Assembly (NCBI GenBank): GCA_947259355.1
Contig: CAMYMF010000020.1
Location: 3,484 to 45,545, forward strand
Length of the DNA stretch: 42,062 nt
Source of the DNA: an uncultured Nitrospirota bacterium
GTDB lineage: Bacteria; CG2-30-53-67
Direction: 5' to 3'
Part shown: one piece after another, positions 1 to 42,062 of the stretch
Position numbering within the stretch: the stretch's first letter is position 1
How the letters are laid out: each line of letters begins with the position of its first letter
Translations under genes and position numbers: made by a program
The notes under the pieces: generated by a model
What the model saw: only the letters and a program-made list of their open reading frames with translations
Told to the model about the DNA's origin: nothing
Database searches by the model: none

Positions 1-551
1 AGATGAAGCATCAGGACCCTCTGAACCCCATGGACGGAACTGATTTCACAGCACAGTTGGCCCAGTTCTCCAGTCTGGAGCAGCTCTTTGTGATCAATGA
101 GAACCTCGAGGGGCTCCAGGCCTATCAGGAGGATTTGGCGGCCCTGCAGGTCACCGATTACATTGGTCGGGAAGTGTTGAACGCGGGCAACGGCATCACC
201 GTCTCCGACGGCACGGTCAGTCGGGCGTCCTACCGCCTCTCGGAGAATGCGGCGCGCGGAAGTTTCACCCTCTACGACGCTCAGGGCGGTATTGTCCGGA
301 TCGTCGATCTTGGAAGAAAGGCCGCCGGCCTCTACGATGTCGTCTGGGATGGAACGGACATGGAGGGCAATGTCGTGCCCGATGGCACCTACCGTCTTCA
401 GAGCGACTTCTACGATGGCGACGGGGGGTATCTCCCCTCGCAGACTTACCAGACCTCGCAAGTGACGGGCATCCTCTACACCGAAGAGGGTCCGCGCCTG
501 GATCTCGGGGACCGATCGGTGCCCCTCCAGGATGTGGTCAAGATATACTGA
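1..551 (+). CDS. flgD: Flagellar hook-capping (scaffold) protein FlgD, 5' end missing
   Basis: The visible 182 residues begin inside the family's N-terminal export/assembly region: QDPLNPMDGTDFTAQLAQFS followed by SLEQL is the classic FlgD signature, which normally lies some tens of residues into the protein. The real start is therefore upstream of the window, and the Met at base 3 is internal. The rest fits the FlgD Ig-like/tudor core, including the segment running from GGIVRIVDLG to PDGTYRL near residues 93-132. In the family, FlgD caps the growing hook and allows FlgE subunits to polymerise outside the cell. It lies directly before the conserved small flagellar-operon gene and flgE, the usual hook-operon order. 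The stop TGA is at 549-551. The identification is secure; the N-terminus cannot be judged. Confidence 0.95.
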   Translation, partial: MKHQDPLNPMDGTDFTAQLAQFSSLEQLFVINENLEGLQAYQEDLAALQVTDYIGREVLNAGNGITVSDGTVSRASYRLSENAARGSFTLYDAQGGIVRIVDLGRKAAGLYDVVWDGTDMEGNVVPDGTYRLQSDFYDGDGGYLPSQTYQTSQVTGILYTEEGPRLDLGDRSVPLQDVVKIY

Positions 552-597
552 TTCGGCCCACCACGGAAGGTAAGGGTTGTTGCAAAGGAGCAGTTTC

Positions 598-987
598 ATG
601 GTTAAAACGATACAGAGCGCGCCGGTCCGGTCGACACCGCAGACGGAGCGGACACCCGCGCAGAGCGGGGGCCGCGTGGCCGGTGCCGGCGGGCGTTCTT
701 TTGACGCCATCCTCCAGGAGCAGGTGGCTGCCGGGGAACTCCGCTTCTCCCGCCATGCGGCGGAGCGGATGGCCAGCCGGAACATCCGGGTCAGTGAAAG
801 TGATCTGGCCCGCATGCGCGGGGCCGTGGAGCAAGCGGCGGCGCGCGGGATGAAAGACTCTCTTCTCGTGGTCGACCGGCATGCTTTCATCGTCAGTGTG
901 GAGAATCGAACGGTGGTCACGGCCCTGGACCGGGCGTCCATGCGGGACCAGCTGTTCACGAACATCGACAGCGCCGTGCTCCTTTGA
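598..987 (+). CDS. Conserved flagellar operon protein (TIGR02530-like), function unknown
   Basis: A 129-residue protein between flgD and flgE. ATG 598 is chosen because AAGGAG at 585-590 sits 7 bases upstream; an in-frame TTG at 577 has no such site. After a variable, disordered-looking N-terminus of about 45 residues, the rest matches my recollection of the small family found in hook operons of Gram-positive bacteria and deltaproteobacteria: LRFSRHAAERMASRNI, then KDSLLVVDRHAFIVSVENRT and FTNIDSAVLL at the very end. No catalytic motif, membrane segment or signal peptide is visible. Position suggests a role in hook assembly or its checkpoint, but that is inference. To my knowledge the family has no settled function. 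Confidence 0.85.
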   Translation: MVKTIQSAPVRSTPQTERTPAQSGGRVAGAGGRSFDAILQEQVAAGELRFSRHAAERMASRNIRVSESDLARMRGAVEQAAARGMKDSLLVVDRHAFIVSVENRTVVTALDRASMRDQLFTNIDSAVLL

Positions 988-1140
988 GGATGTGACAGGG
1001 CGGGACGCTTCGGATGAGGCGGCCCATGGCAGGAATGAAAAGGCCGGTCCCCGCAGGGGGAGGCCTTTCGCTGCGGACCGACGGAAGCAGCGACGGACGG
1101 AATGCCGGCGGGTGTGCCGTGTTCCGGAAAGGATGACATT
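988..1140 (+). other. Intergenic spacer with strong hairpin before flgE
   Basis: This 153-base gap holds a potential stem-loop at about 1039-1067. AAAGGCC pairs with GGCCTTT, and within it TCCCC pairs with GGGGA across a four-base loop, leaving a two-base GG bulge on the left arm. There is no T-run after it, so it is not a classical terminator. An RNA-processing or translation-buffering hairpin ahead of flgE is possible. The overlapping reading frames here look like shadows. No sigma-54 or sigma-28 promoter was recognised. GGAAAGGATG just upstream of 1141 supplies the flgE ribosome site. Confidence 0.45.
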
Positions 1141-2772
1141 ATGACCATACTCAGTTCTCTGTACTCCGGGGTGAGCGGGCTGACCACCAATGGCAATGCC
1201 CTCTCCATCATTGGAGACAATATCGCCAATGTCAATACCATCGGCTTCAAGACGAGCCGGGCCTCCTTTGCGGATGTGATGGCCTCGTCCCTTGCAGGGG
1301 CGGGCAGCAAACAGATTGGTCAGGGCGCCCGGCTCTCGTCCATTGAGGTGCAGTTCACGCAGGGCTCCTTTCAGACGACCTCCAACCCCACGGACCTTTC
1401 CATCGACGGGAAAGGCTTCTTCATGCTTCAGGATGACAACGGGGTCTACTTCAGCCGGGCTGGCCAGTTTCACTTCGACAAGGGCGGCGACCTGGTGAAT
1501 CCCTCGGGAATCCGCGTCCAGGGTTATGGGGTCGACCCGAACGGAAACATCACGGGGGCTCTGGGCAATATCAACATCTCCGGCATCTCGTCTTCACCCT
1601 GGGCGACCACCGAGGTCATCGTCGATGCCAATCTCGACTCCCAGGCGGCCATTCTCGGGTTGAATCAGACGCTGGCCTCCGGTCCTGCGAGTGCCACGAC
1701 GCTGGTCGGAGGCGAAACCCTGACGATCGATCTGGATGGCGACGGTGCCCAGAGCATCACCCTTGCGGCCAATACCACGGGCGCGGCCATTGCGACCGAC
1801 ATTCAGGCGAAGGTCCGGGCCCTCACAGCGGCCAGCCCCGCAAACCAGGCGGCCTTTGACAATTTCATCTGCACCTACAACGCCAGCACGGGCAGCTACA
1901 AACTTCTCTCCGGAACGAACACGGCGGCCTCGGCCGTGGCGGTGACCGGAGGCACAGGCCAGGCAGCGCTCAAGCTCGATGCGGCAGGGGGAGCGACCTC
2001 CTCGGGAGCATTTGACGTGGACGACCCCATTGACACCTCCAATTTTTCGACGGCGTTGACCGTTTACGACTCCCTCGGGAATCCCCACCAGCTCTCGCTC
2101 TATTTCCGTAAGGATACCATCAACGACTGGAGCTGGTATGCCGTGGTGAACGATGCGGACAACGGCAACGGCACGGGAGACGAGGTGCAGGCCCGGGGGA
2201 GCCTCTCTTTCGGGTCATCGGGAGAACTGGCCAAAATCAGTCCCGTGACCTTCACCACGGGCGGGTTCGACTTCCAGGGGGGCGCCCTGCAGGATCAGAC
2301 CGTCACCTTTGATTTCGGCACGGCCGTAGCCGATGGCGGCACGGGGGTGGACGGCCTGACACAGTACGGTCTGACCTCCTCCGCAACCTTCCAGAGCCAG
2401 GACGGCTACACCTCCGGTTCGCTGCGCAACATCAGTATCAGCTCCGACGGCGTCATGGTCGGCAGCTTTTCCAACGGCCGCACCAGCACCATCGCGCAAA
2501 TCGCCCTGGCCACATTCCAGAGCAACGAGGGGCTGACCCGAATCGGCGGGAACCTCTTTCTCGAATCGGCCGGATCGGGACAACCCATCGTCGGGCAGCC
2601 GAGCTCCGGCGGGCGGGGCAACATCAGTTCCAACTCACTCGAGCAGTCCACGGTGGATCTGGCCCAGGAGTTCGTGAACATGATCACCAGTCAACGCGGT
2701 TTCCAGGCCAACTCCCGCACCATCACCACCACCGATGAGCTCCTGCAGGAGCTCATCAACCTCAAACGATAG
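1141..2772 (+). CDS. flgE: Flagellar hook protein FlgE
   Basis: A 543-residue hook subunit. ATG 1141 gives the canonical N-terminus MTILSSLYSGVSGLTTNGNA followed by LSIIGDNIANVNTIGFKTSR, the rod/hook-family heptad segment with the ANVNTIGFK motif; a longer ATG at 1102 would add 13 unrelated residues. The C-terminus, with SLEQSTVDLAQEFVNMITSQ, RGFQANSRTI and a final LLQELINLKR, is the matching D0 coiled-coil helix. Between them lies a long Ala/Thr/Gly-rich middle (roughly residues 160-310) that corresponds to the variable surface domains. It is longer than the enterobacterial FlgE of about 400 residues, as is common in this group. FlgE polymerises into the hook after export by the type III gate encoded downstream. 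A perfect hairpin follows the stop. Confidence 0.97.
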   Translation: MTILSSLYSGVSGLTTNGNALSIIGDNIANVNTIGFKTSRASFADVMASSLAGAGSKQIGQGARLSSIEVQFTQGSFQTTSNPTDLSIDGKGFFMLQDDNGVYFSRAGQFHFDKGGDLVNPSGIRVQGYGVDPNGNITGALGNINISGISSSPWATTEVIVDANLDSQAAILGLNQTLASGPASATTLVGGETLTIDLDGDGAQSITLAANTTGAAIATDIQAKVRALTAASPANQAAFDNFICTYNASTGSYKLLSGTNTAASAVAVTGGTGQAALKLDAAGGATSSGAFDVDDPIDTSNFSTALTVYDSLGNPHQLSLYFRKDTINDWSWYAVVNDADNGNGTGDEVQARGSLSFGSSGELAKISPVTFTTGGFDFQGGALQDQTVTFDFGTAVADGGTGVDGLTQYGLTSSATFQSQDGYTSGSLRNISISSDGVMVGSFSNGRTSTIAQIALATFQSNEGLTRIGGNLFLESAGSGQPIVGQPSSGGRGNISSNSLEQSTVDLAQEFVNMITSQRGFQANSRTITTTDELLQELINLKR

Positions 2773-2780
2773 GATGTGTC

Positions 2781-2802
2781 GGGGGAGGCGCAAGCCTCCC
2801 CC
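2781..2802 (+). terminator. Perfect GC hairpin after flgE (terminator-like, no T-run)
   Basis: GGGGGAGGC at 2781-2789, the GNRA-type loop GCAA at 2790-2793, and GCCTCCCCC at 2794-2802 form a perfect 9-bp stem eight bases after the flgE stop. No T-tract follows. It may be a 3'-end stabiliser or a weak or Rho-assisted terminator for the hook operon. A similar GGGGC-GCAA-GCCCC hairpin occurs inside motB at 4641-4654. Confidence 0.5.
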
Positions 2803-3046
2803 GCCTGTCAAAGGCCTGACTCCCTCCGATTAACTTTGACGTGAGAGGATGCTTCCTGGATCCTCGCCGGCCGCACGCCGCGCGCATGGGCGTTGGTGTA
2901 GGCGACCCCGCCCCAGGGTACTGTGCGACCGTGCAGCAGACAAGCCTCATGTTTTCAATCAGATAGAGCCTGCGCAGGCGGGCCTGGTGCCAACGAGACG
3001 GCGGCCGCGCTTCGGCGCGACCGTGCCGGCGCCTGGCACGGCCGTT

Positions 3047-3062
3047 TGGCACACGGTTTGCT
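3047..3062 (+). promoter_or_regulatory. Sigma-54 promoter (-24/-12) upstream of motA
   Basis: TGGCACACGGTTTGCT matches the sigma-54 consensus (TGGCAC, five bases, TTGCW), with exactly ten bases between the invariant GG and GC. The predicted transcript start is about 3072, some 40 bases before motA. It would drive motA through fliA, since no later promoter is obvious in that run. A second TGGCAC at 3034-3039, 13 bases upstream, lacks a correctly spaced GC and may instead be half of the inverted repeat at 3021-3041. Confidence 0.85.
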
Positions 3063-3112
3063 TTAAAGGCCATAGGGTAAGGGACGGATAAACTCTGAAA
3101 GGATGCGCTTTC

Positions 3113-3877
3113 ATGGATATCGCGACCATTGTGGGAATTGTGACGGCCTTTGCACTGGTGCTGCTCTCGATCTTCCTCGGCAGCGGTTTGACCATCTTTA
3201 TCGACGTGCCCTCCGTGGCGATTGTGGTGGGCGGGGTCGTCGGCGTGACCTTGATCAACTACCCCCTCTCCGATCTTTTGAAAGTGACGAGCGTGGCCCT
3301 GAAGACGCTCTTTCCGACCAACAACAACCCCACCGAGATTGTCTCCAAGCTGGTGGAGTTTTCGGGAACGGCGCGAAAGGAAGGAATCCTGGCACTGGAG
3401 AACGCAGCGGCTGAGCTGAACCACGGTTTTCTAAAGAAAGGGATTCAACTGGCCGTCGACGGCCTGGAGAATCCATCGGTCCGGGAGATTCTGGAGATTG
3501 AAATCCAGAAACAGGAGGAGCGTCACAAGCTGGGCGCCGAGATCTTCACATCCATGGGAACCTATGGCCCGGCCATGGGCATGATCGGCACCCTCATTGG
3601 GCTGGTCCAGATGCTCCAGACCATGAACGATCCGAGCTCCATCGGCCCGGCCATGGCCGTGGCGCTGTTGACGACTTTCTACGGGGCCATCATGGCCAAT
3701 ATGCTCTTTCTCCCCATGGCCGGCAAACTGCGCAACAGCAGTGCCAAAGAAGTCTTCACCAATGAGCTGATCATGGAGGGGATTCTCGCCATCAACAGCG
3801 GCGACAATCCCCGCGTGGTGGAACAGAAGCTGCATTCATTCATTGCGCCTAAACTGCGCAAATCAAGTTTTAACTAG
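3113..3877 (+). CDS. motA: Flagellar stator protein MotA (MotA/PomA family)
   Basis: A 254-residue inner-membrane protein with the four-helix MotA/PomA pattern: two N-terminal hydrophobic segments (about residues 5-25 and 33-50), a charged cytoplasmic loop, then two more helices around residues 150-205. The family signature GPAMGMIGTLIGLVQML is followed by NDPSSIGPAMAVALLTTFYG. MotA surrounds MotB and uses ion flow to push on FliG in the C-ring; the cytoplasmic loop carries the charged residues that contact the rotor. The length is normal. ATG 3113 has GAAAGGAT about 8 bases upstream. It is the first gene after the sigma-54 promoter and is followed 35 bases later by motB. The sequence resembles Pom-type proteins, but the coupling ion cannot be read with certainty. 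Confidence 0.95.
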   Translation: MDIATIVGIVTAFALVLLSIFLGSGLTIFIDVPSVAIVVGGVVGVTLINYPLSDLLKVTSVALKTLFPTNNNPTEIVSKLVEFSGTARKEGILALENAAAELNHGFLKKGIQLAVDGLENPSVREILEIEIQKQEERHKLGAEIFTSMGTYGPAMGMIGTLIGLVQMLQTMNDPSSIGPAMAVALLTTFYGAIMANMLFLPMAGKLRNSSAKEVFTNELIMEGILAINSGDNPRVVEQKLHSFIAPKLRKSSFN

Positions 3878-3881
3878 TCCG

Positions 3882-3898
3882 GCCACCCGCACGGTGGC
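3882..3898 (+). other. Small perfect hairpin between motA and motB
   Basis: GCCACC (3882-3887), loop CGCAC, GGTGGC (3893-3898) form a 6-bp stem in the 35-base gap. There is no T-run. It could slow ribosomes or nucleases and help make more MotA than MotB (stators contain five MotA to two MotB), but this is inference only. Confidence 0.3.
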
Positions 3899-3912
3899 GC
3901 ACGAGGGACGGG

Positions 3913-4752
3913 ATGGCCAAAAAGAAGAAAGGGTGTAGCTGTGAACCGGGTCTGCCGGGGTGGATGGCCACCTTCTCCGACATGATGACGCTGTTGCTGA
4001 CCTTTTTTGTGCTGCTGCTCTCCATGTCGTCCCTGGACCAGCAGCGGATCAAAGAGGCCCTGGGGTCGCTAAAGGGGTCCCTAGGGGTTCTGCACGGTGG
4101 GACCAAGACCGAGGTCAATGTGCGGGAACTGCTGCCTTCCCTGGAGATGGTTGAGATCTCGCCCCGGCAGCTGGTGGACAAGGACTATGAACGGATTCGA
4201 CTCGAGCTTTATCGCAAGAAGATGGACAACAAGATTCGGGCGGACCGCACCGAGATGGGCATTCTTCTGCACATCGATAGCTCGGTGCTCTTCGGTCCGG
4301 GCCAGGCTGAGTTCGGCGCGGAAGCAGAGGCCGTCTTGAAAGATGTGGCAGAAATCCTGCGGGAAACCCGATGGCAGGTTCGTGTGGAAGGGCACACGGA
4401 CAATGTTCCCATCCGTACCGTCCGTTTTCCGTCGAATTGGGAGCTGTCCACGGCGCGCGCCGTCAACACCCTCCGCTTCTTTACAGAGCAGCAGAAGATG
4501 GAACCGGCCCGATTCTCAGCCGTCGGCTACGGCGAGACCCAGCCCGTCGCCTCCAATGAGGATACCGAGGGCAGGGCCCGCAACCGGCGGGTGACCGTTG
4601 TCCTCATTGAACCGTCCGGCGTGAAAAAAGAGCCACCGCAGGGGCGCAAGCCCCACGGGCGTGCGGAGAAGACCCGTTCCGGCAGATCGGGCTTCAGTTT
4701 CTCACTCAACATGAAACGGCGGGTGCTGGAACAGGCCCGGGGAGGAGAATAA
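3913..4752 (+). CDS. motB: Flagellar stator protein MotB (Pom-like N-terminus, OmpA-family C-terminus)
   Basis: A 279-residue protein with one N-terminal membrane helix and a periplasmic peptidoglycan-binding domain. The segment PGLPGWMATFSDMMTLLLTF then FVLLLSM carries the ion-binding aspartate at residue 23. The OmpA/MotB domain shows VEGHTDNVPI, NWELSTARAVN and ARNRRVTVV (about residues 155-230), which anchor the stator to the wall. The helix context (GLPxWMxTFSDMM) is closer to PomB than to enterobacterial MotB, so sodium use is possible but unproven. After the OmpA domain comes an unusual tail of about 45 Lys/Arg-rich residues. The stop TAA abuts the fliL ATG, which implies translational coupling. 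Confidence 0.95.
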   Translation: MAKKKKGCSCEPGLPGWMATFSDMMTLLLTFFVLLLSMSSLDQQRIKEALGSLKGSLGVLHGGTKTEVNVRELLPSLEMVEISPRQLVDKDYERIRLELYRKKMDNKIRADRTEMGILLHIDSSVLFGPGQAEFGAEAEAVLKDVAEILRETRWQVRVEGHTDNVPIRTVRFPSNWELSTARAVNTLRFFTEQQKMEPARFSAVGYGETQPVASNEDTEGRARNRRVTVVLIEPSGVKKEPPQGRKPHGRAEKTRSGRSGFSFSLNMKRRVLEQARGGE

Positions 4753-5271
4753 ATGGCGAAGAGCAAGGAAGACACCCAGGCGGACAACGGAGAGGTGAAA
4801 AAGGCTAAGAAATCAACCGGGAAGCTCGTGACCCTGCTTCTGATCGTGTTGCTCGTGCTCGGCGGCGGGGGGGTCGCGGCCTACAAGTTTGTCTTGAACA
4901 AGCCCGAAGCTGCGGAGACCGCCGAGGAATCTTCGGCCAAAGGCCCTGAAACCGACCTGGAAAAGCTCATCGGAACCATGGTGCGGCTTGACACCTTTCT
5001 GGTCAATATCGAGGGCGAGGGTGAGACGCGCTTTCTCAAGACCTCGCTGACGCTGGAGCTGGAGCGCGCCGATGTGCAGCGCGAAATAGAACTGCGCATG
5101 GACCAGATTCGGGACAATATTCTGGTGCTTCTGAGCAGCAAGAACTTCGCGGAAATCCGGAGCTTTGACGGCAAATACATCCTTCGGGAGGAGATCGAGG
5201 ATCAGTTGAACAACCTTCTGGTCACCGGTGCCGTGAAGAACATCTACTTTACCGAATTTGTGGTGCAGTGA
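4753..5271 (+). CDS. fliL: Flagellar basal-body-associated protein FliL
   Basis: A 172-residue single-pass membrane protein. A lysine-rich cytoplasmic start (about 22 residues) precedes one hydrophobic helix (about residues 24-45). The FliL domain follows, with the recognisable stretch VRLDTFLVNIEGEGETRFLK and later RDNILVLLSSKNFAEIRSFD, and ends in YFTEFVVQ. In characterised species FliL forms a ring around the stator and supports high torque. The order motA-motB-fliL-fliM fits that role. The ATG directly follows the motB stop, with GGAGGAG at 4740-4746 as ribosome site. The length is typical. Confidence 0.95.
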   Translation: MAKSKEDTQADNGEVKKAKKSTGKLVTLLLIVLLVLGGGGVAAYKFVLNKPEAAETAEESSAKGPETDLEKLIGTMVRLDTFLVNIEGEGETRFLKTSLTLELERADVQREIELRMDQIRDNILVLLSSKNFAEIRSFDGKYILREEIEDQLNNLLVTGAVKNIYFTEFVVQ

Positions 5272-5278
5272 GGCAACC

Positions 5279-6277
5279 ATGGCGGACATACTCGATCAGA
5301 GTGAAGTTGATGCACTGTTAAGGGGCGTGGCGTCGGGGGATCTGGAAACGGAGACCGACCAGCCGCCGTCGGATGCCGAGGAGATGGTCTATGATTTGAC
5401 CAATCCAGAGCGGATCATCCGGGGCAAGATGCCGGCCCTCACGGTGGTACACGACAAATTCGTCAAAGGGTTTCAGATGTCTCTGAGCAACTACCTGCGC
5501 AAAGACGTGGAAGTGCAGATCTTAAGTTTTGATGTCATGAAGTATGTCCGTTTCATTGAGACCATCCCCATGCCCGCAAGCCTGTGCATGTTGAAAGTGG
5601 CACCCAACAACGGGGTCATGATCGTCGTCATGGACGCCCAGATCGTCTTCAGCATGATGGACATTTTGTGCGGCGGCACCGGCAGCAGCCGGTTCAAAGT
5701 GGAGGGGCGGGATTTTACCGCGCTGGAGCAGCGCATCATTGAGAAGGTGGTCTTGCGCGCTGCGGAGGAAATGACAGCGGCCTGGAAGCAGGTGGTGCCG
5801 CTGGAGCTCTCTCTGGCGCGCATGGAAACGAATCCTCGCTTCGTGCAGTCCGTAGAGCGCACTGAGACGCTGGTGATCTACACCTTCGAAGTCGTCATGG
5901 ATCAGGTGACCTGCAACCTGCGCGTGTGCATTCCCTATTCCACCATCGAGCCCTTTCGCACACAGCTCTCCGGTGAGTTGCAGACGGAAAAGGTGCTCGA
6001 GCAGAATCAACGGGAGAACCGGCGTCTTCAGCGCGGCCTGAAGAAGATGTCCGTCGACCTGGTGGTGCAGGTCGGCCAGGGAGCGGTGACCTTTGGCGAC
6101 ATTCTTGAACTTTCGGAGGGCGACATCATCGAACTGGACCGGGACCTGGACAGCCCCTTTGATGTGCTGTGTGAGGGCGTTCCCAAGTTCTACGGGTTCC
6201 CCGGTCAGCACCGCTCCAAGATGGCGGTGCGGATTCAATCCGATTATGACAGTGACCAGGAGAAAGACCATGACTGA
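5279..6277 (+). CDS. fliM: Flagellar motor switch protein FliM
   Basis: A 332-residue C-ring protein. ATG 5279 is preferred over an upstream in-frame codon at 5258 that lies inside fliL, because it yields the expected N-terminus MADILDQSEVDALLRGV. That segment is the conserved peptide that binds phosphorylated CheY. The middle domain (about residues 50-230) and the C-terminal SPOA/FliN-like domain follow, with VVQVGQGAVTFGDILELSEG and the final GFPGQHRSKMAVRI block. FliM passes the CheY-P signal to FliG to change rotation direction. GAGG overlapping the fliL stop provides the ribosome site. The end overlaps the fliN start by eight bases. Confidence 0.97.
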   Translation: MADILDQSEVDALLRGVASGDLETETDQPPSDAEEMVYDLTNPERIIRGKMPALTVVHDKFVKGFQMSLSNYLRKDVEVQILSFDVMKYVRFIETIPMPASLCMLKVAPNNGVMIVVMDAQIVFSMMDILCGGTGSSRFKVEGRDFTALEQRIIEKVVLRAAEEMTAAWKQVVPLELSLARMETNPRFVQSVERTETLVIYTFEVVMDQVTCNLRVCIPYSTIEPFRTQLSGELQTEKVLEQNQRENRRLQRGLKKMSVDLVVQVGQGAVTFGDILELSEGDIIELDRDLDSPFDVLCEGVPKFYGFPGQHRSKMAVRIQSDYDSDQEKDHD

Positions 6278-6647
6278 TGAGAAGGATCAGGAAACGACGG
6301 CGGTCGATGCAACGGGGACACAGGCCCCCGCCGGTATGGCCACACAAAATATGGGCGCGACGGCAGACGTCGTGGAGGAGACCACGGCCCGGAGTATCGA
6401 CTTCGTTCTCGATTTGCCGCTGCGGGTAACGGTGGAGCTGGGGCGAACCAAAATGGTGGTCAACGATCTGCTACAGCTGGCCCAGGGCTCCATTGTGGAG
6501 CTGGAAAAACCCGCGGGGGAGGCGCTGGAGATTCTGGTCAACGAGAAGCTCATTGCCCGGGGCGAAGTGGTCTCCGTGAATGAAAAGTTCGGTATTCGGG
6601 TGACGGAGATCATCTCACCGACAGAACGTATTGAAAAGTTGGGGTGA
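6270..6647 (+). CDS. fliN: Flagellar motor switch protein FliN
   Basis: A 125-residue C-ring component. ATG 6270 overlaps the fliM stop (ATGACTGA), with AGGAG at 6258-6262 upstream, which implies coupled translation. The first 45 residues are low-complexity and acidic. The SPOA domain follows (about residues 45-120): DLPLRVTVELGRTKMVVND, then LAQGSIVELEKPAGEALEIL, KLIARGEVVSVNEKFGIRV and TEIISPTERI. FliN forms the base of the C-ring and helps dock the export ATPase complex through FliH. Length and motifs are typical. A long frame starting at 6093 inside fliM is not the gene start. Confidence 0.96.
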   Translation: MTDEKDQETTAVDATGTQAPAGMATQNMGATADVVEETTARSIDFVLDLPLRVTVELGRTKMVVNDLLQLAQGSIVELEKPAGEALEILVNEKLIARGEVVSVNEKFGIRVTEIISPTERIEKLG

Positions 6648-6652
6648 GCGTT

Positions 6653-7204
6653 ATGGACACGCACAGAGAGAGGCGCGCATATTCCATGGAGCGGTTGCTG
6701 TCAGGACTCCTCTGCTTCGGCATCCTCTGCTTGGCCGGGATGGTGACCGCCGACCCAGGCCACGGCGCTCTGTCGGCCAATTCGTCGGACGCAGTCATGG
6801 CAGTGCACGGGCTGGACAGTCCGCAGACGACGGGGCCCGAGGAAAATCGCGCCCCGCCGGACCTCATCCAGTCCGGCACGCGTCTTTTTTCCGCAACCCT
6901 CGTCGTCATTGCACTGCTGGCCCTGGGCTCCTACGGCGTGCGGCGATTCATGAACCACCGGAGCTTCCTCTCCGGGTCGGGGACGATGATTCGCGTCGTC
7001 ACCACACGCAGTTTGGGAGCCAGAAGCTCCCTCGCGGTCATTGAAATCGGCGAGGCTCGATTTGTCATCGGTGTGTCACCGCAGCGGATTTCTTTTCTGA
7101 CCGCGCTGGGCGGCGGGGACAACGGCGACGGTCTTTTGCGCGAGGCGTCTGGCTTTGCGCGGGAGCTGCAGAAGAGCACCGAGAAAGGCGGGGCAGGTTC
7201 ATGA
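6653..7204 (+). CDS. fliO: Flagellar export protein FliO
   Basis: A 183-residue protein between fliN and fliP. ATG 6653 is preferred because GGGGTGA lies just upstream; a GTG at 6644 and an ATG at 6686 are alternatives. The N-terminus contains a signal-peptide-like stretch (LLSGLLCFGILCLAGMV), then a periplasmic linker, a transmembrane helix (about residues 80-100, with ATLVVIALLALGSYGV) and the short cytoplasmic FliO domain (IRVVTTRSLGARSSLAVIEI, then FVIGVSPQRISFLTAL). FliO is a chaperone for FliP assembly in the type III export gate. The family is poorly conserved, so the call rests on both motif and position. Its stop overlaps the fliP ATG (ATGA). Confidence 0.9.
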   Translation: MDTHRERRAYSMERLLSGLLCFGILCLAGMVTADPGHGALSANSSDAVMAVHGLDSPQTTGPEENRAPPDLIQSGTRLFSATLVVIALLALGSYGVRRFMNHRSFLSGSGTMIRVVTTRSLGARSSLAVIEIGEARFVIGVSPQRISFLTALGGGDNGDGLLREASGFARELQKSTEKGGAGS

Positions 7205-7992
7205 CACCTTGTACCAGCCCTGTCATTGCAGGACGCAGAGGGTCGTGCGCGGCCCGCGTCGGGATCTGCGTCGTCGTGCTGTTGGGCATGGCGCTGTCCT
7301 GCGAGGCATTGACGATCCCCGATGTGCAGATTCGTGTGGCGGAGGCCACCGGACCGGAGCGGGTTTCGGCAGCGCTGCAGGTCATGGCGCTGCTCACCGT
7401 GCTGACGCTGGCGCCGGCCATTCTGATCTTGACGACGTCCTTTGTGCGCATCGTGGTGGTGCTCTCTTTTCTGCGCCAGGCCATCGGCACCCATCAGGTG
7501 CCTCCCAATCAGGTGCTCATCGGGCTCGCCCTTTTTCTGACGTTTTTTATCATGACCCCCGTGTGGCAACAGGTAAACCAAGGGGCTCTCCAGCCTTATC
7601 TGAAAAAGGAGATCACCCAGGAGACGGCGTATCACAGCGCCCTGCAACCGATCCGGAAATTCCTTTTCGCCCAGACGCGGGAGAAGGACCTCATGCTTTG
7701 TCTGAAAATGTCGGGTGATGGGAAGCCGGCCAACCGCGACGCCGTTGCGACGGTACCCCTGGTGACGGCTTTCGTGCTCAGCGAGCTCAAGACAGCCTTT
7801 CAGATCGGTTTTCTGATCTACATTCCCTTTTTGGTGCTCGACATGGTGGTGGCCAGCATCCTGCTCTCCATGGGGATGATGATGCTGCCCCCCATCATCA
7901 TTTCGCTGCCGTTCAAGCTGATGCTCTTTGTACTGGTGGACGGGTGGTATCTGGTGGTGGGGTCTCTGATTAAGAGTTTTCACACGCTGTAG
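7201..7992 (+). CDS. fliP: Flagellar type III export gate protein FliP
   Basis: A 263-residue membrane protein starting at the ATGA overlap with fliO. A signal-peptide-like N-terminus (about 35 residues) precedes the two FliP signatures: TSFVRIVVVLSFLRQAIGTH with PPNQVLIGLALFLTFFIM, and TREKDLMLCL followed by FVLSELKTAFQIGFLIYIPF, SMGMMMLPPIIISLPFKLML and FVLVDGWYLVV. Four hydrophobic helices are apparent. FliP forms a pentamer that, with FliQ and FliR, builds the helical export pore at the centre of the basal body. All core motifs are intact, in contrast to fliR downstream. There is a 31-base gap to fliQ. Confidence 0.97.
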   Translation: MTPCTSPVIAGRRGSCAARVGICVVVLLGMALSCEALTIPDVQIRVAEATGPERVSAALQVMALLTVLTLAPAILILTTSFVRIVVVLSFLRQAIGTHQVPPNQVLIGLALFLTFFIMTPVWQQVNQGALQPYLKKEITQETAYHSALQPIRKFLFAQTREKDLMLCLKMSGDGKPANRDAVATVPLVTAFVLSELKTAFQIGFLIYIPFLVLDMVVASILLSMGMMMLPPIIISLPFKLMLFVLVDGWYLVVGSLIKSFHTL

Positions 7993-8023
7993 CCTTCTGG
8001 CCGCGGCTTTCAGGAGAATTAAG

Positions 8024-8293
8024 ATGACGGCGGATTTCGTGGTGGGATTCGGGAAGGAGGCGCTGCAGCTGACGCTGATGCTGTCCTTGCCGCTGCTTGT
8101 TACGGGGATGGTCATCGGATTGCTGGTCAGTATCTTTCAGGCGGCGACGCAGATTCAGGAGATGACCCTCATCTTTGTGCCGAAGATCCTGGCCGTCATG
8201 GCGGCGTTGATTTTCTTTTCCCCCTGGTTGCTGGAAATCCTGACGAGCTATACCACCCGGTTGTACATGAACATACCGATCTATCTCCGGTAG
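8024..8293 (+). CDS. fliQ: Flagellar type III export gate protein FliQ
   Basis: An 89-residue protein of two hydrophobic helices, the normal size for FliQ. The family segment GLLVSIFQAATQIQEMTLIF with FVPKILAVMAAL is clear and complete. Four FliQ subunits pack around the FliP5FliR1 core of the export pore. AGGAG lies about 10 bases upstream of ATG 8024. It is followed by a 39-base gap and fliR. Confidence 0.96.
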   Translation: MTADFVVGFGKEALQLTLMLSLPLLVTGMVIGLLVSIFQAATQIQEMTLIFVPKILAVMAALIFFSPWLLEILTSYTTRLYMNIPIYLR

Positions 8294-8332
8294 GACAGAA
8301 TTGTCCGCCGGTCTGTCTGCATGGGAGCGAAG

Positions 8333-9004
8333 ATGAACCCCCTGTCACTGCCGTTTGAGCAATTTGAATGCTTTGTGCTGATTCTGATTCGGGTCTTGGC
8401 CATTGTGCTTGTGCTGCCGGTGGTGTCCGGCCGGCAGGTGCCGATGGCCGTGAAGCTGGGGTTGTCCCTGGTGCTGGCCCTCGTGGTCCATCCCACCGTC
8501 CAAGCCACGGGGGTCGCGGTGCCTCGCAGCGGTCTTGCGCTGCTGTTGGTCGTAAGCGTCATGGACCCCCAGGGCAGCCAGCAGCTTTCCATCATTGCCA
8601 TCTTTGAGCATCTGCTGGCCATGTTCCTCTTCTTTGTCTTCAACGTCCACCATGTGTTGATTCAGGGAGTGGCCGAGAGTTTCCGTCTCATCCCGCTGCT
8701 GCAGGGGCGTTACCCGCTGTCGGTGATGGAACAGCTGCTGCGGAATTCGGCTGCACTCTTTGTGACGGCCATTCAGGTGGGTGCGCCGGTGATGGCGGTG
8801 CTTCTGTTCGCCAATCTCTCCATGGGGCTCATTGCGAAAACGGTGCCCCAGATGAATGTGTTCATTGTTGCTTTTCCGGTGCAGATCGGGGTGGGGCTGC
8901 TGATGCTGGGCCTCAGTCTTCCGGTGACGGCCGGGATGTTTCAGAGGATCTTCGTCACCCTGGGTCGGGACGTGGGGGTCCTCCTTCGGTTGATGGCGGG
9001 ATAA
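8333..9004 (+). CDS. fliR: Flagellar export gate protein FliR with an apparent internal in-frame deletion of about 37 residues
   Basis: A 223-residue protein (ATG 8333 with GGGAGCGAAG upstream; ATG 8321 is the alternative). Family members are about 255-265 residues. The N-terminal third aligns well (VPMAVKLGLSLVLALVV, as in E. coli VPKRVKLGLAMMITFAI), and so does everything from VMDPQGSQQLS onward (HLLAMFLFFVFNVHHVL, AESFRLIPL, MGLIAKTVPQMNVFIVAFPV). Between LALLLVV and SVMDPQ, near base 8550, the conserved block corresponding to E. coli [20 protein letters not shown] and onward through the GLQMGLSFA motif is absent. The frame is open, so this is a clean deletion and not a frameshift. FliR seeds assembly of the FliPQR pore, so function is doubtful unless the sequence is mis-assembled here. 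It is followed 2 bases later by flhB. Confidence 0.9.
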   Translation: MNPLSLPFEQFECFVLILIRVLAIVLVLPVVSGRQVPMAVKLGLSLVLALVVHPTVQATGVAVPRSGLALLLVVSVMDPQGSQQLSIIAIFEHLLAMFLFFVFNVHHVLIQGVAESFRLIPLLQGRYPLSVMEQLLRNSAALFVTAIQVGAPVMAVLLFANLSMGLIAKTVPQMNVFIVAFPVQIGVGLLMLGLSLPVTAGMFQRIFVTLGRDVGVLLRLMAG

Positions 9005-9006
9005 TC

Positions 9007-10074
9007 ATGGCGGGTCCGTCCGATCAGGAAAGAACCGAGCGCGCAACACCAAAAAAGCGGGAAGATGCCCGTCGGCGGGGGGAGGTGGCCAAGAGCCGCG
9101 AGGTGGTGTCGACCACGGTCTACCTCTTTGTCCTGGTTGTGCTCTACCTTTCGGGCTCCTACCTTCTGGAGCGGATCCTGGTTATGTTCCGGGGGTATCT
9201 ATCGCAGTCAACGGAGGTGACGGTGTCGCTGGCCAATCTCAATCTGCTCAGCCTTCAGGCTGTCAGCCACTTTCTGCTCATCCTGGCGCCGGTGATGGCC
9301 GTGGGCGTGGTGGCGGCCGTTGCGGGAAATGTCATGCAGTTCGGGTTTCTGATGACCGGCGAGACGCTCGTGCCCGACGTGGGAAAATTGAACCCTCTCA
9401 AAGGGCTGGGACGGCTTGTATCGAAGCACACGGTCATGGAGGCGGCCAAGTCGGTGGCCAAGATCGTCATTGTTGCCTCTCTGGCCTACTCGGTCATCCG
9501 TTATGAATTCCTCCATCGGCTGCCGACACTGGGGGCCATGGACGTGGCGGGGATTTTCCTCTACGTGACGCAGGTCTCCTTCACGATTCTCATGCGGGTG
9601 CTCTGGTTTCTCATTATCCTGTCCTTCATCGACTATCTCTTTCAGCGCTGGCAGTACGAAGAAAAGCTGAAGATGACGAAGCAGGAGGTGAAAGATGAGG
9701 TCAAACAGCGTGAAGGCGATCCCATGGTCAAGGCCCGTGTGCGGAGCATTCAGCGGGAGATGGCTCGGCGCCGTATGCTGGCCGAGGTCCCGGGCGCGGA
9801 CGTGGTCGTGACCAACCCCACCCATTTGGCGGTGGCGCTGAAATACGATCCGGACAAAGGCCCGGCGCCGCGGGTGGTCGCCAAAGGGGCGCGTTTCATC
9901 GCGGAGAAGATACGCCACCTGGCGAAAGAGCACGGCGTGCCGCTCGTGGAGGACAAGCCGCTGGCCCAGGCCCTTTATCAAGGCGTCCGCCTCGGCGGAT
10001 TCGTGCCGGAGAATCTCTATCGGGCGGTGGCCGAGATTCTTGCCTATGTGTACAGCTTGAAACGACGGCGCTGA
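9007..10074 (+). CDS. flhB: Flagellar export switch protein FlhB
   Basis: A 355-residue protein. The N-terminus (DQERTERATPKKREDARRRG EV) is the highly conserved FlhB start. Four transmembrane helices follow, then a cytoplasmic domain containing the autocleavage motif NPTH at residues 270-273 within VVVTNPTHLAVALKYD. It ends with ARFIAEKIRHLAKEHGVPLV and EDKPLAQALY. Cleavage between N and P allows the switch from rod/hook to filament substrates. A lysine/arginine-rich linker (about 215-250) joins membrane and cytoplasmic parts. The length is typical and all key residues are present. ATG 9007 follows the fliR stop by two bases. Confidence 0.97.
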   Translation: MAGPSDQERTERATPKKREDARRRGEVAKSREVVSTTVYLFVLVVLYLSGSYLLERILVMFRGYLSQSTEVTVSLANLNLLSLQAVSHFLLILAPVMAVGVVAAVAGNVMQFGFLMTGETLVPDVGKLNPLKGLGRLVSKHTVMEAAKSVAKIVIVASLAYSVIRYEFLHRLPTLGAMDVAGIFLYVTQVSFTILMRVLWFLIILSFIDYLFQRWQYEEKLKMTKQEVKDEVKQREGDPMVKARVRSIQREMARRRMLAEVPGADVVVTNPTHLAVALKYDPDKGPAPRVVAKGARFIAEKIRHLAKEHGVPLVEDKPLAQALYQGVRLGGFVPENLYRAVAEILAYVYSLKRRR

Positions 10075-10133
10075 CGGGGATGACCGAAACCGGAGCACGG
10101 ACGCGCCCCTGAGCGCCGACGGAGACAAATCGC

Positions 10134-12200
10134 ATGAACCGTAAGGACTTGCTGCAGAGCATACAACGCCACCGGGAGCTGGCCCTGGTCGTGGGCGTCG
10201 TCGTGGTGCTGGGGATCATGGTCCTGCCCCTGCCGCCCGCGCTCATGGACATGCTGCTCTTCGCGAACATCGCCTTTTCGCTGGTGATTCTCTTCGTTGG
10301 CATCTATGCGGCGAAACCTCTCGATTTTTCCATCTTTCCCAGCGTGCTCCTCATGGTGACACTTTTTCGGCTCTCGTTGAATGTGGCGTCGACCCGGCTC
10401 ATTCTGCTCCACGGGGGCGACGGCACCCGGGCCGCAGGAAAGATCATTCAGGCCTTCGGCACTTTTGTGGTGGGCGGCAATTACGTGGTGGGCATGGTGG
10501 TCTTTCTCATTCTGGTGGTCATCAATTTCGTGGTCATCACCAAAGGCGCCGGCCGGATTGCGGAGGTGGGGGCCCGCTTCACCCTGGACGCCATGCCGGG
10601 CAAACAGATGAGCATCGACGCGGACCTCAATGCCGGTCTCATCAATGAGCGGCAAGCCAAGGAACGGCGTGAAGAGATTGAACGGGAGGCCGATTTCTAC
10701 GGTGCCATGGACGGTGCGAGCAAGTTCGTCCGGGGCGATGCCGTCGCCGGCATCATCATCACCCTGATCAATATTCTGGGCGGGCTGGTGATCGGAGTGC
10801 TCCAACAGGGAGCTTCCCTGGCTGAAGCGGCCCAGACCTACACCCTGCTGACGGTGGGAGACGGTCTGGTATCCCAAATCCCCGCCCTCATCGTCTCCAC
10901 GGCCGCCGGCTTGATTGTGACCCATTCTGCCTCGGGCACGACCCTGGGCAACGAGGTGCTGAATCAGATTTTCATGAACGTGCGGGCCGTTGGCGCAGCG
11001 GCTGCTATTCTGTTCGTGCTCGGTCTGATTCCGGGCTTGCCGCAGGTGCCGTTTCTGCTCTTCTCCTCGGCCATGGGCGGGGCCGCCTATTGCCTGCATC
11101 TACGGCAGCAGGCGGCGCGCCGGCAGGCCGAGGCCGCCGTGGCAGCACCGGAACCGGGGCCGGAGCCTGTGGCGAAGCTGCTCCCCCTGGATCTGCTGGA
11201 ACTGGAAATCGGCTATGGCATGATTCCTTTGGTGGATCGCGAACAGGACGGAGATCTCCTGGAACGTATTCGCTCTGTCCGAAGGCAGTTTGCTTCCGAG
11301 ATGGGCGTGCTGGTGCCGCCGTTGCACATCCGTGACAATTTGAAACTCAAGGGAGGCGAGTATGTGATTCTGATCAAAGGGGAGTCGGTGGCCCGGGGTG
11401 AAGCGGTCATGAAACACCTGCTTGCCATGGACACCGGCACGGTGAGCGAGGTGATCCCGGGCATCGAAACCCGGGAGCCGGCTTTTGGACTGCCCGCGCT
11501 CTGGATTCCCGAATCCGATCGGGAGAAGGCGCAGATGTTGGGGTATTCCGTCGTGGATCATGCCACCGTGGTGGCCACCCATCTCACGGAAGTCATCCGG
11601 AACCACGCCCACGAACTGATGGGGCGCCAGGAGGTGCAGACGCTGCTCGATCACTTCGCGGAGGCCTACCCCAAGGTGGTGGAAGAGCTGGTGCCGGGAC
11701 TTCTCTCTCTGGGTGCGGTACAGAAAGTACTGCAGAATCTGCTCCGGGAAAAGATCCCCATTCGCGATCTGCGCACCATTCTGGAGACCCTGGCGGACCA
11801 TGCGGAGTTTACAAAGGACACCGATCTGCTGACCGAGTCCGTGCGGCAGAACCTCTCGCGGGCCATCACCCGCCGCTACCTGGACCATCAGCGGGGACTG
11901 CGGGTCATCACGCTGGATCGGCAGGTGGAAGATCAGATCGCGGAGACACTCCGGCCGCAGGAGACCGGTCGCACCGGGGTCCTAGAGCCCGGCGCGGTGC
12001 AGAAGGTTCTCTCCCGTATCGGAAAGGCCATGGAGCGGATGGCGTCGATGAACCTGGAGCCCGTCCTGCTCTGTTCGCCGCAGATTCGATTGCATCTCCG
12101 ACGGTTGACGGAGCGGTTTCTCCCCGATCTGGTGGTGATCTCCCACGCGGAAGTATCGCCCGATGTGACGGTTCATTCCATTGAGTCGGTGAGGTTATAA
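10134..12200 (+). CDS. flhA: Flagellar export gate protein FlhA
   Basis: A 688-residue protein with about eight N-terminal membrane helices (residues 15-310) and a large cytoplasmic C-terminal domain. The FHIPEP signature is evident: VEVGARFTLDAMPGKQMSID preceded by NFVVITKGAGRIA and followed by ADLNAGLINE. FlhA forms the nonameric cytoplasmic ring that receives substrates and chaperones and links to proton flow. CGGAG ahead of ATG 10134 serves as ribosome site. The C-terminal domain shows VPPLHIRDNLKLKGGEYVIL, IPIRDLRTILETLADHAEF and VVISHAEVSPDV, all typical. The stop is one base before flhF, so the genes are translationally linked. Confidence 0.97.
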   Translation: MNRKDLLQSIQRHRELALVVGVVVVLGIMVLPLPPALMDMLLFANIAFSLVILFVGIYAAKPLDFSIFPSVLLMVTLFRLSLNVASTRLILLHGGDGTRAAGKIIQAFGTFVVGGNYVVGMVVFLILVVINFVVITKGAGRIAEVGARFTLDAMPGKQMSIDADLNAGLINERQAKERREEIEREADFYGAMDGASKFVRGDAVAGIIITLINILGGLVIGVLQQGASLAEAAQTYTLLTVGDGLVSQIPALIVSTAAGLIVTHSASGTTLGNEVLNQIFMNVRAVGAAAAILFVLGLIPGLPQVPFLLFSSAMGGAAYCLHLRQQAARRQAEAAVAAPEPGPEPVAKLLPLDLLELEIGYGMIPLVDREQDGDLLERIRSVRRQFASEMGVLVPPLHIRDNLKLKGGEYVILIKGESVARGEAVMKHLLAMDTGTVSEVIPGIETREPAFGLPALWIPESDREKAQMLGYSVVDHATVVATHLTEVIRNHAHELMGRQEVQTLLDHFAEAYPKVVEELVPGLLSLGAVQKVLQNLLREKIPIRDLRTILETLADHAEFTKDTDLLTESVRQNLSRAITRRYLDHQRGLRVITLDRQVEDQIAETLRPQETGRTGVLEPGAVQKVLSRIGKAMERMASMNLEPVLLCSPQIRLHLRRLTERFLPDLVVISHAEVSPDVTVHSIESVRL

Positions 12201-12201
12201 G

Positions 12202-13458
12202 ATGCAGATCAAGAAATACGAAGCCGTGGACATGCCATCGGCCATCCAAATGATCAAGCGGGAACTGGGCCCTGAGGCGGTGATCCTCTCCACGCGACAG
12301 CTTCGCAAAGGCCGGGGGCACTTCGGCCTCTTCGGGCGTCCCATGGTGGAGGTCACCGCGGCCGCGGACCGGGCGGAACCGTCCCCGCATGCAGCGCGCC
12401 CGTCCGAGCATCCGGCCGCGGTGTCATCAGCGGCCCCGCAGCACGACCGGCGGCGGTCGCCGGATATCTCACCGTGGCTCGCGCCGATCCAAGCAGAACT
12501 CCAGGAGATCCGCGCCGGCATGGAACAGCTGCAGGGTAGCCAGTCGAGCCCGCAGGCGCTTCAAGTGCTGATGGAGGAATTCCACTCTGTGCGCCACCTG
12601 CTGGAGTCTTCCCTCCGAGAGGGCCGAGAGAGTTCTCTGGCGAAGTATCCGCCCTTTCTCCGGCAGATGGGGCAGCGGCTGCTGGTCAGCGAAGTCGACG
12701 AAGGGATTGTACAAAAGCTGCTGCAGGGAATGCAGACACGGTTGCCTGAGAGCTGCTACGGCACGGCGCAGACCGCGGAGATTTCCATGAAGCGGGTTCT
12801 CGAGAATGCCCTGAAGGTTCAGGGCGGGCTGCGCCTTAACGGAAAGGGGCCGAGGAAGGTAGCACTTATCGGGCCGACGGGTGTGGGCAAGACGACCACC
12901 CTCGCCAAGATCGCCGCCGAGTATGCCTTGTCGAAAAAGCACAAAGTCGCCCTCGTCACCATCGATACCTACCGCATCGCCGCCATTGAGCAATTAAAGA
13001 CCTATGCAAACATCATCGGCATTCCGGTGGAGGTGGTCGTCCACGGTGAGGATCTGGCACGGGCCTGCGACGGGCACCGCGACAAGGAACTGATTCTCAT
13101 CGATACCGCCGGGCGAAGCCATCGCAACGCCGTCCAGATCCGGGAGCTGGAGGCGGCGCTCCAGGGACGGCGGGATCTGGAAAAGCATCTGGTCTTGAGT
13201 ACGACCACGAAACCGGCCGATCTTGCGGACATTCTGCGCAACTTCAAGCCTGTCGGATACGACCATTTGCTTTTCACCAAAATCGATGAGGGAAGCCATT
13301 TCGGCACCATCCTGAGTGCCGTCCTGCAGACGGGAACGGCCGTCTCCTATCTCACGAACGGTCAGCGCGTTCCCGAGGACATTCAGCAGGCCGACACGGG
13401 CGATCTGGCGGCGCTGATTCTGGCCGCGCGGCGCGGGGCACCTGCGCCGGCGGCTTGA
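12202..13458 (+). CDS. flhF: Flagellar placement GTPase FlhF (SRP family)
   Basis: A 418-residue protein. The N-terminus MQIKKYEAVDMPSAIQMIKR with LGPEAVILSTRQLRKG is the FlhF B-domain start. A disordered Ala/Pro-rich linker (about 55-95) and a helical N-domain follow, and then the SRP-type GTPase: P-loop GPTGVGKTT at residues 224-232, VALVTIDTYRIAAIEQLKTY, LILIDTAGRS and FTKIDEGSHFGTIL. FlhF marks the flagellar site, usually the cell pole, and recruits the first export components, in balance with FlhG. GTGAGG lies about 8 bases upstream. Presence of flhF-flhG suggests polar flagellation, as an inference. Confidence 0.96.
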   Translation: MQIKKYEAVDMPSAIQMIKRELGPEAVILSTRQLRKGRGHFGLFGRPMVEVTAAADRAEPSPHAARPSEHPAAVSSAAPQHDRRRSPDISPWLAPIQAELQEIRAGMEQLQGSQSSPQALQVLMEEFHSVRHLLESSLREGRESSLAKYPPFLRQMGQRLLVSEVDEGIVQKLLQGMQTRLPESCYGTAQTAEISMKRVLENALKVQGGLRLNGKGPRKVALIGPTGVGKTTTLAKIAAEYALSKKHKVALVTIDTYRIAAIEQLKTYANIIGIPVEVVVHGEDLARACDGHRDKELILIDTAGRSHRNAVQIRELEAALQGRRDLEKHLVLSTTTKPADLADILRNFKPVGYDHLLFTKIDEGSHFGTILSAVLQTGTAVSYLTNGQRVPEDIQQADTGDLAALILAARRGAPAPAA

Positions 13459-13512
13459 GAGGACGGTGTACGGAGTGCATAGACAATGGGGGGACCGTTC
13501 AGGGAGGATTCC

Positions 13513-14382
13513 ATGGACCAAGCAGGAACATTGAGGAAAATGACACGGCGGGACGACCGGGGCAAAGTGGCGGCGGTGTCCGGCGTAAAAGTCATCGCCG
13601 TGACCAGCGGCAAGGGCGGTGTGGGCAAGACCAATGTGGTGGCCAACCTGGGCTATGCCTTGGCCACGCTCGGCAAGAAAGTCATGGTGTTGGACGCGGA
13701 TCTTGGTCTGGGTAATCTCGACATTCTTCTGGGACTGACGCCGAAATACAACCTGACCGATGTAATTCACCATCGCAAGAAAGTGCGCGAGATCATCGTG
13801 GAAGGCCCCGGCGGTATGAAAATTCTTCCCGCGAGCTCGGGCATCCAGGAAGTCACCCATCTGAGCAACGGCGAGAAGCGCAACCTCATTGCCCAGATGG
13901 ATACCCTGGAAGAGGAGATGGACTTTCTCCTCATCGACACGGCCGCGGGCATCTCCTCAAACGTCATGTTCTTCAATGTCGCGGCCCATGACATTCTCGT
14001 GGTAACCTCTCCGGAGCCGACGGCCATCACGGACGCCTATGCGCTGATGAAGGTGATGTCCACACGCTATTCGGAAAACCGGTTCCAATTGCTCATCAAT
14101 GGCGTCCGGTGCGAGTCGGAAGCCAAAGATGTTTACAAGAAACTGTGCACGGTGGCCGATCGATTCCTGAATATTGCCATCGACTATGTGGGCCACATCG
14201 TCCAAGACCCCGTCGTGACCCGTGCCGTCCGGGAGCAGACAGCCATCTCCCAGCGCTACCCCGGCTCGCCCGCGAGTACCTGTTTCCGACGGCTGGCGCG
14301 GGCCTTGTCCACGCGGCACGGCGAGGTCCATCCCAAAGGCAATATCCAATTCTTCTGGAAGCGAATCTTCCAGGTGGCTTAG
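13513..14382 (+). CDS. flhG: Flagellum number regulator FlhG (MinD-like ATPase, FleN/YlxH)
   Basis: A 289-residue ParA/MinD-type ATPase. ATG 13513 is chosen because GGGAGG lies 5-6 bases upstream; ATG 13486 has no comparable site. The deviant Walker A KGGVGKT is at residues 34-40 within VIAVTSGKGGVGKTNVVANL. DADLGLGNLDILLGL and FLLIDTAAGISSNVMFF complete the nucleotide site. FlhG stimulates FlhF GTPase activity and limits flagellar number; in Pseudomonas the homologue FleN also restrains the sigma-54 activator FleQ. The short N-terminal leader contains the kind of Q-and-R-containing segment through which FlhG activates FlhF, though that is only suggestive. fliA starts 19 bases downstream. Confidence 0.94.
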   Translation: MDQAGTLRKMTRRDDRGKVAAVSGVKVIAVTSGKGGVGKTNVVANLGYALATLGKKVMVLDADLGLGNLDILLGLTPKYNLTDVIHHRKKVREIIVEGPGGMKILPASSGIQEVTHLSNGEKRNLIAQMDTLEEEMDFLLIDTAAGISSNVMFFNVAAHDILVVTSPEPTAITDAYALMKVMSTRYSENRFQLLINGVRCESEAKDVYKKLCTVADRFLNIAIDYVGHIVQDPVVTRAVREQTAISQRYPGSPASTCFRRLARALSTRHGEVHPKGNIQFFWKRIFQVA

Positions 14383-14401
14383 ATGTTAGACGAGGTGGTG
14401 G

Positions 14402-15154
14402 ATGCAGGAAGCCCAGAAGGCATACAAGAAGGCACCCCAGGACTTTGATCCCGCCAAACGGGATGAGATGATTGAGGAACTGGCGCCGCTGATCAAGTTT
14501 ATCGCCCACCGTCTTTCGCTGCGCCTGCCGTCCCACGTGGAAGTGGACGACCTCATCAGTGCAGGCGCACTCGGGCTGATGGACGCCATCGAAAAGTTCG
14601 ACCCCACGCGGGGCATCTTGTTCAAGACCTACGCGGAGTTTCGAATCAAGGGGGCCATGCTCGATGATCTGCGCGCCCAGGATTGGGTCCCCCGATCGAT
14701 CCGCCAGAAAGCGGCCGTCCTGGAGCGGGCGTACGAAGAGATCGAACAGCGGGAGGGCAGACCGGCCACCGACGAAGAGGTGGCGGAGGCCCTCGACATG
14801 GCCATGGAAGTCTTCTATGACCTGCTCAACAGTGCGCGGGGACTCTCCCTCATCAGCATTGACGGGGCGGAGGATGAAATGACCCTGAACAAGCGGGTTT
14901 TGGAGTCCCTCACCACGCCCTCCGAGGACAATCCCTTCCATCAGCTCCGGCGCAAAGAGCTCAAAGAGGTGCTGGCCCGTGTCATCGATCAGCTGCCGGC
15001 GAAGGAAAAGACGGTCGTCTCCCTCTATTATTATGACGAGCTGACGATGAAGGAGATCGGCAACGTGTTGAACATCACCGAGTCGAGGGTTTCTCAGATT
15101 CACACCCAGGTGATGCTGCGCCTTCGGGGGAAACTCAAGAAGATGTATGGCTGA
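14402..15154 (+). CDS. fliA: Flagellar sigma factor FliA (sigma-28)
   Basis: A 250-residue group 3 sigma factor. Region 2 is seen in HRLSLRLPSHVEVDDLISAG followed by ALGLMDAIEKFDPTRGILFK and YAEFRIKGAMLDDLRAQDWV. Region 3 starts at PRSIRQKAA. Region 4 is KTVVSLYYYDELTMKEIGNV with LNITESRVSQIHTQ. This is the FliA/WhiG pattern. ATG 14402 has GAGGTGG just upstream. As the last gene of the motor/export operon it would be made after sigma-54 activation and direct late genes. A sigma-28-type promoter lies only 72 bases after its stop, in front of the chemotaxis operon. An anti-sigma factor (FlgM) is not in this window. Confidence 0.97.
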   Translation: MQEAQKAYKKAPQDFDPAKRDEMIEELAPLIKFIAHRLSLRLPSHVEVDDLISAGALGLMDAIEKFDPTRGILFKTYAEFRIKGAMLDDLRAQDWVPRSIRQKAAVLERAYEEIEQREGRPATDEEVAEALDMAMEVFYDLLNSARGLSLISIDGAEDEMTLNKRVLESLTTPSEDNPFHQLRRKELKEVLARVIDQLPAKEKTVVSLYYYDELTMKEIGNVLNITESRVSQIHTQVMLRLRGKLKKMYG

Positions 15155-15225
15155 GCCGACAGCGAACCTGCGGCCACACCCGAAGCTAATCTGCTGCTGC
15201 TCCGGCAGCTTTCCTGAAAAAAGCC

Positions 15226-15252
15226 TCAAGTCATTCTGTGGGGGGCCGATAG
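15226..15252 (+). promoter_or_regulatory. Sigma-28 (FliA) promoter upstream of the chemotaxis operon
   Basis: TCAAGTCA at 15226-15233, 11 bases, then GCCGATAG at 15245-15252. The sigma-28 consensus is TAAAGTTT, 11 bases, GCCGATAA; the -10 is 7 of 8 and the spacing exact. The predicted start is near 15260. A small hairpin (CCGGGG/CCCCGG, 15274-15291) lies in the leader just before the ATG at 15292, which argues for translation from 15337 instead. Confidence 0.75.
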
Positions 15253-15336
15253 AAGCTCCAAGAGGAGAGCCTCCCGGGGGGGAAACCCCGGATGTCGGCT
15301 CTTTTGAGTCCCGCAACCTCAAGGACAGATGACCCC

Positions 15337-17262
15337 ATGTTTTCTTCGAACCAGGATCCTTCCGAGGTCATGGCGGCGTTGACGGCCGAGGACCCTCAGG
15401 CGGTGCGCGCTGCGGCCCAGTGGCTGGGGGCAGCCGGCGACGCTGAGGCTCTGCCGGGACTCATCTACGCTCTGGGCAACAAGCACCGCGGCTGTCAAGA
15501 AGCGGTGAAGGATGCGTTGGTACAGATCGGGGGAGACAGAACGGTCGCCAACATCCTCCCCCTGCTGGCTGACCGAAATCCTCAACGCAGCGCCGCCGCC
15601 GCGGAGATCTTGGAGCGCATCGGGCGTTGTGCCATCGCACCGGTCATCGCTCTGCTGCAACATGAGGATCCACGGGTGCGGGGTGCTGCAGCCACCCTGC
15701 TCGGTAAACTGGGCGCGCGGGAGGCCATACCCCATCTTATGGCCCTTCGCACCGATGAGAACATCAACGTGCGCTCCACCATCTTCCGCGTGCTCGGAGA
15801 GCTGGGCGACGCTGCGGTTTGCGACGGCATCCGAGCGCATGTGAGAGATCCTGAAGCGTGGGTGCGCTTTGCCGTGATGCATACGCTTGCAGAGTTGCAG
15901 GACCATCAGGCGATACCGTTATTCCTGGAGGACCTGCGGTCTTCCGATGACCTGAGTGCCTGGGCCGCCGTGGAGGCACTGGGCCGACTCGGCGTGCCTG
16001 AGGTGGTTCCGCCTCTGTTGAAGATGCTGGCACCGGCACCGGCTTCGTTGCGGGATCACATCGTCTGCAATATCGTCCGCATCGCGGAAGCCCAGGATTT
16101 CAATCTCTACCTGGCTTATGGTCTCCGCCGGCATGAGGGCGCTTTTCTCAGCGCCCTGTCGAACCCAAAATCAAAAATCAAGGAGGCCGCCGTCCTTGGA
16201 TTGGGGCGGTTCGGGGGACATAGGGCGGTGGCACCCATGCTTGCGTGCCTGGAGGCCGTGCCATTCGGGTGCGACGCCCGTCTCGAGCCGGTCGTGGAAG
16301 AGGCCCTGTGTCGTATCGGTGAAACGGAGCCGCTGCTGGCGTATCTGCAGGCTGTGAGCACACCGGTGCCGAGGAACAAGGAACGGACGATCCAAGTTTG
16401 TGGACGGGTTCTCGGACGTCTGCAGGAGCCCAAAGCCATTGATGTGCTGGTGGCGCTGCTGGCATCGGACTCGGTAGACGTTCGGCGCACCCTGGTGAAC
16501 ACCCTGGGTGAGTTGGGAGACCGGCGCACCTGTGATGCCTTGATGGGTAGACTGCGGGACGGCACCGGACACGTGCGCGGTGAAGCGGCCCGGGCCCTGG
16601 GCCGTATTGGGGATCCCTGCGCAGCGCTGCCGCTCTTCGAAGCGCTGCTGCGCGAGAGGTACGCGGACGTGAAGCAGGCCTTGATACGGGCATTGGTGAG
16701 CCTCGGCGACGCGCGCATCAAGGAGCGTTGCCGCGCCCTGCTGTTTCACCCGGCCACGGAGACGAGGCAGCTGGCCATTCAATGCTTCGGTGCGATGGCG
16801 GACTGGAAGGACGGCCGTCTGCTGTTCGAGAACTTGCAGGATGAACACCACGGCATTCGGCGGCAGGTGGTGGAAATACTCGGACGCCTGGATGACCCCA
16901 ATGCTTTGGAGCCGTTGATCTATGCGCTGACCGACGAACATGAAGCGGTCCGCATGGCCGCCGTCGAAGCGTTGGCCCACAAGCCTTCGGAGCAGGCGGT
17001 GCGTGGACTGATCTCATCCCTTTATGATCCAAACAAGCGGGTGGCGTACAAGGCCGCCGAAGCTCTGGGTTCTCTGGGCGATGCGTCCTGTGTGCAGCCC
17101 ATGCTGAACCTTTTGCGGTGTACCGAAGACGTTCCCATGAAAATTGCACTGGTCCGGTTCCTTCAGCAGGTGCCGGACGCCCGCGTCAAGCATGTGCTGG
17201 AAGAGATTCGGCGGGACCCCAATCCCGACTTGCAGAAACTCTTCTGCCCACCACGGGGATGA
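15337..17262 (+). CDS. HEAT-repeat protein at the head of the chemotaxis operon, function unknown
   Basis: A 641-residue soluble protein made almost entirely of HEAT/PBS-lyase-type helical repeats of about 31 residues, from residue 12 to the end. Examples are AAQWLGAAGDAEALPGLIYA, ALGRLGVPEVVPPLLKML, TLGELGDRRTCDALMGRL, ALGRIGDPCAALPLFEAL and ALGSLGDASCVQPMLNLL. No catalytic motif, signal peptide or membrane helix is visible. ATG 15337 has AAGGA 11 bases upstream; ATG 15292 is possible but abuts a hairpin. It is the first gene after the sigma-28 promoter, and its stop overlaps a potential cheR start (ATGA at 17259), so it is probably made with the chemotaxis proteins. A scaffold for receptor arrays or for CheR is a reasonable guess; similarity to phycobilisome lyases is structural only. 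Confidence 0.8.
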   Translation: MFSSNQDPSEVMAALTAEDPQAVRAAAQWLGAAGDAEALPGLIYALGNKHRGCQEAVKDALVQIGGDRTVANILPLLADRNPQRSAAAAEILERIGRCAIAPVIALLQHEDPRVRGAAATLLGKLGAREAIPHLMALRTDENINVRSTIFRVLGELGDAAVCDGIRAHVRDPEAWVRFAVMHTLAELQDHQAIPLFLEDLRSSDDLSAWAAVEALGRLGVPEVVPPLLKMLAPAPASLRDHIVCNIVRIAEAQDFNLYLAYGLRRHEGAFLSALSNPKSKIKEAAVLGLGRFGGHRAVAPMLACLEAVPFGCDARLEPVVEEALCRIGETEPLLAYLQAVSTPVPRNKERTIQVCGRVLGRLQEPKAIDVLVALLASDSVDVRRTLVNTLGELGDRRTCDALMGRLRDGTGHVRGEAARALGRIGDPCAALPLFEALLRERYADVKQALIRALVSLGDARIKERCRALLFHPATETRQLAIQCFGAMADWKDGRLLFENLQDEHHGIRRQVVEILGRLDDPNALEPLIYALTDEHEAVRMAAVEALAHKPSEQAVRGLISSLYDPNKRVAYKAAEALGSLGDASCVQPMLNLLRCTEDVPMKIALVRFLQQVPDARVKHVLEEIRRDPNPDLQKLFCPPRG

Positions 17263-17309
17263 GGCAATCAAGTCGGCGCCGTGGCCATGGGCTGCGTGCG
17301 GGATGGAGG

Positions 17310-18179
17310 ATGGTGCCCTTGCTGTCTCAGGAGCAGTGCCACACGCGTGTGGCCATTGATGACCGCTTCTTCGACCTGCTGCGCAAGATGATCTTGGAGC
17401 TTTCGGGCATCAGCATTCCGGACAACAAGCGGTACCTGCTGGAGAATCGACTCGCCCATCGACTCCGAGCGAGCTGCTGTGCGAGTTTCGAAGAATACTA
17501 CTACTTGCTTCGTTATGGGACGGGCCAGGAGCAGGAGCGGACTCGCATGATCGAGAGCATCACAACCAATGAAACCTACTTCTTCCGGGAACCGGCCCAC
17601 CTGCAAGCCCTGCAGCAAGCAATCCTCCCCGCGCTCGTCCAGGCGCGCCGCGCCGAAGGGCAGACGACCATTGGCATCTGGAGTGCAGCCTGCTCCACGG
17701 GGGAAGAACCTTACACGCTGGCCATGCTGCTGCGGGGGGTGGGCGCGCAACTGTCGGGCCTGGAGATTCAGATTCTCGCGAGCGATCTCAATGAATCAGT
17801 GATCCGATCGGCCCGGCGGGGGATCTACGGTGAGAATTCCCTGCGCCATCTGCCTGCGAGCCTGCGAGGGGACTGTTTCGTCCCGGTCGGCGGCGGCATG
17901 CGGCTCCGGGACGAGGTGAAGTCTGCCGTACGATTCGCCAACCTCAACCTGTTGGACCGGGAACGGCTGATGCTGCTGCAGGGAATGGACGTCATCTTCT
18001 GCAAAAACGTCCTGATCTATTTCGACCTGGCCGTCCGCAAGGCGGTGGTGTCCACCCTGTATGACGTGCTGGCACCAGGGGGTATTCTGATGATCGGACA
18101 ATCCGAGAGTCTCTACGACGTTTCTCGGTCCTTTCTCCCCGTCCGTGTGAACGGTGGCGTCGTGTACAAAAAGGAATAG
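17310..18179 (+). CDS. cheR: Chemotaxis protein methyltransferase CheR
   Basis: A 289-residue S-adenosylmethionine-dependent enzyme that methylates receptor glutamates. The N-terminal helical domain (FFDLLRKMILELSGISIPDN KRY) leads into the Rossmann domain: TTNETYFFREPAHLQAL, the SAM-binding segment IWSAACSTGEEPYTLAML, ILASDLNESVIRSARRGIY, then MDVIFCKNVLIYFD and GGILMIGQSESLYDVS. All are CheR hallmarks; Lys replaces the usual Arg in FCKNVLIYF. The start is uncertain: ATG 17310 directly follows GGAGG with no spacing, ATG 17259 overlaps the upstream stop and adds 17 basic residues, and TTG 17319 has ideal spacing. No pentapeptide-binding need is evident, because the local receptor lacks a C-terminal NWETF-like tail. 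Confidence 0.94.
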   Translation: MVPLLSQEQCHTRVAIDDRFFDLLRKMILELSGISIPDNKRYLLENRLAHRLRASCCASFEEYYYLLRYGTGQEQERTRMIESITTNETYFFREPAHLQALQQAILPALVQARRAEGQTTIGIWSAACSTGEEPYTLAMLLRGVGAQLSGLEIQILASDLNESVIRSARRGIYGENSLRHLPASLRGDCFVPVGGGMRLRDEVKSAVRFANLNLLDRERLMLLQGMDVIFCKNVLIYFDLAVRKAVVSTLYDVLAPGGILMIGQSESLYDVSRSFLPVRVNGGVVYKKE

Positions 18180-18224
18180 GACCAGCCCGGATCGTCCCGG
18201 CGACCGGCAGGGAAGGGAACGCTC

Positions 18225-18635
18225 ATGTTGAAGAAGATTCTCATCGTCGATGACGATAGTATCACCCGGAAGTATATCGGTTTCATGCTCCGGGCAGAGG
18301 GATATGAAATCCTCACAGCCCGAGATGGACTGGAAGCCCTGGAGACCATTGGCCGAGGGGGTGTGGACCTGGTGCTGACCGACCTCAACATGCCCCACAT
18401 GGACGGGGCCGAACTGATCCGGCATTTGCGCAACAACGCAGACACGGCCCGCCTCCCCATCCTCATGCTGACCACCGAGGGAGATGAAGAGAGCCGCCAA
18501 CTGGGGGTTTCGGCCGGGGCGAATGAATATCTTATTAAACCGATCGCCAAGGACACTCTGGCGGCAAAGGTTCGGGATTGGGTGGAGATGGGGGGGGAGG
18601 ATGTGCCGGCGCCGGGAGGTGAAGAGGAATGCTGA
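18225..18635 (+). CDS. Single-domain response regulator (CheY-like)
   Basis: A 136-residue receiver domain: acidic pocket DDD at residues 9-11, phosphoacceptor D53 in [12 protein letters not shown], Thr83 and Lys105 (YLIKP). It ends in an acidic tail ([16 protein letters not shown]) not seen in the next gene. It is less like classical CheY than its neighbour and closer to general PilG/CheY-type receivers, so it may act as a phosphate sink or signal to another target. AAGGGA lies about 8 bases upstream of ATG 18225. The last bases overlap the start of the second receiver gene, so the two are co-translated. Confidence 0.9.
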
Positions 18636-19009
18636 ACACCAATTTGAAAGTGCTCGTGGTTGATGACTTTCCAACCATGCGCAGAATCATCAAGAACTTG
18701 CTGAAACAGCTGGGCTTTCAGCAGATCACAGAGGCCGAAGATGGCGCGCATGCGCTCTCTTTGATCCGGGAGAAGCCCGTCGATTTTGTGGTGACCGACT
18801 GGAACATGCCCCGACTCACAGGCATCGAACTGCTCAAGACGCTGCGGGCAGATCCGAAATACAAGAGCCTGCCGGTTCTCATGATCACTGCCGAAGCAGA
18901 AAAAGACTGCATCATTCAGGCCATCAAGGCCGGCGTCAACAACTACATTGTGAAACCCTTCACGGCGGAGACGCTCAAGGAAAAACTGGAGAAAATCTTT
19001 GTTGACTGA
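18629..19009 (+). CDS. cheY: Chemotaxis response regulator CheY
   Basis: A 126-residue receiver closely resembling enterobacterial Che[21 protein letters not shown], phosphoacceptor D57 in [37 protein letters not shown] and [16 protein letters not shown]. The FPTMRRI and DWNMP segments are the ones that recognise FliM and CheA in well-studied CheY, so this copy is the likely motor signal. It overlaps the preceding receiver gene by seven bases (ATGCTGA), with GAAGAGG upstream. CheA lies 57 bases downstream. No CheZ or CheC phosphatase is encoded in the window. Confidence 0.95.
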
Positions 19010-19066
19010 ACAAGGCTTCGGGTGCGCGAGACACCTGCCACACGGGCCCCACCGGAGGAGAAGCTG

Positions 19067-20947
19067 ATGCCGGATGAACGCATTCCGGACGATATGCAGG
19101 AAATCATCGAAGATTTCATTGTCGAATCTCAGGAAAGTCTTGGGACGCTGGAGGCGGTCTTTGTAGACCTCGAGAAGGATCCGGGGAACCTGGAGCTGAT
19201 CAATGCCGTCTTTCGACCCGTCCACTCCATGAAAGGGGCGGCCGATTTCCTGGGGTTCCGGGAGATTGTAACCGTTGCGCACAAGAGTGAGAGCCTTCTC
19301 AATCTGCTTCGAAACGAAAAACTGGTCCTAACCCCGGATATCCTGGACGTCATACTGGCAGCGGTCGATCTGATCAAGGCTCTCATTCAAAAGATCGACT
19401 CCGAGGAGGCGCAGCAGGTAGAGATCGAACCCACCGTGAATCGGCTTTCGGCCCTGCTCCAGAGCGGCCAATCATCGGCGACGCCGGAAGCGCCCGAGGT
19501 AACCGCGGTTTCTCCGAAGGCATCGGAATCTGCGCAGGAGGACCGGCAAAGAGCCGAGGGCCCGGCGGCAGAAGAGCAGACGGTGGTTGCTGTGCCTTCG
19601 GAGAAACCCCAGGGCGGCGACGCTACACCCACCGACACCGCAGAAAGCAGGCCAGCCTCTGCCACTGCAGAGCCCTACGCGGCCAACGAGGCGGTCGGGG
19701 CGGAGGGGGCGGGGTCCGGCACATTTGCCGAGCCTCCGGAGATGCCGGAAACCGTTCGGGAGCAGACGATTCGGGTGGATGTGGAGCGTCTCGATTCGGT
19801 GATGAATCTGGTGGGAGAGCTCGTGCTGGCACGCAACCGGCTCTTTCGGATCAATCATGGGATCGAATCGCGTTACGGAAGCGACGAGCTGGTCGAAGAG
19901 CTGCTGGACACGACGGTGCACCTTAGCGTGCTCACCACCGATCTGCAGCAGGCCGTCCTCAAAACCCGGATGCAACCCATGCGCAAGGTTTTCAGCAAAC
20001 TGCCTCGGGTCGTTCGGGATACCGCCCGAAAAAAGAAAAAAAAGGCGGCGCTGGAGATCATTGGTGAAGAGACGGAAGTGGACAAATCGATCATCGAAGA
20101 AATCGGCAGTCCCTTGGTGCACCTGCTCCGCAATGCTGTGGATCACGGGATTGAAATCCCCGATTTCCGCGTGATCTTCGGCAAACCCGAGACGGGACGG
20201 GTCTCCGTGAGCGCTGCTTATGAAGGCGACCACATCAATATTCAAATCGAGGACGACGGCAAGGGGATGGACCCCGAACAGCTCCGGGAGGCGGTGGTTC
20301 AAAAGGGATTACTCGAGGCTGCAGAGGCCGGGCGGCTGTCGGAAAAGGAGTGCCTGAACCTCATTTTCCATCCCGGTTTCAGCACAGCCGAAAAAGTTAC
20401 CAGCACCTCCGGTCGGGGCGTGGGGATGGATGTGGTGAAGTCGAACATCGCCAAACTCAACGGGATTGTTGCGGTGGAGAGCCAATGCGATCGGGGGACT
20501 CAGGTCAGCATCCGGCTCCCGCTGACCGTCGCCATTATTCAGGCCTTGATGGTGGGGGTGGGACAGGAAACCTTTGCCCTGCCCCTGAGCGCCGTCATTG
20601 AAACCCTGAAACTCACGGCGCGCGATATACAAACCATCGATGAACGGGAGGTGATTACGCTGCGCGACGAGATCGTGCCGTTGGTACATCTGGCCCGTGA
20701 GTTGGATGTCCCCGGCGCGCACGAAGGTCAAGGGGGACCCGGTTATGCAGTCATCATCGGGCTGGCCGAAAAGAAACTGGGGCTGGTGGTGTCGCACCTG
20801 CACGGCCAGGAGGAAATCGTCATCAAGCCTCTGGGCGAGTATCTCAAGGGAGCCAGTGATTTTGCCGGGGCCACCCTCACTGGTGACGGTAAGGTCATCA
20901 TGATCCTCGACGTGGGGGCTCTCATGCGGCAGAAATCGGTTGCGTAG
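19067..20947 (+). CDS. cheA: Chemotaxis histidine kinase CheA
   Basis: A 626-residue kinase. ATG 19067 follows GGAGGAG by 6 bases. P1 (about 1-115) has the phosphorylated histidine H53 in FRPVHSMKGAADFLGF. A long Ala/Glu/Pro-rich linker (about 130-225) replaces a recognisable P2. P3 dimerization helices (about 230-318) include SVMNLVGELVLARNRLF. P4 has the N-box LVHLLRNAVDHGIE, G1 EDDGKGMD and G2 TSGRGVGMDVVKSNI. The P5 CheW-like domain occupies the last 130 or so residues. CheA couples receptors to CheY and CheB. At the P3/P4 border five consecutive lysines are encoded by A6-G-A8 (20029-20043), containing two in-frame A-AAA-AAG slippery sequences; see findings. A hairpin lies between the stop and cheB. 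Confidence 0.96.
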   Translation: MPDERIPDDMQEIIEDFIVESQESLGTLEAVFVDLEKDPGNLELINAVFRPVHSMKGAADFLGFREIVTVAHKSESLLNLLRNEKLVLTPDILDVILAAVDLIKALIQKIDSEEAQQVEIEPTVNRLSALLQSGQSSATPEAPEVTAVSPKASESAQEDRQRAEGPAAEEQTVVAVPSEKPQGGDATPTDTAESRPASATAEPYAANEAVGAEGAGSGTFAEPPEMPETVREQTIRVDVERLDSVMNLVGELVLARNRLFRINHGIESRYGSDELVEELLDTTVHLSVLTTDLQQAVLKTRMQPMRKVFSKLPRVVRDTARKKKKKAALEIIGEETEVDKSIIEEIGSPLVHLLRNAVDHGIEIPDFRVIFGKPETGRVSVSAAYEGDHINIQIEDDGKGMDPEQLREAVVQKGLLEAAEAGRLSEKECLNLIFHPGFSTAEKVTSTSGRGVGMDVVKSNIAKLNGIVAVESQCDRGTQVSIRLPLTVAIIQALMVGVGQETFALPLSAVIETLKLTARDIQTIDEREVITLRDEIVPLVHLARELDVPGAHEGQGGPGYAVIIGLAEKKLGLVVSHLHGQEEIVIKPLGEYLKGASDFAGATLTGDGKVIMILDVGALMRQKSVA

Positions 20948-20966
20948 CGGTCGGGCTCACCGACCG
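20948..20966 (+). other. Perfect 7-bp hairpin between cheA and cheB
   Basis: CGGTCGG (20948-20954), loop gctca, CCGACCG (20960-20966) begins at the cheA stop codon. No T-run follows. It may tune the cheA/cheB ratio or be an RNA-processing site; nothing more can be said from sequence. Confidence 0.35.
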
Positions 20967-20987
20967 TATGAGATAGAGGGAGAAGGC

Positions 20988-22079
20988 ATGCGACACATAC
21001 CGGTGGGGAATCCGATCCGTGTCCTGATTGTTGATGATTCGGTCTTCATGCGCATGGCTTTGCGCCGTATGTTGGAATCCGATCCGGGCGTGGAGGTGGT
21101 GGGCGTGGCGAAGGACGGCGTTGAGGCGCTGGAGAAAGTCGAGGCGCTGCAGCCGGACCTGGTGACCCTCGATATCGAAATGCCCCGGATGGACGGACTG
21201 ACCGCCCTGGAGAAGATCATGTCCCGTTTCAGCTTGCCGGTGATCATGATCAGCTCCCACACCCAGGAGGGCTCACGCGCGACACTAAAGGCCCTCGATC
21301 TGGGTGCGGTCGATTTCATCCCCAAATCGGTCGACGGTTCCCTCGTCGGCGCCGACGCCATAGAGGGGGCCCTGCTGCAAAAAGTGAAGGCCTGTGCTGC
21401 GTCTCAGGTACGGCCCCGGTGGGAAGAACCCCCGCGTCGCACTCCCGAGAGAAAGCCTGTCGCGGGTTCCTCGGAGGCAGGCCCCCTCGACGTGGTGGCC
21501 ATCGGCGCCTCCACGGGAGGCCCCAAGGCTCTCAAGGAGGTGATTTCCCGGCTTCCCGGCGACTTTCCGGCGGCGGTGCTGATTGTGCAGCATATGCCCC
21601 CAGGATTCACCCGTACGTTTGCAGAGCGTCTCAACGATATTAGCGAGGTTGCGGTGAAAGAGGCCGAGGAGGGAGATGCCATTGTTCCGGGTAGGGTTCT
21701 GGTCGCGCCGGGGGGGCAGCATCTTCTGGCCCGCGTCAGAGCGTTCGGTCACCCCGTGGTTCGCCTGACGGAGCATCCCCGGAATCTGGCCTATCGTCCT
21801 TCGGTGGACGTGATGCTTTGTGCCGTGGCCGAAGTGTTCGGTCCACGGGCCCTGGCCGTCATGATGACGGGTATGGGCTACGACGGCCGGGAGGGGATGC
21901 GGGCTATCAAGAAGTTCGGTGGCAGAACACTGGCGCAGAATCGCGAAAGCTGCGTGGTGTTTGGAATGCCGGGGGCCGCGGCAGCGATTGGGGTGGTGGA
22001 TCAGATGGTGCCGTTGTGGCGTCTATCCGACGTGGTGGTCGGTGTGGTGCGCTCGGCGGAGCCGGCCGGATCGAGTTGA
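20988..22079 (+). CDS. cheB: Chemotaxis receptor methylesterase/deamidase CheB
   Basis: A 363-residue two-domain response regulator. ATG 20988 follows GGGAGAAGG; an upstream in-frame start at 20940 would overlap cheA. The receiver domain (1-125) has D16-D17 and phosphoacceptor D62 in LVTLDIEMPRMDG. A short linker leads to the catalytic domain with the triad S175 (IGASTGGPK), H202 (VQHMPPGFT) and D299 (GMGYDGREG), matching the Ser-His-Asp triad of enterobacterial CheB. It removes methyl groups added by CheR and deamidates glutamines, giving adaptation. Both cheB and cheR in one operon with a single receptor form a complete adaptation set. The receptor gene starts 13 bases downstream. Confidence 0.96.
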   Translation: MRHIPVGNPIRVLIVDDSVFMRMALRRMLESDPGVEVVGVAKDGVEALEKVEALQPDLVTLDIEMPRMDGLTALEKIMSRFSLPVIMISSHTQEGSRATLKALDLGAVDFIPKSVDGSLVGADAIEGALLQKVKACAASQVRPRWEEPPRRTPERKPVAGSSEAGPLDVVAIGASTGGPKALKEVISRLPGDFPAAVLIVQHMPPGFTRTFAERLNDISEVAVKEAEEGDAIVPGRVLVAPGGQHLLARVRAFGHPVVRLTEHPRNLAYRPSVDVMLCAVAEVFGPRALAVMMTGMGYDGREGMRAIKKFGGRTLAQNRESCVVFGMPGAAAAIGVVDQMVPLWRLSDVVVGVVRSAEPAGSS

Positions 22080-22092
22080 ACGGAGGTGCTGA

Positions 22093-23718
22093 ATGAAAGC
22101 CGGGATGCGACTGACGATGAAACACAAAGTGGCTGTCCTCGCCGTGGTACTCTCCATGGGTATCCTGTTGATGGGAGGGGGAGCTCTGTTTTTTCTCCAT
22201 GAGCTGCAGTCCGTGCTGGTTCAGGACCGGCACCGTGACAAAACGGTCGCCCTGAAGCATCGCATGCAGTTTGCCGCGCTTCAGGTTCAGCAGTTTTTGA
22301 CCGACGCTGCCCTGACGGAGTCGCGAGAGGCTCTGGCTGACGGAGAGCAGTGGTTCGACCGATTCCTGCGGATGACCGGTGAGATCGAAGAACTGCTGGG
22401 TAACACGCAGGCTCCCAAGGTGGCAGGACTCCAGGAGATAATTCGGAACCACCATCAACGTGGTCAAGAGATGGTGCGGGACTACTGGGCCGGCGACCGA
22501 GCGGCGGGCCTCGCGAAGATGCTTGACTTCGACGAGGAAGCCCTTCGGATTACGGCACAAATCGAGGAGATCTATGCGCCCTACGAAACGGTGAATCTGG
22601 TTGAAATGGAAACGCTTCGTAGCCGCGCGGAACGCTTCGACCTGATGATTATCGGATGCGCTCTAATCTTTCTCCTCTTCGCCGGCGCGGCGGTGACCTA
22701 TCTTTCCAGGGCCCTCGTGAAACCCCTGGGGCCGCTGGCGCGCATGATCCGGTTGTTGGCTTCCGGGGATTTTGCCACGGAGGTGCCGGTGGTCAACCGG
22801 GGAGATGAGTTCCAGGATCTCCACGAGGATCTGATCCGGATCCAGCGTAATTTGGGAAATATGTTCCAGCGCGTCGTCGAAACCGGGGACCACCTTGCCT
22901 CTGCGTCGGAGCAGCTCAAAGCCACCTCCACCCAGATCGTGGAAGGCATGCGGCGAACGTGTCGCTCCGAAGAAGAGATGGCCGTATCGGTCGGGCAGTT
23001 GAGCACAAGCGTCAAAGAGGTCGCCCGATATGCTCAGAATTCATTCATGGCGGCGGGAGAGATGGTGGCCATCAGTTCGGACGGTCGCGTCCGGAGCGAC
23101 GATGTGATTCGGTGTATGACGCAGATGGCCGGCATTATTAAGGAAGCCGCCAACCAAAGCGGTAAGCTCTCCCGCGTCAGCCAGGAGATCGGAGGCTTCA
23201 CCAAAGTGATTGATGACATCATGGAGCAGACCCAGCTGCTTGCTTTCAATGCCGCCATCGAGGCGGCCCACGCCGGCGAGCAGGGGCGCGGTTTTGCCGT
23301 CGTGGCCGAGGAGGTGCGCAAGCTCTCCGAGAAGACCTCCAGGGCGACCCAGGGTATCGCAGAGATTATCGAGCAGATTCAGGGGGAGAGTGGGGAGATG
23401 GCGGCGACGCTCTCGGAAGGGATGGCGGTCATGGAAGGGGCAACACGCAAGACCCGTCAGGCCCACGAAGCACTGGGGGGTGTCATCGACAGTGCCTCCC
23501 AGGTCAAAAAGATGATCGAACAGATTGCCACGTCGTCCGAAGCGGAGAGCAAAACGTCAATACATATAACAGAGAGTGCCCGGATGATCGCAAACCTGAG
23601 CCGTGAGGCCGTCCAGGCCGGTGAGGAGTCCGTGAACGCTTGTGGCGATCTCAGCCGTCTGGCCATAGAGCTTCAGAATCGGATGTCTCTGTTCAATGTG
23701 TCGTCGTCGGCACAGTGA
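22093..23718 (+). CDS. Methyl-accepting chemotaxis protein (transmembrane receptor)
   Basis: A 541-residue receptor. GGAGGTG precedes ATG 22093. The first membrane helix (about 11-33) is followed by a helical periplasmic sensor of about 150 residues that looks like a four-helix bundle. The second helix (about 186-208), a HAMP domain (about 209-262, with [20 protein letters not shown]) and the cytoplasmic signalling rod follow. The tip reads [20 protein letters not shown] then [18 protein letters not shown]: a clear MCP hairpin, but with Gln in place of the nearly invariant Asn of QTNLLALNAA. There is no CheR/CheB-binding pentapeptide at the C-terminus. The ligand cannot be predicted. It is the only receptor here and probably the partner of the local CheA/CheW. 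Confidence 0.94.
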
Positions 23719-23737
23719 CAGGAGGAGGTGGACGTAC

Positions 23738-24586
23738 ATGCCAGCAACCATGCAAGAACTGATTACAAAGACCTGCGATCTGCCGGCTGTACCCGATGTG
23801 GCCAACCGAGTCATGCAGCTTCTGGCGGACCCCGACAGCACGCCGGAGATGGTCTGCAGAACCATTGCAGCGGATCAATCGTTGACGGCGCGCATTCTGA
23901 AAATCGCCAACTCGCCCTTCTACGGGTGTCTGCGGACCATCAACAACCTGAAATCCGCCATTGTAATCATGGGCTACAGTGCTGTGCGGAGTCTGGTTAT
24001 TGCGGTCTCCACCAGGGAGGTCTACAAGAACTTCGGGCTCACGGAACGGATGCTGTGGGAACACTCGGTGGGGGTGGGGATCGGATCCCACCTGGTGGGC
24101 AAAGAAGTGCGGTTGTCCAAACTGGACGACGTCTTTGTCTGCGGCCTGATGCATGATCTCGGCAAAGTGGTCATGAACAACACGGATCCCCATCGGTATC
24201 GCAAGGTCATGGAAGATATGTACAACGAGGGAGGGGAATTCCTCGGTGTGGAACAGGAGGTTTTCGGCTTTACCCATCCGGAGGTGGGTGCCCTGGTGGT
24301 GCGCAAGTGGAATCTGCCCGATGAGCTCGAGCAGGCGGTCCGGTTTCATCATGACATCGAGCTCCTCTCCGGGCAGGACCGCTACCTCCACCTGCTGGCT
24401 TCCATTCTGAGCCTCTCGGATACGATTGCCCAGCGGTTGGGGATCGGAAGCCGCGGCGTCGACAACGGCATCGCCGTCCATGACAGCCAGGCGGCAAAAA
24501 ACCTCGGTCTGTCCGGTGAGCGCCTCGACGCGCTGATGGCGTCGGTCGAGAAGGCCTACAATGAGGAAAGAAGCAATTTCGGGTAG
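23738..24586 (+). CDS. HDOD-domain signalling protein
   Basis: A 282-residue protein whose whole length is an HDOD domain: LPAVPDVANRVMQLLADPDS, IAADQSLTARILKIANSPFY, NNLKSAIVIMGYSAVRSLVI, then HEAT-free helices with VFVCGLMHDLGKVVMNN and FTHPEVGALVVRKWNLPD. An HD pair is retained (H139-D140), which many HDOD proteins have lost, so hydrolase activity cannot be excluded. HDOD proteins act in c-di-GMP, chemotaxis and stress pathways, often without known biochemistry. ATG 23738 has the excellent site GGAGGAGGTG 7 bases upstream. It follows the receptor by 19 bases and precedes the MerR gene by 27, so it belongs to the sensory operon. Confidence 0.92.
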   Translation: MPATMQELITKTCDLPAVPDVANRVMQLLADPDSTPEMVCRTIAADQSLTARILKIANSPFYGCLRTINNLKSAIVIMGYSAVRSLVIAVSTREVYKNFGLTERMLWEHSVGVGIGSHLVGKEVRLSKLDDVFVCGLMHDLGKVVMNNTDPHRYRKVMEDMYNEGGEFLGVEQEVFGFTHPEVGALVVRKWNLPDELEQAVRFHHDIELLSGQDRYLHLLASILSLSDTIAQRLGIGSRGVDNGIAVHDSQAAKNLGLSGERLDALMASVEKAYNEERSNFG

Positions 24587-24613
24587 CGCCACATAGCAAG
24601 ACGGGAGCGCGTC

Positions 24614-25048
24614 ATGGAACTTGTCACAGACGAAAGCAAGCCTTTGTATACCATCCGGATCGCCTCAGAGCTCTCGGGGGTCTCCGCGGGGACCATTCGG
24701 GAATATGAGCGGCAGGGCCTGCTCCGGGTCCACCGACGGCCACAGAGCCGACACCGTCTCTTCTCCGCCCTGGAGATTCGCTGGATTCGCCAAGTCTGGG
24801 AGCTTCTACACGAAGAGGGATTGAATGTGGCGGGGATTCGTCGGCTGCTGCAGGTGGAGCCCTGCTACAAGACGATCCGGTGTGCCAGAGAAGTCCGTAA
24901 CGCATGTCCGGTTTACCGGACGCGGTCCTCGCCGTGCTGGTCTCACGGAGTCTCTCCGCCGTGTTGCGAGCGTCGAGGCCGCAACTGCCAGGCCTGTGCG
25001 GCCTATCTGCGGTTCCGTCAGAACCCGGCACTGTCGAGCAAAGGCTGA
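24614..25048 (+). CDS. MerR-family regulator with a cysteine-rich C-terminal domain
   Basis: A 144-residue protein. Residues 10-80 are a MerR winged helix-turn-helix: YTIRIASELSGVSAGTIREY, ERQGLLRVHRRPQSRHRLFS and IRWIRQVWELLHEEGLNVAG with IRRLL. The remaining 60 residues contain eight cysteines in PCY, RCA, ACP, PCW, PPCC, NCQ and QACAAY contexts. This suggests a metal or iron-sulfur site, and replaces the usual long coiled-coil and effector domain. Similar Cys-rich MerR proteins occur in deltaproteobacteria (recollection, not checked). Its target is unknown, and no MerR-type 19/20-bp-spaced promoter was found nearby. GGGAGCG precedes ATG 24614. The codon use looks ordinary. Confidence 0.88.
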   Translation: MELVTDESKPLYTIRIASELSGVSAGTIREYERQGLLRVHRRPQSRHRLFSALEIRWIRQVWELLHEEGLNVAGIRRLLQVEPCYKTIRCAREVRNACPVYRTRSSPCWSHGVSPPCCERRGRNCQACAAYLRFRQNPALSSKG

Positions 25049-25144
25049 GGCTGCCGCAGTGAATGGCTGCGCAAGACAACGCTGTGACGGTCATTCCGAT
25101 TGTCCGGGCTGGGACGGCATTTGAAGGAGGTGGGAGAAGAGACC

Positions 25145-25624
25145 ATGTCCATGCATGTCATCGGCAACGAGGAAGAAAAGGGCGCCCTGATTCAAGCGGT
25201 TTCCTTTTACGTGGGCGACGAGGAATACGCACTGGGGATCCACGGCGTCCAGGAGGTCATTCGTCTGCAGGACATGACCCGGGTGCCCAAAACGCCGCCC
25301 TCCCTAAGCGGTGTCATCAACCTTCGCGGGCAGATTATTCCCGTCATCGACGTTCGGATCCGTCTGGGCATGGATCCCCGCAGTGACGAGGGGGACCGTA
25401 GAATCGTCGTGGTCAGCCATGCAGGGAAAACGGTCGGGCTGATTGTGGATCGACTGTCGGAGGTCCTTTGGGTCTCGGAATCGTCTCTGCGCCCGCCACC
25501 CGATACGAGCCATTCAAGGGGGCACAACGAAATAATCGAACAGGTGGCTAAGTTGGGCCAGCGACTGTTGATTTTTCTGAAGCTGGAGGCACTGCTCGGC
25601 TCCGAGGTACACGGGACCCACTAG
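25145..25624 (+). CDS. cheW: Chemotaxis adaptor protein CheW
   Basis: A 159-residue single CheW domain. ATG 25145 has GGAGAAGAG upstream (and GAAGGAGGTGG further up); the in-frame extension to 25100 is not supported. Signatures are AVSFYVGDEEYALGIHGVQE with VIRLQDMTRVPKTPPSLSGV, INLRGQIIPVIDVRIRLGM, and VGLIVDRLSEVLWVSESSL. CheW bridges receptors and the P5 domain of CheA in the array. A 96-base gap separates it from the MerR gene and holds no recognised promoter. Placement between a MerR regulator and an HD-GYP gene is unusual but strand and spacing still fit the operon. Confidence 0.95.
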   Translation: MSMHVIGNEEEKGALIQAVSFYVGDEEYALGIHGVQEVIRLQDMTRVPKTPPSLSGVINLRGQIIPVIDVRIRLGMDPRSDEGDRRIVVVSHAGKTVGLIVDRLSEVLWVSESSLRPPPDTSHSRGHNEIIEQVAKLGQRLLIFLKLEALLGSEVHGTH

Positions 25625-25694
25625 AGAGGCCCGACGGGATTGGCGGCAGCGTGCGGTGGCGGCGCGGGGCCGTCTCAGAAAGGTGGCGCAAGAC

Positions 25695-26915
25695 GTGCTG
25701 AAAAAAATTAGTATTGATGAGTTGACCATCGGGATGTATGTGGAGAAGGTCGATCGTTCGTGGCTGGAGATTCCCTATTTCCGCAAACAGATCCAGTCTC
25801 CCGATCAGATAGAAACCTTGCGCAAATTCGATGTGCAGGTGCTCTACATTGACACGGCCCGGGGCACCTCCCAGGACAAAGCACCTGACTCGGCCGGGCC
25901 GGTTGAGGGCTCCGCGAAGCCCGTTGAGGCCGGGACGGCCCCCGGGGAGGTGGCTAAACCCCATGCCCAGGAGAGTGTTTTCGATGCCGAGAAGGTGCAG
26001 GTGTGTCGCGCATTTCAGAAGCAGGCTGTGAACTGCGTCAAGGAGGCCTTCGCCGCATTGGCTTCGGGTGAGCCGCCGAATATGGAAGAGGCGGAGGGCG
26101 TCGTGGAGGGACTCATCGATCACATGACACGGGATACGGCGATTCTGACAACCCTGGCCAAGCTGAAGGCTTACGATGACTATACGTTCATGCATTCCGT
26201 CAATGTGACCATCTTCTCCCTCATCATCGGCAAGGCACTTCAGTATACTCGAAGCGATCTAACCAAACTGGGGATCGGAGCCATGTTTCACGATATCGGC
26301 AAAACCCAGATCCCCAACGACATCCTGAACCAGCCCCGGCCTCTGGAACCTCACGAAATGGTACAGGTACAGAAGCACCCCCTCCACAGTCTGGCCCTCC
26401 TGAGGGACGTGACAGGCATGAGTGTGGAGTCACTCCGGGTTTCACTAGAGCACCATGAGCGGCTCTCAGGACAGGGGTACCCCCGGGGACTCAAGGGGAC
26501 CAATATCTCCGAGTTCGGTATGATCGCCAGCATCGCCGATGTGTACGACGCCATGACCACCGACCGGGTCTATCAGAAGAAGGCCGAGCCCCATGCCGCA
26601 CTGGCCCGGATTTATGCCATGGCCAAGGAAAACTTCAACGTCGGTTTTGTGGAACGTTTCATCGCGCGGCTCGGGTTTTACCCTATCGGTTCGGTGGTGA
26701 TCCTGACATCCGGAGAAGTGGGGGTTGTCACCGCGACACACCTGGATCATCTGCTCTGTCCTGTGGTCATGGTGCTGCTCGACCGCACGGGCCAACAGCT
26801 CGGTTCCCCGGACTTTGTGGATCTCCTCTACGATCGGGAAAAGCGGCGCGTACAATCGGTGACAGGGGCCGCCAAATACGGCCTGTCGGTACAGGACCTC
26901 TTGCAGATAGCCTGA
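25695..26915 (+). CDS. HD-GYP domain c-di-GMP phosphodiesterase
   Basis: A 406-residue protein. GTG 25695 is chosen because AAAGGTGG lies about 9 bases upstream and it gives the family N-terminus MLKKISIDELTIGMYVEKVD; the GTG at 25656 is too far up. The N-terminal region (1-135, DUF3391-like) is followed by a linker and the HD-GYP domain: HSVNVTIFSLIIGKAL, the HD pair H199-D200 in MFHDIGKTQIPNDIL, HHERLSGQGYPRGLKG with G261-Y262-P263, and ADVYDAMTTDRVYQK. All metal ligands and the GYP motif are present, so hydrolysis of cyclic di-GMP is likely. Low c-di-GMP favours swimming, which fits its place in a sigma-28 sensory operon. Confidence 0.94.
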   Translation: MLKKISIDELTIGMYVEKVDRSWLEIPYFRKQIQSPDQIETLRKFDVQVLYIDTARGTSQDKAPDSAGPVEGSAKPVEAGTAPGEVAKPHAQESVFDAEKVQVCRAFQKQAVNCVKEAFAALASGEPPNMEEAEGVVEGLIDHMTRDTAILTTLAKLKAYDDYTFMHSVNVTIFSLIIGKALQYTRSDLTKLGIGAMFHDIGKTQIPNDILNQPRPLEPHEMVQVQKHPLHSLALLRDVTGMSVESLRVSLEHHERLSGQGYPRGLKGTNISEFGMIASIADVYDAMTTDRVYQKKAEPHAALARIYAMAKENFNVGFVERFIARLGFYPIGSVVILTSGEVGVVTATHLDHLLCPVVMVLLDRTGQQLGSPDFVDLLYDREKRRVQSVTGAAKYGLSVQDLLQIA

Positions 26916-26958
26916 GAGGCGCCAAATCGGCAACAGAGGTTTTCGGAGGAGGGATACG

Positions 26959-27204
26959 ATGAGTTTCATTGTGAGAATTCGAGGCATGGTGTCCGATGCG
27001 GGAATGGGGGTGCGGCGTGCCTCCAGGGGAGAATCGAAAGTGGAAAAACAGGATCTCGTCTCTGAGCGTCCCATGAACCATAGAAAACGGCGTCGTCGGC
27101 GTCGTCCCGCCCCCGATCAGAATCCGCTGGCAGGCGATCCATCAGGACCGAAGGGGCCGGACTGCCCAAGGGGCGAAGAGCACCGGGTGGACATCATCAT
27201 CTGA
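26959..27204 (+). CDS. Small arginine-rich protein of unknown function
   Basis: An 81-residue protein I do not recognise. A strong ribosome site, GGAGGAGGG, lies 5-6 bases before ATG 26959, so translation is likely. The N-terminus MSFIVRIRGMVSDAGMGVRR leads into a very basic block (residues 40-49, HRKRRRRRRP), then a Pro/Gly/Asp-rich linker and the C-terminus EEHRVDIII. There is no membrane segment or signal peptide. The basic block could bind nucleic acid or an acidic partner. It follows the HD-GYP gene by 43 bases and ends near a weak T-rich hairpin, so it appears to be the last gene of the sensory operon. Confidence 0.65.
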   Translation: MSFIVRIRGMVSDAGMGVRRASRGESKVEKQDLVSERPMNHRKRRRRRRPAPDQNPLAGDPSGPKGPDCPRGEEHRVDIII

Positions 27205-27217
27205 GCCGGTCTTTTTT
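27182..27217 (+). terminator. Weak Rho-independent terminator candidate after the sensory operon
   Basis: ACCGG (27182-27186) and CCGGT (27206-27210) can pair around a 19-base loop, followed by C and six T (27212-27217). The stem is short and overlaps the stop codon of the preceding gene, so this is tentative. It is the best stop signal before the next promoter. Confidence 0.35.
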
Positions 27218-27353
27218 GCTCCGAGTCACCAACTGTTACAGGACGCCCCGTCGATACCCGCCGCATCCCTCGGTTGGATGCTGCCCATCCATCATCCATC
27301 TGCACCCTATCTCAACTTTCTGCCGTCATGGCGTAAAGAGGGGACGAATCTGC

Positions 27354-27382
27354 TTGACACGTTACTTTTAAGGTTATATTAT
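27354..27382 (+). promoter_or_regulatory. Consensus sigma-70 promoter for the zapB-like/zapA genes
   Basis: TTGACA at 27354-27359, a 17-base spacer, then TATTAT at 27377-27382, in a notably A+T-rich patch. The predicted start is about 27389, 34 bases before the ATG at 27423. The -35 is perfect and the -10 is 5 of 6. This marks the change from sigma-28 sensory genes to housekeeping genes. Confidence 0.85.
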
Positions 27383-27422
27383 AAATTTACATTGTAAGCA
27401 TCCGAAATACTGAGGGTTTTGG

Positions 27423-27737
27423 ATGACAAGCCTTCCTCTGGATGAACTCAGTCAGAAAATTCGGGATGTAGTCGATCTGGTTGCGGCGCTGCGGAGTGAA
27501 AACGCTGCTTTGCGGGGCGATTTGGCGGAAATGCAGCGGCGCCTGGCCCAGAAAGAGCGCAAGGCGCCCGTTTCTCAGATCGATTCGGAGGCGGTGGCCC
27601 GTTTGCGCATGGAGCTGTCGCAGCTTCGTGAAGAGCGCAAAGTTGTCAAGCGTAAAGTGTCGAATGTGCTAAAGAAACTCGAGTCCATAAAGCTGCAGGA
27701 CGCCACGGTGCAGCCGGAACTGTTCCAGGACGATTAA
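27423..27737 (+). CDS. Short coiled-coil protein, ZapB-like
   Basis: A 104-residue protein that is almost entirely heptad-patterned: LSQKIRDVVDLVAALRSENA, then LRGDLAEMQRRLAQKERK and LRMELSQLREERKVVKRKVS with VLKKLESIKL. There is no membrane helix. GAGG lies about 7 bases before ATG 27423. Its position directly before zapA, plus size and coiled-coil character, suggest a division-associated ZapB-type partner linking ZapA-decorated FtsZ filaments. Coiled coils carry little family-specific signal, so the name is an inference from context. It is followed by 85 bases and zapA under the same promoter. Confidence 0.8.
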   Translation: MTSLPLDELSQKIRDVVDLVAALRSENAALRGDLAEMQRRLAQKERKAPVSQIDSEAVARLRMELSQLREERKVVKRKVSNVLKKLESIKLQDATVQPELFQDD

Positions 27738-27822
27738 CAGGCCGGGCCGAAGCGGATCTCCGGCGGCCGGCGGAGACGCAGAATCTACTCGCCTGATGGC
27801 AATGATATCCCGGAGGGGATCG

Positions 27823-28110
27823 ATGGCCAATCAAGTCAATGTCAAGATTTTTGGGCAGGATTTCACCATCAAAGGTGAAGATCCCCCGGAGTACGTTGAA
27901 AGCCTCGCGGAATTCGTGGACAAGAAGATGCGGGAAGTGGCGTCCGCGTCTTCGGTGATTACGTCGCACAAGGTGGCCATTCTGACGGCCATCAACATTG
28001 CCGACGAGCTTTTCAGGCTCCGGCAGGAAACGTCTGAAGGTCCCGAAGAGATGAAACGGATGGCGTCAAAATGGCTTGAATCTCTGGACAAGGTATTGAA
28101 AGATAAGTAA
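27823..28110 (+). CDS. zapA: Cell division protein ZapA
   Basis: A 95-residue protein. ATG 27823 is chosen because GGAGGGG lies immediately upstream; a longer start at 27796 lacks this. The ZapA pattern is clear: MANQVNVKIFGQDFTIKGED, PEYVESLAEFVDKKMREVAS, then KVAILTAINIADELFRLRQE and a short C-terminal coiled coil. ZapA binds and bundles FtsZ at mid-cell. The location just before 6S RNA matches the zapA-ssrS arrangement found in many proteobacteria, which supports both calls. A weak hairpin (CGGGG/CCCCG, 28112-28140, then CTGTTTT) follows the stop and could be its terminator. Confidence 0.93.
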   Translation: MANQVNVKIFGQDFTIKGEDPPEYVESLAEFVDKKMREVASASSVITSHKVAILTAINIADELFRLRQETSEGPEEMKRMASKWLESLDKVLKDK

Positions 28111-28152
28111 TCGGGGCGCTGCCAGAAAGCAAAGTCCCCGCTGTTTTATCTG

Positions 28153-28183
28153 TTGACTTCGCGGTCCTTCCTGCGTTATATAT
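28153..28183 (+). promoter_or_regulatory. Sigma-70 promoter of the 6S RNA gene
   Basis: TTGACT at 28153-28158, 17 bases, then TTATAT at 28176-28181 (an overlapping TATATT at 28178-28183 is also possible). The predicted start is about 28188-28191, roughly 20 bases before the closing stem of the 6S RNA. Confidence 0.75.
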
Positions 28184-28210
28184 TGAGCGGAACAAGAGGA
28201 TGACAGGTAT

Positions 28211-28396
28211 AAGCATCCCCTGCCTTGCAGGTGATGATCGGATGTGTTTTGAGCCAACACATTTTTGAAGGGAACTAGCTCTGAAGATGGTGTGCATGCC
28301 CACCGTTTGGGGGGAAGCCTGAAGTCTTTAATCATAGTTCCCACCTGATTCATCAGGTTCAAAAAATATCGGTCACACGGTAAGGCGGGGGGCTTT
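28211..28396 (+). ncRNA. ssrS: 6S RNA
   Basis: Length and pairing fit 6S RNA, the sigma-70 RNA polymerase inhibitor. The closing stem pairs CCCC and GCCTT (28217-28226) with AAGGC and GGGG (28382-28390), extended by AAGC (28211-28214) with GCTT. An inner stem pairs GGGAACTA (28270-28277) with TAGTTCCC (28335-28342), flanking the large central bubble. Its 3' side carries the typical small hairpin ACCTGAT/ATCAGGT (28342-28357). The apical arm contains GGTGTGCATGCCC and GGGAAGCCTGAAG, very like proteobacterial 6S RNAs (GGTGTGCATGTCC, GGAAAGCCTTAAG). It has its own promoter, follows zapA, and ends in GGGGGGCTTTTT. The exact ends are not certain to a few bases. Confidence 0.92.
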
Positions 28397-28578
28397 TTAC
28401 ATAGAGAAGTCTCAAAACAAGCGTCTTCGCAGTTTAGACTGAATTTTCGAGCAACGCAAGAAGCTGACAAGAATCTGGTAAGCATCAAAGCCTAAAGGAT
28501 GCGTGGTGTCGGATCGGTGGCGCTTCCTGGGAAAACGCCGCCAAGCCGGGAGACGGAAACAGGGGCGGGTAACGCAAA

Positions 28579-28584
28579 TATAAT
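28579..28584 (+). promoter_or_regulatory. Perfect -10 box (TATAAT) in the rarA upstream region
   Basis: TATAAT stands out in an otherwise G+C-rich stretch, but the sequence 17 bases upstream (GAAACA) is only a half-match to a -35. If used, transcription would start near 28591 and give a roughly 350-base leader to rarA. Tentative. Confidence 0.3.
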
Positions 28585-28773
28585 CAGTTCAAGAGCATTG
28601 CAAATAAGACAATGATGACAACATATTTTCCTGAACGAGCACGCGGGTGCGGTGAATCCCTTTTGGAGAACGAAAGGGTTGCAGTCGGCCAGGAGCGCTG
28701 CCGCGAAAGAACCGATGCCTGCTGTTTGAAACCCTTTTCTGCCCTTTGTTCCTGCGTCATGAGTCCCTACTGC

Positions 28774-28794
28774 CCGTCAGTATTTGTCTGACGG
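28774..28794 (+). other. Perfect 7-bp stem-loop upstream of rarA
   Basis: CCGTCAG, loop TATTTGT, CTGACGG. No T-run follows (CACCTTTCAC). It could be a leader hairpin or a protein-binding inverted repeat. Confidence 0.35.
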
Positions 28795-28939
28795 CACCTT
28801 TCACAGGCTTTGAAACACGGATGCCAGAGTGCACCCGGTGCCGGAGAGATCCCTGCCGGGCCCCAGCACCAGAGTTGTCGGCTGAGCGCGTCTGTTCCTC
28901 CTGAGAGAGAAACCATCCCTGGAGGCGACGAGGCAGGCC

Positions 28940-30280
28940 ATGGAACTCTTTCCACAAGAGATCCCCGATGATCAGCATCAGGGAGCTCCCCTCGCGTGGC
29001 GAATGCGGCCCCGCTCCCTGGACGAGTTTGAAGGTCAGGGCCACTTGCTTGGCGTTGGCAAGCCGCTGCGGCGGGCCATCGAGGGAGACCGTCTCTCTTC
29101 TCTTGTTTTCTATGGACCGCCGGGAACCGGCAAGACGGCCCTGGCCTATCTGATTGCACGCCGCACCGGCAGTGCCTTCGCCGTGTTGAACGCGGTAACG
29201 GCGGGCGTGGCCGACATCCGCAAGGGTGTCGCGGAGGCCGAGGCGCGGCGGCGCGGGCGTCAGCAGCGCACCATCCTTTTCATCGATGAGATCCATCGTT
29301 TCAACAAGGTTCAGCAAGATGCACTGCTGCCCGATGTGGAACGCGGTACAGTCACGCTGATCGGCGCCTCAACGGAGAACCCTTTCTTTGCCCTCATTCC
29401 TGCGCTTCGGTCTCGGTCTCAGATCCTCGAATTCAAGTCACTCGATCGGGAAGCGCTGCTGCGCATTGCCCGCCGAGCCCTGCGCGATGCAGACAGGGGG
29501 CTCGGCCGGTTGGCGGTGTGCATGGAAGAAGACGCCCTGGATTATTTGGTCCGCATGGCCGACGGGGACGCGCGAAAGCTTCTCAACACTCTCGAGATCG
29601 GGGCCGAGACGGCACTGACTACAGAGGAAGGGCGGGTCTTCGACCTGGCGCTGGCATCGCAGGTCCTCCAGAAACGGGCGCTGCAGTACGATAAAGACGG
29701 CGATGCCCACTACGACACGGCGTCGGCCTTCATCAAGAGCATGCGTGGCTCCGATCCGGATGCGGCGGTCTATTATCTGGCCCGGATGCTTGAGGCCGGA
29801 GAAGATCCGCGCTTCATTGCGCGGCGGATTGTCATTTGCGCCTCCGAGGATGTGGGCAACGCGGATCCCCAGGCACTGCTCATTGCGGAGGCGGCGCTGC
29901 GGAGTGTGGAACGGATCGGCATGCCGGAGGCCAGGATTGTGCTCGCTCAGGCGGTGACCTACCTCGCGACGGCGCCGAAAAGCAATGCCGCCTACCTGGC
30001 CGTGGAAGCGGCTCTGGCGGATGTTCGCTCCGGGGAGAACCTGAGTATTCCGGCCTGTCTCCGGGATGCGAGCTATAGGGGTGCCGCCGTCCTGGGCAGA
30101 GGCGTGGGGTATCGGTATCCCCACGATTACCCCGGCCACTTCGTGGCGCAGAAGTATCTCGCAGAGGACCGCAAATACTATCGTCCGACAAGGCAGGGTT
30201 ATGAAAAGACCCTGCAGGATAGACTCAAGATGTGGTATCCGAAAAAGTCCGGCAAATTGGGCAAGCAGACGGGTTCATAG
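28940..30280 (+). CDS. rarA: Replication-associated recombination protein RarA (MgsA)
   Basis: A 446-residue AAA+ ATPase of the clamp-loader-like RarA/WRNIP1 family. The N-terminus has LAWRMRPRSLDEFEGQGHLL, then Walker A GPPGTGKT (residues 59-66), Walker B ILFIDEIHRF (112-121), NKVQQDALLPDVERGTVTLI and sensor GASTENPFF. The C-terminal oligomerisation region includes HYDTASAFIKSMRGSDPDAA, VYYLARMLEAGEDPRFIARR and ASEDVGNADPQAL, all diagnostic. RarA acts at stalled replication forks. The length is typical. GAGGCAGG precedes ATG 28940. It is separated from 6S RNA by a long non-coding region and followed by rny after 87 bases. Confidence 0.95.
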   Translation: MELFPQEIPDDQHQGAPLAWRMRPRSLDEFEGQGHLLGVGKPLRRAIEGDRLSSLVFYGPPGTGKTALAYLIARRTGSAFAVLNAVTAGVADIRKGVAEAEARRRGRQQRTILFIDEIHRFNKVQQDALLPDVERGTVTLIGASTENPFFALIPALRSRSQILEFKSLDREALLRIARRALRDADRGLGRLAVCMEEDALDYLVRMADGDARKLLNTLEIGAETALTTEEGRVFDLALASQVLQKRALQYDKDGDAHYDTASAFIKSMRGSDPDAAVYYLARMLEAGEDPRFIARRIVICASEDVGNADPQALLIAEAALRSVERIGMPEARIVLAQAVTYLATAPKSNAAYLAVEAALADVRSGENLSIPACLRDASYRGAAVLGRGVGYRYPHDYPGHFVAQKYLAEDRKYYRPTRQGYEKTLQDRLKMWYPKKSGKLGKQTGS

Positions 30281-30367
30281 AAGGCGTGCCCTCCTGGGGC
30301 GCTGCTGTGCGGAAAACCGACCAACGTTTCGATACGATTGAAGGGGGTGGCGACCATCAAACCGGAA

Positions 30368-31921
30368 ATGTTACATGTCGTTTGGGCGCTCCTGGCGGGC
30401 ATCGTCGGGATATTCGCAGGACTGCTCATCAACAGGAAGATGCAACAAAAGGGGATTGACCGGGCCAACAAAGAGGCGAACGCTATTGTTGCGGACGCGC
30501 AACGTCAGTCCGAACAGGTTTTAAAGGAAGCCCGGGTGGAGGCCAAGGAATATGTCTACCAGGCGCGGTCCGAGTTCGAGAAAGAGACGAAAGAAGTCCG
30601 GTCTGAGCTGAAGGCCCGAGAGAACCGGCTGGCGCAGAAAGAGGAGAACAATGAAAGACGTTTTGCGCTGATCGAGAAGAAGGATGCGGAGATCAAAGGG
30701 CGGGAAAAGGGGTTGGCCAAGCTGGAAGCCCGTGTTCAGGAAAAAGAGGCGAAGTACAACGAAGCCCTGGCGGAGCAGATTCAGCGGCTGGAAAAGATCT
30801 CCGGCATGTCCTCGGAGGAAGCCAAGAGGATGCTCATGAAGAGCCTCGAAGAGGAGGCGCGATACGAATCGGCGAAGATTGTCAACCGGATCATTGAGGA
30901 GGCGCGCGAAAAGGCCGAGAAGGAGGCCAAGAATATCATGGCGCTGGCCACCCAGCGGTGCGCGGCCGATTTCACCTCCGAGATGACGGTCTCCGTTGTG
31001 AACCTGCCGAGCGATGAGATGAAAGGAAGAATCATCGGACGGGAAGGACGCAACATCCGGTCTCTGGAGGCTGCGACGGGAATCGATCTCATCATCGACG
31101 ATACGCCGCAGGCGGTGATTCTATCCGGATTCGATCCGGTGCGACGGGAAGTGGCCCGCCTCTCGCTGGAGCGGCTGGTGAGCGATGGACGCATTCATCC
31201 CGCCCGCATCGAGGAGGTGGTCCAGAAGGTCGGCAATGAAGTGCAGCAGTCCATCAAGGAAGATGGGGAGAAGGCTGCGCTGGATGTGGGCGCTCTCAGT
31301 GTCCATCCGGAGATCATCAAGCTGATCGGACGGCTCAAGTATCGCACGAGTTACGGCCAGAATGTGCTGAACCATTCCACCGAGGTGGCTCACCTCTGCG
31401 GTGTGATGGCCGCTGAGCTGAAACTGGACGTGCCGTTGGCCAGGCGGGCCGGGCTGCTGCACGATATCGGCAAGGCCGTAGACCATGACATGGAAGGCAC
31501 CCATTCCTCCATCGGCGCGGATCTCGCCAGGAAATATGGTGAGGACCCGAAAGTCATCAACGCCATCGCGTCGCACCACGATGACATTGAGGCCATCTGT
31601 CCCGAATCCGTGCTGGTTGCCGCGGCAGATGCCCTCTCGGCCGCGCGGCCGGGCGCTCGCAAGGAGAGTCTCGACGCCTACCTCAAGCGGCTGTCCCAGC
31701 TGGAAGAGATAGCCAACGCCTTTGACGGCGTCGAAAAATCCTATGCCATCCAGGCAGGTCGGGAGATCCGTATCATCGTGGAGAACGATCAGGTTTCTGA
31801 TGATCGGGCATCGATGCTCGTGAAAGATATCTGCAAGAAGATCGAGCAGGAACTGGCCTATCCCGGCAAGATCAAAGTGACGGTCATCCGGGAGAGCCGG
31901 TTTGTTGAATATGCCAAGTAG
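30368..31921 (+). CDS. rny: Ribonuclease Y
   Basis: A 517-residue membrane-anchored endoribonuclease that starts mRNA decay. One N-terminal helix ([18 protein letters not shown]), a long Glu/Lys-rich coiled coil (about 25-190), a KH domain ([28 protein letters not shown]) and an HD domain ([44 protein letters not shown]) appear in the expected order, and the C-terminus [14 protein letters not shown] is typical. The start is unclear: ATG 30368 has no ribosome site, GTG 30347 and TTG 30338 lie too close to or upstream of AAGGGGGTGG (30341-30350), and that site is ideally spaced for an ATC at 30356. ATG 30368 is given as the conservative choice. ymdB follows, as in many bacteria. Confidence 0.94.
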
Positions 31922-31973
31922 ATGGGCGGCAGCCCTGCTTGCTCTGTGAGCCACCCCTGAAGGAAGTCAAGGG

Positions 31974-32756
31974 ATGAAGGTACTTTTCATAGGGGACGTC
32001 GTGGGACGGCCCGGGCGGCAGATTGCCGCCCGCCTTCTCCCCCGCCTGATCACCCGTTTCAACATCGATCTGTGCATCGCCAATTGTGAGAATGCCGCCG
32101 CCGGTTTCGGTCTTACGCCGAAAGTTTACGAGCAATTGAAGGGCATGGAAATTGCCGTGATCACCTCGGGCAACCACATTTGGAACAAGCGGGAGATTTA
32201 CCCCCTGCTGGATGAGCACCCTGCGCTGCTGCGGCCGGCCAATTATCCCGACGGGGTCCCGGGACACGGCAGCTGTGTGGTCTCCACCCCCGCCGGGGAG
32301 CGAGTGGCCGTGCTCAATCTCATGGGGCGGGTTTTCCTCCATGCCATCGACTGCCCCTTCCGGTGCGCCGAAACGGAAGTGGCGAAACTGCGCGAGGACG
32401 CGGATGTGCTCATCGTTGATTTTCATGCAGAAGCCACCTCTGAGAAGATTGCCATGGGTTGGTTTCTCGATGGACGGGTGAGTGCCGTCCTGGGGACCCA
32501 CACCCACGTGCAGACTGCGGACGCCACCATTCTGCCGGGCGGCACGGCGTACATGACCGACCTGGGGATGACCGGTCCGCGCAATTCGGTCATCGGTGTG
32601 AACAAAGAGATCATCATCGAGAAGTACCTCTACCAAATTCCGAAACGATTTGATACGGCCAAAGGCCCCAGCGTTCTCTGCGGTGCGGTGCTCGATATTG
32701 ATAGCAAAACGGGCCGGGCCAACAGCATTCTTCCCGTTCGCATGGAGGATGAGTGA
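31974..32756 (+). CDS. ymdB: YmdB-family metallophosphoesterase (TIGR00282)
   Basis: A 260-residue enzyme. Metal ligands typical of the family are present: D8 in LFIGDVVGRPGR, E39-N40 in NCENAAAGFG, N67-H68 in TSGNHIWNKRE, then DFHAEATSEK and GTHTHVQTADA, which supply the later histidines. The Bacillus homologue hydrolyses 2',3'-cyclic nucleotides and influences biofilm and RNase Y. The rny-ymdB pairing here repeats that well-known association, so an RNA-metabolism role is a reasonable inference. Length is typical. AAGGAAGTCAAGGG lies before ATG 31974. The stop is directly followed by the xseA GTG. Confidence 0.93.
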   Translation: MKVLFIGDVVGRPGRQIAARLLPRLITRFNIDLCIANCENAAAGFGLTPKVYEQLKGMEIAVITSGNHIWNKREIYPLLDEHPALLRPANYPDGVPGHGSCVVSTPAGERVAVLNLMGRVFLHAIDCPFRCAETEVAKLREDADVLIVDFHAEATSEKIAMGWFLDGRVSAVLGTHTHVQTADATILPGGTAYMTDLGMTGPRNSVIGVNKEIIIEKYLYQIPKRFDTAKGPSVLCGAVLDIDSKTGRANSILPVRMEDE

Positions 32757-34124
32757 GTGGATCAGTCCCCGCAGGGACAGGGGCCCGACAGGGCTTTCAG
32801 CGTCCATGAACTCGTCCGCCAGATCCGCGAATATCTCGAATATGAGTTTACCTCGGTCTGGGTGACGGGGGAGATCTCCAATCTGCGAACCCCCCAATCG
32901 GGTCACACCTATTTTACCCTGAAGGACGCCGATGCCCAGATTCCGGCGGTATTCTTCAGAAACAAGAAACGCTACATACGCTTCGAGCCCGAAGACGGTC
33001 TGGCGGTCCTGTGCAAGGGGATCGTCACCGTCTATGAGATGCGCGGCAGCATGCAGCTCAGCATCGATTATATGGAACCGGTTGGGCTGGGGGCCCTCTA
33101 CCTGGCGTTCGAGCAGATCAAAGAGCGTCTCGAGAAGGAGGGGCTCTTCGATCCGGCCCACAAAAAGAAGCTCCCACTGCTGCCGAGGCGCATCGGGGTG
33201 ATCACGTCACCCACGGGGGCGGCCATTCAGGATATCCTGAACATCATCAATCGTCGCTTCGCCGACGTGCAGATTCTCATCGCCCCCGTGCGGGTGCAGG
33301 GGGACTCGGCCGCTGGGGAGATCGTGGAAGCGCTGGAGAATCTAAACCACCGGGGCGACCTGGACGTCATCATTTTGAGCCGCGGCGGCGGGTCGATGGA
33401 AGACCTGTGGCCCTTCAACGAAGAGGCCGTCGCCCGGACCATATTTGCGTCTCCCATCCCCGTGATCTCTGCAGTGGGCCATGAAACGGACTTCACCATT
33501 GCCGACTTTGTTGCCGATTTCAGGGCCCCCACACCATCGGCCGCTGCAGAGGTCGTGGTACAGAACAAAGCGGACATGCTCTACCGCATCGAACAGCTCG
33601 CCCGAAGGCTTAGGAGTCAGATGGTCCACGCCCTGGAGCGGCACCGAACACATGCCGAACAGCTCGCGCGGCGACTGGTGACACCGGCCCAGCGTCTGGG
33701 GATGCTGCAGCAGCGTCTCGATGACCTCACCACATCCCTGATCGATGGCAGCCAGCGTCGTCTGGCCGACGCCCGTGAGCGTCTCGCGCGGCATCAATCG
33801 GCGCTGCGCCTGTTGAGTCCCCGCCAGACACTGCACCGTCTGGGCGAGCGGCATCGGATGCTGCACGAGCGGCTGCGCCGAAGCGCCGACAAAGGGGTGA
33901 AGGGAGCACGGGATGCGATGATGACCCTGTCATCCCGGCTCCACGGGCTGAGCCCCCTGAATGTGCTGGCTCGGGGCTACAGCATCGTTTATCGGCTGCC
34001 CGAACGAGAGATCATTCGGGACGTGAAAAAACTCGTCCTCCAGGACCGGGTCCGGATCCGGTTTCATCGTGGCGAGGCTGAAGGAACGCTCGATTTCATC
34101 GAGGAGGGGAAGCGTCCTAACTAA
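32757..34124 (+). CDS. xseA: Exodeoxyribonuclease VII large subunit
   Basis: A 455-residue protein. GTG 32757 immediately follows the ymdB stop, with GGAGG at 32744-32748, eight bases upstream. The N-terminal OB-fold is clear (FSVHELVRQIREYLEYEF, VWVTGEISNLRTPQSGHTYF). The catalytic core shows RIGVITSPTGAAIQDILNII, VIILSRGGGSMEDLWPFNEE, ISAVGHETDFTIADFVADFR and APTPSAAAEVV. A long helical region follows, ending with LNVLARGYSIVYR. With XseB it degrades single-stranded DNA. The small subunit is encoded 3.4 kb downstream, separated by the two competence-type genes, which is an unusual split. Confidence 0.96.
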   Translation: MDQSPQGQGPDRAFSVHELVRQIREYLEYEFTSVWVTGEISNLRTPQSGHTYFTLKDADAQIPAVFFRNKKRYIRFEPEDGLAVLCKGIVTVYEMRGSMQLSIDYMEPVGLGALYLAFEQIKERLEKEGLFDPAHKKKLPLLPRRIGVITSPTGAAIQDILNIINRRFADVQILIAPVRVQGDSAAGEIVEALENLNHRGDLDVIILSRGGGSMEDLWPFNEEAVARTIFASPIPVISAVGHETDFTIADFVADFRAPTPSAAAEVVVQNKADMLYRIEQLARRLRSQMVHALERHRTHAEQLARRLVTPAQRLGMLQQRLDDLTTSLIDGSQRRLADARERLARHQSALRLLSPRQTLHRLGERHRMLHERLRRSADKGVKGARDAMMTLSSRLHGLSPLNVLARGYSIVYRLPEREIIRDVKKLVLQDRVRIRFHRGEAEGTLDFIEEGKRPN

Positions 34125-34189
34125 CTAATCGATCCTGCCTAGAAGCTCCCTCCCCACAATCGCACACGAAACGTCTCATTGGACATCCC

Positions 34190-34759
34190 ATGCGGACACC
34201 GCGGGCAGACAAGCCGGATGCACCCAGCGATCCGCGCCGTGTCGAAGTGGCCGGGCTCCTCGTGATGGCCTCGGTTCTCTACGCACTCGCCGGGTCTCTG
34301 TACCTCGGCACCGCCGCGCTGCCGGAGGGAAGGCCGGCTTCACCGGCGTCTCCCACGACGATTTTCATTCGGGTCCACGGGGAAGTGCAGGAGCCCGGTC
34401 TGTACAGAGTACCGGCCGGTGCACGCGTTGGGGAAGCCATCGCGCTGGCTGGGGGTCCGACCCGCGAGGCAGACCTGACGCGACTGAATCTCGCTGCAGG
34501 ATTGCTCGACGATTCGCTCCTGCGGGTACCCTCCATACAGTACGGTTTTCAGCCGGTTGTTTTCATCAATCGCTGCTCAGCGTCGGAGCTGGTCTCCCTT
34601 TCCGGTATTGGCCCGGAACTCGCGCGCCGGATTGTTCATGACCGGGACCGGAACGGGCCCTTCCGCAGGCCTCAAGACCTGCTCCGTGTTCGGGGGATCG
34701 GTTCGAAGAAGTTGGCGACCATCCTCAAACAGGGTCTTGTGCGGGGGTGGGGACCATGA
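34190..34759 (+). CDS. ComEA-like DNA-binding protein (SLBB plus helix-hairpin-helix)
   Basis: A 189-residue protein. One membrane helix (about 20-42, VAGLLVMASVLYALAGSLYL) anchors it. A SLBB domain follows (about 57-110, IFIRVHGEVQEPGLYRVPAG) and then a helix-hairpin-helix region (about 125-189) with FINRCSASELVSLSGIGPEL and LLRVRGIGSKKLATIL. This is the ComEA layout: binding of incoming double-stranded DNA outside the inner membrane. The order ComEA-ComEC is classic for DNA uptake. There is no strong ribosome site before ATG 34190. The stop overlaps the comEC start (ATGA), so the two are coupled. Confidence 0.9.
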   Translation: MRTPRADKPDAPSDPRRVEVAGLLVMASVLYALAGSLYLGTAALPEGRPASPASPTTIFIRVHGEVQEPGLYRVPAGARVGEAIALAGGPTREADLTRLNLAAGLLDDSLLRVPSIQYGFQPVVFINRCSASELVSLSGIGPELARRIVHDRDRNGPFRRPQDLLRVRGIGSKKLATILKQGLVRGWGP

Positions 34760-37272
34760 AACGGGTACTGCCGGCTGCCCTGGGGGCATTCATTGCGGGG
34801 ATTCTCCTGTCGGAAAAGCTTGCGCCGCCGCCGGCGCCGTTGATGGGGGCCGCAGGCCTTTGTCTTGCGGCGGCATTTTTCCGCTCCAGCCTGAGGGAGC
34901 GTCTGGCTCTTCTTCTGGTTGTACTCGCGGCGGTGGGCGCGCTGCGCTATCACGGGTCGATGAACCGGGTAGCGCCGGACCATATTTTGTGGCGAATCGA
35001 CCCAGCGCAGGAATTGTTGGTGACCGGTGTCATCTCCTCGTTTGTGGAGCACCGGGGGGATCGGGTTTCGGCGCTGCTCGACGTCCGCACGGTGGACGGC
35101 GTTGCCGCCTCGGGGATCGTGCGCCTCACGGTATACACCGAGGCTGCCTCGATGGACGGGCCGGGGCCGGCGATGGCGCTTCAATACGGCGAACGCATTG
35201 AAGTCCACGGCCGTTTTCGTGTTCCCCGGAACTACCGGAATCCAGGCGCCTTCGACTACCGCGCACATCTGGCCCGCAAGGGGGTGCGGGTGATCGGTTC
35301 GGTTTCCGCAGACCACCTGCGCGTGCTGGCCGCACAGGAGGCGAACCCATTTGTACAGCGCGTCTATGAAAGCCGCCATGCCTTTCACCGCTTCATCGAC
35401 TCCCAGTTGCAGCCGCGCCGGGCTGCGTTGGTCAAGGCCCTCGTGAGCGGTGATCGCAGCAGCATCGAGGAGGCGACCCGAGAACGGTTTGTGCGGGCCG
35501 GCGCAGCCCATCTGCTCGCCATCTCGGGACTCCATGTCGGTTTTGTCGCGCTGGTCTGTTTCTTCTGTCTGCTCTGGGGCCTGCGGTGTGCGCTGCCGCG
35601 ACGGCTGCTCGCCGCGTCCCCCTTCTGGGGCCTGCCCGATCGGCTTGCCTCTGCGGCAACGTTGATTTTCATCGTCTACTATACGTTCTTCGTCGGGGCC
35701 CGAACGGCGTCGGTGCGGGCCGCCCTGATGATCGGAATCCATTTGACGGCGAGAATCGTCGAGCGGGGCCGGGACGGTCTGCACACGCTCCTGCTTGCGG
35801 CCTTCTTGATTCTGGCCTGGCGACCGGCGTCCCTGTTCGAAGTGGACTTTCTGCTCTCCTTCGGAGCGGTCACGGCCATGCTCTGCTACTACCGAAGCGC
35901 CAACCGACAGGAGACACGCGGTGCCTTTCCTGTGGGAAAGACCCCACCGAATGCGAACGTCACCCCTGTCCGCTTTGAGCGATGGCAGCATCATGCACGC
36001 ACAGCGGGGCAGCGTCTCTTGCGGGTTGCAGGAGGTCTTGCCGTCATGACCCTTCTGGCCACGGCCGCGACGGCGCCCATCAGCGCAGCCGTCTTTCATC
36101 GGATTTCCATCACCGGCCTGCTCACCAATCTTGTCTTCGTGCCGCTGACGGCGTTCTGGATCGTCCCTGCGGGGCTGTTGGCCTATCTGCTCTACCTGTT
36201 CTGGGCGCCGCTCGCCATGCCGGTGCTTCAGCTGGCCGGCGTGGGGGCCGCGTTGCTGCGCACGGCGGTGTCGTGGTCCAGTACCCTCCCCGGGTCTTTC
36301 ATCGACGTGGCACCGCCGTCGCCGGTATTGATGATACTCTTTTACGTGGGGCTGGTCTTGATTCTGCTGCAGGCACGCCTTGGAACCGCACGGCGGCTGA
36401 CCGGCATGGCGCTGCTGCTGCTCCTTTTCGTCGGGGCCACTGTGTGGTCCGGGAGATGGCAGGCGGACGGCCGACTGCACATGGGATTCCTGGACGTTGG
36501 GCAAGGCGGGGCGACCCTGCTGGTGCTTCCCGACGCCACGACCGTCCTGATCGACGGCGGCGGATCCTATCGGTCTTCGGCAAACATCGGGAAAAAAGTG
36601 CTCCGGCCGACCCTGCTGTCGCTCGGGATTCGCAGGATCGATATCATGATCCTGACACACCCCCATCCGGACCATTTGGGTGGCCTCATCGGTCTCTTGC
36701 AAGAGATGCCGGTGGGAGAGGTCTGGGATGCTTGGGAAAGCTTTCCGTCTGAGGCCTATGGCGAATTCCGGCGCCTCATCGCCGAGCGGTGCATCCCACG
36801 AAAATTCGTGATGCCATCGGCGGCGCCCATCTGGATTGGTTCCGTCGGTTTTGAGCTGCTGCACCGGGGAGACGGCCGCTCGGCGGGCTCCAACTCGGAG
36901 GTGAACAACGACTCCTTGGTCCTGCGGGTGGCCTTTGGCGACACCAGCCTGCTCCTCACGGGAGACCTCGAGTCCAAAGGTGAGCAGCTCGCGCTCAATC
37001 GCTGGGGCAAGAGGCTGAAGAGCACCGTGCTGCAAGTGCCCCATCACGGTTCGGCCACATCCTCCACCGAACCCTTTCTGGACGCGGTCCAGCCGATGGT
37101 TGCAGTGATTTCGGTCGGTTCCAACAACCGGTTTCGGCACCCGTCGCCGGAGATTGTCGGCCGTTTGCACTATATCCGGCCCGATACCGTGCTGCGCCGC
37201 ACCGATCGGAACGGTTCCGTCTGGCTGCAAACGGACGGGCGGGTCCTGCAGATACTGAGTGATCTTTTTTGA
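34756..37272 (+). CDS. comEC: DNA internalization protein ComEC/Rec2
   Basis: An 838-residue polytopic membrane protein. ATG 34756 overlaps the comEA stop; an in-frame GTG at 34747 is the alternative. An N-terminal OB-fold region (about 80-200, RIEVHGRFRVPRNYRNPGAF) is followed by the competence domain (LLAISGLHVGFVALVCFFCL, then multiple helices with GARTASVRAALMIGIHLTAR) and a C-terminal metallo-beta-lactamase domain (MGFLDVGQGGATLLVLPD, ILTHPHPDHLGGLIGLLQ, LLLTGDLE, QVPHHGSATSST). The HxHxDH ligands are intact, so the nuclease-like domain could degrade the non-transported strand. All parts expected for natural transformation are present, but pilus genes are not in this window. Confidence 0.95.
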   Translation: MKRVLPAALGAFIAGILLSEKLAPPPAPLMGAAGLCLAAAFFRSSLRERLALLLVVLAAVGALRYHGSMNRVAPDHILWRIDPAQELLVTGVISSFVEHRGDRVSALLDVRTVDGVAASGIVRLTVYTEAASMDGPGPAMALQYGERIEVHGRFRVPRNYRNPGAFDYRAHLARKGVRVIGSVSADHLRVLAAQEANPFVQRVYESRHAFHRFIDSQLQPRRAALVKALVSGDRSSIEEATRERFVRAGAAHLLAISGLHVGFVALVCFFCLLWGLRCALPRRLLAASPFWGLPDRLASAATLIFIVYYTFFVGARTASVRAALMIGIHLTARIVERGRDGLHTLLLAAFLILAWRPASLFEVDFLLSFGAVTAMLCYYRSANRQETRGAFPVGKTPPNANVTPVRFERWQHHARTAGQRLLRVAGGLAVMTLLATAATAPISAAVFHRISITGLLTNLVFVPLTAFWIVPAGLLAYLLYLFWAPLAMPVLQLAGVGAALLRTAVSWSSTLPGSFIDVAPPSPVLMILFYVGLVLILLQARLGTARRLTGMALLLLLFVGATVWSGRWQADGRLHMGFLDVGQGGATLLVLPDATTVLIDGGGSYRSSANIGKKVLRPTLLSLGIRRIDIMILTHPHPDHLGGLIGLLQEMPVGEVWDAWESFPSEAYGEFRRLIAERCIPRKFVMPSAAPIWIGSVGFELLHRGDGRSAGSNSEVNNDSLVLRVAFGDTSLLLTGDLESKGEQLALNRWGKRLKSTVLQVPHHGSATSSTEPFLDAVQPMVAVISVGSNNRFRHPSPEIVGRLHYIRPDTVLRRTDRNGSVWLQTDGRVLQILSDLF

Positions 37273-37307
37273 GGCTTGTCCTCGATCGGCTCAGAGGGCC
37301 ATTTCCC

Positions 37308-37336
37308 TTGACTTACAAGAGCTTCTGGGTGATAAT
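37308..37336 (+). promoter_or_regulatory. Sigma-70 promoter for the xseB-ispA-dxs operon
   Basis: TTGACT at 37308-37313, 17 bases, then GATAAT at 37331-37336. The predicted start is about 37343, giving a roughly 170-base leader to xseB. It overlaps the left edge of the inverted repeat at 37338-37391. Confidence 0.7.
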
Positions 37337-37337
37337 C

Positions 37338-37391
37338 GGACCCACATTTGGCGGCTTCACGAAAAGTCCCGTGGCTGCGCTGAATGGGTCC
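37338..37391 (+). other. Nested inverted repeat at the promoter/leader of xseB-ispA-dxs
   Basis: Three nested arms can pair: GGACCC (37338-37343) with GGGTCC (37386-37391), GCGGC (37351-37355) with GCTGC (37374-37378, one G-U), and CACG (37358-37361) with CGTG (37370-37373). The outer arm starts at or before the predicted transcript start, so it may act as DNA (operator) or only in read-through RNA. The rest of the 241-base gap (37273-37513) holds no gene. Confidence 0.35.
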
Positions 37392-37513
37392 TTTGCCGTG
37401 GCGTGCAGTACTGCGTGCGCGGCGTTCCTCAGGATTTTGAGACTTGACGGTCGGCGCTTTTCCCCCTGCCGCCGCAAGCAGAGACCATCACATTTTCATC
37501 ATTGGGAGGCGCC

Positions 37514-37747
37514 ATGGCGGAGAAGAGCTTCGAGGAATCTCTCGCCAAACTCGAGGGTATTGTCGAAAAGCTGGAAGGAGAAGAACTCTCCCTGGAGGCG
37601 TCCCTCAAGGCTTTCGAAGAGGGGGTACGCTTGACCCGGTTCTGCAACAAGAAACTTGCGGAGGCGGAGAAGAAGATCGAAATCCTCCTCAAAGACGCGG
37701 AGGGCAATGAGAGGGTCGCACCTTTTGAAACCGGTTCCGATCAGTGA
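37514..37747 (+). CDS. xseB: Exodeoxyribonuclease VII small subunit
   Basis: A 77-residue helical protein: FEESLAKLEGIVEKLEGEEL, SLEASLKAFEEGVRLTRFCN and KKLAEAEKKIEILL are the XseB signature. ATG 37514 has GGGAGG five to six bases upstream; the earlier in-frame start at 37502 does not. Several copies of XseB wrap the coiled-coil of XseA. Being placed before ispA-dxs is widespread in bacteria. The stop is four bases before the ispA ATG. Confidence 0.94.
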   Translation: MAEKSFEESLAKLEGIVEKLEGEELSLEASLKAFEEGVRLTRFCNKKLAEAEKKIEILLKDAEGNERVAPFETGSDQ

Positions 37748-37751
37748 CAAG

Positions 37752-38642
37752 ATGGATCTCAAGGCCTACCTGGAAGAGAAGCGTACCCGCATCAATGGGG
37801 CCCTGGACCGACTTCTCCCCAAAGATCACGATTATCCACCCGATCTTCATCGCGCCATGCGCTACAGCCTCTTTGCAGGGGGCAAGCGACTGCGTCCCGT
37901 TCTGACGCTGGCCGCCTGTGAGGCCGCCGGGGGCGATGCGGAAGCGGCCCTGGCCCCCGCGTGCGCCATGGAACTCATCCACACCTACTCCCTGATCCAC
38001 GACGACCTTCCGGCCATGGACGACGACGATCTGCGCCGGGGCGTAGCCACGAGCCACAAGGTCTTCGGCGAAGCCCTCGCGATTCTGGCGGGCGATGCCC
38101 TGCTCACCCTGGCCTTCGGCGTGGTGGTCGACGGTGCGCCCTCGCTGCTGTCGGAGGGGAGGCGTCTTCAGATTGTTTCCGAAATGGTCCGGGCCGCGGG
38201 GAGTTGGGGGATGGTCGGCGGGCAGGCCGTCGATATTCTCTCGGAGCGCGTGCCCGAGATTGACCTGCCGACCCTGGAGTACATTCACACCCATAAGACC
38301 GGTGCCATGATTCGGGGTGCCGTTCGGATCGGTGCCTTGGCGGCAGATGCCACCGAGGCGACGATGACAGCCCTCACGCTTTACGGGGATCGCGTCGGTC
38401 TGGCTTTTCAGATTGCCGATGACGTGCTCGACGTGATTGGGACCGAAAAGCAGTTGGGCAAGCAGGTGGGTCACGATCACAAACGTGGCAAGAAAACCTA
38501 CCCCGGGCTCTACGGGGTTGCCGAGTCAAGGGATCGGGCCCTGGAATTGGCAGACGATGCCGTGGCCGCCATCGGGAAACTGGGCGCGCCGGCTGAACCG
38601 CTCCGTGCGATTGCGCATTATATTGTGGAAAGGGTGAACTGA
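37752..38642 (+). CDS. ispA: (2E,6E)-farnesyl diphosphate synthase
   Basis: A 296-residue trans-prenyltransferase. ATG 37752 gives the usual start [20 protein letters not shown]; no ribosome site is obvious, so coupling to xseB (stop four bases upstream) is likely. ATG 37707, inside xseB, is less likely. Motifs: GGKRLRP at 43-49, the first Asp-rich motif [16 protein letters not shown] (82-97), GGQAVDIL, and the second Asp-rich motif FQIADDVLD near residue 220. It condenses isopentenyl and dimethylallyl diphosphate to C15 for quinones and undecaprenyl lipids. The four-residue spacer in the first motif is typical of bacterial (type II) enzymes. Chain length beyond C10/C15 cannot be fixed from sequence alone. 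Confidence 0.94.
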
Positions 38643-38643
38643 G

Positions 38644-40572
38644 ATGTACAAGTATTTAAACGAAATCAACAGTCCCGCCGACCTGAAGAGCCTCACCCCC
38701 GAGGAACTGCCCGCGCTGGCCGAGGAGGTCCGGGACATAATCATCCGGACCGTCTCGGAGAACGGCGGGCACCTCTCTTCGAGCCTTGGTGTGGTGGAGC
38801 TCAGTATTGCGCTGCACTACGTCTTTGAGGCCCCCCGGGATCGGATTGTCTGGGATGTGGGGCACCAGGCCTATGCGCACAAACTGCTCACGGGACGTCG
38901 CGATGCCTTCAAGACGCTCCGGCAGCACGGGGGCATCAGCGGGTTCCCGAACCGGGCGGAGAGCCCCTACGACACGTTTACCGTCGGGCACAGCAGCACA
39001 TCCATCTCGGCCGCCCTCGGGATGGTTGAGGCGCGGGACCTCAAGGGGGAAGATCATAAAGTCATCGCCGTCATCGGGGACGGCTCCATGACAGCGGGAC
39101 TGGCCTTCGAGGGGCTCAACCAGGGCGGCCATCTGGACAAAGATCTGATCATCGTCCTGAACGACAACGAGATGTCGATTTCGCCCAATGTGGGGGCCCT
39201 GTCGTCGTATCTCTCCCGTCACATGACCGGTGACTTCTATGTCAGCATACAGAAGATCGTGGAGAACGTGCTGCGCAATATTCCCGGCGTCGGTGAGTCG
39301 ATGCTCAAGGCGGCGAAGCGTCTGGAGGATTCCCTGAAAGGTCTGATTGTACCGGGGATGCTATTTGAAGAGCTGGGTTTCAATTATGTGGGGCCCATCA
39401 AGGGGCACCGCTTCGATCGGCTTCTCCAGACCTTTGAGAACGTGAAGAAACTGCGCAAACCGGTCCTGCTCCACGTGGCTACCCAGAAAGGGAAGGGCTA
39501 CCGGCCCGCAGAGGAAAACCCGTCGGTCTTTCACGGGGTGGGGCGTTTCGAGCGCGCCACCGGCGCCCTCGTGAAGGACGATGCCGAAGCGCCCGCCTAC
39601 ACCGAGGTCTTCGGAAAATTGCTGACCCGGCTGGCCTTTGAAGATGAGAAGATCGTGGCCGTATCGGCCGCCATGCCCGGTGGTACGGGACTGAAGTATT
39701 TTGCGGAGAAGTTTCCCGATCGGTTCTATGACGTGGGGATTGCCGAACAGCATGGGATCACCTTCTGCGCCGGCCTGGCTGCGGAGGGGTTCAAACCGGT
39801 GGCGGCCATCTATTCGACCTTTCTGCAGCGGGCCTACGACCAGATCCTCCATGACGTTTGTCTGCCCGATCTGCCGGTGGTCTTTGCCATGGATCGGGGC
39901 GGACTGGTGGGCGACGACGGGCCCACCCACCATGGCTGTTTCGACCTCTCCTATTTGCGACACATTCCCAACATCATCATCATGTCGCCCAAGGACGAGA
40001 ACGAACTGCAGCACATGATCAAGACGGCCCTGGACTGCCGGCATCCGGCGGCCATCCGGTATCCCCGGGGGGCCGGTGAGGGCATCGAACTCGCGTCCTA
40101 TCCGCGAACCCTCCGAATCGGCGAGGCCGAAAGGCTGCGCCTCGGGCAGGACGTTGCCGTCTTTGCGCTCGGCCAGATGGTGAGCCCGGCGCTGCGTGCC
40201 GCGCGGCTGCTCAAGCAGCGGGGAATTCACGCCAGTGTGGTTAATGCCCGATTCGTGAAGCCGCTGGACCTCGCGATGCTTTACGAGCTGGCGGCCGAAA
40301 CCGATCGGTTTGTCACAGTGGAAGAGAACGTGCTCATGGGAGGCTTCGGAAGCGCCGTCATGGAGGCCTTGGAGCAGGCGGGTCTGCGCCATGTCCATGT
40401 GCACCGGATCGGCCTGCCCGACGCCTTCATTGAACACGGGTCTCAGGAGGTGCTCAGAGGAAAGTACGGTCTGTGCGAGGGGGGCATTGCGCGCACGGTG
40501 GAGCAATTTCTCAGGCAGTCTTCCCGTGCGCTTGGCGCCAGAACGATGCATGGCAAAGCAGCGAATCGATAG
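38644..40572 (+). CDS. dxs: 1-deoxy-D-xylulose-5-phosphate synthase
   Basis: A 642-residue thiamine-diphosphate enzyme, the first step of the MEP isoprenoid pathway (pyruvate plus glyceraldehyde 3-phosphate). The TPP-binding segment is [18 protein letters not shown] with GDG at 145-147. Other hallmarks are [50 protein letters not shown], then [18 protein letters not shown] and [20 protein letters not shown]. It immediately follows ispA (one base between), with GGAAAGGGTGA as ribosome site, so precursor supply and condensation are co-expressed. The end overlaps tlyA by 23 bases. Length and motifs are complete. Confidence 0.97.
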
Positions 40573-41302
40573 GGTGCTGGTGCTGCGGGGTCTGGCGCCG
40601 AGTCGGGAACGGGCCCGAGCCATGATTCTGGCTGGATCGGTCGTCATCGGCGACCGCACAGTCGACAAACCGGGCACCCTGGTTTCCGACGAGGAGGCCA
40701 TCCGGATCCGCGGGGAGCCTTCTCCCTACGTCAGCCGCGGCGGGCAGAAACTCGAACGGGCCCTCGACGCCTTCGAGATTTCTCCGGCGGGGAAGCTCGC
40801 ACTCGATATCGGCGCTTCCACCGGAGGCTTCACGGACTGCCTCCTGCAGCGGGGCGCCCGGGGCGTCCATGCGCTGGACGTGGGATACGGCCAGCTGGCC
40901 TGGACGTTGCGGCAGGATGTTCGGGTTGTCTGCCATGAGCGGACGAACATCCGCCACGTGACACCGGATGTGTTTCCCGAGCCCTTTGATCTGATCACCA
41001 TCGATGTCTCCTTCATTTCCCTCACCCTGGTCTTGCCGGTGGCGCTCACACTGCTGGCTCCCGCGGGCGAGATGGTGGCCCTGATCAAGCCGCAGTTTGA
41101 GGTCGGCAAGGGGGACGTGGGAAAGAAGGGCGTGGTTCGGGATCCCGAAAAGCACCGGGCCGTGGTGGAAAAAATCCAAATCTTTGCCGGAAAGATCGGG
41201 CTGGTTCCTTGCGGCGTGATCGAGTCCCCCCTGGCGGGGCCCATGGGAAACAAGGAGTTCCTCATGTATTTCAAACGGCGAGCCTGCCATGAGCCATCCT
41301 GA
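40550..41302 (+). CDS. tlyA: TlyA-family rRNA methyltransferase (hemolysin A family)
   Basis: A 250-residue protein. ATG 40550 lies inside the dxs 3' end. The S4 RNA-binding domain ([20 protein letters not shown], about 1-60) is followed by [16 protein letters not shown] and a Rossmann methyltransferase core: [73 protein letters not shown] and [14 protein letters not shown]. In Mycobacterium TlyA 2'-O-methylates 16S and 23S rRNA cytidines, which capreomycin sensitivity depends on; in other bacteria only the 16S site may be used. The old hemolysin label is not supported by the fold. The stop overlaps the downstream UDG start by 14 bases. Confidence 0.94.
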
Positions 41303-42020
41303 ACAGGATGCCCAAGCGGCCGTCCGAGATGCGCTGCGGCAAATGGTGGGTGAGTTGAAAGGCCGGTTGCGGGCGCAGGCACCGGAGATGCCGCCGTGGG
41401 TCACGGTGGAGACGGAGGAGACGGACGGTGAGCCGTCTTTGGAGGGGGCGACGAGCCTTGAGGCCGTGCGGGAGATTCTCGGGGAGTGCACCCGCTGCCG
41501 CCTCCATGAGAAACGGACCAAGATCGTCTTCGGACAGGGAAACCGCCGTGCGCGCCTGATGTTCATCGGTGAAGGCCCGGGCGCGGACGAAGACCGGCAG
41601 GGCCTGGCCTTTGTGGGGAAAGCGGGGCAGCTGCTGACCCGTATCATTGCGGCCATCGGCCTGAGCCGGGACGAAGTCTACATCGCCAACATCGTGAAGT
41701 GCCGCCCGCCCAAGAATCGGGACCCGCAGCCCGATGAGATCGAGACCTGTCTTCCCTTTCTCAAACAGCAGATCCGGGTCATCAGGCCGGAAATCATCTG
41801 TGCCCTCGGTGCACCGGCAACCAGGACGCTGCTCAAGACCAAGGCACCCATCTCCCGGTTGCGCGGACGGTTTTACGATCTGGACGGCATCCCGGTGATG
41901 CCGACCTACCACCCGGCGTATCTCCTCAGAAACCCGGCGGAAAAACGCCCTGTCTGGGAAGACATGCAAGCCATTCAGAAGATGTACGGACAGACACGAA
42001 ACGCCGATGGTGTCTTATGA
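41289..42020 (+). CDS. Type-4 uracil-DNA glycosylase (iron-sulfur)
   Basis: A 243-residue family 4 uracil-DNA glycosylase that removes uracil from DNA. The four cluster cysteines are C67 and C70 (CTRC), C138 (VKCRPP) and C154 (ETCLPF). Motif A is GEGPGADEDRQG (94-105) and motif B is TYHPAYLL with H208. A poorly conserved N-terminal extension of about 55 residues precedes the core, as in many bacterial members. The enzyme is typical of thermophiles and of many deltaproteobacteria and actinobacteria. ATG 41289 overlaps the tlyA stop; no strong ribosome site is seen. Its stop overlaps the next start (ATGA). Confidence 0.95.
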   Translation: MSHPEQDAQAAVRDALRQMVGELKGRLRAQAPEMPPWVTVETEETDGEPSLEGATSLEAVREILGECTRCRLHEKRTKIVFGQGNRRARLMFIGEGPGADEDRQGLAFVGKAGQLLTRIIAAIGLSRDEVYIANIVKCRPPKNRDPQPDEIETCLPFLKQQIRVIRPEIICALGAPATRTLLKTKAPISRLRGRFYDLDGIPVMPTYHPAYLLRNPAEKRPVWEDMQAIQKMYGQTRNADGVL

Positions 42021-42062
42021 AGAAGCTTCTGACCCTGCAACCCGAAGAGCGGCGTGCTCTTC
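42017..42062 (+). CDS. Start of an unidentified gene, cut by the window end
   Basis: ATG 42017 overlaps the glycosylase stop (ATGA), so translation is probably coupled. Only 15 complete codons are visible: MKKLLTLQPEERRAL. There is no signal peptide or recognisable motif, and no family can be assigned. Confidence 0.6.
   Translation, partial: MKKLLTLQPEERRAL

Follow-up and report, generated by a model that had tools for sequence, protein, structure and literature searches.

An apparent in-frame loss of 37 codons in fliR of an uncultured bacterium of candidate phylum CG2-30-53-67 and its probable consequence for the flagellar export gate

As assembled, the fliR gene of an uncultured bacterium belonging to the candidate phylum CG2-30-53-67, which was previously known from a deep-groundwater MAG (PMC10591310), lacks exactly 37 codons in frame, and we consider a real and recent 111-bp loss-of-function deletion in the population behind the MAG to be the best explanation, with a probability of roughly 0.6. 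We infer that the source reads carry the deletion and that FliR function is lost. The gene lies in a stretch of 42,062 nucleotides, termed here the window (G000:C20:3484-45545), of a genome of 3.1 Mb in 94 contigs (89.7% complete) that is very probably an uncultured MAG, as suggested by the N gaps in the assembly and by the relatives. A contig of the same-genus genome G001 is collinear with the entire 42 kb window at a DNA identity of 80-85% (blastn), and the genes are listed in Table 1.

Table 1. Flagellar genes of the window and the position of the deletion in fliR.
Feature	Position	Strand	Evidence
flgD (5' end cut by scaffold gap), flgE, motA, motB, fliL, fliM, fliN	3..6647	+	
fliP, full length, M-loop (GMMML) intact	7201..7992	+	TIGR01103 above cut-off; alignment
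fliQ, full length	8024..8293	+	TIGR01402 above cut-off
fliR with in-frame 37-codon deletion	8333..9004	+	PF01311 and TIGR01400 in two pieces; alignment with G001, G003, G005
Deletion junction in fliR	8549..8550	+	blastn break and base alignment vs G001
flhB, full length, start 3 bases past fliR stop	9007..10074	+	TIGR00328 above cut-off
flhA, full length	10134..12200	+	TIGR01398 above cut-off
flhF, flhG (MinD-like), fliA; intact vs G001	12202..15154	+	

Extent of the loss and conservation of the segment in relatives

FliR has 223 amino acids when read from the ATG that aligns with the relatives, or 227 from an in-frame ATG at 8321, compared to 260 amino acids in G001. The blastn alignment breaks exactly at window position 8549|8550, corresponding to 18679|18791 of G001:C161, and the 111 bases in between (C161 18680-18790, i.e. 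37 codons) are absent from the window. In the base alignment the join forms a hybrid codon (8549-8551, G|TC) encoding Val, and the residues lost are 73-109 of G001 FliR, all 37 of them, which correspond to residues of about 74-110 in Salmonella when mapped via an alignment to the solved Salmonella FliR. The first-pass annotation, which had described a FliR of 223 residues against about 260 in the family, short of about 37 residues with the frame intact, was thus accurate in length and extent, and the break lies inside the range 8533-8570 that it gave. On either side of the break the sequence aligns cleanly with G001, the two FliR proteins are 88% identical at aligned sites, and the order fliPQR-flhB-flhA is conserved. 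Of the 230 positions of the family model PF01311, the window FliR matches 3-46 and 96-227 as two separate pieces, and 47-95 are left unmatched; with 147 bits the cut-off is passed, though not over the whole family length, whereas the score of 135.6 bits against the equivalog TIGR01400 is below the cut-off of 168.6. In contrast, PF01311 matches in one piece in G001 (same genus), in G003 and G005 (same family) and in G006 and G007 (other family). Surveys with PF01311 in the phyla of two further, more distant hits covered only 3 and 1 genomes, respectively. All 37 residues of the block are kept in 82 of 82 aligned relatives, a sample that is tilted to intact genes, as two of the six search patterns fetching most of them fall in the block, and among the lost positions are the invariant or near-invariant columns G81, F92, G99, Q105, and G107. 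Taken at the level of sequence, the clean flanks, the complete block in all 82 relatives and the split PF01311 match indicate that the break is neither chance nor misalignment. The proposed alignment with close relatives therefore bore out the loss, with 111 extra bases in G001 and 37 extra residues in all relatives; since these are other species, however, the extra 111 bp are no test of an assembly error.

Around the boundaries that correspond to the join, none of G001, G003, and G005 has microhomology or a direct repeat of at least 7 nt, and on the sequence of these three relatives a deletion between direct repeats or slippage in the sense of phase variation was rejected. Likewise, neither a second FliR or SctT nor a stray copy of the lost segment was found elsewhere in the genome, while the segment query matched G001, G003, and G005 as controls; a second copy or a relocated segment was thus rejected. 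As to FliR in other bacteria, that of Nitrospina sp. LS_NOB has an in-frame TGA within the match, leaving ~231 residues, and for many Nitrospina FliRs the alignment reaches only about residue 233. In the literature on natural fliR lesions, judged by titles and the openings of abstracts, we found no report of a natural FliR without this helix.

Predicted structure of the lost segment and effect on the gate

FliR is present as one copy in each 5:4:1 gate, its residues 71-155 are FliP-like, and the R-plug at about 106-122 faces the channel (Husing et al., PMC8239009). An AlphaFold model of the G001 FliR (54 sequences, mean pLDDT 83) contains one helix from residue 67 to 106 followed by the plug loop, and in Foldseek it matches the solved FliR with a TM of 0.82 and an rmsd of about 3.6 A. 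The model of the window FliR (mean pLDDT 72) has a 5-residue stub at the site of the helix, in a region with a pLDDT of 33-47, and matches only FliR/SctT chains, with a TM of about 0.5 and an rmsd of 8-13 A. According to these models, the lost part is one long helix (G001 67-106) plus the first part of the channel plug, and not a helical hairpin as had been supposed from the sequence alone. The FliP-like helix ahead of the plug (Salmonella 71-105) is absent in the window FliR and present in all 82 relatives. A weak PF01311 match also extends through a stop codon shortly before fliR, in the fliP-fliQ region, in G003 (E 6e-8) and G001 (E 1.6e-6), which agrees with the view that FliR is structurally a fusion of FliP and FliQ.

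If the deletion is real, it would take away the first helix of the second FliP-like hairpin of FliR, along with the hinge and the residues with which the R-plug begins. The FliP5-FliQ4-FliR1 gate is closed by FliR as a single subunit, and without this helix the remaining protein should fail to pack into the ring. Furthermore, the parity of membrane crossings past the lost helix may change and might lead to misinsertion, although the membrane topology of FliR homologs is uncertain (PMC5158082). The gate would then probably stay unassembled, and cells bearing the allele would have neither hook nor filament. Because the lost length is divisible by three and the fliR stop codon lies beyond the deletion, flhB and the genes after it should be translated as usual.

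Real deletion, assembly error or a working short FliR

The best surviving alternative is a local assembly error, according to which the cells have an intact FliR of 260 amino acids and 111 bases were dropped when the flanks were joined by the assembler or during gap closing; we regard this as possible, yet on balance doubtful. The assembly is MAG-like and scaffolded, with nine N-runs, each 8-170 bases long, over the 1.26 Mb that was read, about one per 140 kb, not counting G000:C13:1-20000, a stretch that is entirely N. One scaffold gap of 17 N (G000:C20:3467-3483) just ahead of window position 1 splits the 5' end of flgD; it lies on the contig that carries fliR, about 8.3 kb upstream of the gene, and since G001 has 25 bases in its place, the N-runs do not give exact gap sizes. 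The flagellar genes next to fliR are also intact and under normal constraint, and fliR itself is undecayed, as would be expected of a working gene. FliP, FliQ, FlhB, and FlhA had been called complete before, and all four are indeed of full length. Within the block from flgD to fliN internal coding gaps relative to G001 do not exceed one codon in the genes measured, and flagellin, FliF, FliG, FliE, FlgC, and FliH are found as open frames elsewhere in the genome. A general decay of flagellar genes was therefore rejected, and the normal constraint on the other flagellar genes, as in a working flagellum, counts against an inactivating deletion. However, the join in fliR is free of N and its flanks share no sequence in the three relatives, so that scaffolding or the collapse of a repeat is not a ready cause, and a join made from k-mers requires reads that span it. 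The absence of an overlap or repeat that an assembler could collapse thus supports a real deletion. Moreover, no clean coding gap of at least 10 codons besides that in fliR was present in the window genes and 144 further ORFs compared to G001 (58,130 codons), six flagged gaps each having one badly aligned flank; fliR was left out of this automatic comparison, most likely by the overlap filter, and was measured separately against G001. The join without N or overlap and the lack of any other clean gap in the 144 ORFs favor a real deletion moderately, whereas a length that keeps the frame would arise one time in three with a real deletion and an artefact alike.

The remaining FliR bears on the age of such a deletion. 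Compared to G001, dN/dS is 0.135 for fliR, 0.138 for fliP, and 0.119 for flhB, and with G003 and G005 as outgroups six FliR changes fall on the window branch and seven on that of G001. Hence, the remaining FliR has neither relaxed selection nor an acceleration on the window branch. Full neutrality over the branch would predict about 97 changes, and the share of the branch without selection is at most about 11% (one-sided 95% bound), both being rough estimates. As the remaining FliR is under ordinary purifying selection, a loss of its function, if any, must be recent.

The same values, with branch changes that are about equal, would also fit a shortened FliR that still works, in a gate that has adapted to the loss of the helix, with the end of helix 2 leading straight into what is left of the plug, but we consider this improbable. 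Such a protein is compatible with the frame being kept and with Salmonella FliR, in which replacement of 109-120 leaves the cells motile with the pore opened to ions (PMC8239009); that change, however, hit only the plug loop and left the helix untouched, whereas the helix lost here is found in all 82 relatives and the AlphaFold model reproduces the FliR fold poorly. FliP, with eight changes on the window branch and one on that of G001, could have compensated for the loss, but this imbalance (chi-square 5.4) is non-significant over 15 genes and the changes sit in the N-terminal and periplasmic part of FliP. Since these positions are outside the pore, a compensation by the FliP pore was rejected. 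That FliR without the pre-plug helix is naturally functional, i.e. that the gate can close and secrete although the hairpin of FliR is short of one limb, appears highly improbable. A FliR that always lacks the segment as a feature of the lineage has next to no chance, as the same-genus genome G001 and G003 and G005 of the same family, the relatives having fliR, carry the segment in full; a clade-specific short FliR was thus rejected and is refuted for the genus, though a short FliR could be fixed within this one species.

Of the three options that the first-pass annotation had left side by side, the lost export gate is therefore preferred to an assembly error, which stays as the rival, but is not proven, and a working short FliR is disfavored by the predicted structure. 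Loss of the bases in culture is very unlikely, because the nearest relatives are MAG records and an N gap lies on the contig of the window. In the sister genus, which belongs to the same family, FliR, FlhA, and flagellin are all absent from G002 (97% complete) and G004 (95%), and this genus appears to be without flagella; flagella are thus dispensable in the family. A real and inactivating deletion would capture the loss of the flagellum at its first step, in a candidate phylum that includes a flagella-less sister genus. If the deletion is real and FliR is active, this would conflict with how the FliPQR gate is currently understood to be built, and if it is an artefact, it cautions against inferring motility or its loss from single genes of a MAG.

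Comparison with known export gates

The window FliR resembles FliR/SctT of type III export gates (PF01311, TIGR01400; 9k29, 6f2d/6r69, 6s3s) in its operon position fliP-fliQ-fliR-flhB-flhA and in keeping helices 1-2, most of the plug, the second half of the hairpin, and a conserved FliQ-like C-terminal hairpin, but differs from them in the 37 residues (Salmonella about 74-110) that comprise the whole pre-plug helix and the start of the plug. Like the Salmonella FliR variants engineered to carry SGS or a similar sequence in place of R-plug residues 109-120 (PMC8239009), the window FliR is altered in the channel-facing plug region. However, those variants keep the helix, are motile and leak ions, whereas the window FliR has lost the helix and retains most of the plug. 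Deletion of fliR in Vibrio alginolyticus reduced the swarm diameter from 35 to 3 mm, and loss of fliR therefore costs motility (PMC10166871). A loss of motility is likewise predicted here, but unlike the whole-gene knock-outs made in the laboratory the deletion in the window is partial, in frame, and either natural or made by the assembly. It is probably a fairly ordinary fliR lesion and no new kind of machine.

Follow-up and report, generated by a model that had tools for sequence, protein, structure and literature searches.

Adaptation feedback runs through CheB-P in Escherichia coli and through CheC, CheD and CheY in Bacillus subtilis. To our knowledge, these two standard chemotaxis systems are devoid of any HEAT-repeat component such as the one described here. 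The original prediction extended this statement to standard systems in general; it stands for E. coli and B. subtilis, but HEAT proteins (Cpc7, OE2401F) are on record in other chemosensory systems.

Cpc7 belongs to the Che7 system of Myxococcus xanthus. It is described in a review (PMC11514114, after Darnell et al. 2014) as a HEAT protein that is a partner of CheY7 and controls development. The Che7 genes are given as cheB7 (6959), cheR7 (6960), [6961] and mcp7 (6962) (PMC3945109). As these locus tags leave exactly one gene between cheR7 and mcp7, cpc7 is probably MXAN_6961 and would lie beside cheR7, matching the HEAT-cheR arrangement reported below. OE2401F (HEAT_PBS) is encoded in the che region of the archaeon Halobacterium salinarum; motor switching requires it, CheD and a CheF protein are its binding partners, and a place between CheY and the archaellum has been proposed for it (PMC2666748). 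CheR is also found fused to TPR domains, as in FrzF and WspC; the TPR part is small (1-4 repeats) and mostly C-terminal, and the fusions belong mostly to non-motility pathways (PMC3447774). Less than 10% of MCPs carry the pentapeptide tether (PMC2577667), and the access of CheR to receptors without it is a question that concerns most bacteria.

The HEAT gene and its operon

The window is the whole stretch of DNA analysed here (42,062 nucleotides of an uncultured Nitrospirota bacterium; assembly GCA_947259355.1, contig CAMYMF010000020.1, positions 3,484 to 45,545, forward strand). The source genome, about 90% complete at 3.1 Mb in 94 contigs, is a member of a small lineage. The gene order is fliA-HEAT-cheR-cheY-cheY-cheA-cheB-mcp-HDOD-merR-cheW. 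The HEAT gene is preceded by flhF-flhG-fliA, and fliA ends at 15154. The features, in window coordinates, are the following.

15226..15252, +, sigma-28-like promoter TCAAGTCA-N11-GCCGATAG between fliA and the HEAT gene; 12/16 consensus matches
15337..17262, +, gene of the HEAT-repeat protein, first in the che operon; product of 641 aa with about 20 repeats (ORF translation, Pfam, AlphaFold)
15577..15897, +, repeats 3-6 (aa 81-187), the best-conserved region of the family, judged from 73 members
17310..18179, +, CheR methyltransferase; Pfam CheR E 1.5e-53; start placed by homology; short beta-subdomain loop, pentapeptide-independent type
18225..18635, +, single-domain response regulator 1 (CheYa), directly 3′ of cheR; same place in most relatives with a flagellar-type cluster
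18629..19009, +, single-domain response regulator 2 (CheYb), canonical CheY-like
19022..20947, +, CheA
20940..22079, +, CheB
22093..23718, +, MCP (HAMP and signalling domain), devoid of a C-terminal pentapeptide
23696..24586, +, HDOD protein, final gene of the conserved order
25100..25624, +, CheW; Pfam CheW E 2e-38

The reading frame at 15337-17262 (+) is stop-free and encodes 641 aa; an alternative in-frame ATG at 15292 would give a product of 656 aa. Pfam HEAT_2 matches the 641-aa protein in 7 stretches (E 9e-80; 263 bits, cut-off 27.7). The AlphaFold model (pLDDT 93.3, pTM 0.79) has 41 helices in about 20 repeats, which form a single continuous solenoid from end to end. The size and the number of helical repeats given by the original prediction (641 residues, about 20) are borne out by the ORF, by HEAT_2 and by this model. 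The protein is assigned to the HEAT-repeat class by a profile match above cut-off and by a predicted alpha-solenoid fold. This fold resembles those of the scaffolds PP2A PR65, karyopherin beta-2 and CAND1. The dN/dS ratios against the sister genome are about 0.18 for the HEAT gene, 0.20 for cheR and 0.22 for cheA; the HEAT gene is under purifying selection, as are its neighbours.

Sigma-28-like sites as good as that at 15226-15252, with the same spacing, number only 3 in the window, both strands included. A similar site is found in the sister genome (L038), with a spacer of N12 (one additional base). The position of the HEAT gene between a sigma-28-like promoter and cheR, as first proposed, is confirmed. 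An overlap of the HEAT stop with the start of cheR had also been suggested; it is rejected for the window, since homology to the sister gene places the cheR start at ATG 17310, 47 nt after the HEAT stop, and an overlap would need the distant GTG 17118. Real junctions of 0 nt or of 4-nt overlap are found in relatives. The only domains found by Pfam in the window CheR are CheR_N, CheR and a generic methyltransferase; no TPR domain was detected. A DUF3391 + HD-GYP protein is encoded at 25656-26915, directly 3′ of cheW, as it is in L038 and L039; it is possibly a cyclic di-GMP phosphodiesterase tied to the che operon.

Close relatives and second cluster

A protein is counted here in the CheR-linked HEAT family if it matches the family profile and if cheR is adjacent, at most two genes away, or fused. 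The window protein and its orthologs in L038, L039 and L040 all belong to it. The order fliA-HEAT-cheR-cheY-cheY is common to these relatives; cheA-cheB-mcp-HDOD follows in L038 and L039, and the contig of L040 stops after cheY. The HEAT gene of L039 (genome G005; 7977-9908) has one in-frame TAA after about 538 codons, the remainder being in frame; this corresponds either to a disrupted gene or to an assembly error. More distant genomes (L041, L042) have the order cheB-HEAT-cheR-...-cheA.

The genome of the window harbours a second chemosensory cluster (contig C5), in which HEAT lies directly before cheR, stop followed by ATG (0 nt). The two HEAT proteins share 29% identity, and the HEAT-cheR arrangement of the second cluster is repeated in four relatives. 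This cluster (L043:2715-14420) encodes a dCache_3 MCP, an MCP whose C-terminal domain is of the phosphonate-binding periplasmic type, a response regulator with a zinc ribbon, HEAT, CheR, CheB, a GAF protein and CheY. No cheA is annotated within the 20 kb read around it. Neither CheC nor CheD was found in this genome (about 90% complete).

Distribution of the HEAT-cheR linkage

Genome contigs were scanned from the HEAT side with a second HEAT group as seed (group B alignment A3), CheR being left unused. The scan gave 45 loci. The next gene is cheR in 36 of them; the other nine have cheR within two genes (4), a contig edge (4) or no cheR (1). The linkage, next or within two genes, thus holds in 40/41 informative loci. 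The single exception is a Planctomycetota locus, in which there is no che gene. One or two genes, mostly cheY, separate HEAT from cheR in three Zixibacteria-type loci, and one small ORF does so in L083. The linkage spans at least 8 bacterial phyla; the lineages include Nitrospirota, Desulfuromonadales/Geobacteraceae, Zixibacteria, Aerophobetes, Latescibacterota, Bacteroidetes/Rhodothermaceae, Kapabacteria and Ignavibacteria, among others. The fliA-HEAT-cheR-cheY-cheY operon of the window recurs in Thermodesulfovibrio and other Nitrospirota, with HEAT/cheR overlaps of 4 nt. In a sample of 148 Nitrospirota genomes, cheR is the next gene in all of the best new HEAT loci read (29/29). A linkage confined to this genome would have been fatal to the original prediction; the linkage clearly extends beyond it.

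HEAT lies between two cheR genes (cheR-HEAT-cheR) in L254 and L257. Four Aerophobetes loci (L081:5500, L084:5533, L085:3351, L086:5126) have, besides the HEAT-linked CheR, a second, divergent CheR beside a ParA/FlhG-like ATPase.

The converse survey was run with a CheR profile on 290 genomes across the domain. The flanks of 89 CheR domains were read, and their HEAT neighbours were counted by profile. A HEAT family gene accompanies 50 of the 60 top-scoring CheRs (45 adjacent, 3 near, 2 fused) and 2 of the next 29; HEAT-linked CheRs were the source of this profile, so the ranking reflects similarity to that clade, adjacency itself being unused. In the CheR tree (n=129), the HEAT label needs 11 changes, where shuffled labels need 37 on average; the figure of 11 may be slightly too high because L120/L135 were labelled 'none' although HEAT lies upstream. 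The 682-aa CheR of L120/L135 was rejected as a fusion: its N-terminal portion comes from reading the HEAT gene in another frame and has no Pfam match. L120/L135 were counted as HEAT upstream.

HEAT and CheR are fused in a single ORF in three genomes: L133 (also L126; 649 aa, the sequence including a short masked run of X), L136 (671 aa) and L134 (912 aa). Both HEAT_2 and CheR are above the Pfam cut-offs in all three. The two clearest fusions retain the N-terminal HEAT half with the family motif. No fusion of HEAT to CheY was seen among the loci read. Pairwise distances of HEAT, compared over the 32 common loci, correlate most with those of CheR (0.72), then with CheB (0.63), CheA (0.45) and CheYa (0.34); these values are rough, since the HEAT alignment is repeat-rich and repeats align poorly.

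SpoIIE phosphatase, STAS, HEAT and CheR are encoded in one run in L157:2-3860 and L158:689-4500; the 4.5 kb read showed no further che gene. In these two loci, CheR stands outside any recognisable chemosensory cluster. A weak N-terminal STAS match was found in the HEAT protein of L157. In the same broad CheR clade, an HDOD gene occupies the place of HEAT 5′ of cheR in L141, L143, L145, L154, L155 and L167. The order is HEAT-HDOD-cheR in L121 and L124; HDOD likewise ends the window operon (23696-24586).

Conserved HEAT surface and CheR loop

The consensus of repeats 3-6 is NAGxRN, DxDPDVRKFAxDILG, NxNVR and W/F. These repeats are retained in the short members of the family (360 aa) and in the two clearest fusions. 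Their conserved residues are on helices expected, from general HEAT architecture, to line the concave face. The window protein keeps D111, R115, N144, V145, G154 and W175 and departs from the consensus at K116 (G), F117 (A) and D120 (T). With these three residues lost, the window protein may have a diverged binding surface.

The beta-subdomain loop is short in 81/83 HEAT-linked CheRs, and of Salmonella length or longer in 15/36 CheRs devoid of HEAT. The loop of the window CheR is short and lacks RGxG. A C-terminal pentapeptide is absent from all 8 MCPs that exceed the family cut-off in this genome (about 90% complete). A pentapeptide-tethered CheR system, defined by an RGxG loop and an MCP pentapeptide, is thus absent from this genome.

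Proposed function and alternatives

The original prediction offered three roles: array scaffold, CheR partner, or link between receptors and the motor or pole. The comparative evidence (adjacency to cheR, three fusions, the top correlation being with CheR, SpoIIE-STAS-HEAT-CheR operons) favours the second and not the other two. The HEAT protein is probably a dedicated, non-enzymatic partner of CheR, which places or regulates CheR at receptors devoid of a pentapeptide tether. The structure class, the conserved pairing, the fusions, the co-divergence and the absence of a pentapeptide system in this genome are established; physical binding to CheR, a tether or regulator role and an input from CheY are inferred.

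The solenoid would bind CheR (in cis when fused), and its conserved N-terminal concave surface would bring CheR to the receptor substrates or regulate it there. HEAT could in this way replace the pentapeptide tether of the E. coli type of CheR. A tether role is not demanded by the data, since the CheR of B. subtilis functions without pentapeptide and without HEAT. The neighbouring CheY-type regulators might steer the action of HEAT on CheR; two points make such an input plausible, namely the reported binding of CheY7 by Cpc7 and the single gene between cheR7 and mcp7, MXAN_6961, which is probably cpc7. A bolder version is put forward tentatively and appears doubtful: the solenoid would be a third adaptation element that binds both CheR and a phosphorylated CheY-type regulator, the output of the pathway feeding back directly on receptor methylation, in a large and ancient class of systems.

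It is rather unlikely that HEAT instead receives the output of a CheY-type regulator, or links CheY-P to the motor as an adaptor, and lies beside cheR for operon reasons. The binding of CheY7 by Cpc7, as described in a review (PMC11514114), is the sole direct interaction on record for a bacterial chemosensory HEAT protein. The requirement of OE2401F for motor switching and its binding of CheD and a CheF protein (PMC2666748) point the same way, as do CheYa directly 3′ of cheR in most flagellar-type clusters and the HEAT-cheY-cheR order of Zixibacterial loci. However, the fusions join HEAT to CheR and never, among the loci read, to CheY; the correlation between HEAT and CheYa distances is low (0.22-0.34); HEAT-CheR pairs exist with no che neighbour in the stretch read; and a motor adaptor fits poorly with loci remote from flagellar genes. 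A structural role, scaffolding the receptor array or anchoring it at the pole, with an incidental co-transcription with cheR, would account for the scaffold-type fold and for a HEAT gene heading the operon after fliA. This is quite improbable, as the linkage is to CheR and not to CheA, CheW or MCP, and the correlation with CheA is only 0.40-0.45.

A chance or neutral neighbour preserved solely through operon inheritance is conceivable in Nitrospirota and in the lineage of the window, where the entire operon is inherited as a block. It is nonetheless hardly credible, and is already refuted as a general explanation: the pair persists while its cheB, cheY, cheA, STAS or parA neighbours vary, it occurs in several CheR clades, fusions exist, and dN/dS is low. 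Lastly, no curated NCBIfam model covers the window protein, and the closest similarities are to NblB, CpcE and CpcF. These could point to a phycobilin lyase or an NblB-type enzyme with catalytic HEAT repeats, unrelated to chemotaxis. The probability of this is negligible: every score is far below its curated cut-off (NblB, 136.8 against 300 bits), which reflects the shared repeat only and places the protein outside these families, and nearly all loci have a chemosensory context.

Comparison with known systems

Chemotaxis is a model signalling pathway thought to be complete in its parts; the HEAT protein suggests that a dedicated partner of CheR has been overlooked. If so, it would fill a gap in the parts list of a whole class of systems (Nitrospirota, Desulfuromonadales, Zixibacteria, Aerophobetes, Bacteroidota-related and others), and would make the tether-free access of CheR to receptors directly testable. 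No description of the HEAT-CheR pairing was found in the literature searched (a limited paper collection), and the protein is apparently a widespread CheR-linked component undescribed so far. Feedback through HEAT, if real, would be an adaptation circuit unlike those of E. coli (CheB-P) and B. subtilis (CheC/CheD/CheY).

The HEAT-cheR-cheB clusters of Geobacteraceae and Desulfuromonadales loci are probably the beta-group che clusters of Geobacter, a group reported also from M. xanthus; the text of that paper makes no mention of a HEAT protein (PMC2577667). The nearest known relations are Cpc7, OE2401F and the CheR-TPR proteins. HEAT-CheR and CheR-TPR both couple CheR to a helical-repeat, protein-binding solenoid. 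They differ in the repeat (HEAT, up to about 20 copies) and in its place (upstream gene or N-terminal fusion). OE2401F, like the window protein, is a HEAT protein encoded among che genes, and it binds the receptor-modifying CheD. In contrast, it is archaeal, adjoins DUF439 (cheF) in the studied genomes and is reported to be without homologs in the che regions of other archaea (PMC2666748); no DUF439 is found among the annotated neighbours of the window gene, which are fliA and cheR. Since OE2401F binds both CheD and a CheF protein, it offers a parallel for a HEAT protein that joins receptor modification and the CheY branch. Cpc7 is likewise a HEAT component of a bacterial chemosensory system. 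It differs in being described as a partner of CheY7 in development; no tie to CheR or methylation was found in the literature searched. A CheR partner would provide a link between this reported Cpc7-CheY7 interaction and receptor methylation.
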